From Sphingomonadales bacterium CG_4_10_14_3_um_filter_58_15 (GTDB lineage: Bacteria; Pseudomonadota; Alphaproteobacteria; Sphingomonadales; Sphingomonadaceae): 53,290 nt of DNA. This document shows, piece by piece, positions 1-53,290 of this stretch. The DNA lies in NCBI GenBank assembly GCA_002783865.1, contig PFJE01000034.1:1-53290 (forward strand), written 5' to 3'. The position numbers were made by a program, and so were the translations under genes. The notes beneath the pieces are model-generated. The model made no database searches, was not told the origin of the DNA, and saw nothing but the letters and a program-made list of their open reading frames with translations. Within the stretch, counting starts at the first letter, position 1. Every line of letters starts with the position of its first letter.

Positions 1-2
1 TG

Positions 3-86
3 GCGGCGAGCCATATTCCGCTGCCGATCGCTTTTGATAGCAACCTGCGGCTTGAGCCGCTGGAAGAATTGGAAGCATGTTTATGA
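3..86 (+). CDS. ccmA: C-terminal end of a protein upstream of ccmB, presumably haem exporter ATPase CcmA (partial, 5' truncated by window)
   Basis: Open frame ...AASHIPLPIAFDSNLRLEPLEELEACL* ends at TGA 84-86, overlapping the ccmB start; identity inferred mainly from adjacency to ccmB. Confidence 0.6.
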   Translation, partial: AASHIPLPIAFDSNLRLEPLEELEACL

Positions 87-733
87 TCCGGGCCATTGCC
101 GCGATGATCTGGCGCGATGTGCGGCAAAGCTATGCCAGCGGCGGCACCTGGCTGCCCGTGATCTTCTATCTGTCGGCGGCGACGCTGTTTCCGTTTGCGG
201 TAGGACCGGACCGCGAGTTGCTGTTGCGGACCGGCGGCGGCATATTGTGGATCGCGGCGTTGCTGGCGACGCTGCTGCCGCTCGACCGGCTGATCCAGCC
301 TGATCTGGAAAACGGTGTTTATGATCAATTGATTGTGCGCGGCTTTTCGGACGAATTAATAGCAGCGGCGCGACTGGTATCGCATTGGCTTTCGTTCGGC
401 CCGCCGCTGCTGTTTGCCGCGTTTCTGGCGAGCGGCCTGATGGGGCTGGAAGGAGAAGCTCTCGTCACATTGCTTGCCAGCCTAGCAATCGCAACCCCTG
501 CCCTCGCCGGACTGGCGGTGATGATCGCGGCGCTGACTGCCGGCCTGAAAGGCGCCGGCGCGCTCGGCGGATTGCTGCTGGTGCCGCTGGCCATTCCACT
601 GCTGATCTTCGGCGCTGGCAGCCTGTCAGCGCAGGGCGGCAGCGCATTGTTGTTCCTGGCCGCGATTTCGCTGTTGCTGGTCGCGATCACACCCTTTGCC
701 GCCGGAGCGGCGCTGAGCGCGGTCCGGGAATAG
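77..733 (+). CDS. ccmB: Haem exporter permease CcmB (start at 77, or 83 with ATGA overlap)
   Basis: 218-aa hydrophobic protein; MIWRDVRQSYASGG...LPVIFYLSAATLFPFAVGPD and RLIQPDLENGVYDQL are CcmB-like. Confidence 0.9.
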   Translation: MFMIRAIAAMIWRDVRQSYASGGTWLPVIFYLSAATLFPFAVGPDRELLLRTGGGILWIAALLATLLPLDRLIQPDLENGVYDQLIVRGFSDELIAAARLVSHWLSFGPPLLFAAFLASGLMGLEGEALVTLLASLAIATPALAGLAVMIAALTAGLKGAGALGGLLLVPLAIPLLIFGAGSLSAQGGSALLFLAAISLLLVAITPFAAGAALSAVRE

Positions 734-749
734 GGGCGCTAGCCAGCCG

Positions 750-1391
750 TTATTTTTGGTGGATCAACATCCAGGCGTCCACCGCGCGCGCCGCGCGGGC
801 GCGTCTTTGGTCCGCGGTCAGATCGATTTTCTCGCCATAGCGAAGCAACAGATCCAAATGCCCCTTTACCAGACCAACAAACATTTCTGCCGAAGCTATC
901 GGGTCGGAGCTTTGCATTTTCCCCTGGTCCATTGCGCTTTGCAGCAGCGTGGCGAGATTTTGCAGCAGCGCGCGAGGGCCATTGTCGAGGAAATATTTGC
1001 CGACCCTTGGATCCCGGCTCACTTCCGCAGCAAGAATCCGATCAAACCGCACCCTTTCATCCCGCGTCAGGAAATCCAGCATATTCTCTGCAGTATCTAT
1101 CAAGACTTCGCGGACGCCTTTTGATTCCAGATTCTCGTCGACAAAATTCTGACTCAGATGGGCACATTCCCCCTTCACCATTTCGGCGAATAAATTTTCC
1201 TTGCTTTTGAACCAGCTATAGATGGTGACTTTCGATACTCCGGCTCGGGCCGCAATGGCTTCGATGCTCGACGCAGAAAAGCCGTTACCAAAAAACTCGG
1301 CCCGGGCCGCAGCCAGAATTTTGGTGATTTTGCGCTGGCTCGACGGTCGATCCGCTCGTTCAATTGCTAAATTGTCATCCGTATCTGCCAC
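750..1391 (-). CDS. TetR/AcrR family transcriptional regulator (GTG start at 1391 with GAGGAG upstream; ATG-initiated ORF extends to 1445)
   Basis: TetR HTH: ILAAARAEFFGNGFSASSIEAIAARAGVSKVTIYSWFKSKENLFAEMV; divergent from RND efflux operon. Confidence 0.85.
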   Translation of the reverse strand: MADTDDNLAIERADRPSSQRKITKILAAARAEFFGNGFSASSIEAIAARAGVSKVTIYSWFKSKENLFAEMVKGECAHLSQNFVDENLESKGVREVLIDTAENMLDFLTRDERVRFDRILAAEVSRDPRVGKYFLDNGPRALLQNLATLLQSAMDQGKMQSSDPIASAEMFVGLVKGHLDLLLRYGEKIDLTADQRRARAARAVDAWMLIHQK

Positions 1392-1426
1392 GGCCCACTC
1401 CTCTTGCAGCCATCCGGCTTTATAAA

Positions 1427-1465
1427 ATTGAACGGTTACGTTCAATTAAAACGTTGACGTTCAAT
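1427..1465. promoter_or_regulatory. Tandem operator-like palindromes in the tetR/efflux intergenic region: ATTGAACG-GTTA-CGTTCAAT (1427-1446) and TTAAAACG-TTGA-CGTTCAAT (1446-1465)
   Basis: Perfect 8-bp inverted repeat with 4-bp spacer, second imperfect copy 19 bp downstream overlapping a TTGACG -35-like element (1454-1459). Confidence 0.65.
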
Positions 1466-1528
1466 TTCATAACTGACATATTATTGATGCTTGGTAAAGT
1501 ACAAGCCGATTCAATCGCGGATGATTTT

Positions 1529-3022
1529 GTGAAAAACCGGTTCCACAATCCCCTATATCTGCTGTTTGCAATCGCGACGGTCACGAGTGGCTGTGCGAGC
1601 ATGGCACCCGATTCCACGGCGCCGGAAATCGCAGCCGGCGTCCCTGCGGCATTTGACAAGACCGAAACCGATGGAGCCTATCAACCAGCTGGCTGGTGGA
1701 CAGCGTTTGAGGATCCAGTGCTCGACAAAGTGCTGGACGAGGCGCTGGCCAAGAATCTGGATCTGGCGGAAGCATCGGCAAGATTGCGCGCGGCGGAAGC
1801 GCGGGCGCGCATCTCCAAAAGCGGCCTGTTTCCGCAGGTCAATGCCGGGCTGAACAGCAGCTATTCGGATTCCCCGACGGCAGGCACGAGTTTTGGCGCG
1901 ATTGCCGGCACTGGCGCGGGTCCGAACCGGCTGCAGAACGAAACCTATTCTTCCAGCCTAACCTTTTCCTATGAACTCGATATCTGGGGCAAGCTGCGCA
2001 ACGATGCGCGCGCTGGCCGCGCCGATGCGATTGCCGCTGTCGCTGACCTGCAGGCGGTCCGGCTGGCAGTGCTGGCCGAGAGCATCACCAGCTATTTTGA
2101 TATTGTCGATGCGCGGCATCAAATCGCGCTGACCACCAAGATCATCGATGTCCTCGGCGATCGTGTCGAACAGACGGAAGACCGCTATCGCCGCGGTCTG
2201 GTGACATCCTTTGAACTCTATCAAGTCCGGCAGGATTTCCGGACGGTTCAGGCCAGCCTGCCGCAGCGGGAGAGTCAATTGGCGGCGACCGAGGGACAGC
2301 TGGCGGTGCTGGTGGGCCGATATTCAAACAATATGAATGAACTGATCGGCAAGACGCTGACGCCGAAGTTGATTTTTGAACCGGTGCCCGCCGGGCTGCC
2401 GATTGATTTGTTGGTCCAGCGACCAGACGTCTTTGCGGAAAGCCAGCGGCTGGAATCGGCGCGCTATAATCTGGGCGCAAGACGCGCGGAACGGTTCCCC
2501 TCACTCAGCCTTTCTGCTGGCAGCGGCAGCCAGGCGGGCAGTCCGGCGGATGCGCTGAACATCTTTGACAACTGGATATTGAATTTGGGCGCCGGCTTGA
2601 CCGCACCGCTGTTTCAGGGCGGACGGATCAAAGCCAATATCGAAGTTGCCGATGCCCAATATGCGCAACAGACAGCGGTCTATGCGCGCACCGTCCTGAC
2701 CGCCTATCAGGAGGTGGGGACGGCGATCGAACGCTATGAAGAAGAGCGGCAGCGCTACCGCTTCCTGTTCTCGCAACTGGATGAGGCGCAAGCGACCGCT
2801 GAGCTGCAGTCCCGCCGCTTTGCCAATGGCGTCGGCAGCTATGTCGACTATCTCGACGCGTTGCGGGCGCAATATCAGGTGCAATCCTCGTTATCATCCG
2901 CCGCGCGCGACGTTGCTCTGGCACGGCTCGGGGTACACCGCGCTCTGGGCGGCAGCTGGGACGCAGCACCGCGCACCGCCGATATCATGACCGGTCCTCC
3001 GGCCCCTCAGGGAGATAAATAA
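1529..3022 (+). CDS. RND efflux outer-membrane factor lipoprotein (OprM/NodT family); ORF opens at 1364, likely GTG start at 1529
   Basis: Lipobox LLFAIATVTSGCAS; AARARISKSGLFPQVNAGL, SYELDIWGKLRN, QRPDV, APLFQGGRIKANIEVADAQYAQ typical of OMFs. Confidence 0.9.
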   Translation: MKNRFHNPLYLLFAIATVTSGCASMAPDSTAPEIAAGVPAAFDKTETDGAYQPAGWWTAFEDPVLDKVLDEALAKNLDLAEASARLRAAEARARISKSGLFPQVNAGLNSSYSDSPTAGTSFGAIAGTGAGPNRLQNETYSSSLTFSYELDIWGKLRNDARAGRADAIAAVADLQAVRLAVLAESITSYFDIVDARHQIALTTKIIDVLGDRVEQTEDRYRRGLVTSFELYQVRQDFRTVQASLPQRESQLAATEGQLAVLVGRYSNNMNELIGKTLTPKLIFEPVPAGLPIDLLVQRPDVFAESQRLESARYNLGARRAERFPSLSLSAGSGSQAGSPADALNIFDNWILNLGAGLTAPLFQGGRIKANIEVADAQYAQQTAVYARTVLTAYQEVGTAIERYEEERQRYRFLFSQLDEAQATAELQSRRFANGVGSYVDYLDALRAQYQVQSSLSSAARDVALARLGVHRALGGSWDAAPRTADIMTGPPAPQGDK

Positions 3023-4402
3023 GTGCAAAGGCAACGCGTACTCGGCGGCCTGATCCTGCTCGGGGCAATAGTGATTGCCGCCGTGCTGATCCTGTTACGC
3101 GCCGAACCGGAAGAAAAACCCCCAGAGGAATTGATTCCGCTGGTCGAGGCCGAGGCGCTGGAAATCCGGTCGGGCAATCTGATGGTCACCGGCGCCGGTA
3201 CCGTCCGCGCGCGGGAGGAATTGACGCTGGCGGCAGAAGTCGCGGGCAAGCTGGTCTATGTCAATCCAGACCTGCGCGAAGGGCAGCGCGTCGCGCAGGG
3301 CGCGGTTCTGTTTCGCATAGATACGTCGGATTACCGCAATGCCGTGCAAACCGCACAAGCCGATGTCGCATCGCAAGGCGTCACCCTGCTGCAGGCGCAA
3401 GAGGAAGTGGCGTTGGCGAAAGCCGAACTGGACCGGTTCCAGCAACGCGGTGTCAGTGGCGGCAATGCCTATGCCAGTGTCGACAGCAGCGACTATGCGG
3501 CGCAAATATTACCGCCGGATGTTCTGGCCAAAAAAGCCGGGCCCGACGAATCGCAGACCAAGCAGAGAATAGTCACCAACGGCTTGGCGACGCGGCAACC
3601 GCAGCTGCAATCCGCCCGCGCCGGATTGCGCCGGGCGCAGGCGAATCTCGCCAACGCCCAGACTGCCCTGCAGCGCACCGTGGTTCGCGCGCCATTTTCC
3701 GGAATCGTCCGGACCGAGGACATCGCCGTCGGCAGCTATGTGCAGCCCGGCCAATCCCTGGGTTCAATGGTCGGCACCGCGGATTATGAGGCGGTTATTC
3801 CCTTGTCGGAGAAAGAGGCTGCGCTGATCCCGCAATTGTTCCGCGCTGGCGCAGGCAACCGGATCGAAGCGACGGTATTTTCCGACTATGGCGGCGTCCG
3901 CTATCGCTGGGCCGCCTATGTCGATCGGGTGAATGGTGTGTTGAATCCGCAGACGCGGACGATCGACGTGTTTCTGCGGATCCCCAATCCGATCCGGGGT
4001 GGTGCGCCAGCCGTCGTCGCACAGAATGCAGGGAAGGCAGCGACCGCGTCGTCCGCCCCTCCCCTGTTCGTCGGCAGCTTTGTAGCAGCGGAAATCACCG
4101 GCCAGGCGCTGGATGAATATGCGATATTGCCGCTCGCTGCTCTGCGAGCGGGGAACAAATTGTGGCTGGTCCGGGATGGAAAATTACACATCGTAACCGC
4201 GGACATTTATCAGCGAACCGACAAGACAGCGCTGATCAGCACCGAGGGTCTGGGCGCAAGGCCAGTGGCCATTGTCGGCAACCTGAAAGTGGCAACCGAA
4301 GGACTGCGGGTCAGAGTTGCCCAGCCACGGGCAACCGCAAGGCCGTCGATCGCAGCCAAGAGCAAGGCAAAAACTGACGCGAAGGCCACGCCAGCGGAAT
4401 GA
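3023..4402 (+). CDS. RND efflux periplasmic adaptor (HlyD/MFP family), GTG start
   Basis: Single N-terminal TM, GAGTVRAREELTLAAEVAGKLVYVNPDLREGQRVAQG, RTVVRAPFSGIVRTEDIAVGSYVQPGQSLG. Confidence 0.9.
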   Translation: MQRQRVLGGLILLGAIVIAAVLILLRAEPEEKPPEELIPLVEAEALEIRSGNLMVTGAGTVRAREELTLAAEVAGKLVYVNPDLREGQRVAQGAVLFRIDTSDYRNAVQTAQADVASQGVTLLQAQEEVALAKAELDRFQQRGVSGGNAYASVDSSDYAAQILPPDVLAKKAGPDESQTKQRIVTNGLATRQPQLQSARAGLRRAQANLANAQTALQRTVVRAPFSGIVRTEDIAVGSYVQPGQSLGSMVGTADYEAVIPLSEKEAALIPQLFRAGAGNRIEATVFSDYGGVRYRWAAYVDRVNGVLNPQTRTIDVFLRIPNPIRGGAPAVVAQNAGKAATASSAPPLFVGSFVAAEITGQALDEYAILPLAALRAGNKLWLVRDGKLHIVTADIYQRTDKTALISTEGLGARPVAIVGNLKVATEGLRVRVAQPRATARPSIAAKSKAKTDAKATPAE

Positions 4403-7400
4403 CCGAGTCAACCGATCAGGATCCCGCCCAGCCGGAGCAGCCGAGCAAGGAAGTGATGGAACAGCGCGGCATTGTGGCGTTTATGGCGCGCAACGGGGTG
4501 GCGGCCAATCTGCTGATGATTTTCCTGATCGTTGCCGGGATCATGTCCTACCGGACGATCGTTCAGGAGGTTTTCGCCGAAAACAGCCTCGACACGATCC
4601 AGATCAGCGTAGCCTATCCCGGCGCCACACCCGACGAGATCGAGGAATCGATTGTCCAGAAGATCGAAGAAGCGGTGGAAGCCGTCGAGAATGTCAAGGA
4701 GGTCAAATCCACTGCCGCTGAAAATGTCGGTACGGTATCCGTCGAACTGCAACTCGGGGCGGATATCGACCGGGCGCTGGACGATATCAAGGCCGAGATT
4801 GACCAGATTCAATCCTTTCCGGATGACGCCGAAGAACCCGATGTCCGCGAACTCACCACCCGGCAAAGCGTCGTCCGCATTGCCATTTTTGGCGATGTGT
4901 CCGAGAACGCCCTGAAGGAGACCGCCCACCGCCTAGAGGATGCGCTGGCTGCGCTGCCGGAAATTTCCTTTGTCGATACCAGCTCGATCCGCGATTACGA
5001 AGTGTCGATCGAGGTGCCGCAGGATACGTTGCAAGCCTTTGGGCTATCCTTAAATGACATATCGCGGACGGTTGCCGCCAGCAGTCTGGATAGCCCCGCC
5101 GGTTCGATCGATACCGAGACCGAGGAAGTCCGCGTCCGGACCATCGGGCAAAATTATAACCAGAAGAATTTCGAAGACATCGTGCTGGTCAGCAATGAAA
5201 ATGGCGCGATGATCCGGCTCGGGCAGATCGCAACTATCCGCGACGAGTTTGAGGATTCCGACCTTGTCTCGCTGTACAACGGCAAGCCGGTCGCTTTTGT
5301 CGAGGTGTTCCGGACCAGCGACGAGCGCGTGCTCGACGTCTCCCGCGCCACCAAGGACTATCTCGAAGGCGAATTCGCGCATTCCCTGCCAGAGGGCATT
5401 TCCTACGCGATCTGGAGCGATGACAGCGAGTTGCTCGATGATCGCCTCAGCCTGTTGCTGAAGAACGCCGCCATCGGCCTGTTTCTGGTTTTGCTGGCGC
5501 TCACCCTGTTCCTCGATATCCGGCTCGCGGGGTGGACCGCGCTGGGCATTGGTGTGACCTTTATCGGCGCGATTTTCCTGCTCGATATCGCGGGTTCCAG
5601 CATCAACATGTTCTCGCTGTTCGGTTTCATCCTCGCGCTCGGGCTGGTGGTGGATGACGCGATTGTCGTCGGCGAAAGCGTCTATGCCCGCCGCGAAAGC
5701 GGGCGCACCGGTATGGGAGCGGCGATCAGCGGCGCGCGGCGGGTTACCATGCCGGTTATCTTTGCGGTGCTGACGACGGTAGCCGCCTTTTCGCCGCTGT
5801 TCGCCATCGGCGGTGTTATCGGAAAGATATTGGCCGATATTCCGCTGGTCGTGGTCTCCGTCCTGTTCCTGTCGCTGGTCGAAAGCCTGCTGATCCTGCC
5901 CAATCATCTCAGCCATTTGCCAGCGCCCGGCACGGTCAACCGCAATCCGGTAACCCGCTTTTTCGAGCGGGTTCAGGAGAAGGTCGACGTCTATTACCAG
6001 GCATTCGTCAACGGCCCGCTTGATCGGGCGGTACGCTATTCCGTTCGTATGCCGTTCGTCATATTGGCAGGCAGTGTCGCGTTGCTGATCATCATCGGAT
6101 CGCTGGTCCCCGCCGGCATTATCAAAAGTTCCTTCTTTCCCGCCATTGAGGCGGATGTCGTCACCGCCAGCCTAGAGATGCCCGCCGGAACGACGATTGC
6201 GGAAACCGAGAGAATTGCCCGCCTGATCGAACAGGGCGGCCGCGAAGCCTATGCGAAATTTGAAGCGCGCACCGATGAGGGCGATCCGTCGCCGCTGCGC
6301 GCCATCTTCACGCTCGTCGGAAAGGCGCCAAGAGCCTCCGGACCCAATGCCCAAAGCGGCGGTTTTGCTTCTAATATTGCCAGCGTTCAATTCAGTTTCA
6401 TCCCCGGAGATCAGCGGGAACTGGCATCACGGGATTTCGAAAATGCCTGGCGGGAAACCGTCGGTCCGATCGTCGAAGCACGCTCGCTGGTCTTTGCGTC
6501 CGACCTGATCTCGATTGGCGCGCCGGTTGATGTCCAGATTTCCGATCCTGATCCGTCGGTGGTGGAAGCCGCTTCGACGAGACTGATGGAGCGGCTGAAC
6601 CGCTTTGCCGGCGTATTCGATATCGAAAGCGATCAGGATGAAGGGCTGACGGAAATCCAGCTGCGGCTGAAACCCGAGGCCCGTTCGCTGGGTGTCACCT
6701 TGCAGGACGTGGCGCTGCAGGTCCGTGCGGCGTTCTTCGGTAGCGAGGCGCTGCGCGTGCAGCGGGGCCAGGAAGATATGCGCGTCTATATCCGGCTGCC
6801 GGAAGCGGAACGCAATTCGATTGTCGATGTCGAACGGTTTCGCGTCCGCGTGCCCGGCGGCGAAGTCCCGCTCGCCACTCTGGCCGACGTGTCCTTTGGT
6901 CAAGCACCGGCGATCATCCGCCGGACCGATGGCAGGCGGATTACCACGGTTACTGCCGATATCGACACCCATGTGGTCACCAGCCAGGAAATTGCCACCG
7001 CCCTGACCAATGACATCATGCCCGCCCTGCAAGCGGACTATCCGCAGTTGCTGTACAGTTTCGGCGGCGAACAGCAGGAGCAGCAGGACTCCTTCGGCGA
7101 TCTCGGGCTCGCCTTTCTCGCCGCCCTGCTGATGATCTATGCCCTGCTGGCGATTCCGTTCCGCTCCTATTTGCAACCGCTGATCATCATGGCGGTAATT
7201 CCGTTCGGGATCATTGGCGCGCTGATCGGCCATCTTATCCTCGGCTTGCCACTTGGCGTGCTCAGCATGTTTGGCATCATCGCCCTGTCCGGGGTGATCG
7301 TGAATGGCTCGCTGATCCTGATCGACTTCATCAACGAAAATCTGAGCGACGGCATGGCCATTGAAGAGGCAATCATAAGCGCGACCAAATCCCGCTTTCG

Positions 7401-7635
7401 ACCGATCATGCTGACCTCGCTGACGACTTTTCTCGGCGTCGCCCCGATTACCTTCGAAACCAGCCTGCAGGCACAGTTCCTGATCCCGATGTCGGCCAGC
7501 CTCGGCTTTGGCGTATTGTTCGGCGCGATCATTCTGCAATTGCTGATTCCGGCGCTGACCGTGCTGGAATATGTCGGGAAGAGGCGGGTGGAAGAATATT
7601 GGAAAAATCTGACCGCGCATCCCTCTGAGGCCTGA
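4399..7635 (+). CDS. RND efflux transporter permease (AcrB/MexB-like superfamily)
   Basis: 1078 aa; ARNGVAANLLMIFLIVAGIMS, ALGLVVDDAIVVGESV, ALSGVIVNGSLILIDFINE. Confidence 0.93.
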   Translation: MTESTDQDPAQPEQPSKEVMEQRGIVAFMARNGVAANLLMIFLIVAGIMSYRTIVQEVFAENSLDTIQISVAYPGATPDEIEESIVQKIEEAVEAVENVKEVKSTAAENVGTVSVELQLGADIDRALDDIKAEIDQIQSFPDDAEEPDVRELTTRQSVVRIAIFGDVSENALKETAHRLEDALAALPEISFVDTSSIRDYEVSIEVPQDTLQAFGLSLNDISRTVAASSLDSPAGSIDTETEEVRVRTIGQNYNQKNFEDIVLVSNENGAMIRLGQIATIRDEFEDSDLVSLYNGKPVAFVEVFRTSDERVLDVSRATKDYLEGEFAHSLPEGISYAIWSDDSELLDDRLSLLLKNAAIGLFLVLLALTLFLDIRLAGWTALGIGVTFIGAIFLLDIAGSSINMFSLFGFILALGLVVDDAIVVGESVYARRESGRTGMGAAISGARRVTMPVIFAVLTTVAAFSPLFAIGGVIGKILADIPLVVVSVLFLSLVESLLILPNHLSHLPAPGTVNRNPVTRFFERVQEKVDVYYQAFVNGPLDRAVRYSVRMPFVILAGSVALLIIIGSLVPAGIIKSSFFPAIEADVVTASLEMPAGTTIAETERIARLIEQGGREAYAKFEARTDEGDPSPLRAIFTLVGKAPRASGPNAQSGGFASNIASVQFSFIPGDQRELASRDFENAWRETVGPIVEARSLVFASDLISIGAPVDVQISDPDPSVVEAASTRLMERLNRFAGVFDIESDQDEGLTEIQLRLKPEARSLGVTLQDVALQVRAAFFGSEALRVQRGQEDMRVYIRLPEAERNSIVDVERFRVRVPGGEVPLATLADVSFGQAPAIIRRTDGRRITTVTADIDTHVVTSQEIATALTNDIMPALQADYPQLLYSFGGEQQEQQDSFGDLGLAFLAALLMIYALLAIPFRSYLQPLIIMAVIPFGIIGALIGHLILGLPLGVLSMFGIIALSGVIVNGSLILIDFINENLSDGMAIEEAIISATKSRFRPIMLTSLTTFLGVAPITFETSLQAQFLIPMSASLGFGVLFGAIILQLLIPALTVLEYVGKRRVEEYWKNLTAHPSEA

Positions 7636-7647
7636 TGCCCGGCGGCG

Positions 7648-7696
7648 CAGCAAGGATAAAGATCAGTACCCGACGGTGATCCGTCAATCCTTGCTG
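7648..7696 (+). terminator. Possible terminator of the efflux operon: CAGCAAGGAT ... ATCCTTGCTG, followed by TTTT
   Basis: Perfect 10-bp inverted repeat (7648-7657 / 7687-7696) with inner GACGG-tgat-CCGTC hairpin; right arm overlaps the 3' end of the convergent DUF1971 gene. Confidence 0.5.
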
Positions 7697-7989
7697 TTTT
7701 CCTCTGGCAGAGGATTTTCCCGATAAAACTCCACCTGCATCCTCATCGGGCCGGTCAGGCGGACGAAATGCGGTGACTGCGGCGGGATCGGGGCGGGATC
7801 GTCGTGCGTTACCAGCCGCTGTGATGGTGGATCGATAAAGACCAGTTCGACCGTGCCTTCCAGCACGCGCAGCAGGCCCCAAGTGCCATCTTTGGTGCGA
7901 TGCTCGTTGCGGAGTTTGTCGGGCAGGCTGATCTCATCGAATATTGGTGATGCGCCATAAGGCGTGACTAGCCGGGTAGTGCCCGGCAT
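7684..7989 (-). CDS. DUF1971 (cupin-like, TehB-associated) domain protein
   Basis: MPGTTRLVTPYGASPIFDEISLPDKLRNEHRTKDGTWGLLRVLEGTVELVF...PPQSPHFVRLTGPMRMQVEFYRE. Confidence 0.75.
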   Translation of the reverse strand: MPGTTRLVTPYGASPIFDEISLPDKLRNEHRTKDGTWGLLRVLEGTVELVFIDPPSQRLVTHDDPAPIPPQSPHFVRLTGPMRMQVEFYRENPLPEENSKD

Positions 7990-8192
7990 CAGATCACCGC
8001 CCGAATGATAGCAAATGCGCAGGCAAAGACCGCCAACAATATCGGCACCGTCAAGTTCTGAGCATAAGCAAGCAGTTCAAAGGTCCGGCGCTCATGTGAT
8101 GGTGCCCGGTAGCGCTTGGACAGGTCCTGCATTTCGGCATTGATTTCAGCGGTGATCGCTTGTCCGCCTTCCATTTGAAAATCCATCAACAT
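7989..8192 (-). CDS. Small single-TM protein of unknown function (67 aa)
   Basis: Start/stop overlaps with flanking trHb and DUF1971 genes; C-terminal hydrophobic segment LTVPILLAVFACAFAIIRAVI. Confidence 0.6.
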   Translation of the reverse strand: MLMDFQMEGGQAITAEINAEMQDLSKRYRAPSHERRTFELLAYAQNLTVPILLAVFACAFAIIRAVI

Positions 8193-8650
8193 GATTGTTT
8201 CTCCTTTTGTTTGGAAATGGCTTCGAGACCGCCGCGCTGAACCTTGATGCCGGTCAGCAGGCTCGATGCGATCCGCTCGGCAGCGTCGCGAAAAACCTGG
8301 GCCGCTGCATCATTGGGTGCGACGTCGTCCAAAACCTGGTTCCACAGCACCAGCCAGCGATCAAAATGCTGGGTGTCGAGGCCGCCGACGGCAATATGCT
8401 TGAGCATCGGATTGCCGCGAAACCGGCCGGACTCAAGCGTCACCGAGGCCCAGAAGTCTTTCATCCGGGCGAGATGCGGCGTCCAGTCGGCGACGTGGGA
8501 TTCGAATATCGGGCCGAGCATCGCGTCACTGCGAATGGCACCGTAGAAAGTCTCGACCAGATTGGAAATCAGAGCGTCATCAATGCCCAGAGCGTTGGCT
8601 TGTGCCGTCTTTTTCGCCCTGGCGCGTTCGGCGTAGCTTGGTTCGGTCAT
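8186..8650 (-). CDS. Truncated haemoglobin, group III-like (ORF opens at 8704; likely start MTEPSY at 8650)
   Basis: LVETFYGAIRSDAMLGPIFESHVADWTPHLARMKDFWASVTLESGRFRGNPMLKHIAV...HFDRWLVLWNQ. Confidence 0.85.
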   Translation of the reverse strand: MTEPSYAERARAKKTAQANALGIDDALISNLVETFYGAIRSDAMLGPIFESHVADWTPHLARMKDFWASVTLESGRFRGNPMLKHIAVGGLDTQHFDRWLVLWNQVLDDVAPNDAAAQVFRDAAERIASSLLTGIKVQRGGLEAISKQKEKQSC

Positions 8651-8665
8651 GATCTCGACTCGGTT

Positions 8666-8731
8666 AAGATGTATTTCATATGCACTGTTTATGCGGCTTG
8701 GCAATTAAATGCAATATATGATATGCATCTT
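8666..8731. promoter_or_regulatory. Two NsrR-type sites in the trHb/rrf2 divergent region: AAGATGTATTTCATATGCACT (8666-8686) and its opposite-orientation counterpart AATATATGATATGCATCTT (8713-8731)
   Basis: Both match AAGATGYATWTCATAT when oriented; resembles the established NsrR half-site AAGATGYATTT. Confidence 0.7.
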
Positions 8732-8733
8732 TT

Positions 8734-9159
8734 ATGAGATTATCCCTTCAAACCGATTATGCGCTGCGCACATTGATGTATCTCGCCGCGCATGAGGGTC
8801 AGCATTCGATCGCCGAAATCGCCGAGCAATATGGCATTTCAAAAAACCATTTGATGAAGGTGGCGCAGCGGCTGGCTGCGGAAGGCTTTGTCGACAGCAT
8901 TCGCGGGCGCAGCGGCGGATTGCGGCTCAACCAACCCGCCGATACAATCAATGTCGGCCATGTGGTCCGCACGTTTGAGGACTATGGTGCATTCGTGGAA
9001 TGTTTCGATGCTGCGGCCGGCGGCTGTATTGTTACGCCCGTATGCGGTTTACGGCATGTTCTCGCCGGCGGTGTCGACGCCTTCCTGAACCATCTCGACG
9101 GATTTACCGTCGCCGACCTGATTGGCGACAAGGCCCGGTTTCGGTCGGTCTGGGACTAG
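8734..9159 (+). CDS. nsrR: Rrf2-family transcriptional regulator, NsrR-like (NO-sensing)
   Basis: MRLSLQTDYALRTLMYLA; IRGRSGGLRL; three-Cys cluster in ECFDAAAGGCIVTPVCGL. Confidence 0.85.
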   Translation: MRLSLQTDYALRTLMYLAAHEGQHSIAEIAEQYGISKNHLMKVAQRLAAEGFVDSIRGRSGGLRLNQPADTINVGHVVRTFEDYGAFVECFDAAAGGCIVTPVCGLRHVLAGGVDAFLNHLDGFTVADLIGDKARFRSVWD

Positions 9160-9226
9160 TTTTCCCCAAGGCAAAAATTTGTAATATTCTGGTCTATTGA
9201 CGCCGAAACCATGTATCAGCGCTGGC

Positions 9227-9691
9227 ATGTCCAATTCCAATGCACTTTTGGTGGCTTTGCGCCAGATTAATCGCGCGATCGATTTGCAGTCCAAAAAGCT
9301 CGAAAAAGAGACCGGACAGACCACGCCGCAACTGTTGCTGTTGAAGGCGCTTGAAACAGACGGGCGGGCGAAGCCCTCGGTCATCGCAAAATCCGTGCAT
9401 CTGTCTCATGCCACGGTCACGTCGATTGTCGACCGGCTGGAAAAATCTGGAATGGTGACGCGCGAAAAAAGCGAGGATGACCGCCGATCGGTGGAGATAG
9501 TTTTGACCGAAAAAGGGCGCGCATGCATCCGCAACGCCCCGGAATTGCTGCAGGAAGACTTTCTGGTTTCGTTTTCGCGGTTGGAACCATGGGAGCAGAA
9601 CCTGCTCATTTCCTCCGTTCAACGCATCGCGGTGATGATGGATGCCAACCGGCTCGATTCTGCGGCCATTCTCGAGGTCGGCGAAATCTAG
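9227..9691 (+). CDS. MarR-family transcriptional regulator
   Basis: wHTH: KPSVIAKSVHLSHATVTSIVDRLEKSGMVTREKSEDDRRSVEIVLTEKG. Confidence 0.85.
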   Translation: MSNSNALLVALRQINRAIDLQSKKLEKETGQTTPQLLLLKALETDGRAKPSVIAKSVHLSHATVTSIVDRLEKSGMVTREKSEDDRRSVEIVLTEKGRACIRNAPELLQEDFLVSFSRLEPWEQNLLISSVQRIAVMMDANRLDSAAILEVGEI

Positions 9692-10854
9692 CTCTGGGGT
9701 GTGACTTCGGTCATATCCTGATCTGCCGGCAAGTCCCAAGGGAGATGCCGGTCATCGAGCACAACCATATTCTTGTCGGTAATCAGCGTGCCGCCGGTTT
9801 TATACCCCAATAGCTGCATCGCTGTCATGGTCGGATTGCGAGCGAGAGCCATGGTTTCGTCGGACGAGAAATTGGTTAGCCCGCGGGCCAGCTCGGTTCC
9901 GGATTCGCCGTAAATATGAATCACATCGCCTTTGACATACGGACCCTGAATAGAGAGCACGTCTTCCCGGCCAATATGGCGCGGGCCGGATTTGAACGCC
10001 TCTGCGGTCGTTTCGTCGACCACAATGCTTCCCGCCATCTGCAACCGGTCGGACAACCAGTTGGCCCAGGCGGACTCGGGTCGTTCATTGGCCAATATTT
10101 TTGTATGGCGCCGGTCCCCGTTCAGCACCGAGGTCACCGGCTGTTCATATTCCCCGTGGGCGATCAGGGTCTCGCAGCCTGCGTTCTGCGCCATGTGCGC
10201 CGCCTGTATCTTCGTCAGCATGCCGCCGCTGCCGAGGCTGCTGACACCCTCTGTTACCGCCAAATAGGGAGACACATCGCTGAGTTCCTCGACCAGCTTG
10301 GCATCCGGTTCGGACGGGTCCTTGTCAAACAGACCGTCGACCTGAGTCAGAATGACCAGCACATCTGCCTGCACCATCTGGGCAATTTTTGCCGATAGCC
10401 GGTCATTGTCCCCGACCCGGATTTCTGCTGTGGTGATGGTGTCATTTTCGTTGATGATCGGCATGATATTGGCAACGAGCAGCCGATCGACCGTGTTCTT
10501 TGTATTCAGGAACCGCTTGCGGTCTTCCAGATCGCGAAGGGTCACCAGCACCTGTGCTATCTCAAAGCTATATTCATGGGCCACCTGCTTGTAGCCATTG
10601 AGCAGCAGCGGCATGCCGCAAGCGGCAGCAGCCTGCTTGTCGCGCAGACCCGCGGTCTCCGGCCGCTCGCCGATCATATTCAAACCCAGCGCAACCGAGC
10701 CGGACGAGCATAATATGACTTTCGCGCCACCCTCGCGCAGCCGGGCGATGTCCTCCAGCAAATTATGCATGAACGCCCAGCGCGGCGTTAGCCGCTCTGC
10801 ATTGGCAAGCAGGCTGGAGCCGACTTTGACTACGATTGTTTTGCCTTGTACCAT
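9688..10854 (-). CDS. proB: Glutamate 5-kinase with C-terminal PUA domain (ORF opens at 10878)
   Basis: TIVVKVGSSLLANA; VILCSSGSVALGLN; INENDTITTAEIRVGDNDRLSAKIA; GSGGMLTKIQAA. Confidence 0.92.
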   Translation of the reverse strand: MVQGKTIVVKVGSSLLANAERLTPRWAFMHNLLEDIARLREGGAKVILCSSGSVALGLNMIGERPETAGLRDKQAAAACGMPLLLNGYKQVAHEYSFEIAQVLVTLRDLEDRKRFLNTKNTVDRLLVANIMPIINENDTITTAEIRVGDNDRLSAKIAQMVQADVLVILTQVDGLFDKDPSEPDAKLVEELSDVSPYLAVTEGVSSLGSGGMLTKIQAAHMAQNAGCETLIAHGEYEQPVTSVLNGDRRHTKILANERPESAWANWLSDRLQMAGSIVVDETTAEAFKSGPRHIGREDVLSIQGPYVKGDVIHIYGESGTELARGLTNFSSDETMALARNPTMTAMQLLGYKTGGTLITDKNMVVLDDRHLPWDLPADQDMTEVTPQS

Positions 10855-11035
10855 TGGATGTGCTGCCCTTCTTAACAAGCTCTGGAGGTAGGGATGGAAC
10901 CCACCCAGTGCAATAATTTAGTGATCAAACTATATCATTTAACCGGATCGCTTTAACAAATAGCATTTGTTGACATGCCTGCTTTGTATCCTAAGGATAT
11001 CGCGAAACCTTCTACTTACGGAAACAAGAGACAAG

Positions 11036-11818
11036 ATGAAAAAAATATTGCTGCTGGGATGCGGAAACATGGGCGGCGCGCTGCTAAAAGCCTGGGCCGA
11101 ACACACCGATCATTCCTTCACCGTGGCGGATCCGGCCGACCCTGAACTGCCAAAGAACGTCAAACTGGTTCGCTCTGCCAACGAGTTGGACGAAAATCTC
11201 TTTGATTATCTTATCGTCGCGCTGAAGCCGCAGCTGATTGATACAGTCTTGCCGGACTATTTACCGCATTTGGCCGCCGACGGCGTGATCAGCTCGATCG
11301 CTGCCGGATATTCCGCCGAAAAGCTGGCCGCGCACGCGCCCGGTCGTTCGGTCATCCGCATCATGCCTAACCTTCCGGCCATGATCGGCAAGGGCGTCAG
11401 CGGCCTCTATGCCCACGGCAGCGTCACGGAGACAGCGTCGCAGGAAATAGAGGAGCTTGCCTCATGCTCGGGCGAAATTGTCTGGGTGGACAATGAAGAC
11501 ATGCTTGATCGCCTGACAGCGGTAGCGGGGAGCGGCCCGGGCTATGTGTTCGAGATCCTGCGTACCTATGTCAAAGCCGCAGAGGCTCTGGGGTTTAGCG
11601 AGGAAGATGCAAAGACGCTGGTTCTGGGGACCGTCCAGGGTACATTGGAAATGGCGCTAGAGTCAGACCGATCGCTAGAGGAATTGCGCAACAACGTGAC
11701 CAGCAAAGGCGGCACCACCGCAGCCGGCCTCGAAGCGTTGAATGGCTCCGGTGAGTTTTCCGCCCTGATCCGCGATACGCTGCAGGCCGCCTATGAGCGC
11801 GCCGTCGAACTCCGCTAG
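11036..11818 (+). CDS. proC: Pyrroline-5-carboxylate reductase
   Basis: KKILLLGCGNMGGALLKAW; RIMPNLPAMIGKG; TAVAGSGPGYVFEI; VTSKGGTTAAGLEALN. Confidence 0.93.
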   Translation: MKKILLLGCGNMGGALLKAWAEHTDHSFTVADPADPELPKNVKLVRSANELDENLFDYLIVALKPQLIDTVLPDYLPHLAADGVISSIAAGYSAEKLAAHAPGRSVIRIMPNLPAMIGKGVSGLYAHGSVTETASQEIEELASCSGEIVWVDNEDMLDRLTAVAGSGPGYVFEILRTYVKAAEALGFSEEDAKTLVLGTVQGTLEMALESDRSLEELRNNVTSKGGTTAAGLEALNGSGEFSALIRDTLQAAYERAVELR

Positions 11819-11850
11819 CAATAAAAACACTTCTTCATATCCCGTTCACC

Positions 11851-12441
11851 ATGTCGCAGCAGGTACAGAACGAATATTATGATGACGAGGCCGAAATGGC
11901 GCATGACTACGCCGTTGCGGTTAATGCGGAAATCAAGGATCTGTTCGCCGCCGGCGCGGATATTGTCCAGATTGACGAACCCTATATGCAGGCGCGCCCG
12001 GAAAAGGCGCGCGAATATGGGCTGGATGCCGTCAAGACGGCGCTGGAAGGGGTGAATGGCCGGACCGCCTTGCATATCTGCTTCGGCTATGCGGCCCTGA
12101 TTCACGAGCGGCCGGAGGGCTATAATTTCTTGCCTGAGCTGGCGGAGACATCACTCAACGATGTCTCAATCGAGACGGCGCAGTCCAATCTGGATTGCAA
12201 GGTGCTGGAGAAGCTGGAGGGGAAGACCATCATATTGGGTGTGCTGGATCTTTCCACGCATGAGATTGAAGACCCTGAAACGGTGGCGCAACGCATCCGT
12301 CGTGCCCTGCCCCATGTCCCGGCCGAGCGGCTGGTTTTCGCCCCCGACTGCGGCCTGAAATATCTGCCCCGCGATATTGCCTTTGGCAAGATGAAGGCAA
12401 TGGCCGAAGGGGCCGCAATTGTCCGGGAGGAACTGTCATGA
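11851..12441 (+). pseudogene. MetE-like (cobalamin-independent methionine synthase C-terminal family) gene lacking the N-terminal half of the barrel; possible pseudogene
   Basis: 196 aa starting mid-family (PFTMSQQVQNEYYDD...); retains HICFGY and APDCGLKYLPR metal-ligand-type motifs; no evident ribosome-binding site; only 32 bp separates it from proC. Confidence 0.65.
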
Positions 12442-13577
12442 GCGCCGGTCGTTTCCTGACCACCCATGTCGGCAGCCTGCCGCGCGAAGACGATCTCGTC
12501 GAGATCATGTTCGCCAAGGAAGACGGTTTGCCGCTGGATCTTGAAGCCGTTGACAGGCGGATCGAGCAAGCGGTCGACTATGTTGTCGGCAAGCAGGTCG
12601 GCGCAGGCCTCGACATCGTAAACGACGGCGAACAGTCCAAGCCCAGCTATGCGACCTATATCAAGGATCGGCTGCATGGCTTCGGCGGCACCGGCAACAG
12701 CTATGGCTTTCAGGACATCGAGGATTTTCCCGATACCAAGGCGCGAATCTTCTCCGACCCCGGTCGCCGCCACCGCAAGACACCGGCCTGCAACGCGCCA
12801 ATCACGGTGAAGGATATGACCGCAGTCGAGCGCGACGCTACGAACCTCAACAACGCGGTTGAGAAAAAGGGTGGCAAGCACGCCTTTATGAGCGCTGCAT
12901 CACCGGGCGTCACGGCGCTGTTTTTTGCCAATGAATATTATGATAGCGATGAAGACTATCTCTTTGCCCTGGCCGAGGGCCTGCGCCACGAATATGAGGC
13001 GATCGCCAATGCCGGGATCATCTTGCAGATCGACTGTCCGGATCTGGCGATGGGCCGCCATACCCAATTCCGGGAGCTGACCCTGACCCAGTTTCGCGAC
13101 CGGATGATGCTGAATATCGAGGCGATCAACCGGGCCACGGCCAACATCCCCGAAGACCAGCTTCGCATGCATATGTGCTGGGGCAATTATCCCGGGCCGC
13201 ACCATTGTGATGTCCCGTTCAACGATATCATCGATCTGGTCTGGCGCGCGCGGCCGCATGCGATCCAGTTTGAAGCCGCTAATCCGCGGCATGCGCATGA
13301 ATTTGCGATGTTCGAGAGCGTCAAACTGCCGGACGGCAAAAAGCTGATACCGGGGGTGGTGGAATGCCAGTCCAACTATATCGAGCATCCGGATCTGATC
13401 GCGCAACGGATTGGCCGCTATGCCGACCTTGTCGGGCGGGACAATGTCATGGCCGGAGTCGATTGCGGCTTTTCCATCCATGCCGGCTCCGGCGGAGTGG
13501 ACCGCGATATCGTCTGGGCCAAGATGCAGGCCTTGGCGGAAGGCGCAGCAATCGCCAGCCGGAAATATTGGAGTTGA
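12438..13577 (+). CDS. MetE-like cobalamin-independent methionine synthase family protein, full length
   Basis: TTHVGSLPREDDL...DGEQSKPSYATYI...MHMCWGNYPGPHHCDVP...AGVDCGFSI; ATGA overlap and GGGAGGA ribosome-binding site inside preceding ORF. Confidence 0.85.
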   Translation: MSAGRFLTTHVGSLPREDDLVEIMFAKEDGLPLDLEAVDRRIEQAVDYVVGKQVGAGLDIVNDGEQSKPSYATYIKDRLHGFGGTGNSYGFQDIEDFPDTKARIFSDPGRRHRKTPACNAPITVKDMTAVERDATNLNNAVEKKGGKHAFMSAASPGVTALFFANEYYDSDEDYLFALAEGLRHEYEAIANAGIILQIDCPDLAMGRHTQFRELTLTQFRDRMMLNIEAINRATANIPEDQLRMHMCWGNYPGPHHCDVPFNDIIDLVWRARPHAIQFEAANPRHAHEFAMFESVKLPDGKKLIPGVVECQSNYIEHPDLIAQRIGRYADLVGRDNVMAGVDCGFSIHAGSGGVDRDIVWAKMQALAEGAAIASRKYWS

Positions 13578-13591
13578 TCGAAACACCCGAG

Positions 13592-13620
13592 GTTCAGGGT
13601 CGCTTGATGCGACCCTGAAC
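13592..13620. terminator. Perfect 12-bp stem / 5-nt loop hairpin GTTCAGGGTCGC-TTGAT-GCGACCCTGAAC between convergent metE-like and putA genes
   Basis: Direct inspection; located 15 bp after the metE-like stop and 40 bp from the putA stop; no strong U-tract. Confidence 0.6.
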
Positions 13621-13659
13621 TACTCATTCGAGTAACCGCCGGGGCAATTTCCAAAAGCT

Positions 13660-16600
13660 TTAGGTCAGTAACGAGACATTGCCGCCAGCGGCGGTTGTAT
13701 CGATACAGACGTGCCGTTCTACCAGACAGCGCTGGCCAAACTCTTCTTCGGTGATCAGCGGGATCAGCGCGCCATCGCGTTTGGCAAGTGCCTTGCGCAT
13801 GGCCCGGCTATCGTCGCTCTCGCTCCAGCAGATGACGGCATCAATACCGGTCAATTCGGATAGAGTTTCACGCGGCAAAAATCCATCGACCGCCTGTTCT
13901 CCGGTGGCCCCAGGCACGCAAATCAAAGCCGAACAGCCTTGTTCCCGAGCCGTCTGTGCCTGATTCATGGCGTCTTCCGGCGTCGGACCGAGGCACAATA
14001 TTCTTCCCCGCGCATAGCTGAACAGCTCGTTCGATTCCCCGGTCGGTCCAGGCATCATTTCAGAGCTGCGTGGCAGCGTCTCGGCAGCCGGGAGCTTGTC
14101 GATTACTGCTTGCACTGATTCCCGTGCCAGCTCGTTGCCCCGATTGACCGGCTTCGTTGGTCTGGAACTTTCATAAAAGCGCGGCAAATAATGCGGGCCG
14201 CCGGCCTTGGGTCCGGTGCCGGAAAGGCCTTCTCCGCCAAAGGGTTGCGAACCGACAACCGCGCCGACCTGATTACGATTGACGTAAATATTACCAACCT
14301 TAAGCGCGCTGGTCAGCTTGTCGATGCGTCGCTCGATCCGGGTCTGCAAACCGAAGGTGAGACCGTAGCCGCGACTGTTAATATCGCTGATGACCGTGTC
14401 GAGTTCGTCATTCTCAAAAGTGGCAACATGCAACACCGGACCGAATATTTCTTCTTCCAGATCGTTGATTCCGCCAACCTTGATGACCGCGGGTCCGACA
14501 AAATAGCCGTCGTCCGGGCAGTCCAGCTGCATCAGCAGTCTGCCTTCCTGCTTGGCGGTGGCGATATGCTTGCTGATCTTGTCATGCGCCGCCTGATCGA
14601 TAACCGGGCCGATATCGGTCGACAGCCACCAGGGATTGCCCATCTCCAATGCGTCCATCGCTCCCTGCAGCATTTTCAGAAACGGCTCGGCAATATCCTT
14701 GTGCAGATAGAGCACCCGCAAAGCAGAGCATCGCTGTCCCGCGGACTGGAATGCAGACGTAATAATATCGCGAACCGATTGTTCCGGCAAAGCGGTCGAA
14801 TCGACGATCATGCAGTTCAGGCCGCCGGTCTCGGCGATAAGCAATGAATCGGCGTTGCCTTTTTCGGCGATATTGCGGTTTATGGCCTGCGCCGTTGCGG
14901 TAGAGCCGGTAAAGCACACACCCTGTATCCGAGCATCTCCGCTGATCGCCGCACCCACGGTTGCGCCGGGCCCCGGTAGCAACTGAAGAGACGCCACCGG
15001 CACGCCGGCTTCGTGCAGCAAATTCGTCGCCAAAGCCGCAATCAGCGGGGTTTGGTCCGCCGGTTTCGCGAGGACCGCATTGCCCGCAGCCAGAGCTGCG
15101 GCAACCTGACCGGTAAAGATCGCCAGCGGGAAGTTCCATGGCGAGATACAGCTGATCGTGCCGCGTGGCTTGTTGTCAGGTGTCTTTTCGGCTTCCTTGG
15201 CGTAAAAGCGCAAAAAGTCGACCGCCTCCCGCAATTCGGCGATCGTATCAAACTGGGTTTTGCCCGCTTCCCGCGCCAGCAATGCAAATATTTCGCCATG
15301 ATGCTGCTCATAGAGATCGGCAGCCCGCCGCAATACCCTTGCGCGCTCGGCAACGGGTACATCCCAGATCCGTGCATCTTCTATGGCTTCACGCGCCTGA
15401 TGTTCATCAGCCTCGATGACTTCACCAACCTGACTGTCCTTGAGCGCCGGATTGAATATCTTGTGTGCAGTTCCGGTGGTGACCGGCCGAACGGTTATCG
15501 CCGAGGAACGCCACAGCTTTTCGGCAAAGGGTGCGCGCCCGGATACATATTCATTCATGTCGGTGCGATTCGCGAGATCCCAACCGCGCGAGTTGATCCG
15601 TTCCGGCTGATAAAGATCGGCAGGCTTCATGATCTTCGATTGGCTGGTTTGCTGATCGGCCTGCAGCGTCTCGAACGGGTCGGTTGCAATCATTTCAGCG
15701 GCTACCGTATGATCGGCCAGCTGGTTTACAAAGGACGAGTTCGCGCCGTTTTCGAGCAGCCGGCGGACCAGATAGGCCAGCAATTCGCGATGCTTTCCGA
15801 CGGGAGCATAGATCCGCGACCGGACCTTTTCGTTGCGGAGCAATGCATCGTGCAAGGTTTCGCCCATGCCGTGCAGCCGCTGAAACTCGAAATCCTGCTT
15901 GTTGCCGGCCATTTCCAATATGGCCGCCACACTATGCGCGTTATGCGTGGCAAATTGCGGATAGATACGATCGGTCATGTTGAGCAGCTGTGAGGCGCAG
16001 CAGATATAGCTGATGTCGGTCGCCGATTTGGTCGTGAATACAGAAAAGTCGGGTACGCCGTCCATCTGCGCCCGCTTAATCTCGCTGTCCCAATAGGCAC
16101 CCTTGACCAGGCGCACCATGATCTTTCGATCCAGCTGGGTGGCAAGCGAATAGAGCCAGTCGAGCACGAAGCTGGCCCGTTTGCCAAACGCCTGCACGAC
16201 GACACCAAAACCATCCCACCCGGTCAGACGCGGATCACTGAGCACCATCTCGATCATGTCGAGTGACAGGCCCAATCGAAAGGCTTCTTCGGCATCAATA
16301 TTCAGACCGATATTTGCGTCGCGCGCGGCACGCGCCAGTTCGCCTACGCGTTCGGCAAGTTCGGGAACGGCTTTTGCCTGCTGGCTCATCTCGTAACGAG
16401 GATAGAGAGCCGATAGCTTGATCGACAGACCCGGATTTTCCCGCAAATCATCAGAAGTGGCGACTTTTGCAATTTCCTTTATCGCTTCCGCATAAGCCTC
16501 GAAATAATCATCGGCTCCTTCCTGCGTAATAGCCGCCTCGCCCAGCATATCATAGGAATAGGTCGCACCCTTGGCCTTCCATTTTTCGGCCCTTTTCAAA

Positions 16601-17139
16601 GCGAGCTTCATGTCTTCGCCGAGCACAAACTGGTTGCCCAGCTCCTTCATAGCCTGCCGCACCGCAACCCGGATTACCGGCTCGCCCAGTCGCTTTATTG
16701 CGCCGCGCAGGGCATCCAGCGGCCCGCGGCTTGCCGGCTTGTTGATCACGCTACGCGTCATCTCCAGCGCGAAGGTCGAGGCATTGACGAGCGAACTTTC
16801 CGACTGGCCGATATGGTCGCGCCAGTTGGATGGTCCGATCTTGTCTTCGATCAGCGCATCAATGGTTTGATTGTCCGGCACGCGCAGCAACGCTTCCGCC
16901 AGCGTCATCAGGGCGAGGCCCTCATCCGTCGAAAGACCATATTCGCCCAGAAAGCTCTCGGTCAGGGTGGGGCCCGAGGTGCTGCGCACTTCCCTGACAA
17001 CCTGGATCGCCCGTTCCTGGATACGCTTGCGCATCTGCTCATCCGGGCCGAAGTTCGATATCAAATATTCCAGAATCTCGGCTTCGTCGGTCCGGTGGTG
17101 CGTGCGGACTTTTTCCCGGAAATCAATCAGAGTGCTCAT
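13660..17139 (-). CDS. putA: Bifunctional proline dehydrogenase / P5C dehydrogenase
   Basis: 1159 aa; VRLVKGAYWDSEIKRAQ and RIYAPVGKHRELLAYLVRRLLENGANSSFVNQ (PRODH); ISPWNFPLAIFTGQVAAALAAGNAVLAKPADQTP, QSAGQRCSALRVLY (ALDH). Confidence 0.95.
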   Translation of the reverse strand: MSTLIDFREKVRTHHRTDEAEILEYLISNFGPDEQMRKRIQERAIQVVREVRSTSGPTLTESFLGEYGLSTDEGLALMTLAEALLRVPDNQTIDALIEDKIGPSNWRDHIGQSESSLVNASTFALEMTRSVINKPASRGPLDALRGAIKRLGEPVIRVAVRQAMKELGNQFVLGEDMKLALKRAEKWKAKGATYSYDMLGEAAITQEGADDYFEAYAEAIKEIAKVATSDDLRENPGLSIKLSALYPRYEMSQQAKAVPELAERVGELARAARDANIGLNIDAEEAFRLGLSLDMIEMVLSDPRLTGWDGFGVVVQAFGKRASFVLDWLYSLATQLDRKIMVRLVKGAYWDSEIKRAQMDGVPDFSVFTTKSATDISYICCASQLLNMTDRIYPQFATHNAHSVAAILEMAGNKQDFEFQRLHGMGETLHDALLRNEKVRSRIYAPVGKHRELLAYLVRRLLENGANSSFVNQLADHTVAAEMIATDPFETLQADQQTSQSKIMKPADLYQPERINSRGWDLANRTDMNEYVSGRAPFAEKLWRSSAITVRPVTTGTAHKIFNPALKDSQVGEVIEADEHQAREAIEDARIWDVPVAERARVLRRAADLYEQHHGEIFALLAREAGKTQFDTIAELREAVDFLRFYAKEAEKTPDNKPRGTISCISPWNFPLAIFTGQVAAALAAGNAVLAKPADQTPLIAALATNLLHEAGVPVASLQLLPGPGATVGAAISGDARIQGVCFTGSTATAQAINRNIAEKGNADSLLIAETGGLNCMIVDSTALPEQSVRDIITSAFQSAGQRCSALRVLYLHKDIAEPFLKMLQGAMDALEMGNPWWLSTDIGPVIDQAAHDKISKHIATAKQEGRLLMQLDCPDDGYFVGPAVIKVGGINDLEEEIFGPVLHVATFENDELDTVISDINSRGYGLTFGLQTRIERRIDKLTSALKVGNIYVNRNQVGAVVGSQPFGGEGLSGTGPKAGGPHYLPRFYESSRPTKPVNRGNELARESVQAVIDKLPAAETLPRSSEMMPGPTGESNELFSYARGRILCLGPTPEDAMNQAQTAREQGCSALICVPGATGEQAVDGFLPRETLSELTGIDAVICWSESDDSRAMRKALAKRDGALIPLITEEEFGQRCLVERHVCIDTTAAGGNVSLLT

Positions 17140-17399
17140 TAATCAAATGTATCCTACTAAGTTTGCCGACATATTTTCGATTTGTGGAAGCGAATATCCC
17201 GCTGCGACGGGAGAATGATCAATATAATAGTCATCTTGATCAGCCGACTGAAAAAACAAGACTATCGCATTTCCGACTTCAAACGCAACCTTTGTCACCT
17301 GCCGGGTCAAAATTGGCCGCCGCCTGCCGGAATTGGCCCGCCGCCTTAAAACCCGCAAACTCTCTGATGACGAAGGCACTGCCGTCCAAACCACATGCA

Positions 17400-18164
17400 C
17401 TACCGCACCGGTTCAAACTGGCCCTTCAAGCGATAGCGACTGCCGGGATGCCACAGCTTGACCAGCGTAACCGGAATCTCGCCGTTCCAGGTCCGACGCT
17501 CCACAACCAGACAGGAGGCCCCTACATTGAGATCCAGAGCATCGGCTTCCCTGGTCGCTGCCGGAAGCGCCGATATCGTATGTTCTGCCTGACTCCAGGG
17601 GACGTTATTAACCAGCCAGGGCCCCGGTGGAGTCTGATCGAGCGACATCCTTAGGATTTCGGGCGCGGCATCCACATTGACCAGCCGCTCTTCCAGCTGG
17701 AAAGGAATGTCATCGGAAAGATGAAGGCAGCGCAACCACAGCAACGATGTTTCACGGCGGACGTTGAAAAGATCGCGTCTGGGGTCATCCTCAGGAACGA
17801 TCAGCTGTTCCAGAAGCTGATACGAGTAGCGCTCGCCGCTGCGCTCGATAATCTCGCGCACATCCCATATCTCGAATGCCGGTCGTTCCTGTGCGCGGCT
17901 GGCAACGATGGTGCCGATCCGTCGATGGCGTTCAAGATGTCCCTCGCGGGCAAGACTCTGGATCGCCCGGTTGGTCGTCATGCGGGAAACGCCGAAATGC
18001 CTGGTAAGTTCGATTTCCGAAGGGATGCGCATGCCCGGAGTCCACGCACCGCTGGTGATCATGGCGGAGATTGCACGGCGGATTTGCAGCCAGATCGGAC
18101 CTTCGTCATCGCAGCGCAGGCCATTCATCCCCACCGATTCTCTTGGATTGGCTTTGCGGCTCAT
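17400..18164 (-). CDS. hutC: Histidine utilization repressor HutC (GntR family)
   Basis: [61 protein letters not shown]; in hut cluster. Confidence 0.9.
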
Positions 18165-19828
18165 TCAAGGATGCCCGGTAGATCGAGCTTCTTCTCCCGG
18201 GCGCAATCGAGCGCATCTTGGTAGCCGGCATCGGCGTGGCGCATCACGCCGGTGGCAGGATCGTTCCACAGCACGCGCTCCAGCCGTGTGGCGGCCTCGG
18301 GCGTGCCGTCGGCAACAATGACCATGCCGGCATGCTGAGAATAGCCCATGCCAACGCCGCCGCCATGGTGCAGCGAAACCCAGGTCGCACCGCTCGCCGT
18401 ATTGAGCAGCGCATTGAGCAACGGCCAGTCGGAAACGGCGTCGGAGCCGTCCATCATTGCTTCGGTCTCGCGATTGGGACTGGCGACCGAACCGGAATCG
18501 AGATGGTCCCGGCCAATCACCACCGGCGCCTTGAGCTCGCCCGATGCCACCATCTCGTTGAAGGCCAGACCGAGCCGGTGACGATCACCAAGGCCCACCC
18601 AGCAGATCCGCGCCGGTAGTCCCTGGAACTGGATGCGTTCCCGCGCCATATCGAGCCAGCGATGGAGCGGCGCGTTGTCGGGCAGCAGTTCCTTCACCTT
18701 GGCGTCGGTCTTGTAGATATCTTCCGGATCCCCGGACAGTGCTACCCAGCGGAACGGCCCGATACCACGGCAAAACAGCGGGCGAATATAGGCTGGCACG
18801 AAGCCGGGGAAATCAAAGGCGTTCTTCACCCCCTCGTCAAAGGCAACCTGACGGATGTTGTTGCCGTAGTCGGTGGTCGGGACGCCCGCCGCCTGCATAT
18901 CCAGCATCGCCTGCACATGGACCGCCATCGACTGCTTGGCGGCAGCGGCGACGGCCTGAGGATCGCGCTCGCGGCGCTCGACCCATTCGGCGACGGTCCA
19001 GCCGATCGGCAGATAGCCGTTGACCGGATCATGGGCGGAGGTCTGGTCGGTCAGCAGATCGGGATGGATGCCGCGCTTCACCATATCGGGCAGGATTTCG
19101 GCAGCGTTGCCGAGCAGACCGACCGAGACCGGCTTGCCTTGGGCTTTCGCTTTCTCCAGCATCGACAATGCTTGATCGAGCGTCGTCGCGGATTTATCGA
19201 CATAGCCGGTGCGCAGCCGCATCTCGATACGGCTCGGCTGGCATTCGATCGCAATGCAAGACGCACCCGCCATCACCGCCGCCAGCGGCTGTGCGCCGCC
19301 CATCCCGCCAAGCCCGGCGGTCAGCAGCCACTTGCCCGTGAGGTCGCCCCCATGATGCTGGCGGCCCATTTCGACAAACGTCTCGTAAGTGCCCTGCACG
19401 ATGCCCTGGGTACCGATATAGATCCACGAGCCGGCCGTCATCTGGCCGTACATCGCCAGCCCCTTGCGATCGAGTTCGTTGAAATGCTCCCAGTTCGCCC
19501 ATTTGGGAACAAGGTTGGAATTGGCGATCAGCACCCGCGGTGCATTTTCGTGGGTGCGGAACACCCCGACCGGCTTGCCGGACTGGACCAGCAGGGTTTC
19601 ATCCGCTTCCAGCCGCTTCAGCGTTTCCACAATCTTGTCATAGCTCTCCCAGTCGCGCGCAGCGCGGCCAATCCCGCCATAGACGACCAGCTCTTCCGGC
19701 CGTTCCGCAACGTCCGGGTGCAGGTTGTTCATCAGCATCCGCAGCGGCGCTTCGGTGAGCCAACTTTTTGCTGACAATATCGTTCCGGTGGCAGGGCGGA
19801 TCACCCGGCTGTTGTCGAGACGAGTCAT
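18161..19828 (-). CDS. hutU: Urocanate hydratase
   Basis: [65 protein letters not shown]. Confidence 0.96.
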
Positions 19829-19831
19829 GGG

Positions 19832-20665
19832 CTAGTCCTTTTGCTGCTGAGCGAAGGCTATGCAGGCCTTCAGGATGTCGGAAAGGGTCGCGGAGATTGG
19901 TGCGGCGAAGGCGGGGTCGAAGGTGCCGGGCCAGCTTTCCGGCGTCAGCGCATCGGGTTCGGGATGGTAGCCGCGGATCGCCAGTTCCATCTGGATGGCA
20001 TGGACGCCTTCTTGCGGCCTACCATAATGGCGCGTCGTCCAGCCGCCCTTGAAACGGCCGTTCAGGATATGGCTGCGGCCGCTCTCCCGGCAGATCAACT
20101 CTACCGCATCGGCCAGCGCCGGATCGCAGGTCTGGCCATCGTTGGTGCCGATATTAAATTGCGGCAGCTGACCCTCGAAAAGGCGGGGAACGTGACTGCG
20201 GATCGAATGGGCGTCGTACAGGACGATCCGCTCATGGGAGGCGCGCAACCGTTCTACCTCGTGGGTGATGGCAGCATGATAAGGCTTGAAATAGCGTACC
20301 CGCCGCCGGGCGATTTCGGCCTCGTCCGGGACAGGGCCGGCATAGAGCGGTTCGTTGTCGAAGGTCGTCGTCGGGCACAGTTCTGTTGTGGTCTGGCCAG
20401 GGTAAAGCGAGGCACCCGATGGATCGCGATTGCAATCGATCACGCTGCGCGAAAACGGCGTGCGCACCGTCGTCGCGCCAAGGTCGCGGGAGAAGGCGTA
20501 CAAGCGGTCGATCCACCAGTCCGCATCCTTGCGGGCAAGCCAGGGCGAGACATAATCAGCCTCCAGCTCATCTGGAATCTCCGTGCCGGTGTGCGGGAAG
20601 CAAACGACCAGCGGCGCTTCCCCGCGATGAACTTCGAGCCATTCATTTTTGCCTGCGTCGTTCAT
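19832..20665 (-). CDS. hutG: N-formylglutamate deformylase (ORF may start at TTG 20680)
   Basis: EVHRGEAPLVVCFPHTGTEIPDEL; DWWIDRLYAF; YDAHSIRSHVPRLFEGQLPQFNIGTNDGQTCDP. Confidence 0.92.
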   Translation of the reverse strand: MNDAGKNEWLEVHRGEAPLVVCFPHTGTEIPDELEADYVSPWLARKDADWWIDRLYAFSRDLGATTVRTPFSRSVIDCNRDPSGASLYPGQTTTELCPTTTFDNEPLYAGPVPDEAEIARRRVRYFKPYHAAITHEVERLRASHERIVLYDAHSIRSHVPRLFEGQLPQFNIGTNDGQTCDPALADAVELICRESGRSHILNGRFKGGWTTRHYGRPQEGVHAIQMELAIRGYHPEPDALTPESWPGTFDPAFAAPISATLSDILKACIAFAQQQKD

Positions 20666-20676
20666 CTCGCGTTCTC

Positions 20677-22206
20677 TCAATCCAGACCCGGCAGCGGATA
20701 GCTGGCAGCTTCAATGATCGCGCCGGATCGAACCAGCGCATTGGCTGCCTCCATATCCGGATGAAAATAACGGTCGTCGCCCAAAGCCGGAACATGTTCG
20801 CGCAGTGCGCCACGAACCGACTCCAGCGCATCACTGGTGGAAAGCGGCGCGTGAAAATCGACGCCTTGTGCGGCGGACAGAAGCTCGATGCCGATCACTG
20901 CTGTCGCGTTGGCCACCATATCGAGCAGGCGGCGTGCCCCATGCGCGGCCATCGAGACATGATCTTCCTGATTGGCCGAGGTCGGGATCGAATCGACGCT
21001 GGCCGGATAGGCCCGCTGCTTGTTCTCCGAAACCAGTGCCGCCGCCGTCACCTGCGGGATCATGAAACCGGAGTTGAGACCGGGTTTCGGGGTCAGGAAG
21101 GCGGGCAAGCCCGACAGCGCCGGATCGATCAGCATGGCAATCCGGCGTTCGGCGATCGAACCGATCTCGCAGATCGTGAGCGCGATCATGTCCGCTGCAA
21201 AAGCGACAGGCTCGGCGTGGAAATTGCCGCCCGATAGCGCTTCGTCGGTATCCGGGAAAATCAGCGGGTTGTCGGAAACCCCATTCGCCTCGGTCAGCAA
21301 TGTGGTCGCGGCTTGACGCAACACGTCAAGCGCCGCGCCCATCACCTGCGGCTGGCAGCGCAGGCAATAAGGATCCTGCACCCTTATGTCATCGACGAGA
21401 TGGCTGGCACGGATCGCCGAACCTTTCATCAGTCCGCGCAGCGCATCGGCGCTTTCGATCTGCCCGCGATGGCGTCTCAAAGCATGGATGCGGGAATCGA
21501 ACGGCGTGTCCGAACCTTTGGCGGCTTCGGTGGACAGCGCGCCGGTCACCAGCGCGGACCGGAACAATATTTCCGTCTCGAACAGCCCGGCGAGCGCGTT
21601 GGCGGTCGAAAATTGCGTGCCGTTGAGCAGCGCCAGCCCTTCCTTCGGGCCAAGCGCGAGCGGGACGAGCCCGGCCGCCGTCAACGCTTCGGTTGCGGGC
21701 ATGCGCACGTCATCCACAAATATCTCGCCGCCACCGATCATTGTCGTCGCCATATGCGCAAGCGGCGCAAGGTCTCCGCTGGCACCGACCGAGCCCTGAC
21801 AGGGGATCACCGGAGTCAGGCCCTTGAGCAGCATCGCCTCGAGCAGTGCAACCGTCGCAGGTCTTACCCCGGAAGCGCCCTGCCCCAGGCTGGCCAGCTT
21901 CAGCGCCATCATCAGCCGCACGATATTGACCGGCGATGGCTCGCCGGTACCGGCGGAATGGCTCAGCACGATATTACGCTGCAGTGTCGCCAGATCGTCA
22001 TCGCCGATGCGGACACTGGCGAGTTTTCCAAATCCGGTATTGATGCCGTAAACCGGCTTGTTCTTCGCCAGAATACGGGCAACAGCTGCCGCGCTCTCCG
22101 CAACGGGCTTCGCCGCAGAAGCGTCCAGTTTTGCCGGAGCGCCGCGATAGATTGCGCGCCAATCGGCCAACGGTATTTCGCCGGGAAGCAGGATGATTTC
22201 TTTCAT
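20677..22206 (-). CDS. hutH: Histidine ammonia-lyase (true start [10 protein letters not shown] at 22206)
   Basis: [28 protein letters not shown] (MIO prosthetic group motif ASG); [13 protein letters not shown]. Confidence 0.96.
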
Positions 22207-23420
22207 CGCCCCCTCCAGTAACGGGCATGAAGAGGGTTGCTGCCCATGCGATAGACAAGTTCGGCGGGCTCTCCGACATTCCAGACGGCCAGATCGGCCC
22301 ATTTGCCGGGGGCAAGTGTGCCGACGTCCGGTAACCCCAGAGCGCGCGCTGCGTTGCGGGTGGTTCCGGCCAGACATTCAGCAACCGTCAGGCGAAATAG
22401 CGTCGCCGCCATGTTCATCGCCAGTAACAAGGATGTAAGAGGACTGGTTCCGGGATTGCAGTCCGTTGCGATGGCTATCGGGACATCGGCTTTCCGCAAT
22501 TCCGCGACCGGTGGCAGCTTTTGCTCCCGGGTAAAATAGAAGGCGCCGGGCAACAGGGTTGCCACGGTTCCGCTCTGTGCCATGGCGGCGATCCCGTCGG
22601 CATCGAGATATTCGAGATGATCTGCGGATAATGCATTATGCCGCGCCGCAAGCGCCGCACCATGCAGGTTCGACAGCTGCTCGGCATGCAGTTTTTTCGG
22701 CAGGCCAAGCCGTCCCGCAGCCTCGAAGACGCGCTCGGTTTGGTCCGGCGTAAATCCTATGCCTTCGCAAAAGGCATCTACAGCATCGACCAGACCTTCG
22801 GCAGCCAGTTGTGGCAGCATCTCTTCGATAACCAGGTCGATATAATCGTCAGCGCGTCCGGCATATTCGGGGGGTAGCGCATGGGCACCGAGGAATGTGG
22901 TGCGCACATTAACATCGCACGCTGTTCCAAGCGATCGAGCGACTTGCAGCATCCGCCGTTCGGTCGCCAGATCGAGACCATAGCCGGATTTAATCTCGAC
23001 GGTGGTAACGCCTTCCGCGATCAGGGCATCCAGCCGCGGGCGGCTCTGTGCCATCAGTTCTGTCTCGCCGGCAGCGCGCGTCGCGTTCATGGTAGAGAGT
23101 ATGCCGCCGCCGGCTCGTGCAATATCTTCATAGCTTGCGCCCGCCAGTCGGTTTTCCCACTCAACCGCGCGGCTTCCGGCATAGACGAGGTGGGTATGGC
23201 AATCGATCAGTCCGGGCGTCACCAGACGATCTTCGCAGTCAATCGTCTGTGAGGCATTTAGTTCGGGCGCATCACCCCGGGGTCCTGCATATACAATTCG
23301 ACCAGCCTTGGCGGCGATCAAACCTCGCTCAATGATAAGGAGAGAATCAGCGTCACAGGCAAGCGTCATCAGACGCGCATTATCCCATATCGTATCGCAA
23401 TCCATCGGATTGAGCATCAA
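22203..23420 (-). CDS. hutI: Imidazolonepropionase
   Basis: [66 protein letters not shown]. Confidence 0.95.
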
Positions 23421-23461
23421 AACCTCGCTAAATGATCACCTATCATTGCATCGACTTCGCT

Positions 23462-23477
23462 AATTGTATAGACAATT
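23462..23477. promoter_or_regulatory. HutC-type operator candidate AATTGTATAGACAATT
   Basis: Palindrome with 6-bp arms in the hutI/hutF divergent region; contains TGTATAGACA core, as expected for a GntR/HutC site. Confidence 0.65.
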
Positions 23478-23512
23478 GTTTCCTGTCTCCGGTGTTGCAA
23501 AGGAAACATGCG

Positions 23513-24889
23513 ATGCACGCATCTGTTGCCTCCCTTCATTTCTCCATGGCGATGCTGCCGCAGGGGTGGGCTCGCGATGTACGAATCACGGTTGGCGATG
23601 GCTGTATCACGGGCGTCGAGACCGGCGTTGAGGCGAGCGCCGACGACGAAATTCATGGTGCTGGCATTCCCGGACTGCCCAATCTGCATTCCCACGCCTT
23701 CCAGCGCGCAATGGCCGGGCTAGCCGAACGGCGAGGTTCCTCCAATGCTTCCGACAGCTTCTGGACATGGCGCGATATCATGTACCGGTTCGTCAGCCGA
23801 CTGGGGCCAGCCGAGATCCAAGCCATCGCGGCGCTTGCCTATATGGAAATGCTTGAAAGTGGCTTCACCCGTGTTGGCGAGTTTCACTATCTGCATCATG
23901 CGGCGGACGGGACTCCCTATGAGGATCCGGCTGCAATGGCGGCAGCACTTGTCCAGGCGGCAGACGAAACCGGCATGGCGCTCACCCTCTTGCCGGTCTT
24001 CTACGCGCACTCCGGCTTCGGCGGGAAAGCCCCCAACGCAAGCCAACGTCGCTTTGTGAACAGCATTGATGCATATCACCAGCTGTGGGATGCGTCGGCC
24101 AATATCCTCAAAACATTGCCCGATGCGGTGCTGGGGATCGCCCCTCACTCGCTCCGTGCCTGCACACCTCATGAATTGTCGGTCTTGATTGACATGGCGG
24201 GGGACGAGGTGCCGATCCATATCCATATTGCGGAGCAGATCCAGGAAGTCGAAGACTGTATCGCCTGGTCAGGCTCGCGGCCAGTGGAATGGCTTCTCGA
24301 TCACGCAGCGCTTTCCGATCGCTGGTGTCTGGTTCACGCAACGCACATGACGCATGCCGAAGCCGTTGCCCTGGCGCGCAGTGGAGCGGTGGCGGGACTC
24401 TGCCCGATTACGGAAGCCAATCTGGGAGACGGCTTGTTCCCTGCCGAGAGTTTCCTGAATGCAGCAGGCACCTATGGTATCGGTAGCGATTCAAACATAT
24501 TGATCGACGCGGCGGAAGAGATGCGTCTGCTGGAATATGGCCAGCGGCTTCACCATCACCGCCGTAGCCGTCTCTCGACCAAAGCGGATGAGAGTAACGG
24601 TGGCGCGATTTTCCGCGCGGGCTTGACTGGCGGCGCTAAGGCGTTGGGAGCGAAGGCTGAATTGTCTGCAGGATGTTCCGCCGACATTGTAAGTTTGCAG
24701 GTCGATCACCCAAGTCTGGTTGGGCGGGAGGGCGACGCCTGGCTCGACGGCTGGATTTTCGCTAGCCGCCAAGATGCCATCGATTGTGTGTGGCGTCGTG
24801 GTCAGAAAATGGTCTCCAATGGCCGTCATATCGCCCGCGAAACGATCATCGCCCGCTATCGGACAGTCCTCACCGCGCTTCTTGCATAA
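23513..24889 (+). CDS. hutF: Formimidoylglutamate deiminase
   Basis: GIPGLPNLHSHAFQRAMAGLAERRGS...DSFWTWRDIMYRF; GEFHYLHH; HIHIAEQIQEVEDC; LVHATHM. Confidence 0.94.
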   Translation: MHASVASLHFSMAMLPQGWARDVRITVGDGCITGVETGVEASADDEIHGAGIPGLPNLHSHAFQRAMAGLAERRGSSNASDSFWTWRDIMYRFVSRLGPAEIQAIAALAYMEMLESGFTRVGEFHYLHHAADGTPYEDPAAMAAALVQAADETGMALTLLPVFYAHSGFGGKAPNASQRRFVNSIDAYHQLWDASANILKTLPDAVLGIAPHSLRACTPHELSVLIDMAGDEVPIHIHIAEQIQEVEDCIAWSGSRPVEWLLDHAALSDRWCLVHATHMTHAEAVALARSGAVAGLCPITEANLGDGLFPAESFLNAAGTYGIGSDSNILIDAAEEMRLLEYGQRLHHHRRSRLSTKADESNGGAIFRAGLTGGAKALGAKAELSAGCSADIVSLQVDHPSLVGREGDAWLDGWIFASRQDAIDCVWRRGQKMVSNGRHIARETIIARYRTVLTALLA

Positions 24890-25126
24890 CCTTTGTTGGC
24901 ACTGCCCCGTTAACTCGCAACGGGTCTGATGCGATGATATGTCGAAGTTCTTGCTATTGCCGTCCCGGTCCTGATGACAGGATATATGCCGCTCCCGGCA
25001 ATGGTTTTGGCGACCACAGCCGGAACCGGACCTGGGATTGCCGACCTGCCGATAGCTCGGATAGCCGTTCAAACTATTGCAATATTTGGATCGACACTCC
25101 CGTAAAATCGATCGAGATTCCTGCGT

Positions 25127-27472
25127 CTAACACCGGGCCAATGCTGACCAGATGTCGCCCTCCATTGCCTCGACCGAACCCAACAATTCACCAGATTTCC
25201 TGAGATTATCGAGCATGCCAACAGCGCTCGCGCGTGCTCGACAGGCCTGTTGCGTCTGGCCAGCCCGGTCCGCGATAATCGCCAGCGCCTGGTAGGAACC
25301 GACAAGCTTGTTGGCCGTGGTTGCGCTCTTGTCTCGATGGTAAGCTGCAAGGTAATTCTCGATCACTTTCGATTGCGCCGTAATTGCTTGCGCGAAATAA
25401 CCCTCTTCCGACATTTGCTGCGCCACAGCCTGCTGGACCGATGCAGCAAAACTACGCATGGCAGCATCATTGGGTTCAACCGCCAAAAGCCGGTCGACGC
25501 TATTGGTCGCTATGTTCAAAAATTTGCGCGCCTCGGATTGCCTGCCAGGCAAGCCATCCGCGGTGCCATGCCCAACATAAGCATTGTAAGCCCGCAAATA
25601 TAGTAAATTGGGCTCGTTCGGCTGATCTTTGATGATGGCCGCCAAACGTCTGTCAGCTTCGCTGAAATGTTTCAGGCCTTCAATGAGTTCATCTGACAAA
25701 TATCCGGCGAGGCCGAGATAATGCTCTGCCAATGCCTGATCCAGACGAACCTCGTAGTCGCGAGGCGAGACGTCGCGGTACTTTCGTGTTTCGCTCGACA
25801 AAGTAACGGCAAGATTGCGCAGCGCATCCGCATCTCCGGAAAGCATGGCAAGTTCGAGTTGGCCAAAACGCACATCACTGCGGGCTGACCGCCATTCGGC
25901 GCCACGCCGGTCTTCAGGTACGCCACCCAGCAAATCCAGAGCAGTCGCCACGCTGGCGCCGGCCTTGTCCAAATCGATATCGGCATGGGCTTCCAGCAAC
26001 GCTCGCTTGGCCAGAATACGCGCGCTCAGAGTTTTGGCTTCGGCCGTTTCGATGCCGTCAAGAAGACGGATAGCATCTACGAGATCGCGGCGCGCGCCTG
26101 CCCGGTCGCCTTGGTTGGGCTGACCCGGTATGCCGCGGATCAGGGCCAGCTGGAGAAAGCCGCGAGCGGCTTCCAGACGCAGCGCCGGAGAGGATCCCGC
26201 GTTCTGCGCGAGCTTCGACAGATAGGTCTGCGCTCGCTTGGTCAGTGCCACGCGCGCTTCACCGGTTCCGACAACCCGCGAAAGCCGGTTCTCGAGATCA
26301 AAAATCATGAAGCCGGCCAGATCCCGGACTTCAGCAAAACGGGCCGCCTCTGCCTGCCGTGCCCGTTCAGCCCGCGAATAGGCGACCGTCGCCACAATCA
26401 ACGCGCCGATGATTGCGAAGGCTGCTGCGCTGCCCAGCACCGTGCCCAGGCGATGGCGTTTGACAAAAAGGGCAGCGCGATAGCGCCATCCCCCCTGTCT
26501 CGCCGTGACCGGCATGTCGTCGATCCACGCGGACACATCGTCGCGCATCGCATCGACGGTGGCGTAGCGCTTGTCCATGTCTGTTGCGGTTGCTTTTTCG
26601 ACTACCGCAGAAAGGTCGGTGTCGCGATCCGGTATGAGCGCTGCGAGAACCCTGCCCAGAGAATATGTGTCTGCGGCCGTCGTGACCCGCAAACTGGTCA
26701 GACGTTCCGGTGCGGCAAAGCCCAGCGTGAGGCTGAGACTTGCAATTGACGGTGAAGCGGGAGTTTCCGGCGTGTCATCGTCCCGAACATAGGCATCAGC
26801 GGGCTTGGCGATGCCAAAGTCGATCAGTTTGACGGTTCCGTCTGACGTAACCAGGATGTTGGAGGGCGTCAGATCGCGGTGAACCACCAGATGCCGGTGC
26901 GCAAAAGCCACCGCATTGCAGATGGTCACGAAAAGCGCAGCTCTGCCGCGGGGGTCCAGAGCCTTGCTCTTTGCCCAGTCGAGAACCGGTTCGCCATCGA
27001 CATATTCCATGACGATGAAGGGAAGTCCTTCAGGGGTCTCGCCGCCATCGTACAGCTGGGCAATATTGGGATGGCGCAACTGCGCCAGTGTCTGCCGTTC
27101 CTTGCGCAGCCGATCCGTCAGCGACGTGGACAGCAATCCGGGTTTGACCAGTTTGATCGCTGCGACATGGTCGAAATCGCCCACGTCGCGTTCTCCGCGA
27201 TATACCGATCCCATTCCGCCGCGGCCGATGAGGCTGACAATGCGATAGGCACCAATCCTTTCGGGGATCGGGTCATCGGTGACCGTTTCGGTGGCGGCTC
27301 CGGTGCGCAACATCGCGTTGCGGTCTGCTCGCCGCATCGCTTCGATACGCGTACGCAGAGGCCCGTTATCGGTTATCCGCTGCGTCAGCCACGCATCGCG
27401 ATCGGCCTCGGCAATGTCGAGCATGGCCTCGAACAGCATTATGGCTTCGCGTTCAAGCTCGCCTTCGGTCAC
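25127..27472 (-). CDS. Transmembrane Ser/Thr protein kinase with large C-terminal helical/TPR-like region
   Basis: GRGGMGSVYRGER, AAIKLVKPG, HRDLTPSNILV, LIDFGIAKP, GFAAPERLT; TM LGSAAAFAIIGALIVATVAYS. Confidence 0.9.
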   Translation of the reverse strand: MTEGELEREAIMLFEAMLDIAEADRDAWLTQRITDNGPLRTRIEAMRRADRNAMLRTGAATETVTDDPIPERIGAYRIVSLIGRGGMGSVYRGERDVGDFDHVAAIKLVKPGLLSTSLTDRLRKERQTLAQLRHPNIAQLYDGGETPEGLPFIVMEYVDGEPVLDWAKSKALDPRGRAALFVTICNAVAFAHRHLVVHRDLTPSNILVTSDGTVKLIDFGIAKPADAYVRDDDTPETPASPSIASLSLTLGFAAPERLTSLRVTTAADTYSLGRVLAALIPDRDTDLSAVVEKATATDMDKRYATVDAMRDDVSAWIDDMPVTARQGGWRYRAALFVKRHRLGTVLGSAAAFAIIGALIVATVAYSRAERARQAEAARFAEVRDLAGFMIFDLENRLSRVVGTGEARVALTKRAQTYLSKLAQNAGSSPALRLEAARGFLQLALIRGIPGQPNQGDRAGARRDLVDAIRLLDGIETAEAKTLSARILAKRALLEAHADIDLDKAGASVATALDLLGGVPEDRRGAEWRSARSDVRFGQLELAMLSGDADALRNLAVTLSSETRKYRDVSPRDYEVRLDQALAEHYLGLAGYLSDELIEGLKHFSEADRRLAAIIKDQPNEPNLLYLRAYNAYVGHGTADGLPGRQSEARKFLNIATNSVDRLLAVEPNDAAMRSFAASVQQAVAQQMSEEGYFAQAITAQSKVIENYLAAYHRDKSATTANKLVGSYQALAIIADRAGQTQQACRARASAVGMLDNLRKSGELLGSVEAMEGDIWSALARC

Positions 27473-28041
27473 CCCTCGTTCCCGTCGATCGCCGTCATCA
27501 GCCAGGCTCGCGCGGTTTGCCAGCGCCGCTTGACTGTCGGCTCCGAAAGGCCGCTAACCTCGGCGATATCGGTTATCGTCATGCCGCCAAAATAGCGCAT
27601 CTCTACAATCTCCATCAGTTGCGGGTCGATAGCTCCCAACCGAATCAGCGCAGAATCGAGCGATTCCAGATCAAATCTTTGTTCGCCGTCGATCCGGGTA
27701 TTGAGTTCGACCTTCTGATGCCGGCGTTTGTCAGACAATTTTGCCCGGGCATGATCGGTCAGAATGTTGCGCATCAGACGCGACGACAGCGCCATGAAAT
27801 GCGCCCGATCGGCGAGCGCAATCTTGTCGATCCGGATCAGCTTCAGAACGGCATCATTGATCAAATCGCCCGTAGACAGCGAACTTCCGCCTTCACCGCG
27901 CAGTCGCGCCGCCGCGATTTGCTTCAATTCGGGCAGCAGATGCTGGATCAGTCGATCACGGGCGGATGCGGCTCCATCGCGCCATTGCACGATCATCTGC
28001 TGCGTGTTGTCTGTCCCTCGTTTCAATGCCGGTCGCTCCAT
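27469..28041 (-). CDS. ECF-type RNA polymerase sigma factor (Sig-70_X6/TIGR02999-like; ORF opens at 28059)
   Basis: RLIQHLLPELKQIAAARLRGE...LSTGDLINDAVLKL...MRNILTDHARAK...VEMRYFGGMTITDIAEVSGLSEPTVKRRWQTARAWL; ATGA overlap with kinase gene. Confidence 0.88.
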   Translation of the reverse strand: MERPALKRGTDNTQQMIVQWRDGAASARDRLIQHLLPELKQIAAARLRGEGGSSLSTGDLINDAVLKLIRIDKIALADRAHFMALSSRLMRNILTDHARAKLSDKRRHQKVELNTRIDGEQRFDLESLDSALIRLGAIDPQLMEIVEMRYFGGMTITDIAEVSGLSEPTVKRRWQTARAWLMTAIDGNEG

Positions 28042-28255
28042 TCCCGAGACCGCTATCAAAACGAAAAACCAAGAAAAATCAATGGTTCACCCGAAATGAA
28101 TCTCTGTGTCTTGTGGCGGGACTGAAGCAGGGCGATTGGCCAAGGCTGATGCCACCATCAATTTTCCAAATAATAATTTGATCTGCTTTCTCGATATTTT
28201 GCGCGGTGATTAGTGAGGCCGCAAAATTTTTTGGTTTTTACCCGTGGGGGAAATT

Positions 28256-31200
28256 ATGATCGAACCAGTCCGTGCCAGCTGTCAGGATATCAGGCGTTCA
28301 GCGGCTTTTTCCATTCGAAACTCGGCAAGTATTGCCGCTCTGGCGACTGCGATTCTGTTCCTACCAAGTCCGGCGTCGGCGCAACAGGCTACTCCGGGAT
28401 CGTCAAAATGTCCGATTGATGCCGATGGCGTGGTTACGTGTAGCGGCGACGTCCGCGCGGGCTTCCGTGCCAGCCTCGATCCCGCAATGCGCGAATTGCG
28501 GTTTCGCAACCTGACCCAGCCGATCGCGCCCGAGACGCTTTTCGCGGCCATCGACGTCCGCCCCGTCGGCGATTTGACGCTCGATCTGGACGCCAGTGTG
28601 ATCATTAATTCTCGCTTGCCGCGCTCCTCGTTTACCTATGGCGCGGCAGGGCGGCCCGACGCCGCGATCACGCTCCTCTTTGACGAGGCCGTGCTGACAA
28701 CCGCAGAGGTTACGAGCGCCGCCGCTGTCACCGTCGATGGCTTTGGCGATTCGCGCGATTTCAATATGGGCGCATTCCTGATCGCCGACGCTGATATTGT
28801 GAATTTCACCAATAGCGGCAGTATTTTGTCGAGAAATGAGACTGCGAGCCTCAATCGTCGATTGACGAGCGGTGTGCGGATCATCGGCGCAGACCAGATT
28901 GCGTTCCGCAACGACGGAACGATTAGCAATATTGGCATCCAGTCTACCGGCGTCTTTCTCGAAGGCCGTTCCGTCCAATTTATCAATACTGGCAACATAA
29001 CGGCGACAGCTTTTGAGTCAGGTAGAAACGTGACCTTTCCGGCTCTGGGTATCGCAATCGCTACGCCGAGTGCGGCAGCAAATCTGGAGGTCCGCAACAC
29101 AGGCACGCTCCAATCGACCGACGCCCCGCGTGCCGCCGAAAGCATCTTCGGATTTTATGGTCGGGGCACGATTGATGTCGACAATAGCGGAACCCTTGCT
29201 TCCTCGGGCCTCCAGATCAGTGCCGTTGCCCAGAATAGAACCGACGATCTGGTCGTTACCCTGAACAATAGCGGCCCCGTTTCGAACACAGAAATTGGCG
29301 TAACTACCCCTACATCCTTTGATCTCGCATTCGAAGGCCGCACTGCGATTTGGCCGGTGGATATGCCCCCGATCGGGGTTCGCTACCGCAACGCTGACAT
29401 ATCGTTCGTCAATAGCGGTCGCATAACGACGGCAACGCTTTTTGTTGCCGCCAATGCCGACAATGTTCGGATCGATCTGACGAATCGCGGTGCTTTCGAC
29501 GGCCGTCTACCCGGTGCGTTGTTCGGAAGAGGTAGGGCCAACGATCCGACAAATCTTATCACGGCATCTGGCGTTGCACCCTTAACTGGTAACGCTCTCG
29601 TCCGCATCGTCAATGAAGGTACCATCACACCTGAGGGTAACGGCGAGGTGGGTCACTCAATTCTCAATGGCTTTTCCAGTCACGGTATCGAAGTGATCAA
29701 CAGCGGGCGCATTGCCATCAATTTTCCGAGCGACACCAAAGATTTCTTCGTATTTGAAGTTACTCAGGGAGCAACGACAAGAACGGTTGGGGCCGAAGCG
29801 AGTTACGTTTTTGATGGGTTGGTAAACGTCGCCAATAGTGGCTCACTTGCCATCGACGTGATTACCGGATTTCAGGAATCCTCACTTATCGCGATCAGTG
29901 CCATTTCACGTATCGATTTGACCAACTCCGCGCCGATCACGCTGACCAATCGCTTCATTGAAGGGACCTACACCACTACGGGAGTCCGACTATACGGTCT
30001 AAGTGGCGCGACCTTTGACAATAGCGCAACCATTTCGGTCACCGCGCCAACCGGCAATGACGGCATCGGCATCGCCTTTTTGGAAACGTCGCTGAGCGAA
30101 GCTGATGGTGCCCGCTTGATTTCTGAGGGACGTCTGCGGGGCTATTCGCGAGCGGACGATATTGCCAGCGTCGTCACACTCAACCTCAATGGCGGCGATA
30201 TCATGGTCGATGGACCTGGCAGCTACGGCATTTTTGGAATAATCGGTGACGTCACAGACGACCCCGATCATCTGCTTTCTTCGCGTACAACAAACAATAG
30301 CGCAACAGCAATCGGCAATGGTTCCGCCAGTGCGCGCATCAATATTGCCAATGGCGTCAGCGTGATCGGAGGCACCGGCCCCAGCGCGGCCATCGTTCTC
30401 GAGGGCGCGGGGCGAATGATACTGAACAACGCCGGATCCATCATCAGCCGGGACGACGCGACCGGCGGTGCTGTCGTGCTGGGCAATATCAGTACGCTGA
30501 GGACCACCTATGGCCGCATGGCGACGCCGGACGGGTTTACGTTGTCGCTGACTGACAGCGTGAACAGCGGCACGATCCGCGCGGATAACGGCCGGGGCAT
30601 CTGGGTCCGCTCGGGCGGCGTCGCCAACTTCATCAACCGGGGCCTGATCTTGGGCGGAATTGCAGCGATCGATGTCCGCGACGTCGGTCAAATCGATAAC
30701 CAAGCGGGCGGCATTATCGATGGTGCGATATTGCTGGCCGGTGCCGGTTCGACGTTGCGAAATTCCGGGCTGGTGCGAATGACTTCCGCTGCCGGCACAA
30801 CCAGCACGATCAATGGCGACTATACGCAGCTGGCAGGGGGGGCGCTGACGCTGCGCGGCACCGATCGGTTCAATACGACCGGCAATTTCATCCTCGCCGG
30901 CAATCTCAATCTGGCGTTGGGAGCGCCGTCAACAGCTGCAATCATCGATGTCGGCGGTGATCTGTCGCTCGATGCTCGGCTGAACGTTACCGACGCGGGC
31001 GGTTTTGGCTCGGGTGTTTACCGGCTGTTCGATTATGGCGGCACTCTGTCTGGCAATGGATTGACACTGGGTGCGCTGCCAAATGGCGCGAGCGGCAGCA
31101 TCCAGACCGCAATCGCACAGCAGATCAATCTCGTCGTCGGCACAAATCAGGTCCAGTTCTGGGACGGAGCCGACAGCGCCGCGGACGGCACCATCGATGG

Positions 31201-33847
31201 CGGCACGGGGACATGGAACAACAGCAGCACCAACTGGACTCGCTCGGACGCACTGACCAACGAAGCGTGGGGCGGCAAGTTTGCGGTGTTCCAGGGTATG
31301 CCAGGCACGGTAACGATCGCAACCGACGGGATTACCGCCACCGGCCTGCAATTCGCAGTCGATGGTTACCGGCTTGAAGGCGGCGATCTGGCGCTATCTG
31401 CGCCGGGCCTGATCCGCGTCGGTGACGGGACGGCAGCTTCCAGCGCCATGACAGCAACGATCGCATCGTCCATCACCGGCACCGGCGGGGTCGAAAAAAC
31501 CGATTTCGGAACGCTGATCCTGGCCGGTGTCAACAGCTATTCAGGCGGCACTCGCGTTACCGGAGGCACACTGCGGATTGGTGCGGATACAGCGCTTGGC
31601 GGCGCAGCAGGGGGTGTCACGCTCGACGGCGGCACCCTTGGCCTGACCGAAGGCCTTGCCAGCGCGCGTGCGTTTACCATCGGGATGAACGGCGGCACAA
31701 TCGATTTCGGGGGCGACAATGTGATGCTGTCTGGCCTGTTGGGCGGCAGCGGAAACCTCAGCTTGGCCGGATCGGGCGTGCTGTCCTATAGCGGCAATGG
31801 CAGCGGATATGGCGGCCTTGTCACTGTTGGCGGCGGCACATTGTCGCTCAATGGTTCGCTAGGCGGACGGGTGCGGGTCGACACCGGCGCGCGACTTGGC
31901 GGGAATGGAACGTTGGGATCGCTCAACGTCGGCGGTACGCTAGCGCCCGGCGGCAGCGGCTCAGCTAGCAATGATGCGCCAGCCACCGCTAATCTGGCCG
32001 TTGCCAATTTGGCGTCGGCACAAGGCACGATCGGCTCCAATGCCCCTCAACCACAACCGGCTGTAGCCGATCCATTACCGCTGCCACCACAATTGACCGG
32101 AGCAGCGCTGGCGCGGGCGCTGGCCGCTGGCGGGATGATCATCGGCGGAGAAAATGCGTCCTATACTGCTGGGGCATCGATGATCACCGGCGGCGAGAAT
32201 GTCGCCTTCGATCTCGATATGATCATCGGCGGGGAAAATCTCGCTTTTGCTGATGCACTGATCCAGGGAGGCATCAACACACCCTTGGCCAGTGACATGA
32301 TCACAGGCGGCGAGAATATCACCTTCGCCTCGGGCCAGAATATCGGCACGCTGACGATCAACGGCGACCTGAGTCTTGATGCGGGCAGCTTCTTCGAGGT
32401 CGAGGTCGACGATCAGGGCAATAGCGACCGCGTGGTCGTGCTCGGCTCGGTCAGCCTCGGCAATGCCACGTTGCGCGTGCTCGACTTGCTCGGCGGCGAC
32501 TTTCTCGGTTCCAACCCTTTCAATTATTTGATCATCGACAATGACGCGATGGATGCAGTGAACGGCATCTTCGGTTCGGTCACCAATGAACTGGCCTTCC
32601 TGACGCCCACCGTGACTTACACCGCTGGCGACGGCAATGATGTGCAGCTGACGCTGACCCCGAATGGTGCGCCGCCACCACCGCCTCCCCCACCGCCGCC
32701 GCCGACACCGACGCCGGTACCAACACCGGTGCCGACACCCACACCGACGCCAACACCGACCGGGCCGCTGTTCCCGACCGTGGCCAAGACGTTCAACCAG
32801 ACCAGCGCGGCGACCGCTCTCGACGGCTTTGGCCAGAGCGCAGGCAGCGACAGCCTGCTGGTCTACCGCAATGTCCTGTTCACCACGGTGGCGCAGGCGT
32901 TGCGCGCGTTCGACACCTCGTCAGGGGAAATCTATCCAACGCTGCTGGCGGACAGCCTTGATGCCGGCATGGCCAGAGCGGGCCGGCTCACCGCACGCTC
33001 GCATGAAGCCTTTGGTGATGGCTGGGGCATCTGGGGCGGGCTCACCGGCCGCACCGGCACGGTCGACGGCGACGGCAATGCCGCCAGCACCTCGCATGAC
33101 AGCTACGGCTTTGATATGGGCATGGATTATCGCGGCCCCGACAACAGTTGGGCCATTGGCGCCAGTGTCGGCTATAGCAACAGCGATCTCGAGATTGCCG
33201 AACGGCAGTCCAGGGCCAGCGGCGATGCCTGGCATGTCGGCGCCTATGGCCGCTATGGCACCGGCGGCCAGGGCATTACCGCCACCGCCGCGGTCAGCTA
33301 TAGCAATAGCGAGCATGATGTGACCCGCGGGATCAGCGTCAACGGCCTTGCGCGCACCGCAACCGGAAGCGTTGATATCGACACGATCGCGCTCGAAGGC
33401 GAGCTGAGATACGGGTTCGGAACGGTGAAAGGCTGGTCGATGGGACCGACGGTCTCCATCCAGCATGCGAGCAGCGATCTCGGCCGTTTTGCCGAGACCG
33501 GAGCGGATGCGCTCAACCTCTCGGGCAATGGCGCCACCGACAAGCGCACCCGGCTCGGCGGCGGTATCTTCGCCAACTGGCAAGGCACCAAAGGCGGCCT
33601 TGATGCGAGCGCGCAATATGTCGGCGGCAACAGCAATCTGGCGCAGGTCCAGCTGACCATGGCCGGCGCGCCCGGCATCACCGTGCCCATCCGCTCCGCC
33701 CGCACCGACGGCTCCGGCGGTCTGTTCACCGTCGCCGGTGAATATGATCTGGGCGGCGGCTGGACCATTGGCGGCAATATCCGCAGCTTCATCACCAAGG
33801 ATGAGAAAAGTGCCTATGGCAGCGTGACGGTGGGGTGGCGGTTCTAG
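28256..33847 (+). CDS. Large autotransporter (type Va): signal peptide, beta-helical passenger, C-terminal beta-barrel
   Basis: SIAALATAILFLPSPASAQQ signal; many N-(S/T)-G-x-I passenger rungs; proline-rich linker; barrel region ending in YGSVTVGWRF*. Confidence 0.92.
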   Translation: MIEPVRASCQDIRRSAAFSIRNSASIAALATAILFLPSPASAQQATPGSSKCPIDADGVVTCSGDVRAGFRASLDPAMRELRFRNLTQPIAPETLFAAIDVRPVGDLTLDLDASVIINSRLPRSSFTYGAAGRPDAAITLLFDEAVLTTAEVTSAAAVTVDGFGDSRDFNMGAFLIADADIVNFTNSGSILSRNETASLNRRLTSGVRIIGADQIAFRNDGTISNIGIQSTGVFLEGRSVQFINTGNITATAFESGRNVTFPALGIAIATPSAAANLEVRNTGTLQSTDAPRAAESIFGFYGRGTIDVDNSGTLASSGLQISAVAQNRTDDLVVTLNNSGPVSNTEIGVTTPTSFDLAFEGRTAIWPVDMPPIGVRYRNADISFVNSGRITTATLFVAANADNVRIDLTNRGAFDGRLPGALFGRGRANDPTNLITASGVAPLTGNALVRIVNEGTITPEGNGEVGHSILNGFSSHGIEVINSGRIAINFPSDTKDFFVFEVTQGATTRTVGAEASYVFDGLVNVANSGSLAIDVITGFQESSLIAISAISRIDLTNSAPITLTNRFIEGTYTTTGVRLYGLSGATFDNSATISVTAPTGNDGIGIAFLETSLSEADGARLISEGRLRGYSRADDIASVVTLNLNGGDIMVDGPGSYGIFGIIGDVTDDPDHLLSSRTTNNSATAIGNGSASARINIANGVSVIGGTGPSAAIVLEGAGRMILNNAGSIISRDDATGGAVVLGNISTLRTTYGRMATPDGFTLSLTDSVNSGTIRADNGRGIWVRSGGVANFINRGLILGGIAAIDVRDVGQIDNQAGGIIDGAILLAGAGSTLRNSGLVRMTSAAGTTSTINGDYTQLAGGALTLRGTDRFNTTGNFILAGNLNLALGAPSTAAIIDVGGDLSLDARLNVTDAGGFGSGVYRLFDYGGTLSGNGLTLGALPNGASGSIQTAIAQQINLVVGTNQVQFWDGADSAADGTIDGGTGTWNNSSTNWTRSDALTNEAWGGKFAVFQGMPGTVTIATDGITATGLQFAVDGYRLEGGDLALSAPGLIRVGDGTAASSAMTATIASSITGTGGVEKTDFGTLILAGVNSYSGGTRVTGGTLRIGADTALGGAAGGVTLDGGTLGLTEGLASARAFTIGMNGGTIDFGGDNVMLSGLLGGSGNLSLAGSGVLSYSGNGSGYGGLVTVGGGTLSLNGSLGGRVRVDTGARLGGNGTLGSLNVGGTLAPGGSGSASNDAPATANLAVANLASAQGTIGSNAPQPQPAVADPLPLPPQLTGAALARALAAGGMIIGGENASYTAGASMITGGENVAFDLDMIIGGENLAFADALIQGGINTPLASDMITGGENITFASGQNIGTLTINGDLSLDAGSFFEVEVDDQGNSDRVVVLGSVSLGNATLRVLDLLGGDFLGSNPFNYLIIDNDAMDAVNGIFGSVTNELAFLTPTVTYTAGDGNDVQLTLTPNGAPPPPPPPPPPPTPTPVPTPVPTPTPTPTPTGPLFPTVAKTFNQTSAATALDGFGQSAGSDSLLVYRNVLFTTVAQALRAFDTSSGEIYPTLLADSLDAGMARAGRLTARSHEAFGDGWGIWGGLTGRTGTVDGDGNAASTSHDSYGFDMGMDYRGPDNSWAIGASVGYSNSDLEIAERQSRASGDAWHVGAYGRYGTGGQGITATAAVSYSNSEHDVTRGISVNGLARTATGSVDIDTIALEGELRYGFGTVKGWSMGPTVSIQHASSDLGRFAETGADALNLSGNGATDKRTRLGGGIFANWQGTKGGLDASAQYVGGNSNLAQVQLTMAGAPGITVPIRSARTDGSGGLFTVAGEYDLGGGWTIGGNIRSFITKDEKSAYGSVTVGWRF
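32135..32335 (+). repeat. Five in-frame copies of a 13-aa (first 15-aa) repeat: MIIGGENASYTAGAS / MITGGENVAFDLD / MIIGGENLAFADA / LIQGGINTPLASD / MITGGENITFASG
   Basis: Copies start at 32135, 32180, 32219, 32258, 32297; spacing 45, 39, 39, 39 bp. Confidence 0.9.
32672..32761 (+). repeat. Low-complexity proline-rich linker P(11)TPTPVPTPVPTPTPTPTPT between passenger and barrel
   Basis: In-frame CCN/ACN-rich codons directly visible. Confidence 0.92.
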
Positions 33848-33997
33848 CAACAAGGAACCGCCATCATGATCCCGTCAGGCAGATTCCAATCATCGGGAAA
33901 GCAAAGCTTGACTAGCCCCCATCACAGAAGAATGATCGGATCGCGGCAAGGCCCAAGCATTTTATGTCGCAGCTGAAGTCAATGCCATGCCAGTCCG

Positions 33998-34468
33998 CTA
34001 TTCAGTAAGGTGGATAGGAAGTGCGGTTGAATTCTTTATTTCCGAAAGAGCGATACTCGACGTTATTTCCTGTACACCGGGCAATCGGGAGAGTTTTTCG
34101 AAAAACAAGCTTTCGTAGGATTCTATATCCACCGTGATAACTCGTAGCAAGAAGTCAACAGTGCCCATCAACACGTAGCATTCTATCACTTCCGGTATGT
34201 CGGCAATGGCCGCTTCGAAATCGGCAAGATGAGCCCGGCCATGTGCCGATAATTTGACCTGCGCAAATACCTGAGCGCGCAACCCGACCTTTTTCCGGTC
34301 GACCAGCACGACGCGCTTGCGGATCACGCCTGATTCTTCGAGCATGTTCACACGGCGCCAGCATGGCGATTGCGAGAGGCCGACCTTGTCGGCCAGATCG
34401 CTACTCGAAATACGGGCATCTTCCTGGAGAATTTCCAGAATCTTTTTCTCATAACGGTCAAGCAGCAT
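33998..34468 (-). CDS. Lrp/AsnC family transcriptional regulator
   Basis: LDRYEKKILEILQEDARISSSDLADKVGLSQSPCWRRVNMLEESGVI; RAM domain IECYVLMGTVDFLLRV. Confidence 0.92.
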   Translation of the reverse strand: MLLDRYEKKILEILQEDARISSSDLADKVGLSQSPCWRRVNMLEESGVIRKRVVLVDRKKVGLRAQVFAQVKLSAHGRAHLADFEAAIADIPEVIECYVLMGTVDFLLRVITVDIESYESLFFEKLSRLPGVQEITSSIALSEIKNSTALPIHLTE

Positions 34469-34604
34469 AATTTACTCCGTTTCTGCAATATAATCGCATA
34501 TATTATGCTACTATAATCAATTTTGGTCAATATTGGACGGATAATATCGCTGAAAATGGTTTAATCAGGACTAGATTTTCCTACACACCGCTTTCAGGAG
34601 CTCA

Positions 34605-35675
34605 ATGATGGTCAGCCACTGCAATCCGCTCGTTACCCACGAAGCCGTATATAATTTCCACGATGATGCGACAGGCGTAAAAGCGGTCATTGCCGTACAT
34701 TCAACGACGCTGGGCCCGGCGGCTGGCGGATGCCGCGTGCTTCGCTACGACAATTACGCCAGCGCGGTCCGCGACGCGATGCGACTGTCCGAAGGCATGG
34801 CCTACAAGAACGCTCTCGCTGGCCTCCCCTTTGGCGGTGGCAAGGCCGTTATCATGTTACCGGAGAATGCTGATTCTCCCAATTTTGACCGCACTCTAAT
34901 GTTCCAGACCTTCGGGCGATGGGTGGAAAGCCTGAAGGGTGCCTATGTGACGGCGGAAGATGTCGGTTGTTCCGTGCAGGATATGCAGGTGGTAGCCGGT
35001 GAAACAGCCTATGTAGCGGGCCTGCCCAACCGTCCCGGATTTGCCGGTGGCAACCCTGCGCCGTGGACAGCAAAAGGTGTCTTCGGTTCGATCCAGGCGC
35101 TGGTGCGGCATCGCTTTGATTCCGACCTGAAAGATGTCGTCGTCGGTGTGCAGGGTCTCGGCCAGGTCGGCTTTGCGCTTTGTGAAACATTGCATCAGGC
35201 GGGTGCCAAGCTTCTGGTCAGCGATATCAACGAACAAGGCCCTGCCCTCGCCGCACAGAGATTTGGTGCAGAAGTGGTGAAGCCGGACAAGATGCTAAGC
35301 GTATCGATGGAAGTATTTGCGCCATGCGCGCTGGGCAACATTCTGACCGAAGAGTCCATCCCGCAGCTCAAGTCTGCGATCATTTGCGGTGCCGCCAATA
35401 ACCAGCTGGCAACCGCGATGCAGGGCCAGCAACTGGCCGATCGCGGCGTTCTTTACGCGCCGGACTATCTGGTCAACGCAGGCGGGATAATCAATGTCGC
35501 TGCCGAATATTTGCGCGAAACCACGGACTCGGTGGAAACCCGCGTGGCCCAGATACCGAACAGATTGATGCAGCTAGTCCGCCGGTCGGAAGCAGAAAAT
35601 ACCGCAACGAACATTCTCGCCGACCGGATGGCCCGCGACATCGTTGCCGCCGGGCAACCGGCAAAGGTGGCGTAA
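34605..35675 (+). CDS. Glu/Leu/Phe/Val dehydrogenase family protein, leucine dehydrogenase-like
   Basis: TTLGPAAGGCRVLRYDNYASAVRDAMRLSEGMAYKNALAGLPFGGGKAVI; VVGVQGLGQVGFAL; CGAANNQLA; YAPDYLVNAGGIINVA. Confidence 0.9.
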   Translation: MMVSHCNPLVTHEAVYNFHDDATGVKAVIAVHSTTLGPAAGGCRVLRYDNYASAVRDAMRLSEGMAYKNALAGLPFGGGKAVIMLPENADSPNFDRTLMFQTFGRWVESLKGAYVTAEDVGCSVQDMQVVAGETAYVAGLPNRPGFAGGNPAPWTAKGVFGSIQALVRHRFDSDLKDVVVGVQGLGQVGFALCETLHQAGAKLLVSDINEQGPALAAQRFGAEVVKPDKMLSVSMEVFAPCALGNILTEESIPQLKSAIICGAANNQLATAMQGQQLADRGVLYAPDYLVNAGGIINVAAEYLRETTDSVETRVAQIPNRLMQLVRRSEAENTATNILADRMARDIVAAGQPAKVA

Positions 35676-35686
35676 CGACCGATCCG

Positions 35687-36964
35687 CTATCGCGAAGCCG
35701 CAGCGGCCTGCTCGGCTTCGCGCAGCACCCGCAGCAGATTTCCGCTGGAGAGTTTGCCGAGATTTTCATCGCTCCAGCCCCGGCGCATCAGTTCGGCGAA
35801 CAGCGCGGGATATTTGTCAACCGCGTCAAGACCTTCTGGCGCATCCGGGATCCCGTCGAGATCGGCACCTATGCCGATATGGTCCGGCCCGGCCACCTTG
35901 AGTATATAATCGATATGATCCGCGACCATCGCGACGGTGGTTTTCGGCATCGGATGGGCCTTCTGCCATTCGGCCAATGCGGCGGCCGCCTTTTCAGGTT
36001 GTCCGATGTAAAGGCCGCCATAAGGTGGCGCGTTCAGCAGCGTTTTCTGTGCCGCCAGTTCCGAATCCCAGTGCCGCCGTGCCTCTGACACATAGCCGGG
36101 ATAGAAATTGACCATCACGATCCCGCCATTCTTGCCCAGGGCCTTGAGCACATCATCTGGCACATTGCGCGGATGGTCGGCCACGCCACGGGCGCTGGAA
36201 TGGGAGAAAATCACCGGCGCCCGGGCGATCGCCAGTGTGTCCCGCATCGTGTCAGGCGACACGTGACTCAGATCCACCAACATACCAAGCCGGTTCATTT
36301 CCCGCACGATCTGCTCGCCAAATGGCGTCAATCCGCCATGTTCCGGGGAATCTGTGGCCGAATCTGCCCACTCGGTATTGGAAGAATGGGTCAAGGTCAT
36401 ATAGCGCGCGCCAAGCGCGTACATCTGCCGCAAAACCGCGAGCGAACCGCCGATTTGATGTCCGCCCTCAATGCCGATCAGCGAGGCAACTTTGCCAACT
36501 TTTTCTATCCGCACCAGATCGTCGGCGGTCAAGGCAAGGGCAAGGCTGTCAGGATAAGCCGCGACCATTTGTTTGACGAGATCGATCTGCTCGACCGTCA
36601 TTTCGACCGCTTCCGGCCCGGTCACCGAAACCGGAATCCACACCGACCAGAATTGTCCGCCGACATGACCCGCGCGCAAACGCGGGATGTCCGTCATCAG
36701 CGGAATGGCGTCCGGCGTTTTTTCCGGTGACGGTAACCCGGCGGTGTCGCTCGCAAGATCGACTTTGGTTAGATCGCTATCGAACCGGTCGCGCAATTCC
36801 CACGGCAGATCATTATGGCCGTCAATGACAGGATGCTCGCTCAGCAACCGTTCGACCCGGGCAGCAATCGCTGGGTCCTGAATCGCAGGCTGGGCTGCTG
36901 CAAGGGTCGGCGATAGCAGCAGGGCTGCGATCGTGCCTGAGAACTTTAAATCAAACACACTCAT
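35687..36964 (-). CDS. Membrane dipeptidase (peptidase M19 family)
   Basis: [86 protein letters not shown]. Confidence 0.94.
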
Positions 36965-37344
36965 TCCTTTTTATCCGCGGGTACAAAGTTCAGATGGTGA
37001 TAATCGAAACTGAAATCGGCTATTGGTGAAACCGCCTTTGCGGTGATCCCCGTCACTTCACCAGCCGCTCCGATTGCAAATGTCAGATAGGCAGGCTCGA
37101 TTGACTCGTCGTCAAACTCTGTGACGAACGTATCATATTGCCAATGCTTTAAACGTCCAGTCATACCTGGTGTTGTGGCGAAATTTACATTCAGCTCGTT
37201 GGCTTTGCCCGTCACGATCAGTGTGCCGTACCAGGGATCCACATAGGTCCCAGCGTAGCGATCCAGCGCCAAGTCAATCTGAGCCAATAAAGGTATCGCC
37301 AATATGGCCAAGACCGATGCGATGATGGTTTGTCTGATTTTCAT
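36961..37344 (-). CDS. Secreted DUF3471-like domain protein (ORF opens at 37377; likely start MKIRQTII at 37344)
   Basis: Signal peptide [22 protein letters not shown] followed by [19 protein letters not shown]...; ATGA overlap with M19 gene; GAGGAGA upstream of 37344. Confidence 0.6.
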
Positions 37345-37948
37345 GCTAACTCTCCTCGGTTTGCGAAATCGCAACAAATGGACGCTGAAAGAAATGAGCG
37401 ACGAGAGCGGAATTCCGGTATCGACCTTGTCGAAGGTCGAACATGACCGACTGACATTGACTTACGACAAGCTGTTGCAACTCAGCGATCGGCTCGGGAT
37501 CCCGATCACCGAATTATTTGCCCAGCCGGAAAGCCCGGAACAACCGGTAACCGCCCGGCGCAGTATTGGAACACTCAACGATTCTGTGCGGGTGGAAACG
37601 CCCAATTATGATTATTACTATCTGTGCACCGAACTGCGTGACAAGCGGATCGTTCCGGTTGTCACACGGATCCGCGCGAAAAGCACCAAGGAATTCGAAA
37701 AACTCGTTTCGCACCCGGGCGAAGAATATATTTACGTACTGGAAGGGGCAATCGAGGTCCACACGGATTTCTTCGACCCGGTCATACTTTCCCAGGGCGA
37801 ATCCATCTATATCGATTCAAACATGGGCCATGCCTATATCGCCACCGCTGGTTTCGACGAAGCGGTGGTTCTCGGAGTCATGTCGAGCGAAGACCGCAAT
37901 CTTATCGACTCTCTGATGTCCCTTCATGACGATGAGAGAAATAGCTGA
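37343..37948 (+). CDS. XRE-family HTH regulator with C-terminal cupin domain; N-terminus uncertain (ORF opens at 37304)
   Basis: WTLKEMSDESGIPVSTLSKVEHDRLTLTYDKLLQLSDRLGIPITELF; cupin HPGEEYIYVLEGAIEVHTDFFDPVILSQGESIYIDSNMGHAYIA. Confidence 0.8.
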   Translation: MLTLLGLRNRNKWTLKEMSDESGIPVSTLSKVEHDRLTLTYDKLLQLSDRLGIPITELFAQPESPEQPVTARRSIGTLNDSVRVETPNYDYYYLCTELRDKRIVPVVTRIRAKSTKEFEKLVSHPGEEYIYVLEGAIEVHTDFFDPVILSQGESIYIDSNMGHAYIATAGFDEAVVLGVMSSEDRNLIDSLMSLHDDERNS

Positions 37949-38331
37949 TCAAATGCCGGGATCGGTTTTGCTAAGTGGCGATACGCAAAAGGGGCTGGTC
38001 ATTTTTTCAGCATCCGGCCGCCAGATCATACGCAAGAACAATATCCGGCTGGACTGGCCCAGCCAGCGGATCATGTTCGGGTTCGCATAAGCTAGAAACT
38101 CAGGGGAAATTACCCCTCAAAATAATCTCTACGCCAAATCCATCCATCTGCATCTGGACTCCAATATTTGGGCCATAGAGATAATCTGCAAAAACTCAGC
38201 ATATCCGCCGCTTCCAGAGCGTCTCTGGCACCCGAGCCATTGCACCAACGGCGCGCAACCCTCGGACATTGCACTACAATATCCAGGCACACCTCTGCAT
38301 ATAAGTAGTTGATTTAAAAGGATAAAAATGG

Positions 38332-38406
38332 TGGTGCTGCTAGAGAGAATTGAACTCTCGACCTCGTCATTACCAATGACGCGCTCTACCACTGAGCTAC
38401 AGCAGC
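38332..38406 (-). tRNA. tRNA-Thr (anticodon GGT), CCA encoded
   Basis: Minus strand GCTGCTGTAGCTCAGTGGTAGAGCGCGTCATTGGTAATGACGAGGTCGAGAGTTCAATTCTCTCTAGCAGCACCA folds as a cloverleaf; anticodon loop TTGGTAA. Confidence 0.93.
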
Positions 38407-38537
38407 CGAACCATTTTGATGCGTCGACATTATCCGCCATGCAGCGCGATTTGTGCCAGACCGCGGGCCTAAGACCAAATGCTTGCGACCTTGTCAAGCG
38501 GAGTTGCATCTTTCACTGGATAATGCGATCAGATGCA

Positions 38538-38690
38538 ATGCCCAAACCCCAGCCCAAATCCGAAAAAATCCGCAAGGAAGCCGAGAAAGCCGAGCGGCTT
38601 GCTGCACAATTGCGTGCCAATCTACGGCTGCGCAAGGCACAGGCGAAACAGCTGGTGCCAGGTAATGACGACAGGAAGCAGCAACCCTAA
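38538..38690 (+). CDS. Small basic lysine/alanine-rich protein (50 aa)
   Basis: MPKPQPKSEKIRKEAEKAERLAAQLRANLRLRKAQAKQLVPGNDDRKQQP; helical composition, in clear intergenic space. Confidence 0.5.
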   Translation: MPKPQPKSEKIRKEAEKAERLAAQLRANLRLRKAQAKQLVPGNDDRKQQP

Positions 38691-38699
38691 GGGCAGCCG

Positions 38700-39191
38700 C
38701 TAGACGTTTACGACCGTCCGTTCCGGCTTGATAATCTCGAAATCGCTGACCGCCTCGATAAATTTCGCCGAGACCGGCGTGACTTGATCGGTTGCCGGGT
38801 CAAACCAGACGTAGGTCAGCGTGACCACGTTGAGCAGTTCTTGCCCACGCAGGATATGCACCAGAAGCGTGTAGCTGGTCCGGCCAAAGCGGGTGATCCG
38901 CACCGCGATATCCAGGAGATCGTCCGCCTTTGCCGGTGCGCGATAGTCAACGTCAGCATGGAGCACCCAATTGTCGCCGCCGAAATGCCGCGTGAACGTG
39001 CCGAGCATATCTTCTTCGCCCCGCGGCCGGTCTGCCGCAATCAGCGCCCGCATATATTCCGTCATGCCGATATCCGCAAAGGCCAGATAATGGGCGTTGA
39101 AGACGATTCCCTGCAAATCGCACTCGGCATAGCGCACCCGCACTGGCGCAATCAGGCGAAATCCGTCGCGAGGATTTTTCTGTTCTGTCAT
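38700..39191 (-). CDS. Acyl-CoA thioesterase, 4HBT hotdog family
   Basis: PVRVRYAECDLQGIVFNAHYLAFADIGMTEYMR. Confidence 0.88.
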   Translation of the reverse strand: MTEQKNPRDGFRLIAPVRVRYAECDLQGIVFNAHYLAFADIGMTEYMRALIAADRPRGEEDMLGTFTRHFGGDNWVLHADVDYRAPAKADDLLDIAVRITRFGRTSYTLLVHILRGQELLNVVTLTYVWFDPATDQVTPVSAKFIEAVSDFEIIKPERTVVNV

Positions 39192-39249
39192 GACGGCGGC
39201 TCTTTCCCCAGAGCCGCCAGCCTGTCAACCGGCTTTGCCCTGCACCTGT

Positions 39250-41037
39250 TCAGAGCGGCGCGATTTGTGCTTCCAACCATTCCAGCGCATCGCCGTCCAG
39301 CTGCGGCGCAATCACCGCATGCACCTTGGCATGATAGGCGTCGACCCACTGGCGCTGGTTCGGTGAAAGCATGTCGACATTGATCAGCTTGCGTTCGAGC
39401 GGCGCAAAGGTCAGAGTCTCGAAACCCAGCATGGTCTGTTCGCCGCCTTCGATCTCCCGCTCCTCGACGAGAAACAGATTCTCGATGCGGATGCCAAAAT
39501 GACCAGCCTTGTAATAGCCAGGTTCGTTGGACAGGATCATCCCCGGTTTTAGCGCCTCGTTCAGGCCGCCAAAGCTGGCGATCCGCTGCGGTCCTTCGTG
39601 CACCGACAGATAGCTGCCGACGCCGTGTCCCGTGCCGTGGCCATAATCCACGCCGTCGGCCCAGAGATATTGCCGCGCCAATATGTCGAGCTGTCCGCCG
39701 GTCGTGCCCTTGGTGAACACGGCCTGGTCGAGCGCGATATGACCCTGCAGCACCTGGGTATAGCGCTTGCGCATTTCTGCGGTCGGTTCGCCGACCGCAA
39801 CCACCCGCGTCACATCGGTGGTGCCGTCAAGATATTGCCCGCCGCTGTCGACCAGATAGAGCGAATTCATGGTGACGGGCTGATTGGTTTCCTCATTCAC
39901 GCTATAATGGGGCAGTGCGCCATGATCACCGGCAGCAGAAATCGTGCGGAACGAAAGATCCTTCAATTCCGGATTTTCCTCGCGGAACTGGCGCAGCCGC
40001 GCTGCAGCTGACAGTTCATCCAACTCGCCCTTGGGCGCTTCGCTGGCCATCCAATGGAGGAATTTGGTCAGCGCGGCGCCATCGCGCTTCTGCGCCGCCT
40101 TGTGACCGGCAATTTCCGCCTGATTCTTGATTGCCTTGGCGAGAATTGTCGGATCGCGCTCCTTGACGACAGTCGCTCCGGCACTGTCGAGCGCCGCAAA
40201 AATGGCGGCCACAGAGCGCTCCGGGTCAACCGCAACGGTTTTGCCCTTCATGTCCGAGAGGGCATCGGCCAGTTCATCATAGTCGCGAATCTCGACATGA
40301 TTGCCGAGATGTTCGCGGACCGCGTCGGTCAGCTTTTCCGGCGCGACAAACAGCGTCGCCGTCTCGTCGGCGCGCACGATTGCATAAGCCAGCGGCACCG
40401 GCGTGTTGGCGATATCCTTGCCGCGAACATTGAAGAACCAGGCAACCGAATCCAGCGCGGCGATAACGGTGGCATCATAGTCGTTATCGGTGAGCCAAGT
40501 CGCGACATCCGCCCGCTTGTCCCGCGCCGATTTACCGGCATATTGATCGCCATGCACCGCCAGCTTTTCCGGCGACCTTTGCGGCTGATCGTCCCAGACG
40601 GCATCAATCGGATTGCTGTCCACTGCAACCAGTTGCGCGCCGGATTTTTTCAGCGTCTTGCTCGCCGTTTCGACCCAGTCGCGGGTGTGCAGCCAGCTGT
40701 CATAGCCGATCCTGGCGCCGTCCGGCGCATGGGCGGCGATCCATTCATGCGGCTTCTGGTCCTTGATATTGACATATTCATAGAGATTGCCGTCGACCTG
40801 GTCCCGGACCTGCACGACATAGCGGCCGTCGATGAACATCGCCGCCTTGTCCTTCAGCACCACCGCGGAGCCCGCCGAACCGCCAAAGCCGGTCAGCCAA
40901 GCCAGCCGCTGCGCATATTCGCCGACATATTCGCTCATATGCTCGTCACAGATCGGCACGACAAAGCCGTCGAGACCGTCTTTTTGCAATTGTTCCCGCA
41001 GCGCCTTCAGACGGGCTTCGTAAGTGGACATCAACAT
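39250..41037 (-). CDS. M24 family aminopeptidase P-like Xaa-Pro peptidase (ORF opens at 41103)
   Basis: DGFVVPICDEHMSEYVGEYAQRLAWLTGFGGSAGSAVVL; LYLVDSGGQYLDGTTDVTRV; DYGHGTGHGVGSYLSVHEGPQRI; ILSNEPGYY. Confidence 0.94.
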   Translation of the reverse strand: MLMSTYEARLKALREQLQKDGLDGFVVPICDEHMSEYVGEYAQRLAWLTGFGGSAGSAVVLKDKAAMFIDGRYVVQVRDQVDGNLYEYVNIKDQKPHEWIAAHAPDGARIGYDSWLHTRDWVETASKTLKKSGAQLVAVDSNPIDAVWDDQPQRSPEKLAVHGDQYAGKSARDKRADVATWLTDNDYDATVIAALDSVAWFFNVRGKDIANTPVPLAYAIVRADETATLFVAPEKLTDAVREHLGNHVEIRDYDELADALSDMKGKTVAVDPERSVAAIFAALDSAGATVVKERDPTILAKAIKNQAEIAGHKAAQKRDGAALTKFLHWMASEAPKGELDELSAAARLRQFREENPELKDLSFRTISAAGDHGALPHYSVNEETNQPVTMNSLYLVDSGGQYLDGTTDVTRVVAVGEPTAEMRKRYTQVLQGHIALDQAVFTKGTTGGQLDILARQYLWADGVDYGHGTGHGVGSYLSVHEGPQRIASFGGLNEALKPGMILSNEPGYYKAGHFGIRIENLFLVEEREIEGGEQTMLGFETLTFAPLERKLINVDMLSPNQRQWVDAYHAKVHAVIAPQLDGDALEWLEAQIAPL

Positions 41038-41126
41038 CGCTGAGCAAACTCCTTGAATAAGCGTATAGTGCAACACATAGGGGTTCCGGGGCCCAATCGC
41101 CACCTAAATCCCGTTACAAAAGAGCC

Positions 41127-43199
41127 ATGACCATGACAGAAAAGCTTACCCGTCCGCCATTTGCAGAGCAACGCGCCCATAGTTATGAACGGCATGGCTA
41201 TCAGATGAGCGATCCCTGGCACTGGCTCAAGGACCCGCGCTATCCTGTCGTCGAGGACGAGGATGTGCTTGCCTATCTCAAGGCAGAGAACCAATGGTTC
41301 GAACAGAATATGGCCGGCCGCAAGCCGCTGACCGACGCCCTGTTCCGCGAGATGAAGGCGCGGATCAAGGAAGAGGACAGCTCGGTCCCGCAAAAGGATG
41401 GCGACTGGCTCTACTGGAGCAAGTTCGAAGAGGGCATGCAATATCGCCAGCATTGGCGCAAGGCGGTGTTGGGCGGGGAAGACCAGCTGATGCTGGACGA
41501 GAATATATTGGCCGAGGGCAAGGAATATTTCCGCCTCGGTGCGGCCTCCGTCTCTCCCGATGGTCACCTGCTCGCCTATGCCTATGACGACAACGGCTCT
41601 GAACGGTTCGAGGCGCGGATCAAGGATCTGACCACCGGCGAACTGCTACCCGATGTCATCCCCTGCACCCTGTCGAGCCTCGTCTGGTCCGCCGATTCGA
41701 AAATGCTTCTTTACGGTCTCGCCAATGAACAATGGCGCACCGACAATGCCCGCCTCCATGTGCTGGGCACCGATATTGCCGATGACGTCGAGCTCTATCA
41801 CGAAGATGATGAAGGCTTCCGGGTCAGCATCGGCCTGACCCACTCGGAAAAATATATCGTCATTTCCACCGGTGATCACGAAACCAGCGAAGTGCGGCTG
41901 GTGCCCACCGACAATCCGCTGGCCGAGCCGATTTTAGTCTCTGCGCGTCAGGCCGGACGCGAATATGATGTCGAGGAGCATGATGATATGCTCTATATCC
42001 TGACCAACGACGATCATGTGAATTTCCGGCTGGCCACGGCTTCGGTCAGCGATCCGGAGAAGTGGACCACGCTGATCGCCGGATCGGACGACTTTTACCT
42101 GACCGACATCTGCACCTTCAAGAATTTCTACGTCACCGAAGGCCGCGAGAACGGCCTCGATCAGGTCGAAATCCGCTCCTATGACGATCCGTCCAGCGTC
42201 GAACGGATCGTCTTTCCGGAAGCCACCTACAGCGCCGGGCTCGACGACAATCCCGAATATGATGTGGACAAGCTGCGGCTTGGCTACGCATCGATGGTCA
42301 TGCCGAACACGGTGTTCGACTATCACCTCGCCGACCGGTCGCTGGAAACGCTGAAGGTTCAGGAAATCCCATCCGGCTATGACGCCAGCCAATATGTCAC
42401 CGAACGGCTGACGATCGAGGTCCGCGACGGCACTCCCGTGCCGGTGTCGCTGGTCTACCACAAAGACACGAAAATCGACGGCAGCGCGCCGCTCCATCTC
42501 TATTCCTACGGTGCCTATGGCTATGCCGTCCCGCCCAGCTTCTCGACAACCCGGCTCAGTCTGGTCGACCGGGGCTTCGTATATGCGATTGCCCATATCC
42601 GCGGTGGCGATGATCTCGGCCGTAACTGGTATCTTGATGGCAAGCTGACTAGGCGGACCAACACGTTCAATGATTTTGTCGATGTCGCCAAGGGTCTGAT
42701 CGACCGGGGTTACACGAGCAGGGGCCGGATCACCGCCTCCGGCGGCTCGGCTGGCGGCGAACTGATGGGCGCGATCGTCAACAGCGATCCGGACCTCTGG
42801 GGCGCTGTGGTCGCCCATGTCCCCTTTGTCGACGTGCTCAACACAATGCAGGATGAAAGCCTGCCGCTCACTCCAGGCGAATGGCCGGAATGGGGCAATC
42901 CGATCACCGACAAGACCGCGTTCGAATATATCCGCAGCTATTCGCCCTATGACAATGTACAGGCACAGGCCTATCCGCCGATGATGATCACCGGCGGTCT
43001 CAACGACCCCCGCGTGACCTATTGGGAGCCGGCGAAATGGGCGGCGAAGCTGCGCGCGACCAAGACCGACGACAATATCCTGCTGCTCAAGACCAATATG
43101 GGTGCCGGCCATGGCGGCAAGTCGGGCCGCTGGAACGCACTGGAAGAGACGGCGGAGGAGTTCGCCTTCATCCTGTGGCAGATGGGAGTTGCCGCATGA
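41127..43199 (+). CDS. S9 family peptidase, oligopeptidase B-like
   Basis: DPWHWLKDPRYP; YGAYGYAVPPSFSTTRLSLVDRGFVYAIAHIRGGDDLGRNWYLDGK; TASGGSAGGELMGAIVN (catalytic Ser); GAGHGGKSGRW (catalytic His). Confidence 0.93.
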   Translation: MTMTEKLTRPPFAEQRAHSYERHGYQMSDPWHWLKDPRYPVVEDEDVLAYLKAENQWFEQNMAGRKPLTDALFREMKARIKEEDSSVPQKDGDWLYWSKFEEGMQYRQHWRKAVLGGEDQLMLDENILAEGKEYFRLGAASVSPDGHLLAYAYDDNGSERFEARIKDLTTGELLPDVIPCTLSSLVWSADSKMLLYGLANEQWRTDNARLHVLGTDIADDVELYHEDDEGFRVSIGLTHSEKYIVISTGDHETSEVRLVPTDNPLAEPILVSARQAGREYDVEEHDDMLYILTNDDHVNFRLATASVSDPEKWTTLIAGSDDFYLTDICTFKNFYVTEGRENGLDQVEIRSYDDPSSVERIVFPEATYSAGLDDNPEYDVDKLRLGYASMVMPNTVFDYHLADRSLETLKVQEIPSGYDASQYVTERLTIEVRDGTPVPVSLVYHKDTKIDGSAPLHLYSYGAYGYAVPPSFSTTRLSLVDRGFVYAIAHIRGGDDLGRNWYLDGKLTRRTNTFNDFVDVAKGLIDRGYTSRGRITASGGSAGGELMGAIVNSDPDLWGAVVAHVPFVDVLNTMQDESLPLTPGEWPEWGNPITDKTAFEYIRSYSPYDNVQAQAYPPMMITGGLNDPRVTYWEPAKWAAKLRATKTDDNILLLKTNMGAGHGGKSGRWNALEETAEEFAFILWQMGVAA

Positions 43200-43624
43200 G
43201 CGACGCACCTTCTCCGCAGGGAGTTGGTGAATCAGGCTACACTCTGTCGATCACCGCCCAACCATCTGACATCGACGAACTCGGCCATGTCAACAATGCG
43301 GTCTGGGTGCGCTGGATACAGGAACTGGCGACAGCGCACTGGAATGCGATAGCGCCGCAGGACGCCATTGATCGCTATATCTGGGTCGTGACCCGGCACG
43401 AGATTGACTATCGCGGAAATGTCGGCGTCGGTGATAGCGTTACCGGCCGCACCTGGATTTCCGAACCGCCCAAAGGCGCACGTTTCTGGCGCAATGTCAG
43501 TTTCACCGGGCCCGATGGCAAGATCAAGGTCGCCGCCAAAACCAACTGGGCGATTATCGACCGGACGATCGAGCGCCCGGTTCGGGTTCCCGCTGATCTG
43601 GCCGAACTGTTCCTGAAGAATTAG
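43196..43624 (+). CDS. Acyl-CoA thioesterase, 4HBT family
   Basis: ITAQPSDIDELGHVNNAVWVRWIQELATAHW; ATGA overlap with S9 peptidase gene. Confidence 0.87.
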   Translation: MSDAPSPQGVGESGYTLSITAQPSDIDELGHVNNAVWVRWIQELATAHWNAIAPQDAIDRYIWVVTRHEIDYRGNVGVGDSVTGRTWISEPPKGARFWRNVSFTGPDGKIKVAAKTNWAIIDRTIERPVRVPADLAELFLKN

Positions 43625-44628
43625 GGCGCAGGGATAGCGTTCGACGGAGCCAATGGCGAGGGTTGGTCCACCCTGTCGCCATCGGCGGTCCGCAATTGTT
43701 GTGGCTCCAGGATCGCCGCCGTTTCGATCACATCCAGCGCCCGCCGCGCTTCATTATAGCGCCGTGCCTTTTCCAGCCATTGCAAGGCGTCCTCGTCTTT
43801 TTCCACTCCGGCCAGCTTCTCGACTTCCGCAATGGCAGCATCAACATTCCCGGTTTCGACGTAGCGTTTGGCGCGAATCAGCCGCTGATGCGGCGCCGGC
43901 GATGGCGTGCCTTGACGCCGGATAACAAATAGTTCGGCCATTTCCCGCTGAAAGTCCGCCCAAAAGCCTTGGCCGCTTGACCCCGTCATCAGCGCCGGTC
44001 CGAGTTCATCCAGTCCAGCCGACAGCTCTTCCAGCGTCACCGGTTGGCGAGAGGCGTTGACAATCGTGGTCACCGCCTTTGGCTGCGCATCGCCAAAACG
44101 AAGCCGCAACTGCGGATCAATATATCCGAGCGGCGAGCCGCGATCCAGCGCACGGCGCGCAGCAAAGGCGATCAACAGGCCCTCTGCCCGGGCCGCATTG
44201 CCCGATGCTGCCTGCGCCTGCACATTGATTCGTGACAGACGGTCTTCCAGATCGGCCACGCGGACCGCGAGCGCGCGCTCCAGATCAGGTGTCAGCGTCG
44301 TCGTCTTCTCGGCATCGGTTGACTGTGTCGGCGCGGGCAAGACGCTGCCATCAGCGTCAATGCGGTTGGCAAGGGCTGTCACCGGATCAGGCTTCGTCCC
44401 TGCGCCATCGCCGGTGGCAACCGCAGTGGCTTCCGTATCGGAGGCGCTGTCAAAAGGATTGTAGCGCGACAATATCCATCCGGTCAGAATAACCCCACCG
44501 ATGAAGGCGACGATCATCAAAATCAGGACATTGCGCGTCAAATTGCTCTTGCCAGTGGTTGGCGACAGCCTTTCATAATCACGGCTCATTCCGGTTTCCC
44601 TTCCCGGCCCGGCCATATGGCGAACCAA
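43621..44628 (-). CDS. Inner-membrane protein with single N-terminal TM, candidate alphaproteobacterial mitofilin/Mic60-like protein
   Basis: TM NVLILMIVAFIGGVILTGWIL, variable linker, helical middle, C-terminal RYVETGNVDAAIAEVEKLAGVEKDEDALQWLEKARRYNEARRALDVIETAAI; directly downstream of hemC-hemD. Confidence 0.6.
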   Translation of the reverse strand: MVRHMAGPGRETGMSRDYERLSPTTGKSNLTRNVLILMIVAFIGGVILTGWILSRYNPFDSASDTEATAVATGDGAGTKPDPVTALANRIDADGSVLPAPTQSTDAEKTTTLTPDLERALAVRVADLEDRLSRINVQAQAASGNAARAEGLLIAFAARRALDRGSPLGYIDPQLRLRFGDAQPKAVTTIVNASRQPVTLEELSAGLDELGPALMTGSSGQGFWADFQREMAELFVIRRQGTPSPAPHQRLIRAKRYVETGNVDAAIAEVEKLAGVEKDEDALQWLEKARRYNEARRALDVIETAAILEPQQLRTADGDRVDQPSPLAPSNAIPAP

Positions 44629-44634
44629 ATATTC

Positions 44635-45321
44635 TCATTCGCTCTGGCATAGTCGGGTCGCCAGAGACAGTAAAGACTCGTCGTCCGGACGGTCGGCGAT
44701 GTGGAGGCTTCTCCACCCCTGCCCAGCCGCTTCCGCCACTTTGGTGGAAAAAACCACCGCATGATGTCGGTTTAACCCAATTTTCAGGCGGTCCAGTTCC
44801 GACACCAGATGCCCCGCCGCGCGCGCCGAGTGGATCAGCACGACCGTTTCCGTTTGCAAGCAGGCAACCGCTTGCTCACCCAAAGCGACAGCCCGGGAGC
44901 GATACACCGGCACGATGTCCAGCTGCCGATCACCGGGATCAAGCACGCTATGCTGCTCGCCGGCGAGCCACAAGATACGGCGGTATCGATCCGCCTGCAA
45001 CGCATTCAACAATTGTTGCCCACCGGATTCACCGGTCTCCGCCAATTCAAATCCGGCATGTTCTGCGGCTTCGGCTGTGGCGCGGCCCACCGCCAGAACA
45101 GGCAGGGATTTATAGGCATCCAGCTGCGCGCCGCCAAAGGTGACGGCATTGGCACTGGTCAGCAGCAAGGCATCAAAATCCTGCGCTGCCGGTGCAGACC
45201 ACTGCATCGGCTCGACGGCGAATAGCGGGTCAACAATCGTCTGCAGCCCCAAGGCCTTGGCTCGCCGCTCGGTCTGCAGGGCGCCGTCAAGCGGCCGCAG
45301 GATCAACAGCGGGCGTATCAT
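44635..45321 (-). CDS. hemD: Uroporphyrinogen-III synthase
   Basis: RPLDGALQTERRAKALGLQTIVDPLFAVEP; DALLLTSANAV; adjacent to hemC with 4-nt overlap. Confidence 0.87.
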   Translation of the reverse strand: MIRPLLILRPLDGALQTERRAKALGLQTIVDPLFAVEPMQWSAPAAQDFDALLLTSANAVTFGGAQLDAYKSLPVLAVGRATAEAAEHAGFELAETGESGGQQLLNALQADRYRRILWLAGEQHSVLDPGDRQLDIVPVYRSRAVALGEQAVACLQTETVVLIHSARAAGHLVSELDRLKIGLNRHHAVVFSTKVAEAAGQGWRSLHIADRPDDESLLSLATRLCQSE

Positions 45322-46271
45322 TTTCCAAATATGGCTTGCAGCTCTGCGCTGGCCTGGCCCAAAAGCTTGTCCGCCAATATGGCCGGCGCGGAAACATCAC
45401 CGATGTCAAAATGGGAACTGCCCGCGACAAATTCCGACCCGTCCGGCAACAAAATTTCAGCCCGCAGACAGGCCTTCGCCCCGTCGATCGTCGCCAGTGC
45501 CGCAACCGGGCTATGGCAATCTGCGGTCAGTTGTTTCAAGAACAGTCGCTCGGCAATGACCGCCCGAAAGGTCTTTCCCGAGGAAATCGCGCGCATCAAA
45601 TGGCGCATATGCCGGTCATCAGAGCGCGTCTCGATCCCGACCGCTCCTTGTGCTGGCGCAGGCAGCATGATCTCGTCGGATATTTCGCTGCCGACGTCAT
45701 CCATCTCCAGCCGGTTAAGACCTGCCGCCGCGAGCAGCGTCGCGTCATACTCGCCGTCGGCGATTTTCTGCAGTCGAGTCTGTACATTGCCGCGAATCAG
45801 TCGGATATCGAGATCGCTTCGCTGCCGCAGAAGTTGCGCCTTGCGGCGGGGAGAGGCGGTGCCGACAATGGCGCGTTCGCTCAGTGCATCAATCGATTCC
45901 GCACCGATCAGCCGGTCATGGATATCGGCCCGCTCCAGCATCGCCGCCAGAATGAACTCTTCCGGCCGGATGGTTTCCACATCCTTCATGCTGTGCACCG
46001 AACAGTCGATCTCCCCCCCGCCCAGCGCGTGATCCAGTTCCTTGGTCCACAGCGCCTTGCCGCCGACATCGGCGAGCGCACGGTCGAGAATTTTGTCGCC
46101 GCTGGCGATCATTGGCACCAGTTCGACCTGCTCCGGCCGCCAGCCATGGGTGGATAACAGCGCATTCGCGGTCATTTCCGCCTGCGCCATCGCCAGCGGC
46201 GACTGGCGCGTACCGATACGCAACGGCCGGTCCAGCCCGGCGAGAATCTCTTTTTTGCTCTTTTCGCTCAT
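45318..46271 (-). CDS. hemC: Hydroxymethylbilane synthase (porphobilinogen deaminase)
   Basis: LRIGTRQSPLAMAQAE; VHSMKDVETIRPEEF; GTASPRRKAQLLRQRSDLDIRLIRGNVQTRLQKI; LPAPAQGAVGIETR. Confidence 0.96.
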   Translation of the reverse strand: MSEKSKKEILAGLDRPLRIGTRQSPLAMAQAEMTANALLSTHGWRPEQVELVPMIASGDKILDRALADVGGKALWTKELDHALGGGEIDCSVHSMKDVETIRPEEFILAAMLERADIHDRLIGAESIDALSERAIVGTASPRRKAQLLRQRSDLDIRLIRGNVQTRLQKIADGEYDATLLAAAGLNRLEMDDVGSEISDEIMLPAPAQGAVGIETRSDDRHMRHLMRAISSGKTFRAVIAERLFLKQLTADCHSPVAALATIDGAKACLRAEILLPDGSEFVAGSSHFDIGDVSAPAILADKLLGQASAELQAIFGK

Positions 46272-46315
46272 GATAGCGCTTGTCCTAATGGCTTGAGCGC
46301 CTAAGTAAAAGCGTC

Positions 46316-47350
46316 ATGAGCCTGATCTTGGGAATTGAATCCAGCTGCGATGAAACGGCGGCCGCGCTAGTCACGTCCGATCGGGAGATTCTGGCGCATA
46401 AACTGGCCGGTCAGGAAGCCGAACATGCCCCCTATGGCGGCGTGGTTCCCGAAATTGCCGCTCGCGCCCATGCCGAAATTCTGACGCCGTTGATCGCTGC
46501 GGCCCTCACCGAAGCGGACAAGTCACTGGATGATGTCGATGCCATTGCCGCCACCGCGGGCCCCGGCCTGATCGGCGGGGTAATGGTCGGTCTGGTTACC
46601 GGCAAGGCGCTGGCAATGGCTGCCGGCAAGCCCTTGATCGCCGTCAATCACCTCGAAGGCCACGCGCTGTCGCCGCGACTGGTCAATCCGGATCTGGCCT
46701 TTCCCTATTTGCTGATGCTTGTATCCGGCGGTCATTGCCAGATTTTGCGAGTCGAAGGGGTGGGCCAATACCGGCGACTCGCCACCACGATCGACGACGC
46801 CGCCGGTGAGGCGTTCGACAAGACCGCGAAAATCCTGGGGCTCGGCTATCCAGGTGGACCCAAAGTAGAAGCCTTTGCCAAACAGGGCGATCCCGGTGCG
46901 GTTCCCCTGCCCCGCCCCCTCATCCGATCAGCCGAGCCGCATTTTTCCTTCGCCGGACTGAAGAGCGCCGTGGTGCGCGCCCAGCAAAGCGGCACATACA
47001 AGCCCGAAGATATCGCCGCCTCCTTCCAGCAGGCGGTGGTCGACTGTCTGCGCGACCGGCTGGAAAAGGCGATTGGGGAACAGGCAAGCTGCGCGCATCT
47101 GGTGGTCGCTGGCGGAGTCGCCGCCAATGGACCGATTCGCGCCATGCTGGAACAGGTCGCGGAGCAAAATGATATGGCCTTCACCGCGCCGCCACAGTGG
47201 CTATGCACCGACAATGCTGCAATGATTGCCTGGGCGGGCGCAGAGCGCTTTGCTGCGGGTTTCACCGATCCGCTCGATTTTGTCGCCCGGCCGCGCTGGC
47301 CGCTCGACCCGACCGCTGAAAAAGCGCGCGGCGCGGGTGTGAAAGCATGA
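46316..47350 (+). CDS. tsaD: tRNA N6-adenosine threonylcarbamoyltransferase TsaD
   Basis: LILGIESSCDETAAALV; GGVVPEIAARAHAEIL; NHLEGHALSPRL; FPYLLMLVSGGHCQ; VAGGVAANGPIR. Confidence 0.96.
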   Translation: MSLILGIESSCDETAAALVTSDREILAHKLAGQEAEHAPYGGVVPEIAARAHAEILTPLIAAALTEADKSLDDVDAIAATAGPGLIGGVMVGLVTGKALAMAAGKPLIAVNHLEGHALSPRLVNPDLAFPYLLMLVSGGHCQILRVEGVGQYRRLATTIDDAAGEAFDKTAKILGLGYPGGPKVEAFAKQGDPGAVPLPRPLIRSAEPHFSFAGLKSAVVRAQQSGTYKPEDIAASFQQAVVDCLRDRLEKAIGEQASCAHLVVAGGVAANGPIRAMLEQVAEQNDMAFTAPPQWLCTDNAAMIAWAGAERFAAGFTDPLDFVARPRWPLDPTAEKARGAGVKA

Positions 47351-48342
47351 TCCGCGCAGATGCAAAAATTGGCGTGATCGGCGCGGGAGCCTGGGGCACG
47401 GCGCTGGCCCAGGTTTTGTCCGAAGGACAGGAAGAACTCCTGCTATGGGCCCGCGAAACCGAAGTTGTCGACCAGATCAACCAGAACCGGGAAAATCAGT
47501 CCTTTCTGTCCGGCCATCGGCTGCGCGACAATATCCGTGCGACCCAGGATTGGGACTTGATTGCAGCTTGCGATGTGCTGCTGCTGGTAACGCCGGCCCA
47601 ACATCTGCGCGCCAGCCTCGAGGCTCTTCCCAATTCTGACGCAGCCCTGATCCTGTGCTGCAAGGGCATCGAAGCGCAAACGCAAATGCTGTTGAGCGAC
47701 GTCGCCAAGCAAGTGCGACCGAACAATCCCCTCGCGATATTGTCCGGACCGACCTTCGCGCGCGAAGTCGCACAAGGCCTGCCAACCGCCCTGACCTTGG
47801 CGTGCGAAAACGAAGCCTTGTGGGAGCGGCTCAATCCGGTGATCGCGAAACCGAGTTTCCGGCCCTATTTTTCCGACGACATCATCGGCGCGGAGATTGG
47901 TGGCGCGGTCAAGAACGTGCTCGCGATCGGCTGCGGCGTGGTCGACGGAGCCGGTCTCGGCCAAAATGCCAGAGCATCGCTGATCGGTCGCGGCTTTGCG
48001 GAAATGCTCCGCTATGGAGAGACCCGCGGCGCCAAGGCGGAGACCCTGTCCGGGCTCTGCGGTCTCGGCGATCTGGTGCTCACCTGCTCTTCGACGAGCT
48101 CGCGCAATTTTTCACTCGGCAGGGGTCTGGGAGAAGGCCAGTCGGCGGTATCGCTTTTGTCCGACCGGACAACGGTTGCCGAGGGAGCGTCTACCGCACC
48201 GGTCCTCCAGCAGGACGCAAGGGCGCGTCAGGTCGACATGCCGATTGTCGATGCGGTCTGCGCTTTGCTGGCCGGCGAGGCGGATGTTCAGTCTGTGGTC
48301 ACCCAGCTCATGAAAAGGCCTCTGGTTTCCGAACGCCGGTAG
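47347..48342 (+). CDS. gpsA: Glycerol-3-phosphate dehydrogenase [NAD(P)+]
   Basis: IGVIGAGAWGTALAQVL; LLVTPAQHLRASLEAL; LSGPTFAREVAQGLPTALTLA; GLCGLGDLVLTCSSTSSRNFSLGRGLGEG. Confidence 0.95.
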   Translation: MIRADAKIGVIGAGAWGTALAQVLSEGQEELLLWARETEVVDQINQNRENQSFLSGHRLRDNIRATQDWDLIAACDVLLLVTPAQHLRASLEALPNSDAALILCCKGIEAQTQMLLSDVAKQVRPNNPLAILSGPTFAREVAQGLPTALTLACENEALWERLNPVIAKPSFRPYFSDDIIGAEIGGAVKNVLAIGCGVVDGAGLGQNARASLIGRGFAEMLRYGETRGAKAETLSGLCGLGDLVLTCSSTSSRNFSLGRGLGEGQSAVSLLSDRTTVAEGASTAPVLQQDARARQVDMPIVDAVCALLAGEADVQSVVTQLMKRPLVSERR

Positions 48343-48419
48343 GCCAAAGGCTTGATGATGACAAATTTGCGAAACTGCTATAGACTGCTTCCTTTGGAGC
48401 GGACCAGCCGGAGAGCATT

Positions 48420-49943
48420 TTGAACAGTCCTGAACCATCAGGCGCGGCTGGGGCGGTGCCATTGGATGGCACAACACCCAAGGACGAAAGCAAGGATGAT
48501 ATTGCCGCGCTGGCCAAAGGCGGACGGACCAATATTTTCGGTTTTCTTCTGCGTCTGGCTGCACGGCTGCCGTTTCTGTTCATCGCCGGGCGCATCTATG
48601 GGGCAGATGCGCTGGGGCGTTTTGCCTATGCGATATTGGTTGTTGAATTTGCCGCCCAGCTTGCGACTCTCGGGCTGAAACGCGGGCTGGCCGCTCAGCT
48701 CAGCAAGACTGACAGGCCCCATGTGCATGTCGTCTGGGACGGTCTGCTGGTCAGTTTTCTCGCCTCTGCAGTCGCTGCAGCGATACTGATCAGCTTTCCC
48801 TTCATCATGTTTCCGAATAGCACGATCAACGGTCTCGACCGGTTCTTGCCGCTGGTGATATTCACCGTTGTTGGCGCGGATATTGCGCTCGCCGCCCTCG
48901 CCTATCGCTATGATATCGCCGCAACCGTGCGCGCCCGGTCGGTCGTCGAGCCCTGGACGATCAGCATCGCTGCCTTTCTCTTCTCTTATTATTCGCTCCG
49001 CGACGGCCTGATCCTGTCCTATGTCGTATCGATGATCGCGGCGCTGGTTGCGTCGCTCTGGCCACTGTTCAAAAGCTACGGCCTGCCATGGGGCTGGCAT
49101 CCCGAACCGGTAAAAATCGCAAAAATCGCCCGGCGGAATATGCCGCTGGCGGCTGCCGATGCCGCCGAATGGGGCTCGCGCCGTCTGGATCTGGCGATCC
49201 TCGGCCTGTTCGCCTCGCCCGCGATAGTCGGCGTCTATTATATCGCCCAGCAGGTCGCGAGCCTGCCGCAAAAGCTGAAAACCAGCTTTGATCCCATCCT
49301 TGGCCCCGTCATCACCCGCAATCTGGCGGACGGCAATATGAAAGCCATCGCCAGCCAGGTCAGTCAGGTCGGCTACTGGATCATTGCAGCACAGATCGGT
49401 ATTGCTCTCGCCTTGGCGATTCCGGGAGAAGCGGTGATGGGACTGGTCGGTCCGAATTTCGTCGGCGGAACCGCGGCCCTCGCCTTCCTGCTCGCAGCCG
49501 AAGCGGTCGCGGCGACCGCGGTGGTCAGCGAATCGGCTCTGGTCTATATCGCGCGCCATCGCAACCTGCTGATCTCGCTGTCGATGCTGTTGCTGCAGGC
49601 CGCGCTGAGTGTCGCGTTCATCCAGATTTGCATCTATCTCGGCTGGGGGCCCCTGTACCAGGCGGCGGCGGTCGCAGCGGCGCTGATGGTGGCGCTCGCT
49701 TATGCCTCGGTGGTCAAAGCAATCTTCCTGTCAAAACTACTCGATGCGCCGGTCAACGGCTGGCGATGGACGTTGTTGATCGCCATCGCAGTCGCAAGCG
49801 CAGTCGGTTATCTGGTCACCTATCTCCCGGAATGGGCGGAGTTGATCGCCGGTATCCCGCTGATCCTGGGCAGCTATGCCTGGATCATCTGGAAATGGGG
49901 CTTTGGTCCGGAAGACCGGAAATTGTTCAAAATGAAAGGCTGA
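48420..49943 (+). CDS. Oligosaccharide flippase family (polysaccharide biosynthesis/Wzx-like) membrane protein, TTG start
   Basis: Multi-TM; GGRTNIFGFLLRLAARLPFLFIAGRIYGADALGRFAYAILVVEFAAQLATLGLKRGLAAQLS. Confidence 0.85.
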   Translation: MNSPEPSGAAGAVPLDGTTPKDESKDDIAALAKGGRTNIFGFLLRLAARLPFLFIAGRIYGADALGRFAYAILVVEFAAQLATLGLKRGLAAQLSKTDRPHVHVVWDGLLVSFLASAVAAAILISFPFIMFPNSTINGLDRFLPLVIFTVVGADIALAALAYRYDIAATVRARSVVEPWTISIAAFLFSYYSLRDGLILSYVVSMIAALVASLWPLFKSYGLPWGWHPEPVKIAKIARRNMPLAAADAAEWGSRRLDLAILGLFASPAIVGVYYIAQQVASLPQKLKTSFDPILGPVITRNLADGNMKAIASQVSQVGYWIIAAQIGIALALAIPGEAVMGLVGPNFVGGTAALAFLLAAEAVAATAVVSESALVYIARHRNLLISLSMLLLQAALSVAFIQICIYLGWGPLYQAAAVAAALMVALAYASVVKAIFLSKLLDAPVNGWRWTLLIAIAVASAVGYLVTYLPEWAELIAGIPLILGSYAWIIWKWGFGPEDRKLFKMKG

Positions 49944-50942
49944 TCAGCCGAGCCGGGCTTTGACCAGTTCCTTCAGATCCGCTTCCGGACGCGCGCCATA
50001 GTGGGAAATCACTTCCGCTGCCGCGACCGCGCCCATGGTAAGGCAATCTTCCATCGAGCGCTTTTCGACATAGCCGCTGAGGAATCCCGCTGCGAACAGG
50101 TCGCCGGCACCGGTCGTATCGACGATATGATCGACGGGTTCCGCTGCGACAGAGGTGGTTTTGCCGTCGCGAACTGCGATCGCGCCTTTTTCGCTGCGCG
50201 TCACCACCAGCGTTTCAACCTTGGCAGCCGTTTCGGCCACCGCGGCGTCAAAATCCTCGGTCTCGCCCAGCATCATGATTTCTGCTTCGTTGGCGAACAG
50301 GATATCAATCTTTCCGCCGTCGATCAGTTCGCGAAATTCCGCCCGGTGCCGGTCGACACAAAAAGTGTCGGACAGGGTGAAGGCGACTTTCCGCCCGTTC
50401 TTTTTCGCGATTTCGATGCCCAGAGCCATCGCCGCCTTGGGTTCATCCGCGTCCCACAAATAGCCTTCCAGATAGAGGATCGCGCCGCTGGCGATCAAAT
50501 CTGCATCAACCGCAGCAGGCGGCAAGAACTGGGAGGCGCCGAGGAAGGTGTTCATCGTCCGCTGTGCATCCTGCGTCACAAAAATCAAACAGCGCGCGGT
50601 CGGCGGCTGCTTGCCGAGGGGGGGAACATCAAAGTCGATGCCGGTCGCGCGAATGTCATGGGCAAAAACTTCGCCCAGCTGATCGTCGGCCACTTGCGCG
50701 ATCAACGCGCATTGACGACCGAGTGTCGAGGCTCCGGCCAGCGTGTTCGCGCCGGAACCGCCACTGATTTCCCGTGCCGGGCCCATGTCACGATAAAGCG
50801 CCTGCGCCCGGTCGGCGTCGATCAGCGCCATGCTGCCCTTGACCAGCTGCTCCTCTTCGAGAAATTCGTCGGTGGCTTGCGAGATGACGTCGACAATCGC
50901 ATTGCCGATAGCGACAATATCATAACGGGCTTCGGTGCTCAT
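49944..50942 (-). CDS. Adenosine kinase / PfkB-family carbohydrate kinase
   Basis: YDIVAIGNAIVDVISQATDEFLEEEQLVKGSMALID; GGSGANTLAG; VDTTGAGDLFAAGFLSGY. Confidence 0.92.
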   Translation of the reverse strand: MSTEARYDIVAIGNAIVDVISQATDEFLEEEQLVKGSMALIDADRAQALYRDMGPAREISGGSGANTLAGASTLGRQCALIAQVADDQLGEVFAHDIRATGIDFDVPPLGKQPPTARCLIFVTQDAQRTMNTFLGASQFLPPAAVDADLIASGAILYLEGYLWDADEPKAAMALGIEIAKKNGRKVAFTLSDTFCVDRHRAEFRELIDGGKIDILFANEAEIMMLGETEDFDAAVAETAAKVETLVVTRSEKGAIAVRDGKTTSVAAEPVDHIVDTTGAGDLFAAGFLSGYVEKRSMEDCLTMGAVAAAEVISHYGARPEADLKELVKARLG

Positions 50943-51049
50943 AAAAATCCTCTTGGGGCAAGTTCCATAGTTGCGGGTGCGTTAGGGCTTTGCCAACGCA
51001 CCATCAAGCAGAATTGACGCTGGCATGCCAATCGTGACATGAGGCGCAA

Positions 51050-51730
51050 ATGATCCAGGCCTTCACCCGCTCGCTTGCGCAGCTCACCGACCGGTCGATA
51101 TTGACGATTCTGTTGAAGGTCATCCTGCTTACCATCCTGCTGTTCCTGTTATTCGGGGTCGCGGCCTATTTCGGACTGGTGTGGCTGTTCGCCTGGCTCG
51201 ACTGGGCAGGCGGCGGATTTGCTGCCGCAACGGCTGCGGCCATCATCGCTATAATCACCGGGCTTTTATTATTCCGGATTGTTGCGATTTTTGTGCTCAA
51301 TATTTTCTCGGACGATATCGTCGATGCGGTCGAGCGGCGCTATTATCCGCAGCGGGCGGAAACCGCAAAGCCGCCGGGCTATGCCGTCGGCATGAAAATG
51401 GGGCTGGCCTCCACCGGCCGCGCCCTGGGCTACAATATTCTCGCAGCGCCGCTCTATGTCCTGCTGCTGGTGACCGGCATCGGCGTTCCGATCGCCTTTT
51501 TCGTGGTCAATGGCCTGTTGCTGGGCCGGGACTTGCAGGACATGGTCGCATCCCGGCACGTCACCGATCATCGCAACCTCGCTGCGGAATGGAGCCTTCC
51601 CAAAGTCCAGCGCTTTATCCTCGGCCTGATCGCCGCGCTGTTGCTGGCCATACCCTTCGTCAATTTTCTTGCGCCGGTTTTGGCAGCCGCTATGGCTACC
51701 CATCTGGTGCATGGAAGAAGGAAGACGTGA
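51050..51730 (+). CDS. EI24 domain-containing (CysZ-like) membrane protein
   Basis: Multi-TM; DIVDAVERRYYPQ; GRALGYNILAAPLYVLLLVTGIGVPIAFFVVNGLLLGRDLQDMVASRHV. Confidence 0.85.
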   Translation: MIQAFTRSLAQLTDRSILTILLKVILLTILLFLLFGVAAYFGLVWLFAWLDWAGGGFAAATAAAIIAIITGLLLFRIVAIFVLNIFSDDIVDAVERRYYPQRAETAKPPGYAVGMKMGLASTGRALGYNILAAPLYVLLLVTGIGVPIAFFVVNGLLLGRDLQDMVASRHVTDHRNLAAEWSLPKVQRFILGLIAALLLAIPFVNFLAPVLAAAMATHLVHGRRKT

Positions 51731-51734
51731 GACC

Positions 51735-52100
51735 ATGAAGGCCAAATTTCTTATATTGCTCTGTCTGCCGGCGCTTGCCGCCTGCGCCTCGACCGCGGCG
51801 ACAAGAGGTGTCAGTCTGCCGGCGGTTTCGGATTCACCGCTCAGTTCTGTGGCTGGCCTCGATATTGTCATGGGCAAGACCGCCAGCCAACTCACGCGCC
51901 TGTTCGGCGATCCGCAGCTCAATATCTCTGAGCCACCGGCGCGGAAACTGCAATTTGCCAGCGGCGCTTGCATCCTGGATGCCTATCTCTATCCGCCGGA
52001 AGCCGGCGGCGAACAGCGCGTCACCCATATCGATACGCGGCGCAGCGACGGCGCAGAGGTTGATCGGGTTAGTTGCGTGAACGCCCTACGGCGCCGCTGA
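51735..52100 (+). CDS. Small lipoprotein of unknown function
   Basis: MKAKFLILLCLPALAACAS lipobox; 121 aa. Confidence 0.72.
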   Translation: MKAKFLILLCLPALAACASTAATRGVSLPAVSDSPLSSVAGLDIVMGKTASQLTRLFGDPQLNISEPPARKLQFASGACILDAYLYPPEAGGEQRVTHIDTRRSDGAEVDRVSCVNALRRR

Positions 52101-53141
52101 TCCCAGCTGGTCCAGCGCCCAGACGGCCGCTTCCCGCACCACTGCATCGCCATCGTTCAACAGGGCCTGAACCGGTGCGATCAATGCACGGTCGCCACTA
52201 TTGCCGGCCGCGATCAGTGCATTGCGGACCATCCGGTCGCGGCCGCTCCGCTTGATCGGCGATCCTGAAAACACCTGCCGGAAACCGGCATCATCGAGCG
52301 CCAGCAGATCCACCAGAGCCGGGGCTGCCAGTTCCGCGCGCGGCAGAAAGGCCTTGTTCGCCGCCCCAGCTTGCGCGAACTTGTTCCACGGGCAAACCGC
52401 CAGGCAATCATCGCAACCATAGATATGATTGCCGATCGCCTTGCGATATTTAAGCGGAATCGGCCCCTTGTGCTCAATCGTCAGATAGGAAATGCAGGCC
52501 CGCGCATCGAGCTGATAGGGCGCAGGGAACGCTCCGGTCGGGCAAATGTCCTGACATGCGCTGCAACTGCCGCAGCTGTCCTTTCCGGGCTTCGACGTTT
52601 CCAGATCGAGCGTGGTGTAAATCGCGCCCAGAAACAGCCAGCTGCCATGATCCCGGCTGACGACATTGGTGTGCTTGCCCTGCCAGCCCAAGCCAGCGGC
52701 TTCGGCCAGCGGTTTTTCCATCACCGGTGCGGTATCGACAAACACCTTCACCTCACATTCTGCTTGTCCGACCAGCCAGCCAGCGGTTCGCTTGAGCGCA
52801 CCTTTCACGACATCATGATAATCCTTGCCCTGTGCATAGACGGAGATGCGCCCGTGATCGGCGACGCCTTCCAGCGCAAACGGGTCTGCGCTGGGCGCAT
52901 AGCTCATGCCCAGCATGATGACCGTCCGCACATCGGGCCACAGCGTCTGCGGATCGGACCGCTCGTCCGCCCGGTTGGCCATCCAGATCATATCGCCCTG
53001 ACGACCCTCACCCAGCCATTGCTCCAGGCGTTGTCGCGTCTGGGGCGCCAATCTGGCCGGGGCGATGCCGACAGCAGCAAACCCCTCTTCCATCGCCTTT
53101 TTTTCGAGCGCTTTGGCCAATCTTAACTTGTCATCCGGCAT
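52086..53141 (-). CDS. queG: Epoxyqueuosine reductase
   Basis: AVGIAPARLA; DTAPVMEKPLAEAAGLGWQGKHTNVVSRDHGSWLFLGAIYTTL; CGSCSACQDICPTGAFPAPYQLDARACISYLTIEHKG; YGCDDCLAVCPWNKFA. Confidence 0.96.
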   Translation of the reverse strand: MPDDKLRLAKALEKKAMEEGFAAVGIAPARLAPQTRQRLEQWLGEGRQGDMIWMANRADERSDPQTLWPDVRTVIMLGMSYAPSADPFALEGVADHGRISVYAQGKDYHDVVKGALKRTAGWLVGQAECEVKVFVDTAPVMEKPLAEAAGLGWQGKHTNVVSRDHGSWLFLGAIYTTLDLETSKPGKDSCGSCSACQDICPTGAFPAPYQLDARACISYLTIEHKGPIPLKYRKAIGNHIYGCDDCLAVCPWNKFAQAGAANKAFLPRAELAAPALVDLLALDDAGFRQVFSGSPIKRSGRDRMVRNALIAAGNSGDRALIAPVQALLNDGDAVVREAAVWALDQLGSAAP

Positions 53142-53185
53142 AGGCTGTCCCTATCAAACACTACCGTCAGATATGAAAGCCGTAA

Positions 53186-53290
53186 ATGCACGCGCCCCAT
53201 ACCGAATTTGCCATCGAGGCCCGCAATATTGTCAAACGATTTGACGGCGAGGCAGCTGTTGACGGCATTGATCTGGCGATCAAAAAAGGC
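53186..53290 (+). CDS. N-terminus of an ABC transporter ATP-binding protein (truncated by window end)
   Basis: MHAPHTEFAIEARNIVKRFDGEAAVDGIDLAIKKG..., typical ABC ATPase opening strand; Walker A lies outside window. Confidence 0.75.
   Translation, partial: MHAPHTEFAIEARNIVKRFDGEAAVDGIDLAIKKG

Follow-up and report, generated by a model that had tools for sequence, protein, structure and literature searches.

Folding of an autotransporter passenger during secretion is believed to start from its last rungs. The closest described structure is that of the Serratia marcescens subtilase autotransporter Ssp (PDB 8e7f). In its stalk, the final three rungs are similar to an autochaperone domain, and a Ca2+ is coordinated by Glu553, Asp561 and the backbone of Pro529 and Gly532 (PMC9977779). 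Among surface proteins whose tandem repeat number differs among relatives, Periscope Proteins contain highly identical, individually folding domains that make a rod (PMC9704523).

Here we analyze a stretch of Sphingomonadales DNA of 53,290 nucleotides (the window), in which one ORF encodes an 1867-aa protein. Judged from its sequence, this protein is a type Va (classical) autotransporter, a bacterial surface protein with a rod-like stalk. A Pfam search places the C-terminal β-domain PF03797 at aa 1596–1845 (E 3e-32) and a passenger-associated transport repeat (PATR, E 3e-9) upstream of it, and finds no match between the two. Across the 1867 aa, the PF12951 and TIGR02601 profiles of Pfam and NCBIfam match aa 1082–1113 only. 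Over the 410-aa segment that was modeled, the passenger is β-helical according to AF2 strands and Foldseek matches to Ssp, Hap, EspC and Ag43. The N-terminus has a hydrophobic stretch ending in PSPASAQQ, a candidate signal peptide as judged by eye.

Ssp is the best match both by sequence (phmmer) and by fold (Foldseek of the AF2 model, E 1.5e-5). The two proteins share the terminal stem, with PATR-type rungs, an APGNGIGTL turn and the acidic residues that are Ca2+ ligands in Ssp. In contrast to the window protein, the Ssp turn, which takes part in holding the Ca2+, is short, without an insertion or repeats, and the Ssp passenger is a protease.

An insertion in the turn of the terminal stem

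The array comprises five in-frame units of 15, 13, 13, 13 and 13 aa at 32135–32335, exactly the regular block, with a first unit of 45 bp and 39-bp units after it, that the earlier note had described. The motif [ML]I.GG[EI]N occurs five times; at least one copy appeared in 8 of 2000 protein shuffles, and never more than one. Self-identity at lag 13 is 0.49, versus 0.00–0.18 at the remaining lags from 5 to 25. The last unit runs straight into the conserved stem segment, as proposed earlier. The block lies near the stalk base, and the repeats turn out to end a ~128-aa insertion that the earlier reading had missed.

Searching aa 1066–1475 against solved structures by phmmer matched 8e7f in two pieces (query 101–172 to chain 432–504, and query 296–407 to chain 500–611). 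The pieces meet at the turn SVAPGN|GIGTL, and query residues 173–295 are left unmatched. Together with the Foldseek rank, this two-piece match points to aa ~1237–1364 as a single insertion in a short turn. The alignment thus gives good support to the view that the repeats form the distal half of an insertion splitting the turn LAPG^QNIGTL of the last autochaperone-like stem (Table 1).

Table 1. Features of the autotransporter gene, in window coordinates.
Feature	Position	Strand	Evidence
Autotransporter ORF, 1867 aa	28244..33847	+	ORF list; GTG start as listed, ATG at 28256
PATR, aa 1084–1112	31493..31579	+	Pfam PF12951 and TIGR02601
Pro1235-Gly1236, first residues of the split turn; Pro matches in alignment the Pro that coordinates Ca2+ in Ssp	31946..31951	+	phmmer to 8e7f, column check, PMC9977779
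Whole insertion, aa 1237–1364: Ala/Pro linker, PLPLPPQLTGAALARA element, GG, repeat array	31952..32335	+	absent from 21/29 stem turns, Ssp and insert-free alignment rows; AF2 pLDDT 30–49
Conserved PLPLPPQLTGAALARALAAGG element; predicted short helix aa 1286–1294	32072..32134	+	identity to relatives; both AF2 models
Repeat unit 1 MIIGGENASYTAGAS, 45 bp	32135..32179	+	
Repeat unit 2 MITGGENVAFDLD, 39 bp	32180..32218	+	
Repeat unit 3 MIIGGENLAFADA, 39 bp	32219..32257	+	
Repeat unit 4 LIQGGINTPLASD, 39 bp, most degenerate of the five	32258..32296	+	
Repeat unit 5 MITGGENITFASG, 39 bp, joins stem strand QNIGTLTINGDL	32297..32335	+	
Terminal stem past the insert (GQNIGTL onward)	32336..32662	+	phmmer and column check; Foldseek rank 1 = 8e7f, E 1.5e-5
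Glu1387, equivalent of Ssp Ca2+ ligand	32402-32404	+	alignment, column check
Asp1395, equivalent of Ssp Ca2+ ligand	32426-32428	+	alignment, column check
Pro/Thr-rich linker joining stem to barrel	32670..32760	+	tandem repeats
Autotransporter β-barrel domain	33029..33778	+	PF03797

Based on an inferred numbering offset of 27, which fits all four residue types, the Ssp ligands would be P502, G505, E526 and D534 of the 8e7f chain. They align here with Pro1235, the QNIG stretch past the insert, Glu1387 and Asp1395. At the two acidic positions, each of the six array proteins keeps Glu and Asp.

Applying a stem profile to the loci examined gave 29 distinct turns, for which we counted the spacing from PG to IGTL. 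It is 2–5 residues in 21 turns and 115–183 in the other eight. Each of the eight long inserts lies in the last stem present in its ORF, three of these ORFs (G026 contigs C56, C58 and C33) being cut by a contig end, and the internal stems of the long-insert proteins L021, L022, L023 and L026 are short. The insert is not universal: protease-like autotransporters have a last stem without it, and the G016 autotransporter of the same genus reads ISPGGVGPIQ at the turn and has no array. GGEN arrays occur in six of the eight long inserts. The inserts of L026 (3-1148, -) and L037 (1210-2547, -) hold a different Ala/Pro/Gln/Glu-rich sequence, with MIVEHQAQ, VEFAEQQPQ and EMVEHQPQ pieces.

These natural insertions of 115–183 residues in a tight Ca2+-associated turn, found in six array proteins and two others, suggest that the site accepts large loops. 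They are a natural test of how far an autochaperone can be split.

A lineage-restricted repeat kept as peptide

The six arrays hold 40 units of 12–16 aa with the consensus [ML]-I-x-G-G-E-N-x-[PA]-[FHY], in 5, 6, 6, 7, 7 and 9 copies. The copy-number comparison advised in the earlier note was made between species and paralogs and gave this range of 5–9. Four window units do have the 13 residues given in that note; across relatives, however, 12 is the commonest length (23/40) and 13 is a local variant. The module order of the relatives is that of the window, with a Pro-rich linker, a short helix and then the repeat units, and the PLPLPPQLTGAALARALAAGG element is 62–95% identical to four of them. 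Several of their units are degenerate, as is unit 4 of the window.

The core is conserved at I2 (38/40), G4 (38/40), G5 (38/40), E6 (34/40) and N7 (37/40). As DNA, the window units are 46–74% identical (18–29 of 39 bases). Among differing codon pairs of the conserved core, 19 of 27 are synonymous and 8 non-synonymous, with differences distributed 8/4/23 over the codon positions. Since the DNA has diverged and core change is mainly synonymous and at third positions, the repeat is kept as a peptide and not as DNA. Array dN/dS is 0.20–0.39 in the computable pairs, a rough value because the repeats are short and hard to align; in the Ala/Pro linker preceding the array it reaches a near-neutral 1.2 in some pairs. 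As read from these substitutions, selection is keeping the core peptide while copy number shifts by tandem duplication.

In L024, a tandem structure of 36 and 72 nt is still detectable. L024 and L025 (both 1-1146, -) are paralogs of one genome, G026, with nearly identical arrays and diverged upstream rungs. Because pS is 0.05 in their arrays versus 0.68 in the upstream rungs and 0.23 downstream, we suggest gene conversion across the array stretch. Both contigs stop 81 residues past the IGTL strand, a pattern resembling an assembly break at a repeat.

Two DNA-level candidates were rejected. Tandem Repeats Finder reports no array at 32135–32335 and no recent minisatellite in the window, despite the 36-/72-nt periodicity in relatives. 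As for a mobile or palindromic element, the MIxGGEN DNA pattern occurs in the window only at the array, and inverted repeats nearby are weak.

A genome search finds the array once in the source genome, and true arrays occur in 4 of 33 congeners. No array homologs were found in the family and order samples (~400 genomes each, overlapping) or in viral contigs. The class sample gave three short borderline matches (E 1e-4 to 1e-3), in which a paired GGxN motif scan found no array. Overall, among roughly 1,000 genomes sampled outside the congeners, none gave a clear case. A plasmid match (25% identical, E 0.01) was taken as chance.

The motif had not been recognised on first reading, and the profile search bears this out: no Pfam or NCBIfam family matches the repeat, and PDB sequences hold no relative. 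In the literature search, the motif strings appeared in no paper and no paper on autotransporters of these genera was found. The repeat is real and, within the genomes sampled, lineage-restricted, and apparently undescribed; it makes up a family of peptide repeats not represented in Pfam, NCBIfam or PDB sequences.

Known repeats differ from it. The single PATR of the window protein, a 30–32-residue β-helix repeat, ends 125 aa before the insertion. The GGEN units do not qualify as PATRs or β-helix rungs, having no PF12951/TIGR02601 match and no AF2 strands; the block is distinct from the rungs of the rest of the passenger, as first proposed. The 9-residue RTX nonapeptide GGxGxDxUx (PF00353) gives no match either. 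Variable copy number recalls Periscope Proteins; unlike their repeats, however, the array consists of short, divergent units in a side loop with no predicted fold.

Predicted structure and possible roles of the loop

In the AF2 model (13 aligned rows), the stem flanks have pLDDT 82–92 and the insert 30–49. Modeled alone, the 9-unit G023 array has a mean pLDDT of 35 and a pTM of 0.13. Neither model has strands in the insert or array; both contain a short helix, at LTGAALARA in the window protein. Because only six array sequences were aligned, the low insert pLDDT is weak evidence of disorder. The insert is thus predicted to be flexible and largely unfolded, and the distinct folding module once suggested finds no support in these models.

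We consider it about an even chance that the insertion is a membrane-proximal, flexible, multivalent motif loop, its binding being inferred. The insertion would loop out of the β-helix near the outer membrane as a largely unfolded tether, consisting of an Ala/Pro linker, a short helix and n copies of [ML]-I-x-G-G-E-N-x-[PA]-[FHY]-x-x. Even with the turn interrupted, both of its ends could still meet and let the stem fold as in Ssp. The array would expand and contract by in-frame tandem duplication while selection retains the core peptide of each unit, and the motif may bind some partner. A fuller version is doubtful, though we put it forward tentatively: a multivalent binding loop of a previously undescribed, lineage-restricted repeat (12–16 aa, MIxGGENxP[FHY]) inserted at the Ca2+ turn in the autochaperone-like terminal stem, where the membrane-proximal folding nucleus would also serve as an array of ligands tunable in copy number.

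The main alternative, which we regard as somewhat unlikely, is a passive spacer, a hydrophilic flexible loop of which only the composition matters, the repeats being a by-product of tandem duplication. Variable copy number and unit length, the similar-length inserts of different sequence in L026 and L037, the lack of a predicted fold and the near-neutral Ala/Pro part would all suit such a spacer. However, five core positions are 85–95% conserved over the 40 units, with mostly synonymous change, and array dN/dS of 0.2–0.4 also argues against it.

On the other hand, the strong GGEN conservation could mark a fold instead of a binding motif. A small solenoid or β-meander beside the stalk (strand x-P-F-A-x-M-I, turn G-G-E-N), which would be a new fold, might explain the regular 12–13 period and near-invariant core, as well as a GGEN turn separating the hydrophobic positions 1, 2 and often 10. 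We find it improbable, given that the array has no strands in either model and no PDB relative, and that position 10 varies among F, Y, H and Q.

Least probable is a processing site or a Ca2+/transition metal module using E, N and H: the array does lie near the passenger base, where a cut would release the passenger, E6 and N7 are conserved, and His occupies position 10 in 14/40 units, but one cut needs no multiple copies, Pfam gives no RTX or other metal-binding match, and a His-type form of the metal binding once proposed is disfavored in this copy because position 10 reads Y, F, F, L, F and none of the five window units contains His.

Linker repeats and neighboring genes

We also notice repeats in protease-like autotransporters of the same genus. 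In L119, L116–L118 and L031–L033, a GGEN-like unit or VENVAINGG-type repeats occupy the linker that joins the protease-like domain to the stem, outside the terminal turn. L119 (G000:C135) is the second autotransporter of the source genome, carrying TLINPRTVLFAAHC and GGDSGGPL motifs that look trypsin-like by eye. Its linker has one GGEN-like unit, MIMGAEHQAH (5150-5170, -), which scores like true GGEN units on the profile; the same or a similar unit occurs in G003, G015 and G026, and MIMGSEHQAQ in G023. The MIxGGEN DNA pattern, once loosened post hoc to admit this match, is found one more time in the source genome, in this gene. The protease-like autotransporters of congeners (L031–L033, L072, L073) carry a 12-residue VENVAINGG-type tandem repeat in the corresponding linker. 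A common origin of the two repeats was rejected, the profile score falling within shuffles.

Divergent from the autotransporter gene, the window encodes a Hanks-type Ser/Thr kinase (781 aa) and a PF07638 ECF sigma factor (25127-28059, -). In ECF43 systems, a Hanks-type kinase phosphorylates the sigma factor (PMC13147305). Relatives of the window pair adjoin array autotransporters on L021, L022 and L023, and such pairs lie next to large surface proteins in G015, G016, G023 and G026. Since the G016 pair adjoins the array-free autotransporter, the pair tracks the large surface protein and not the repeat.
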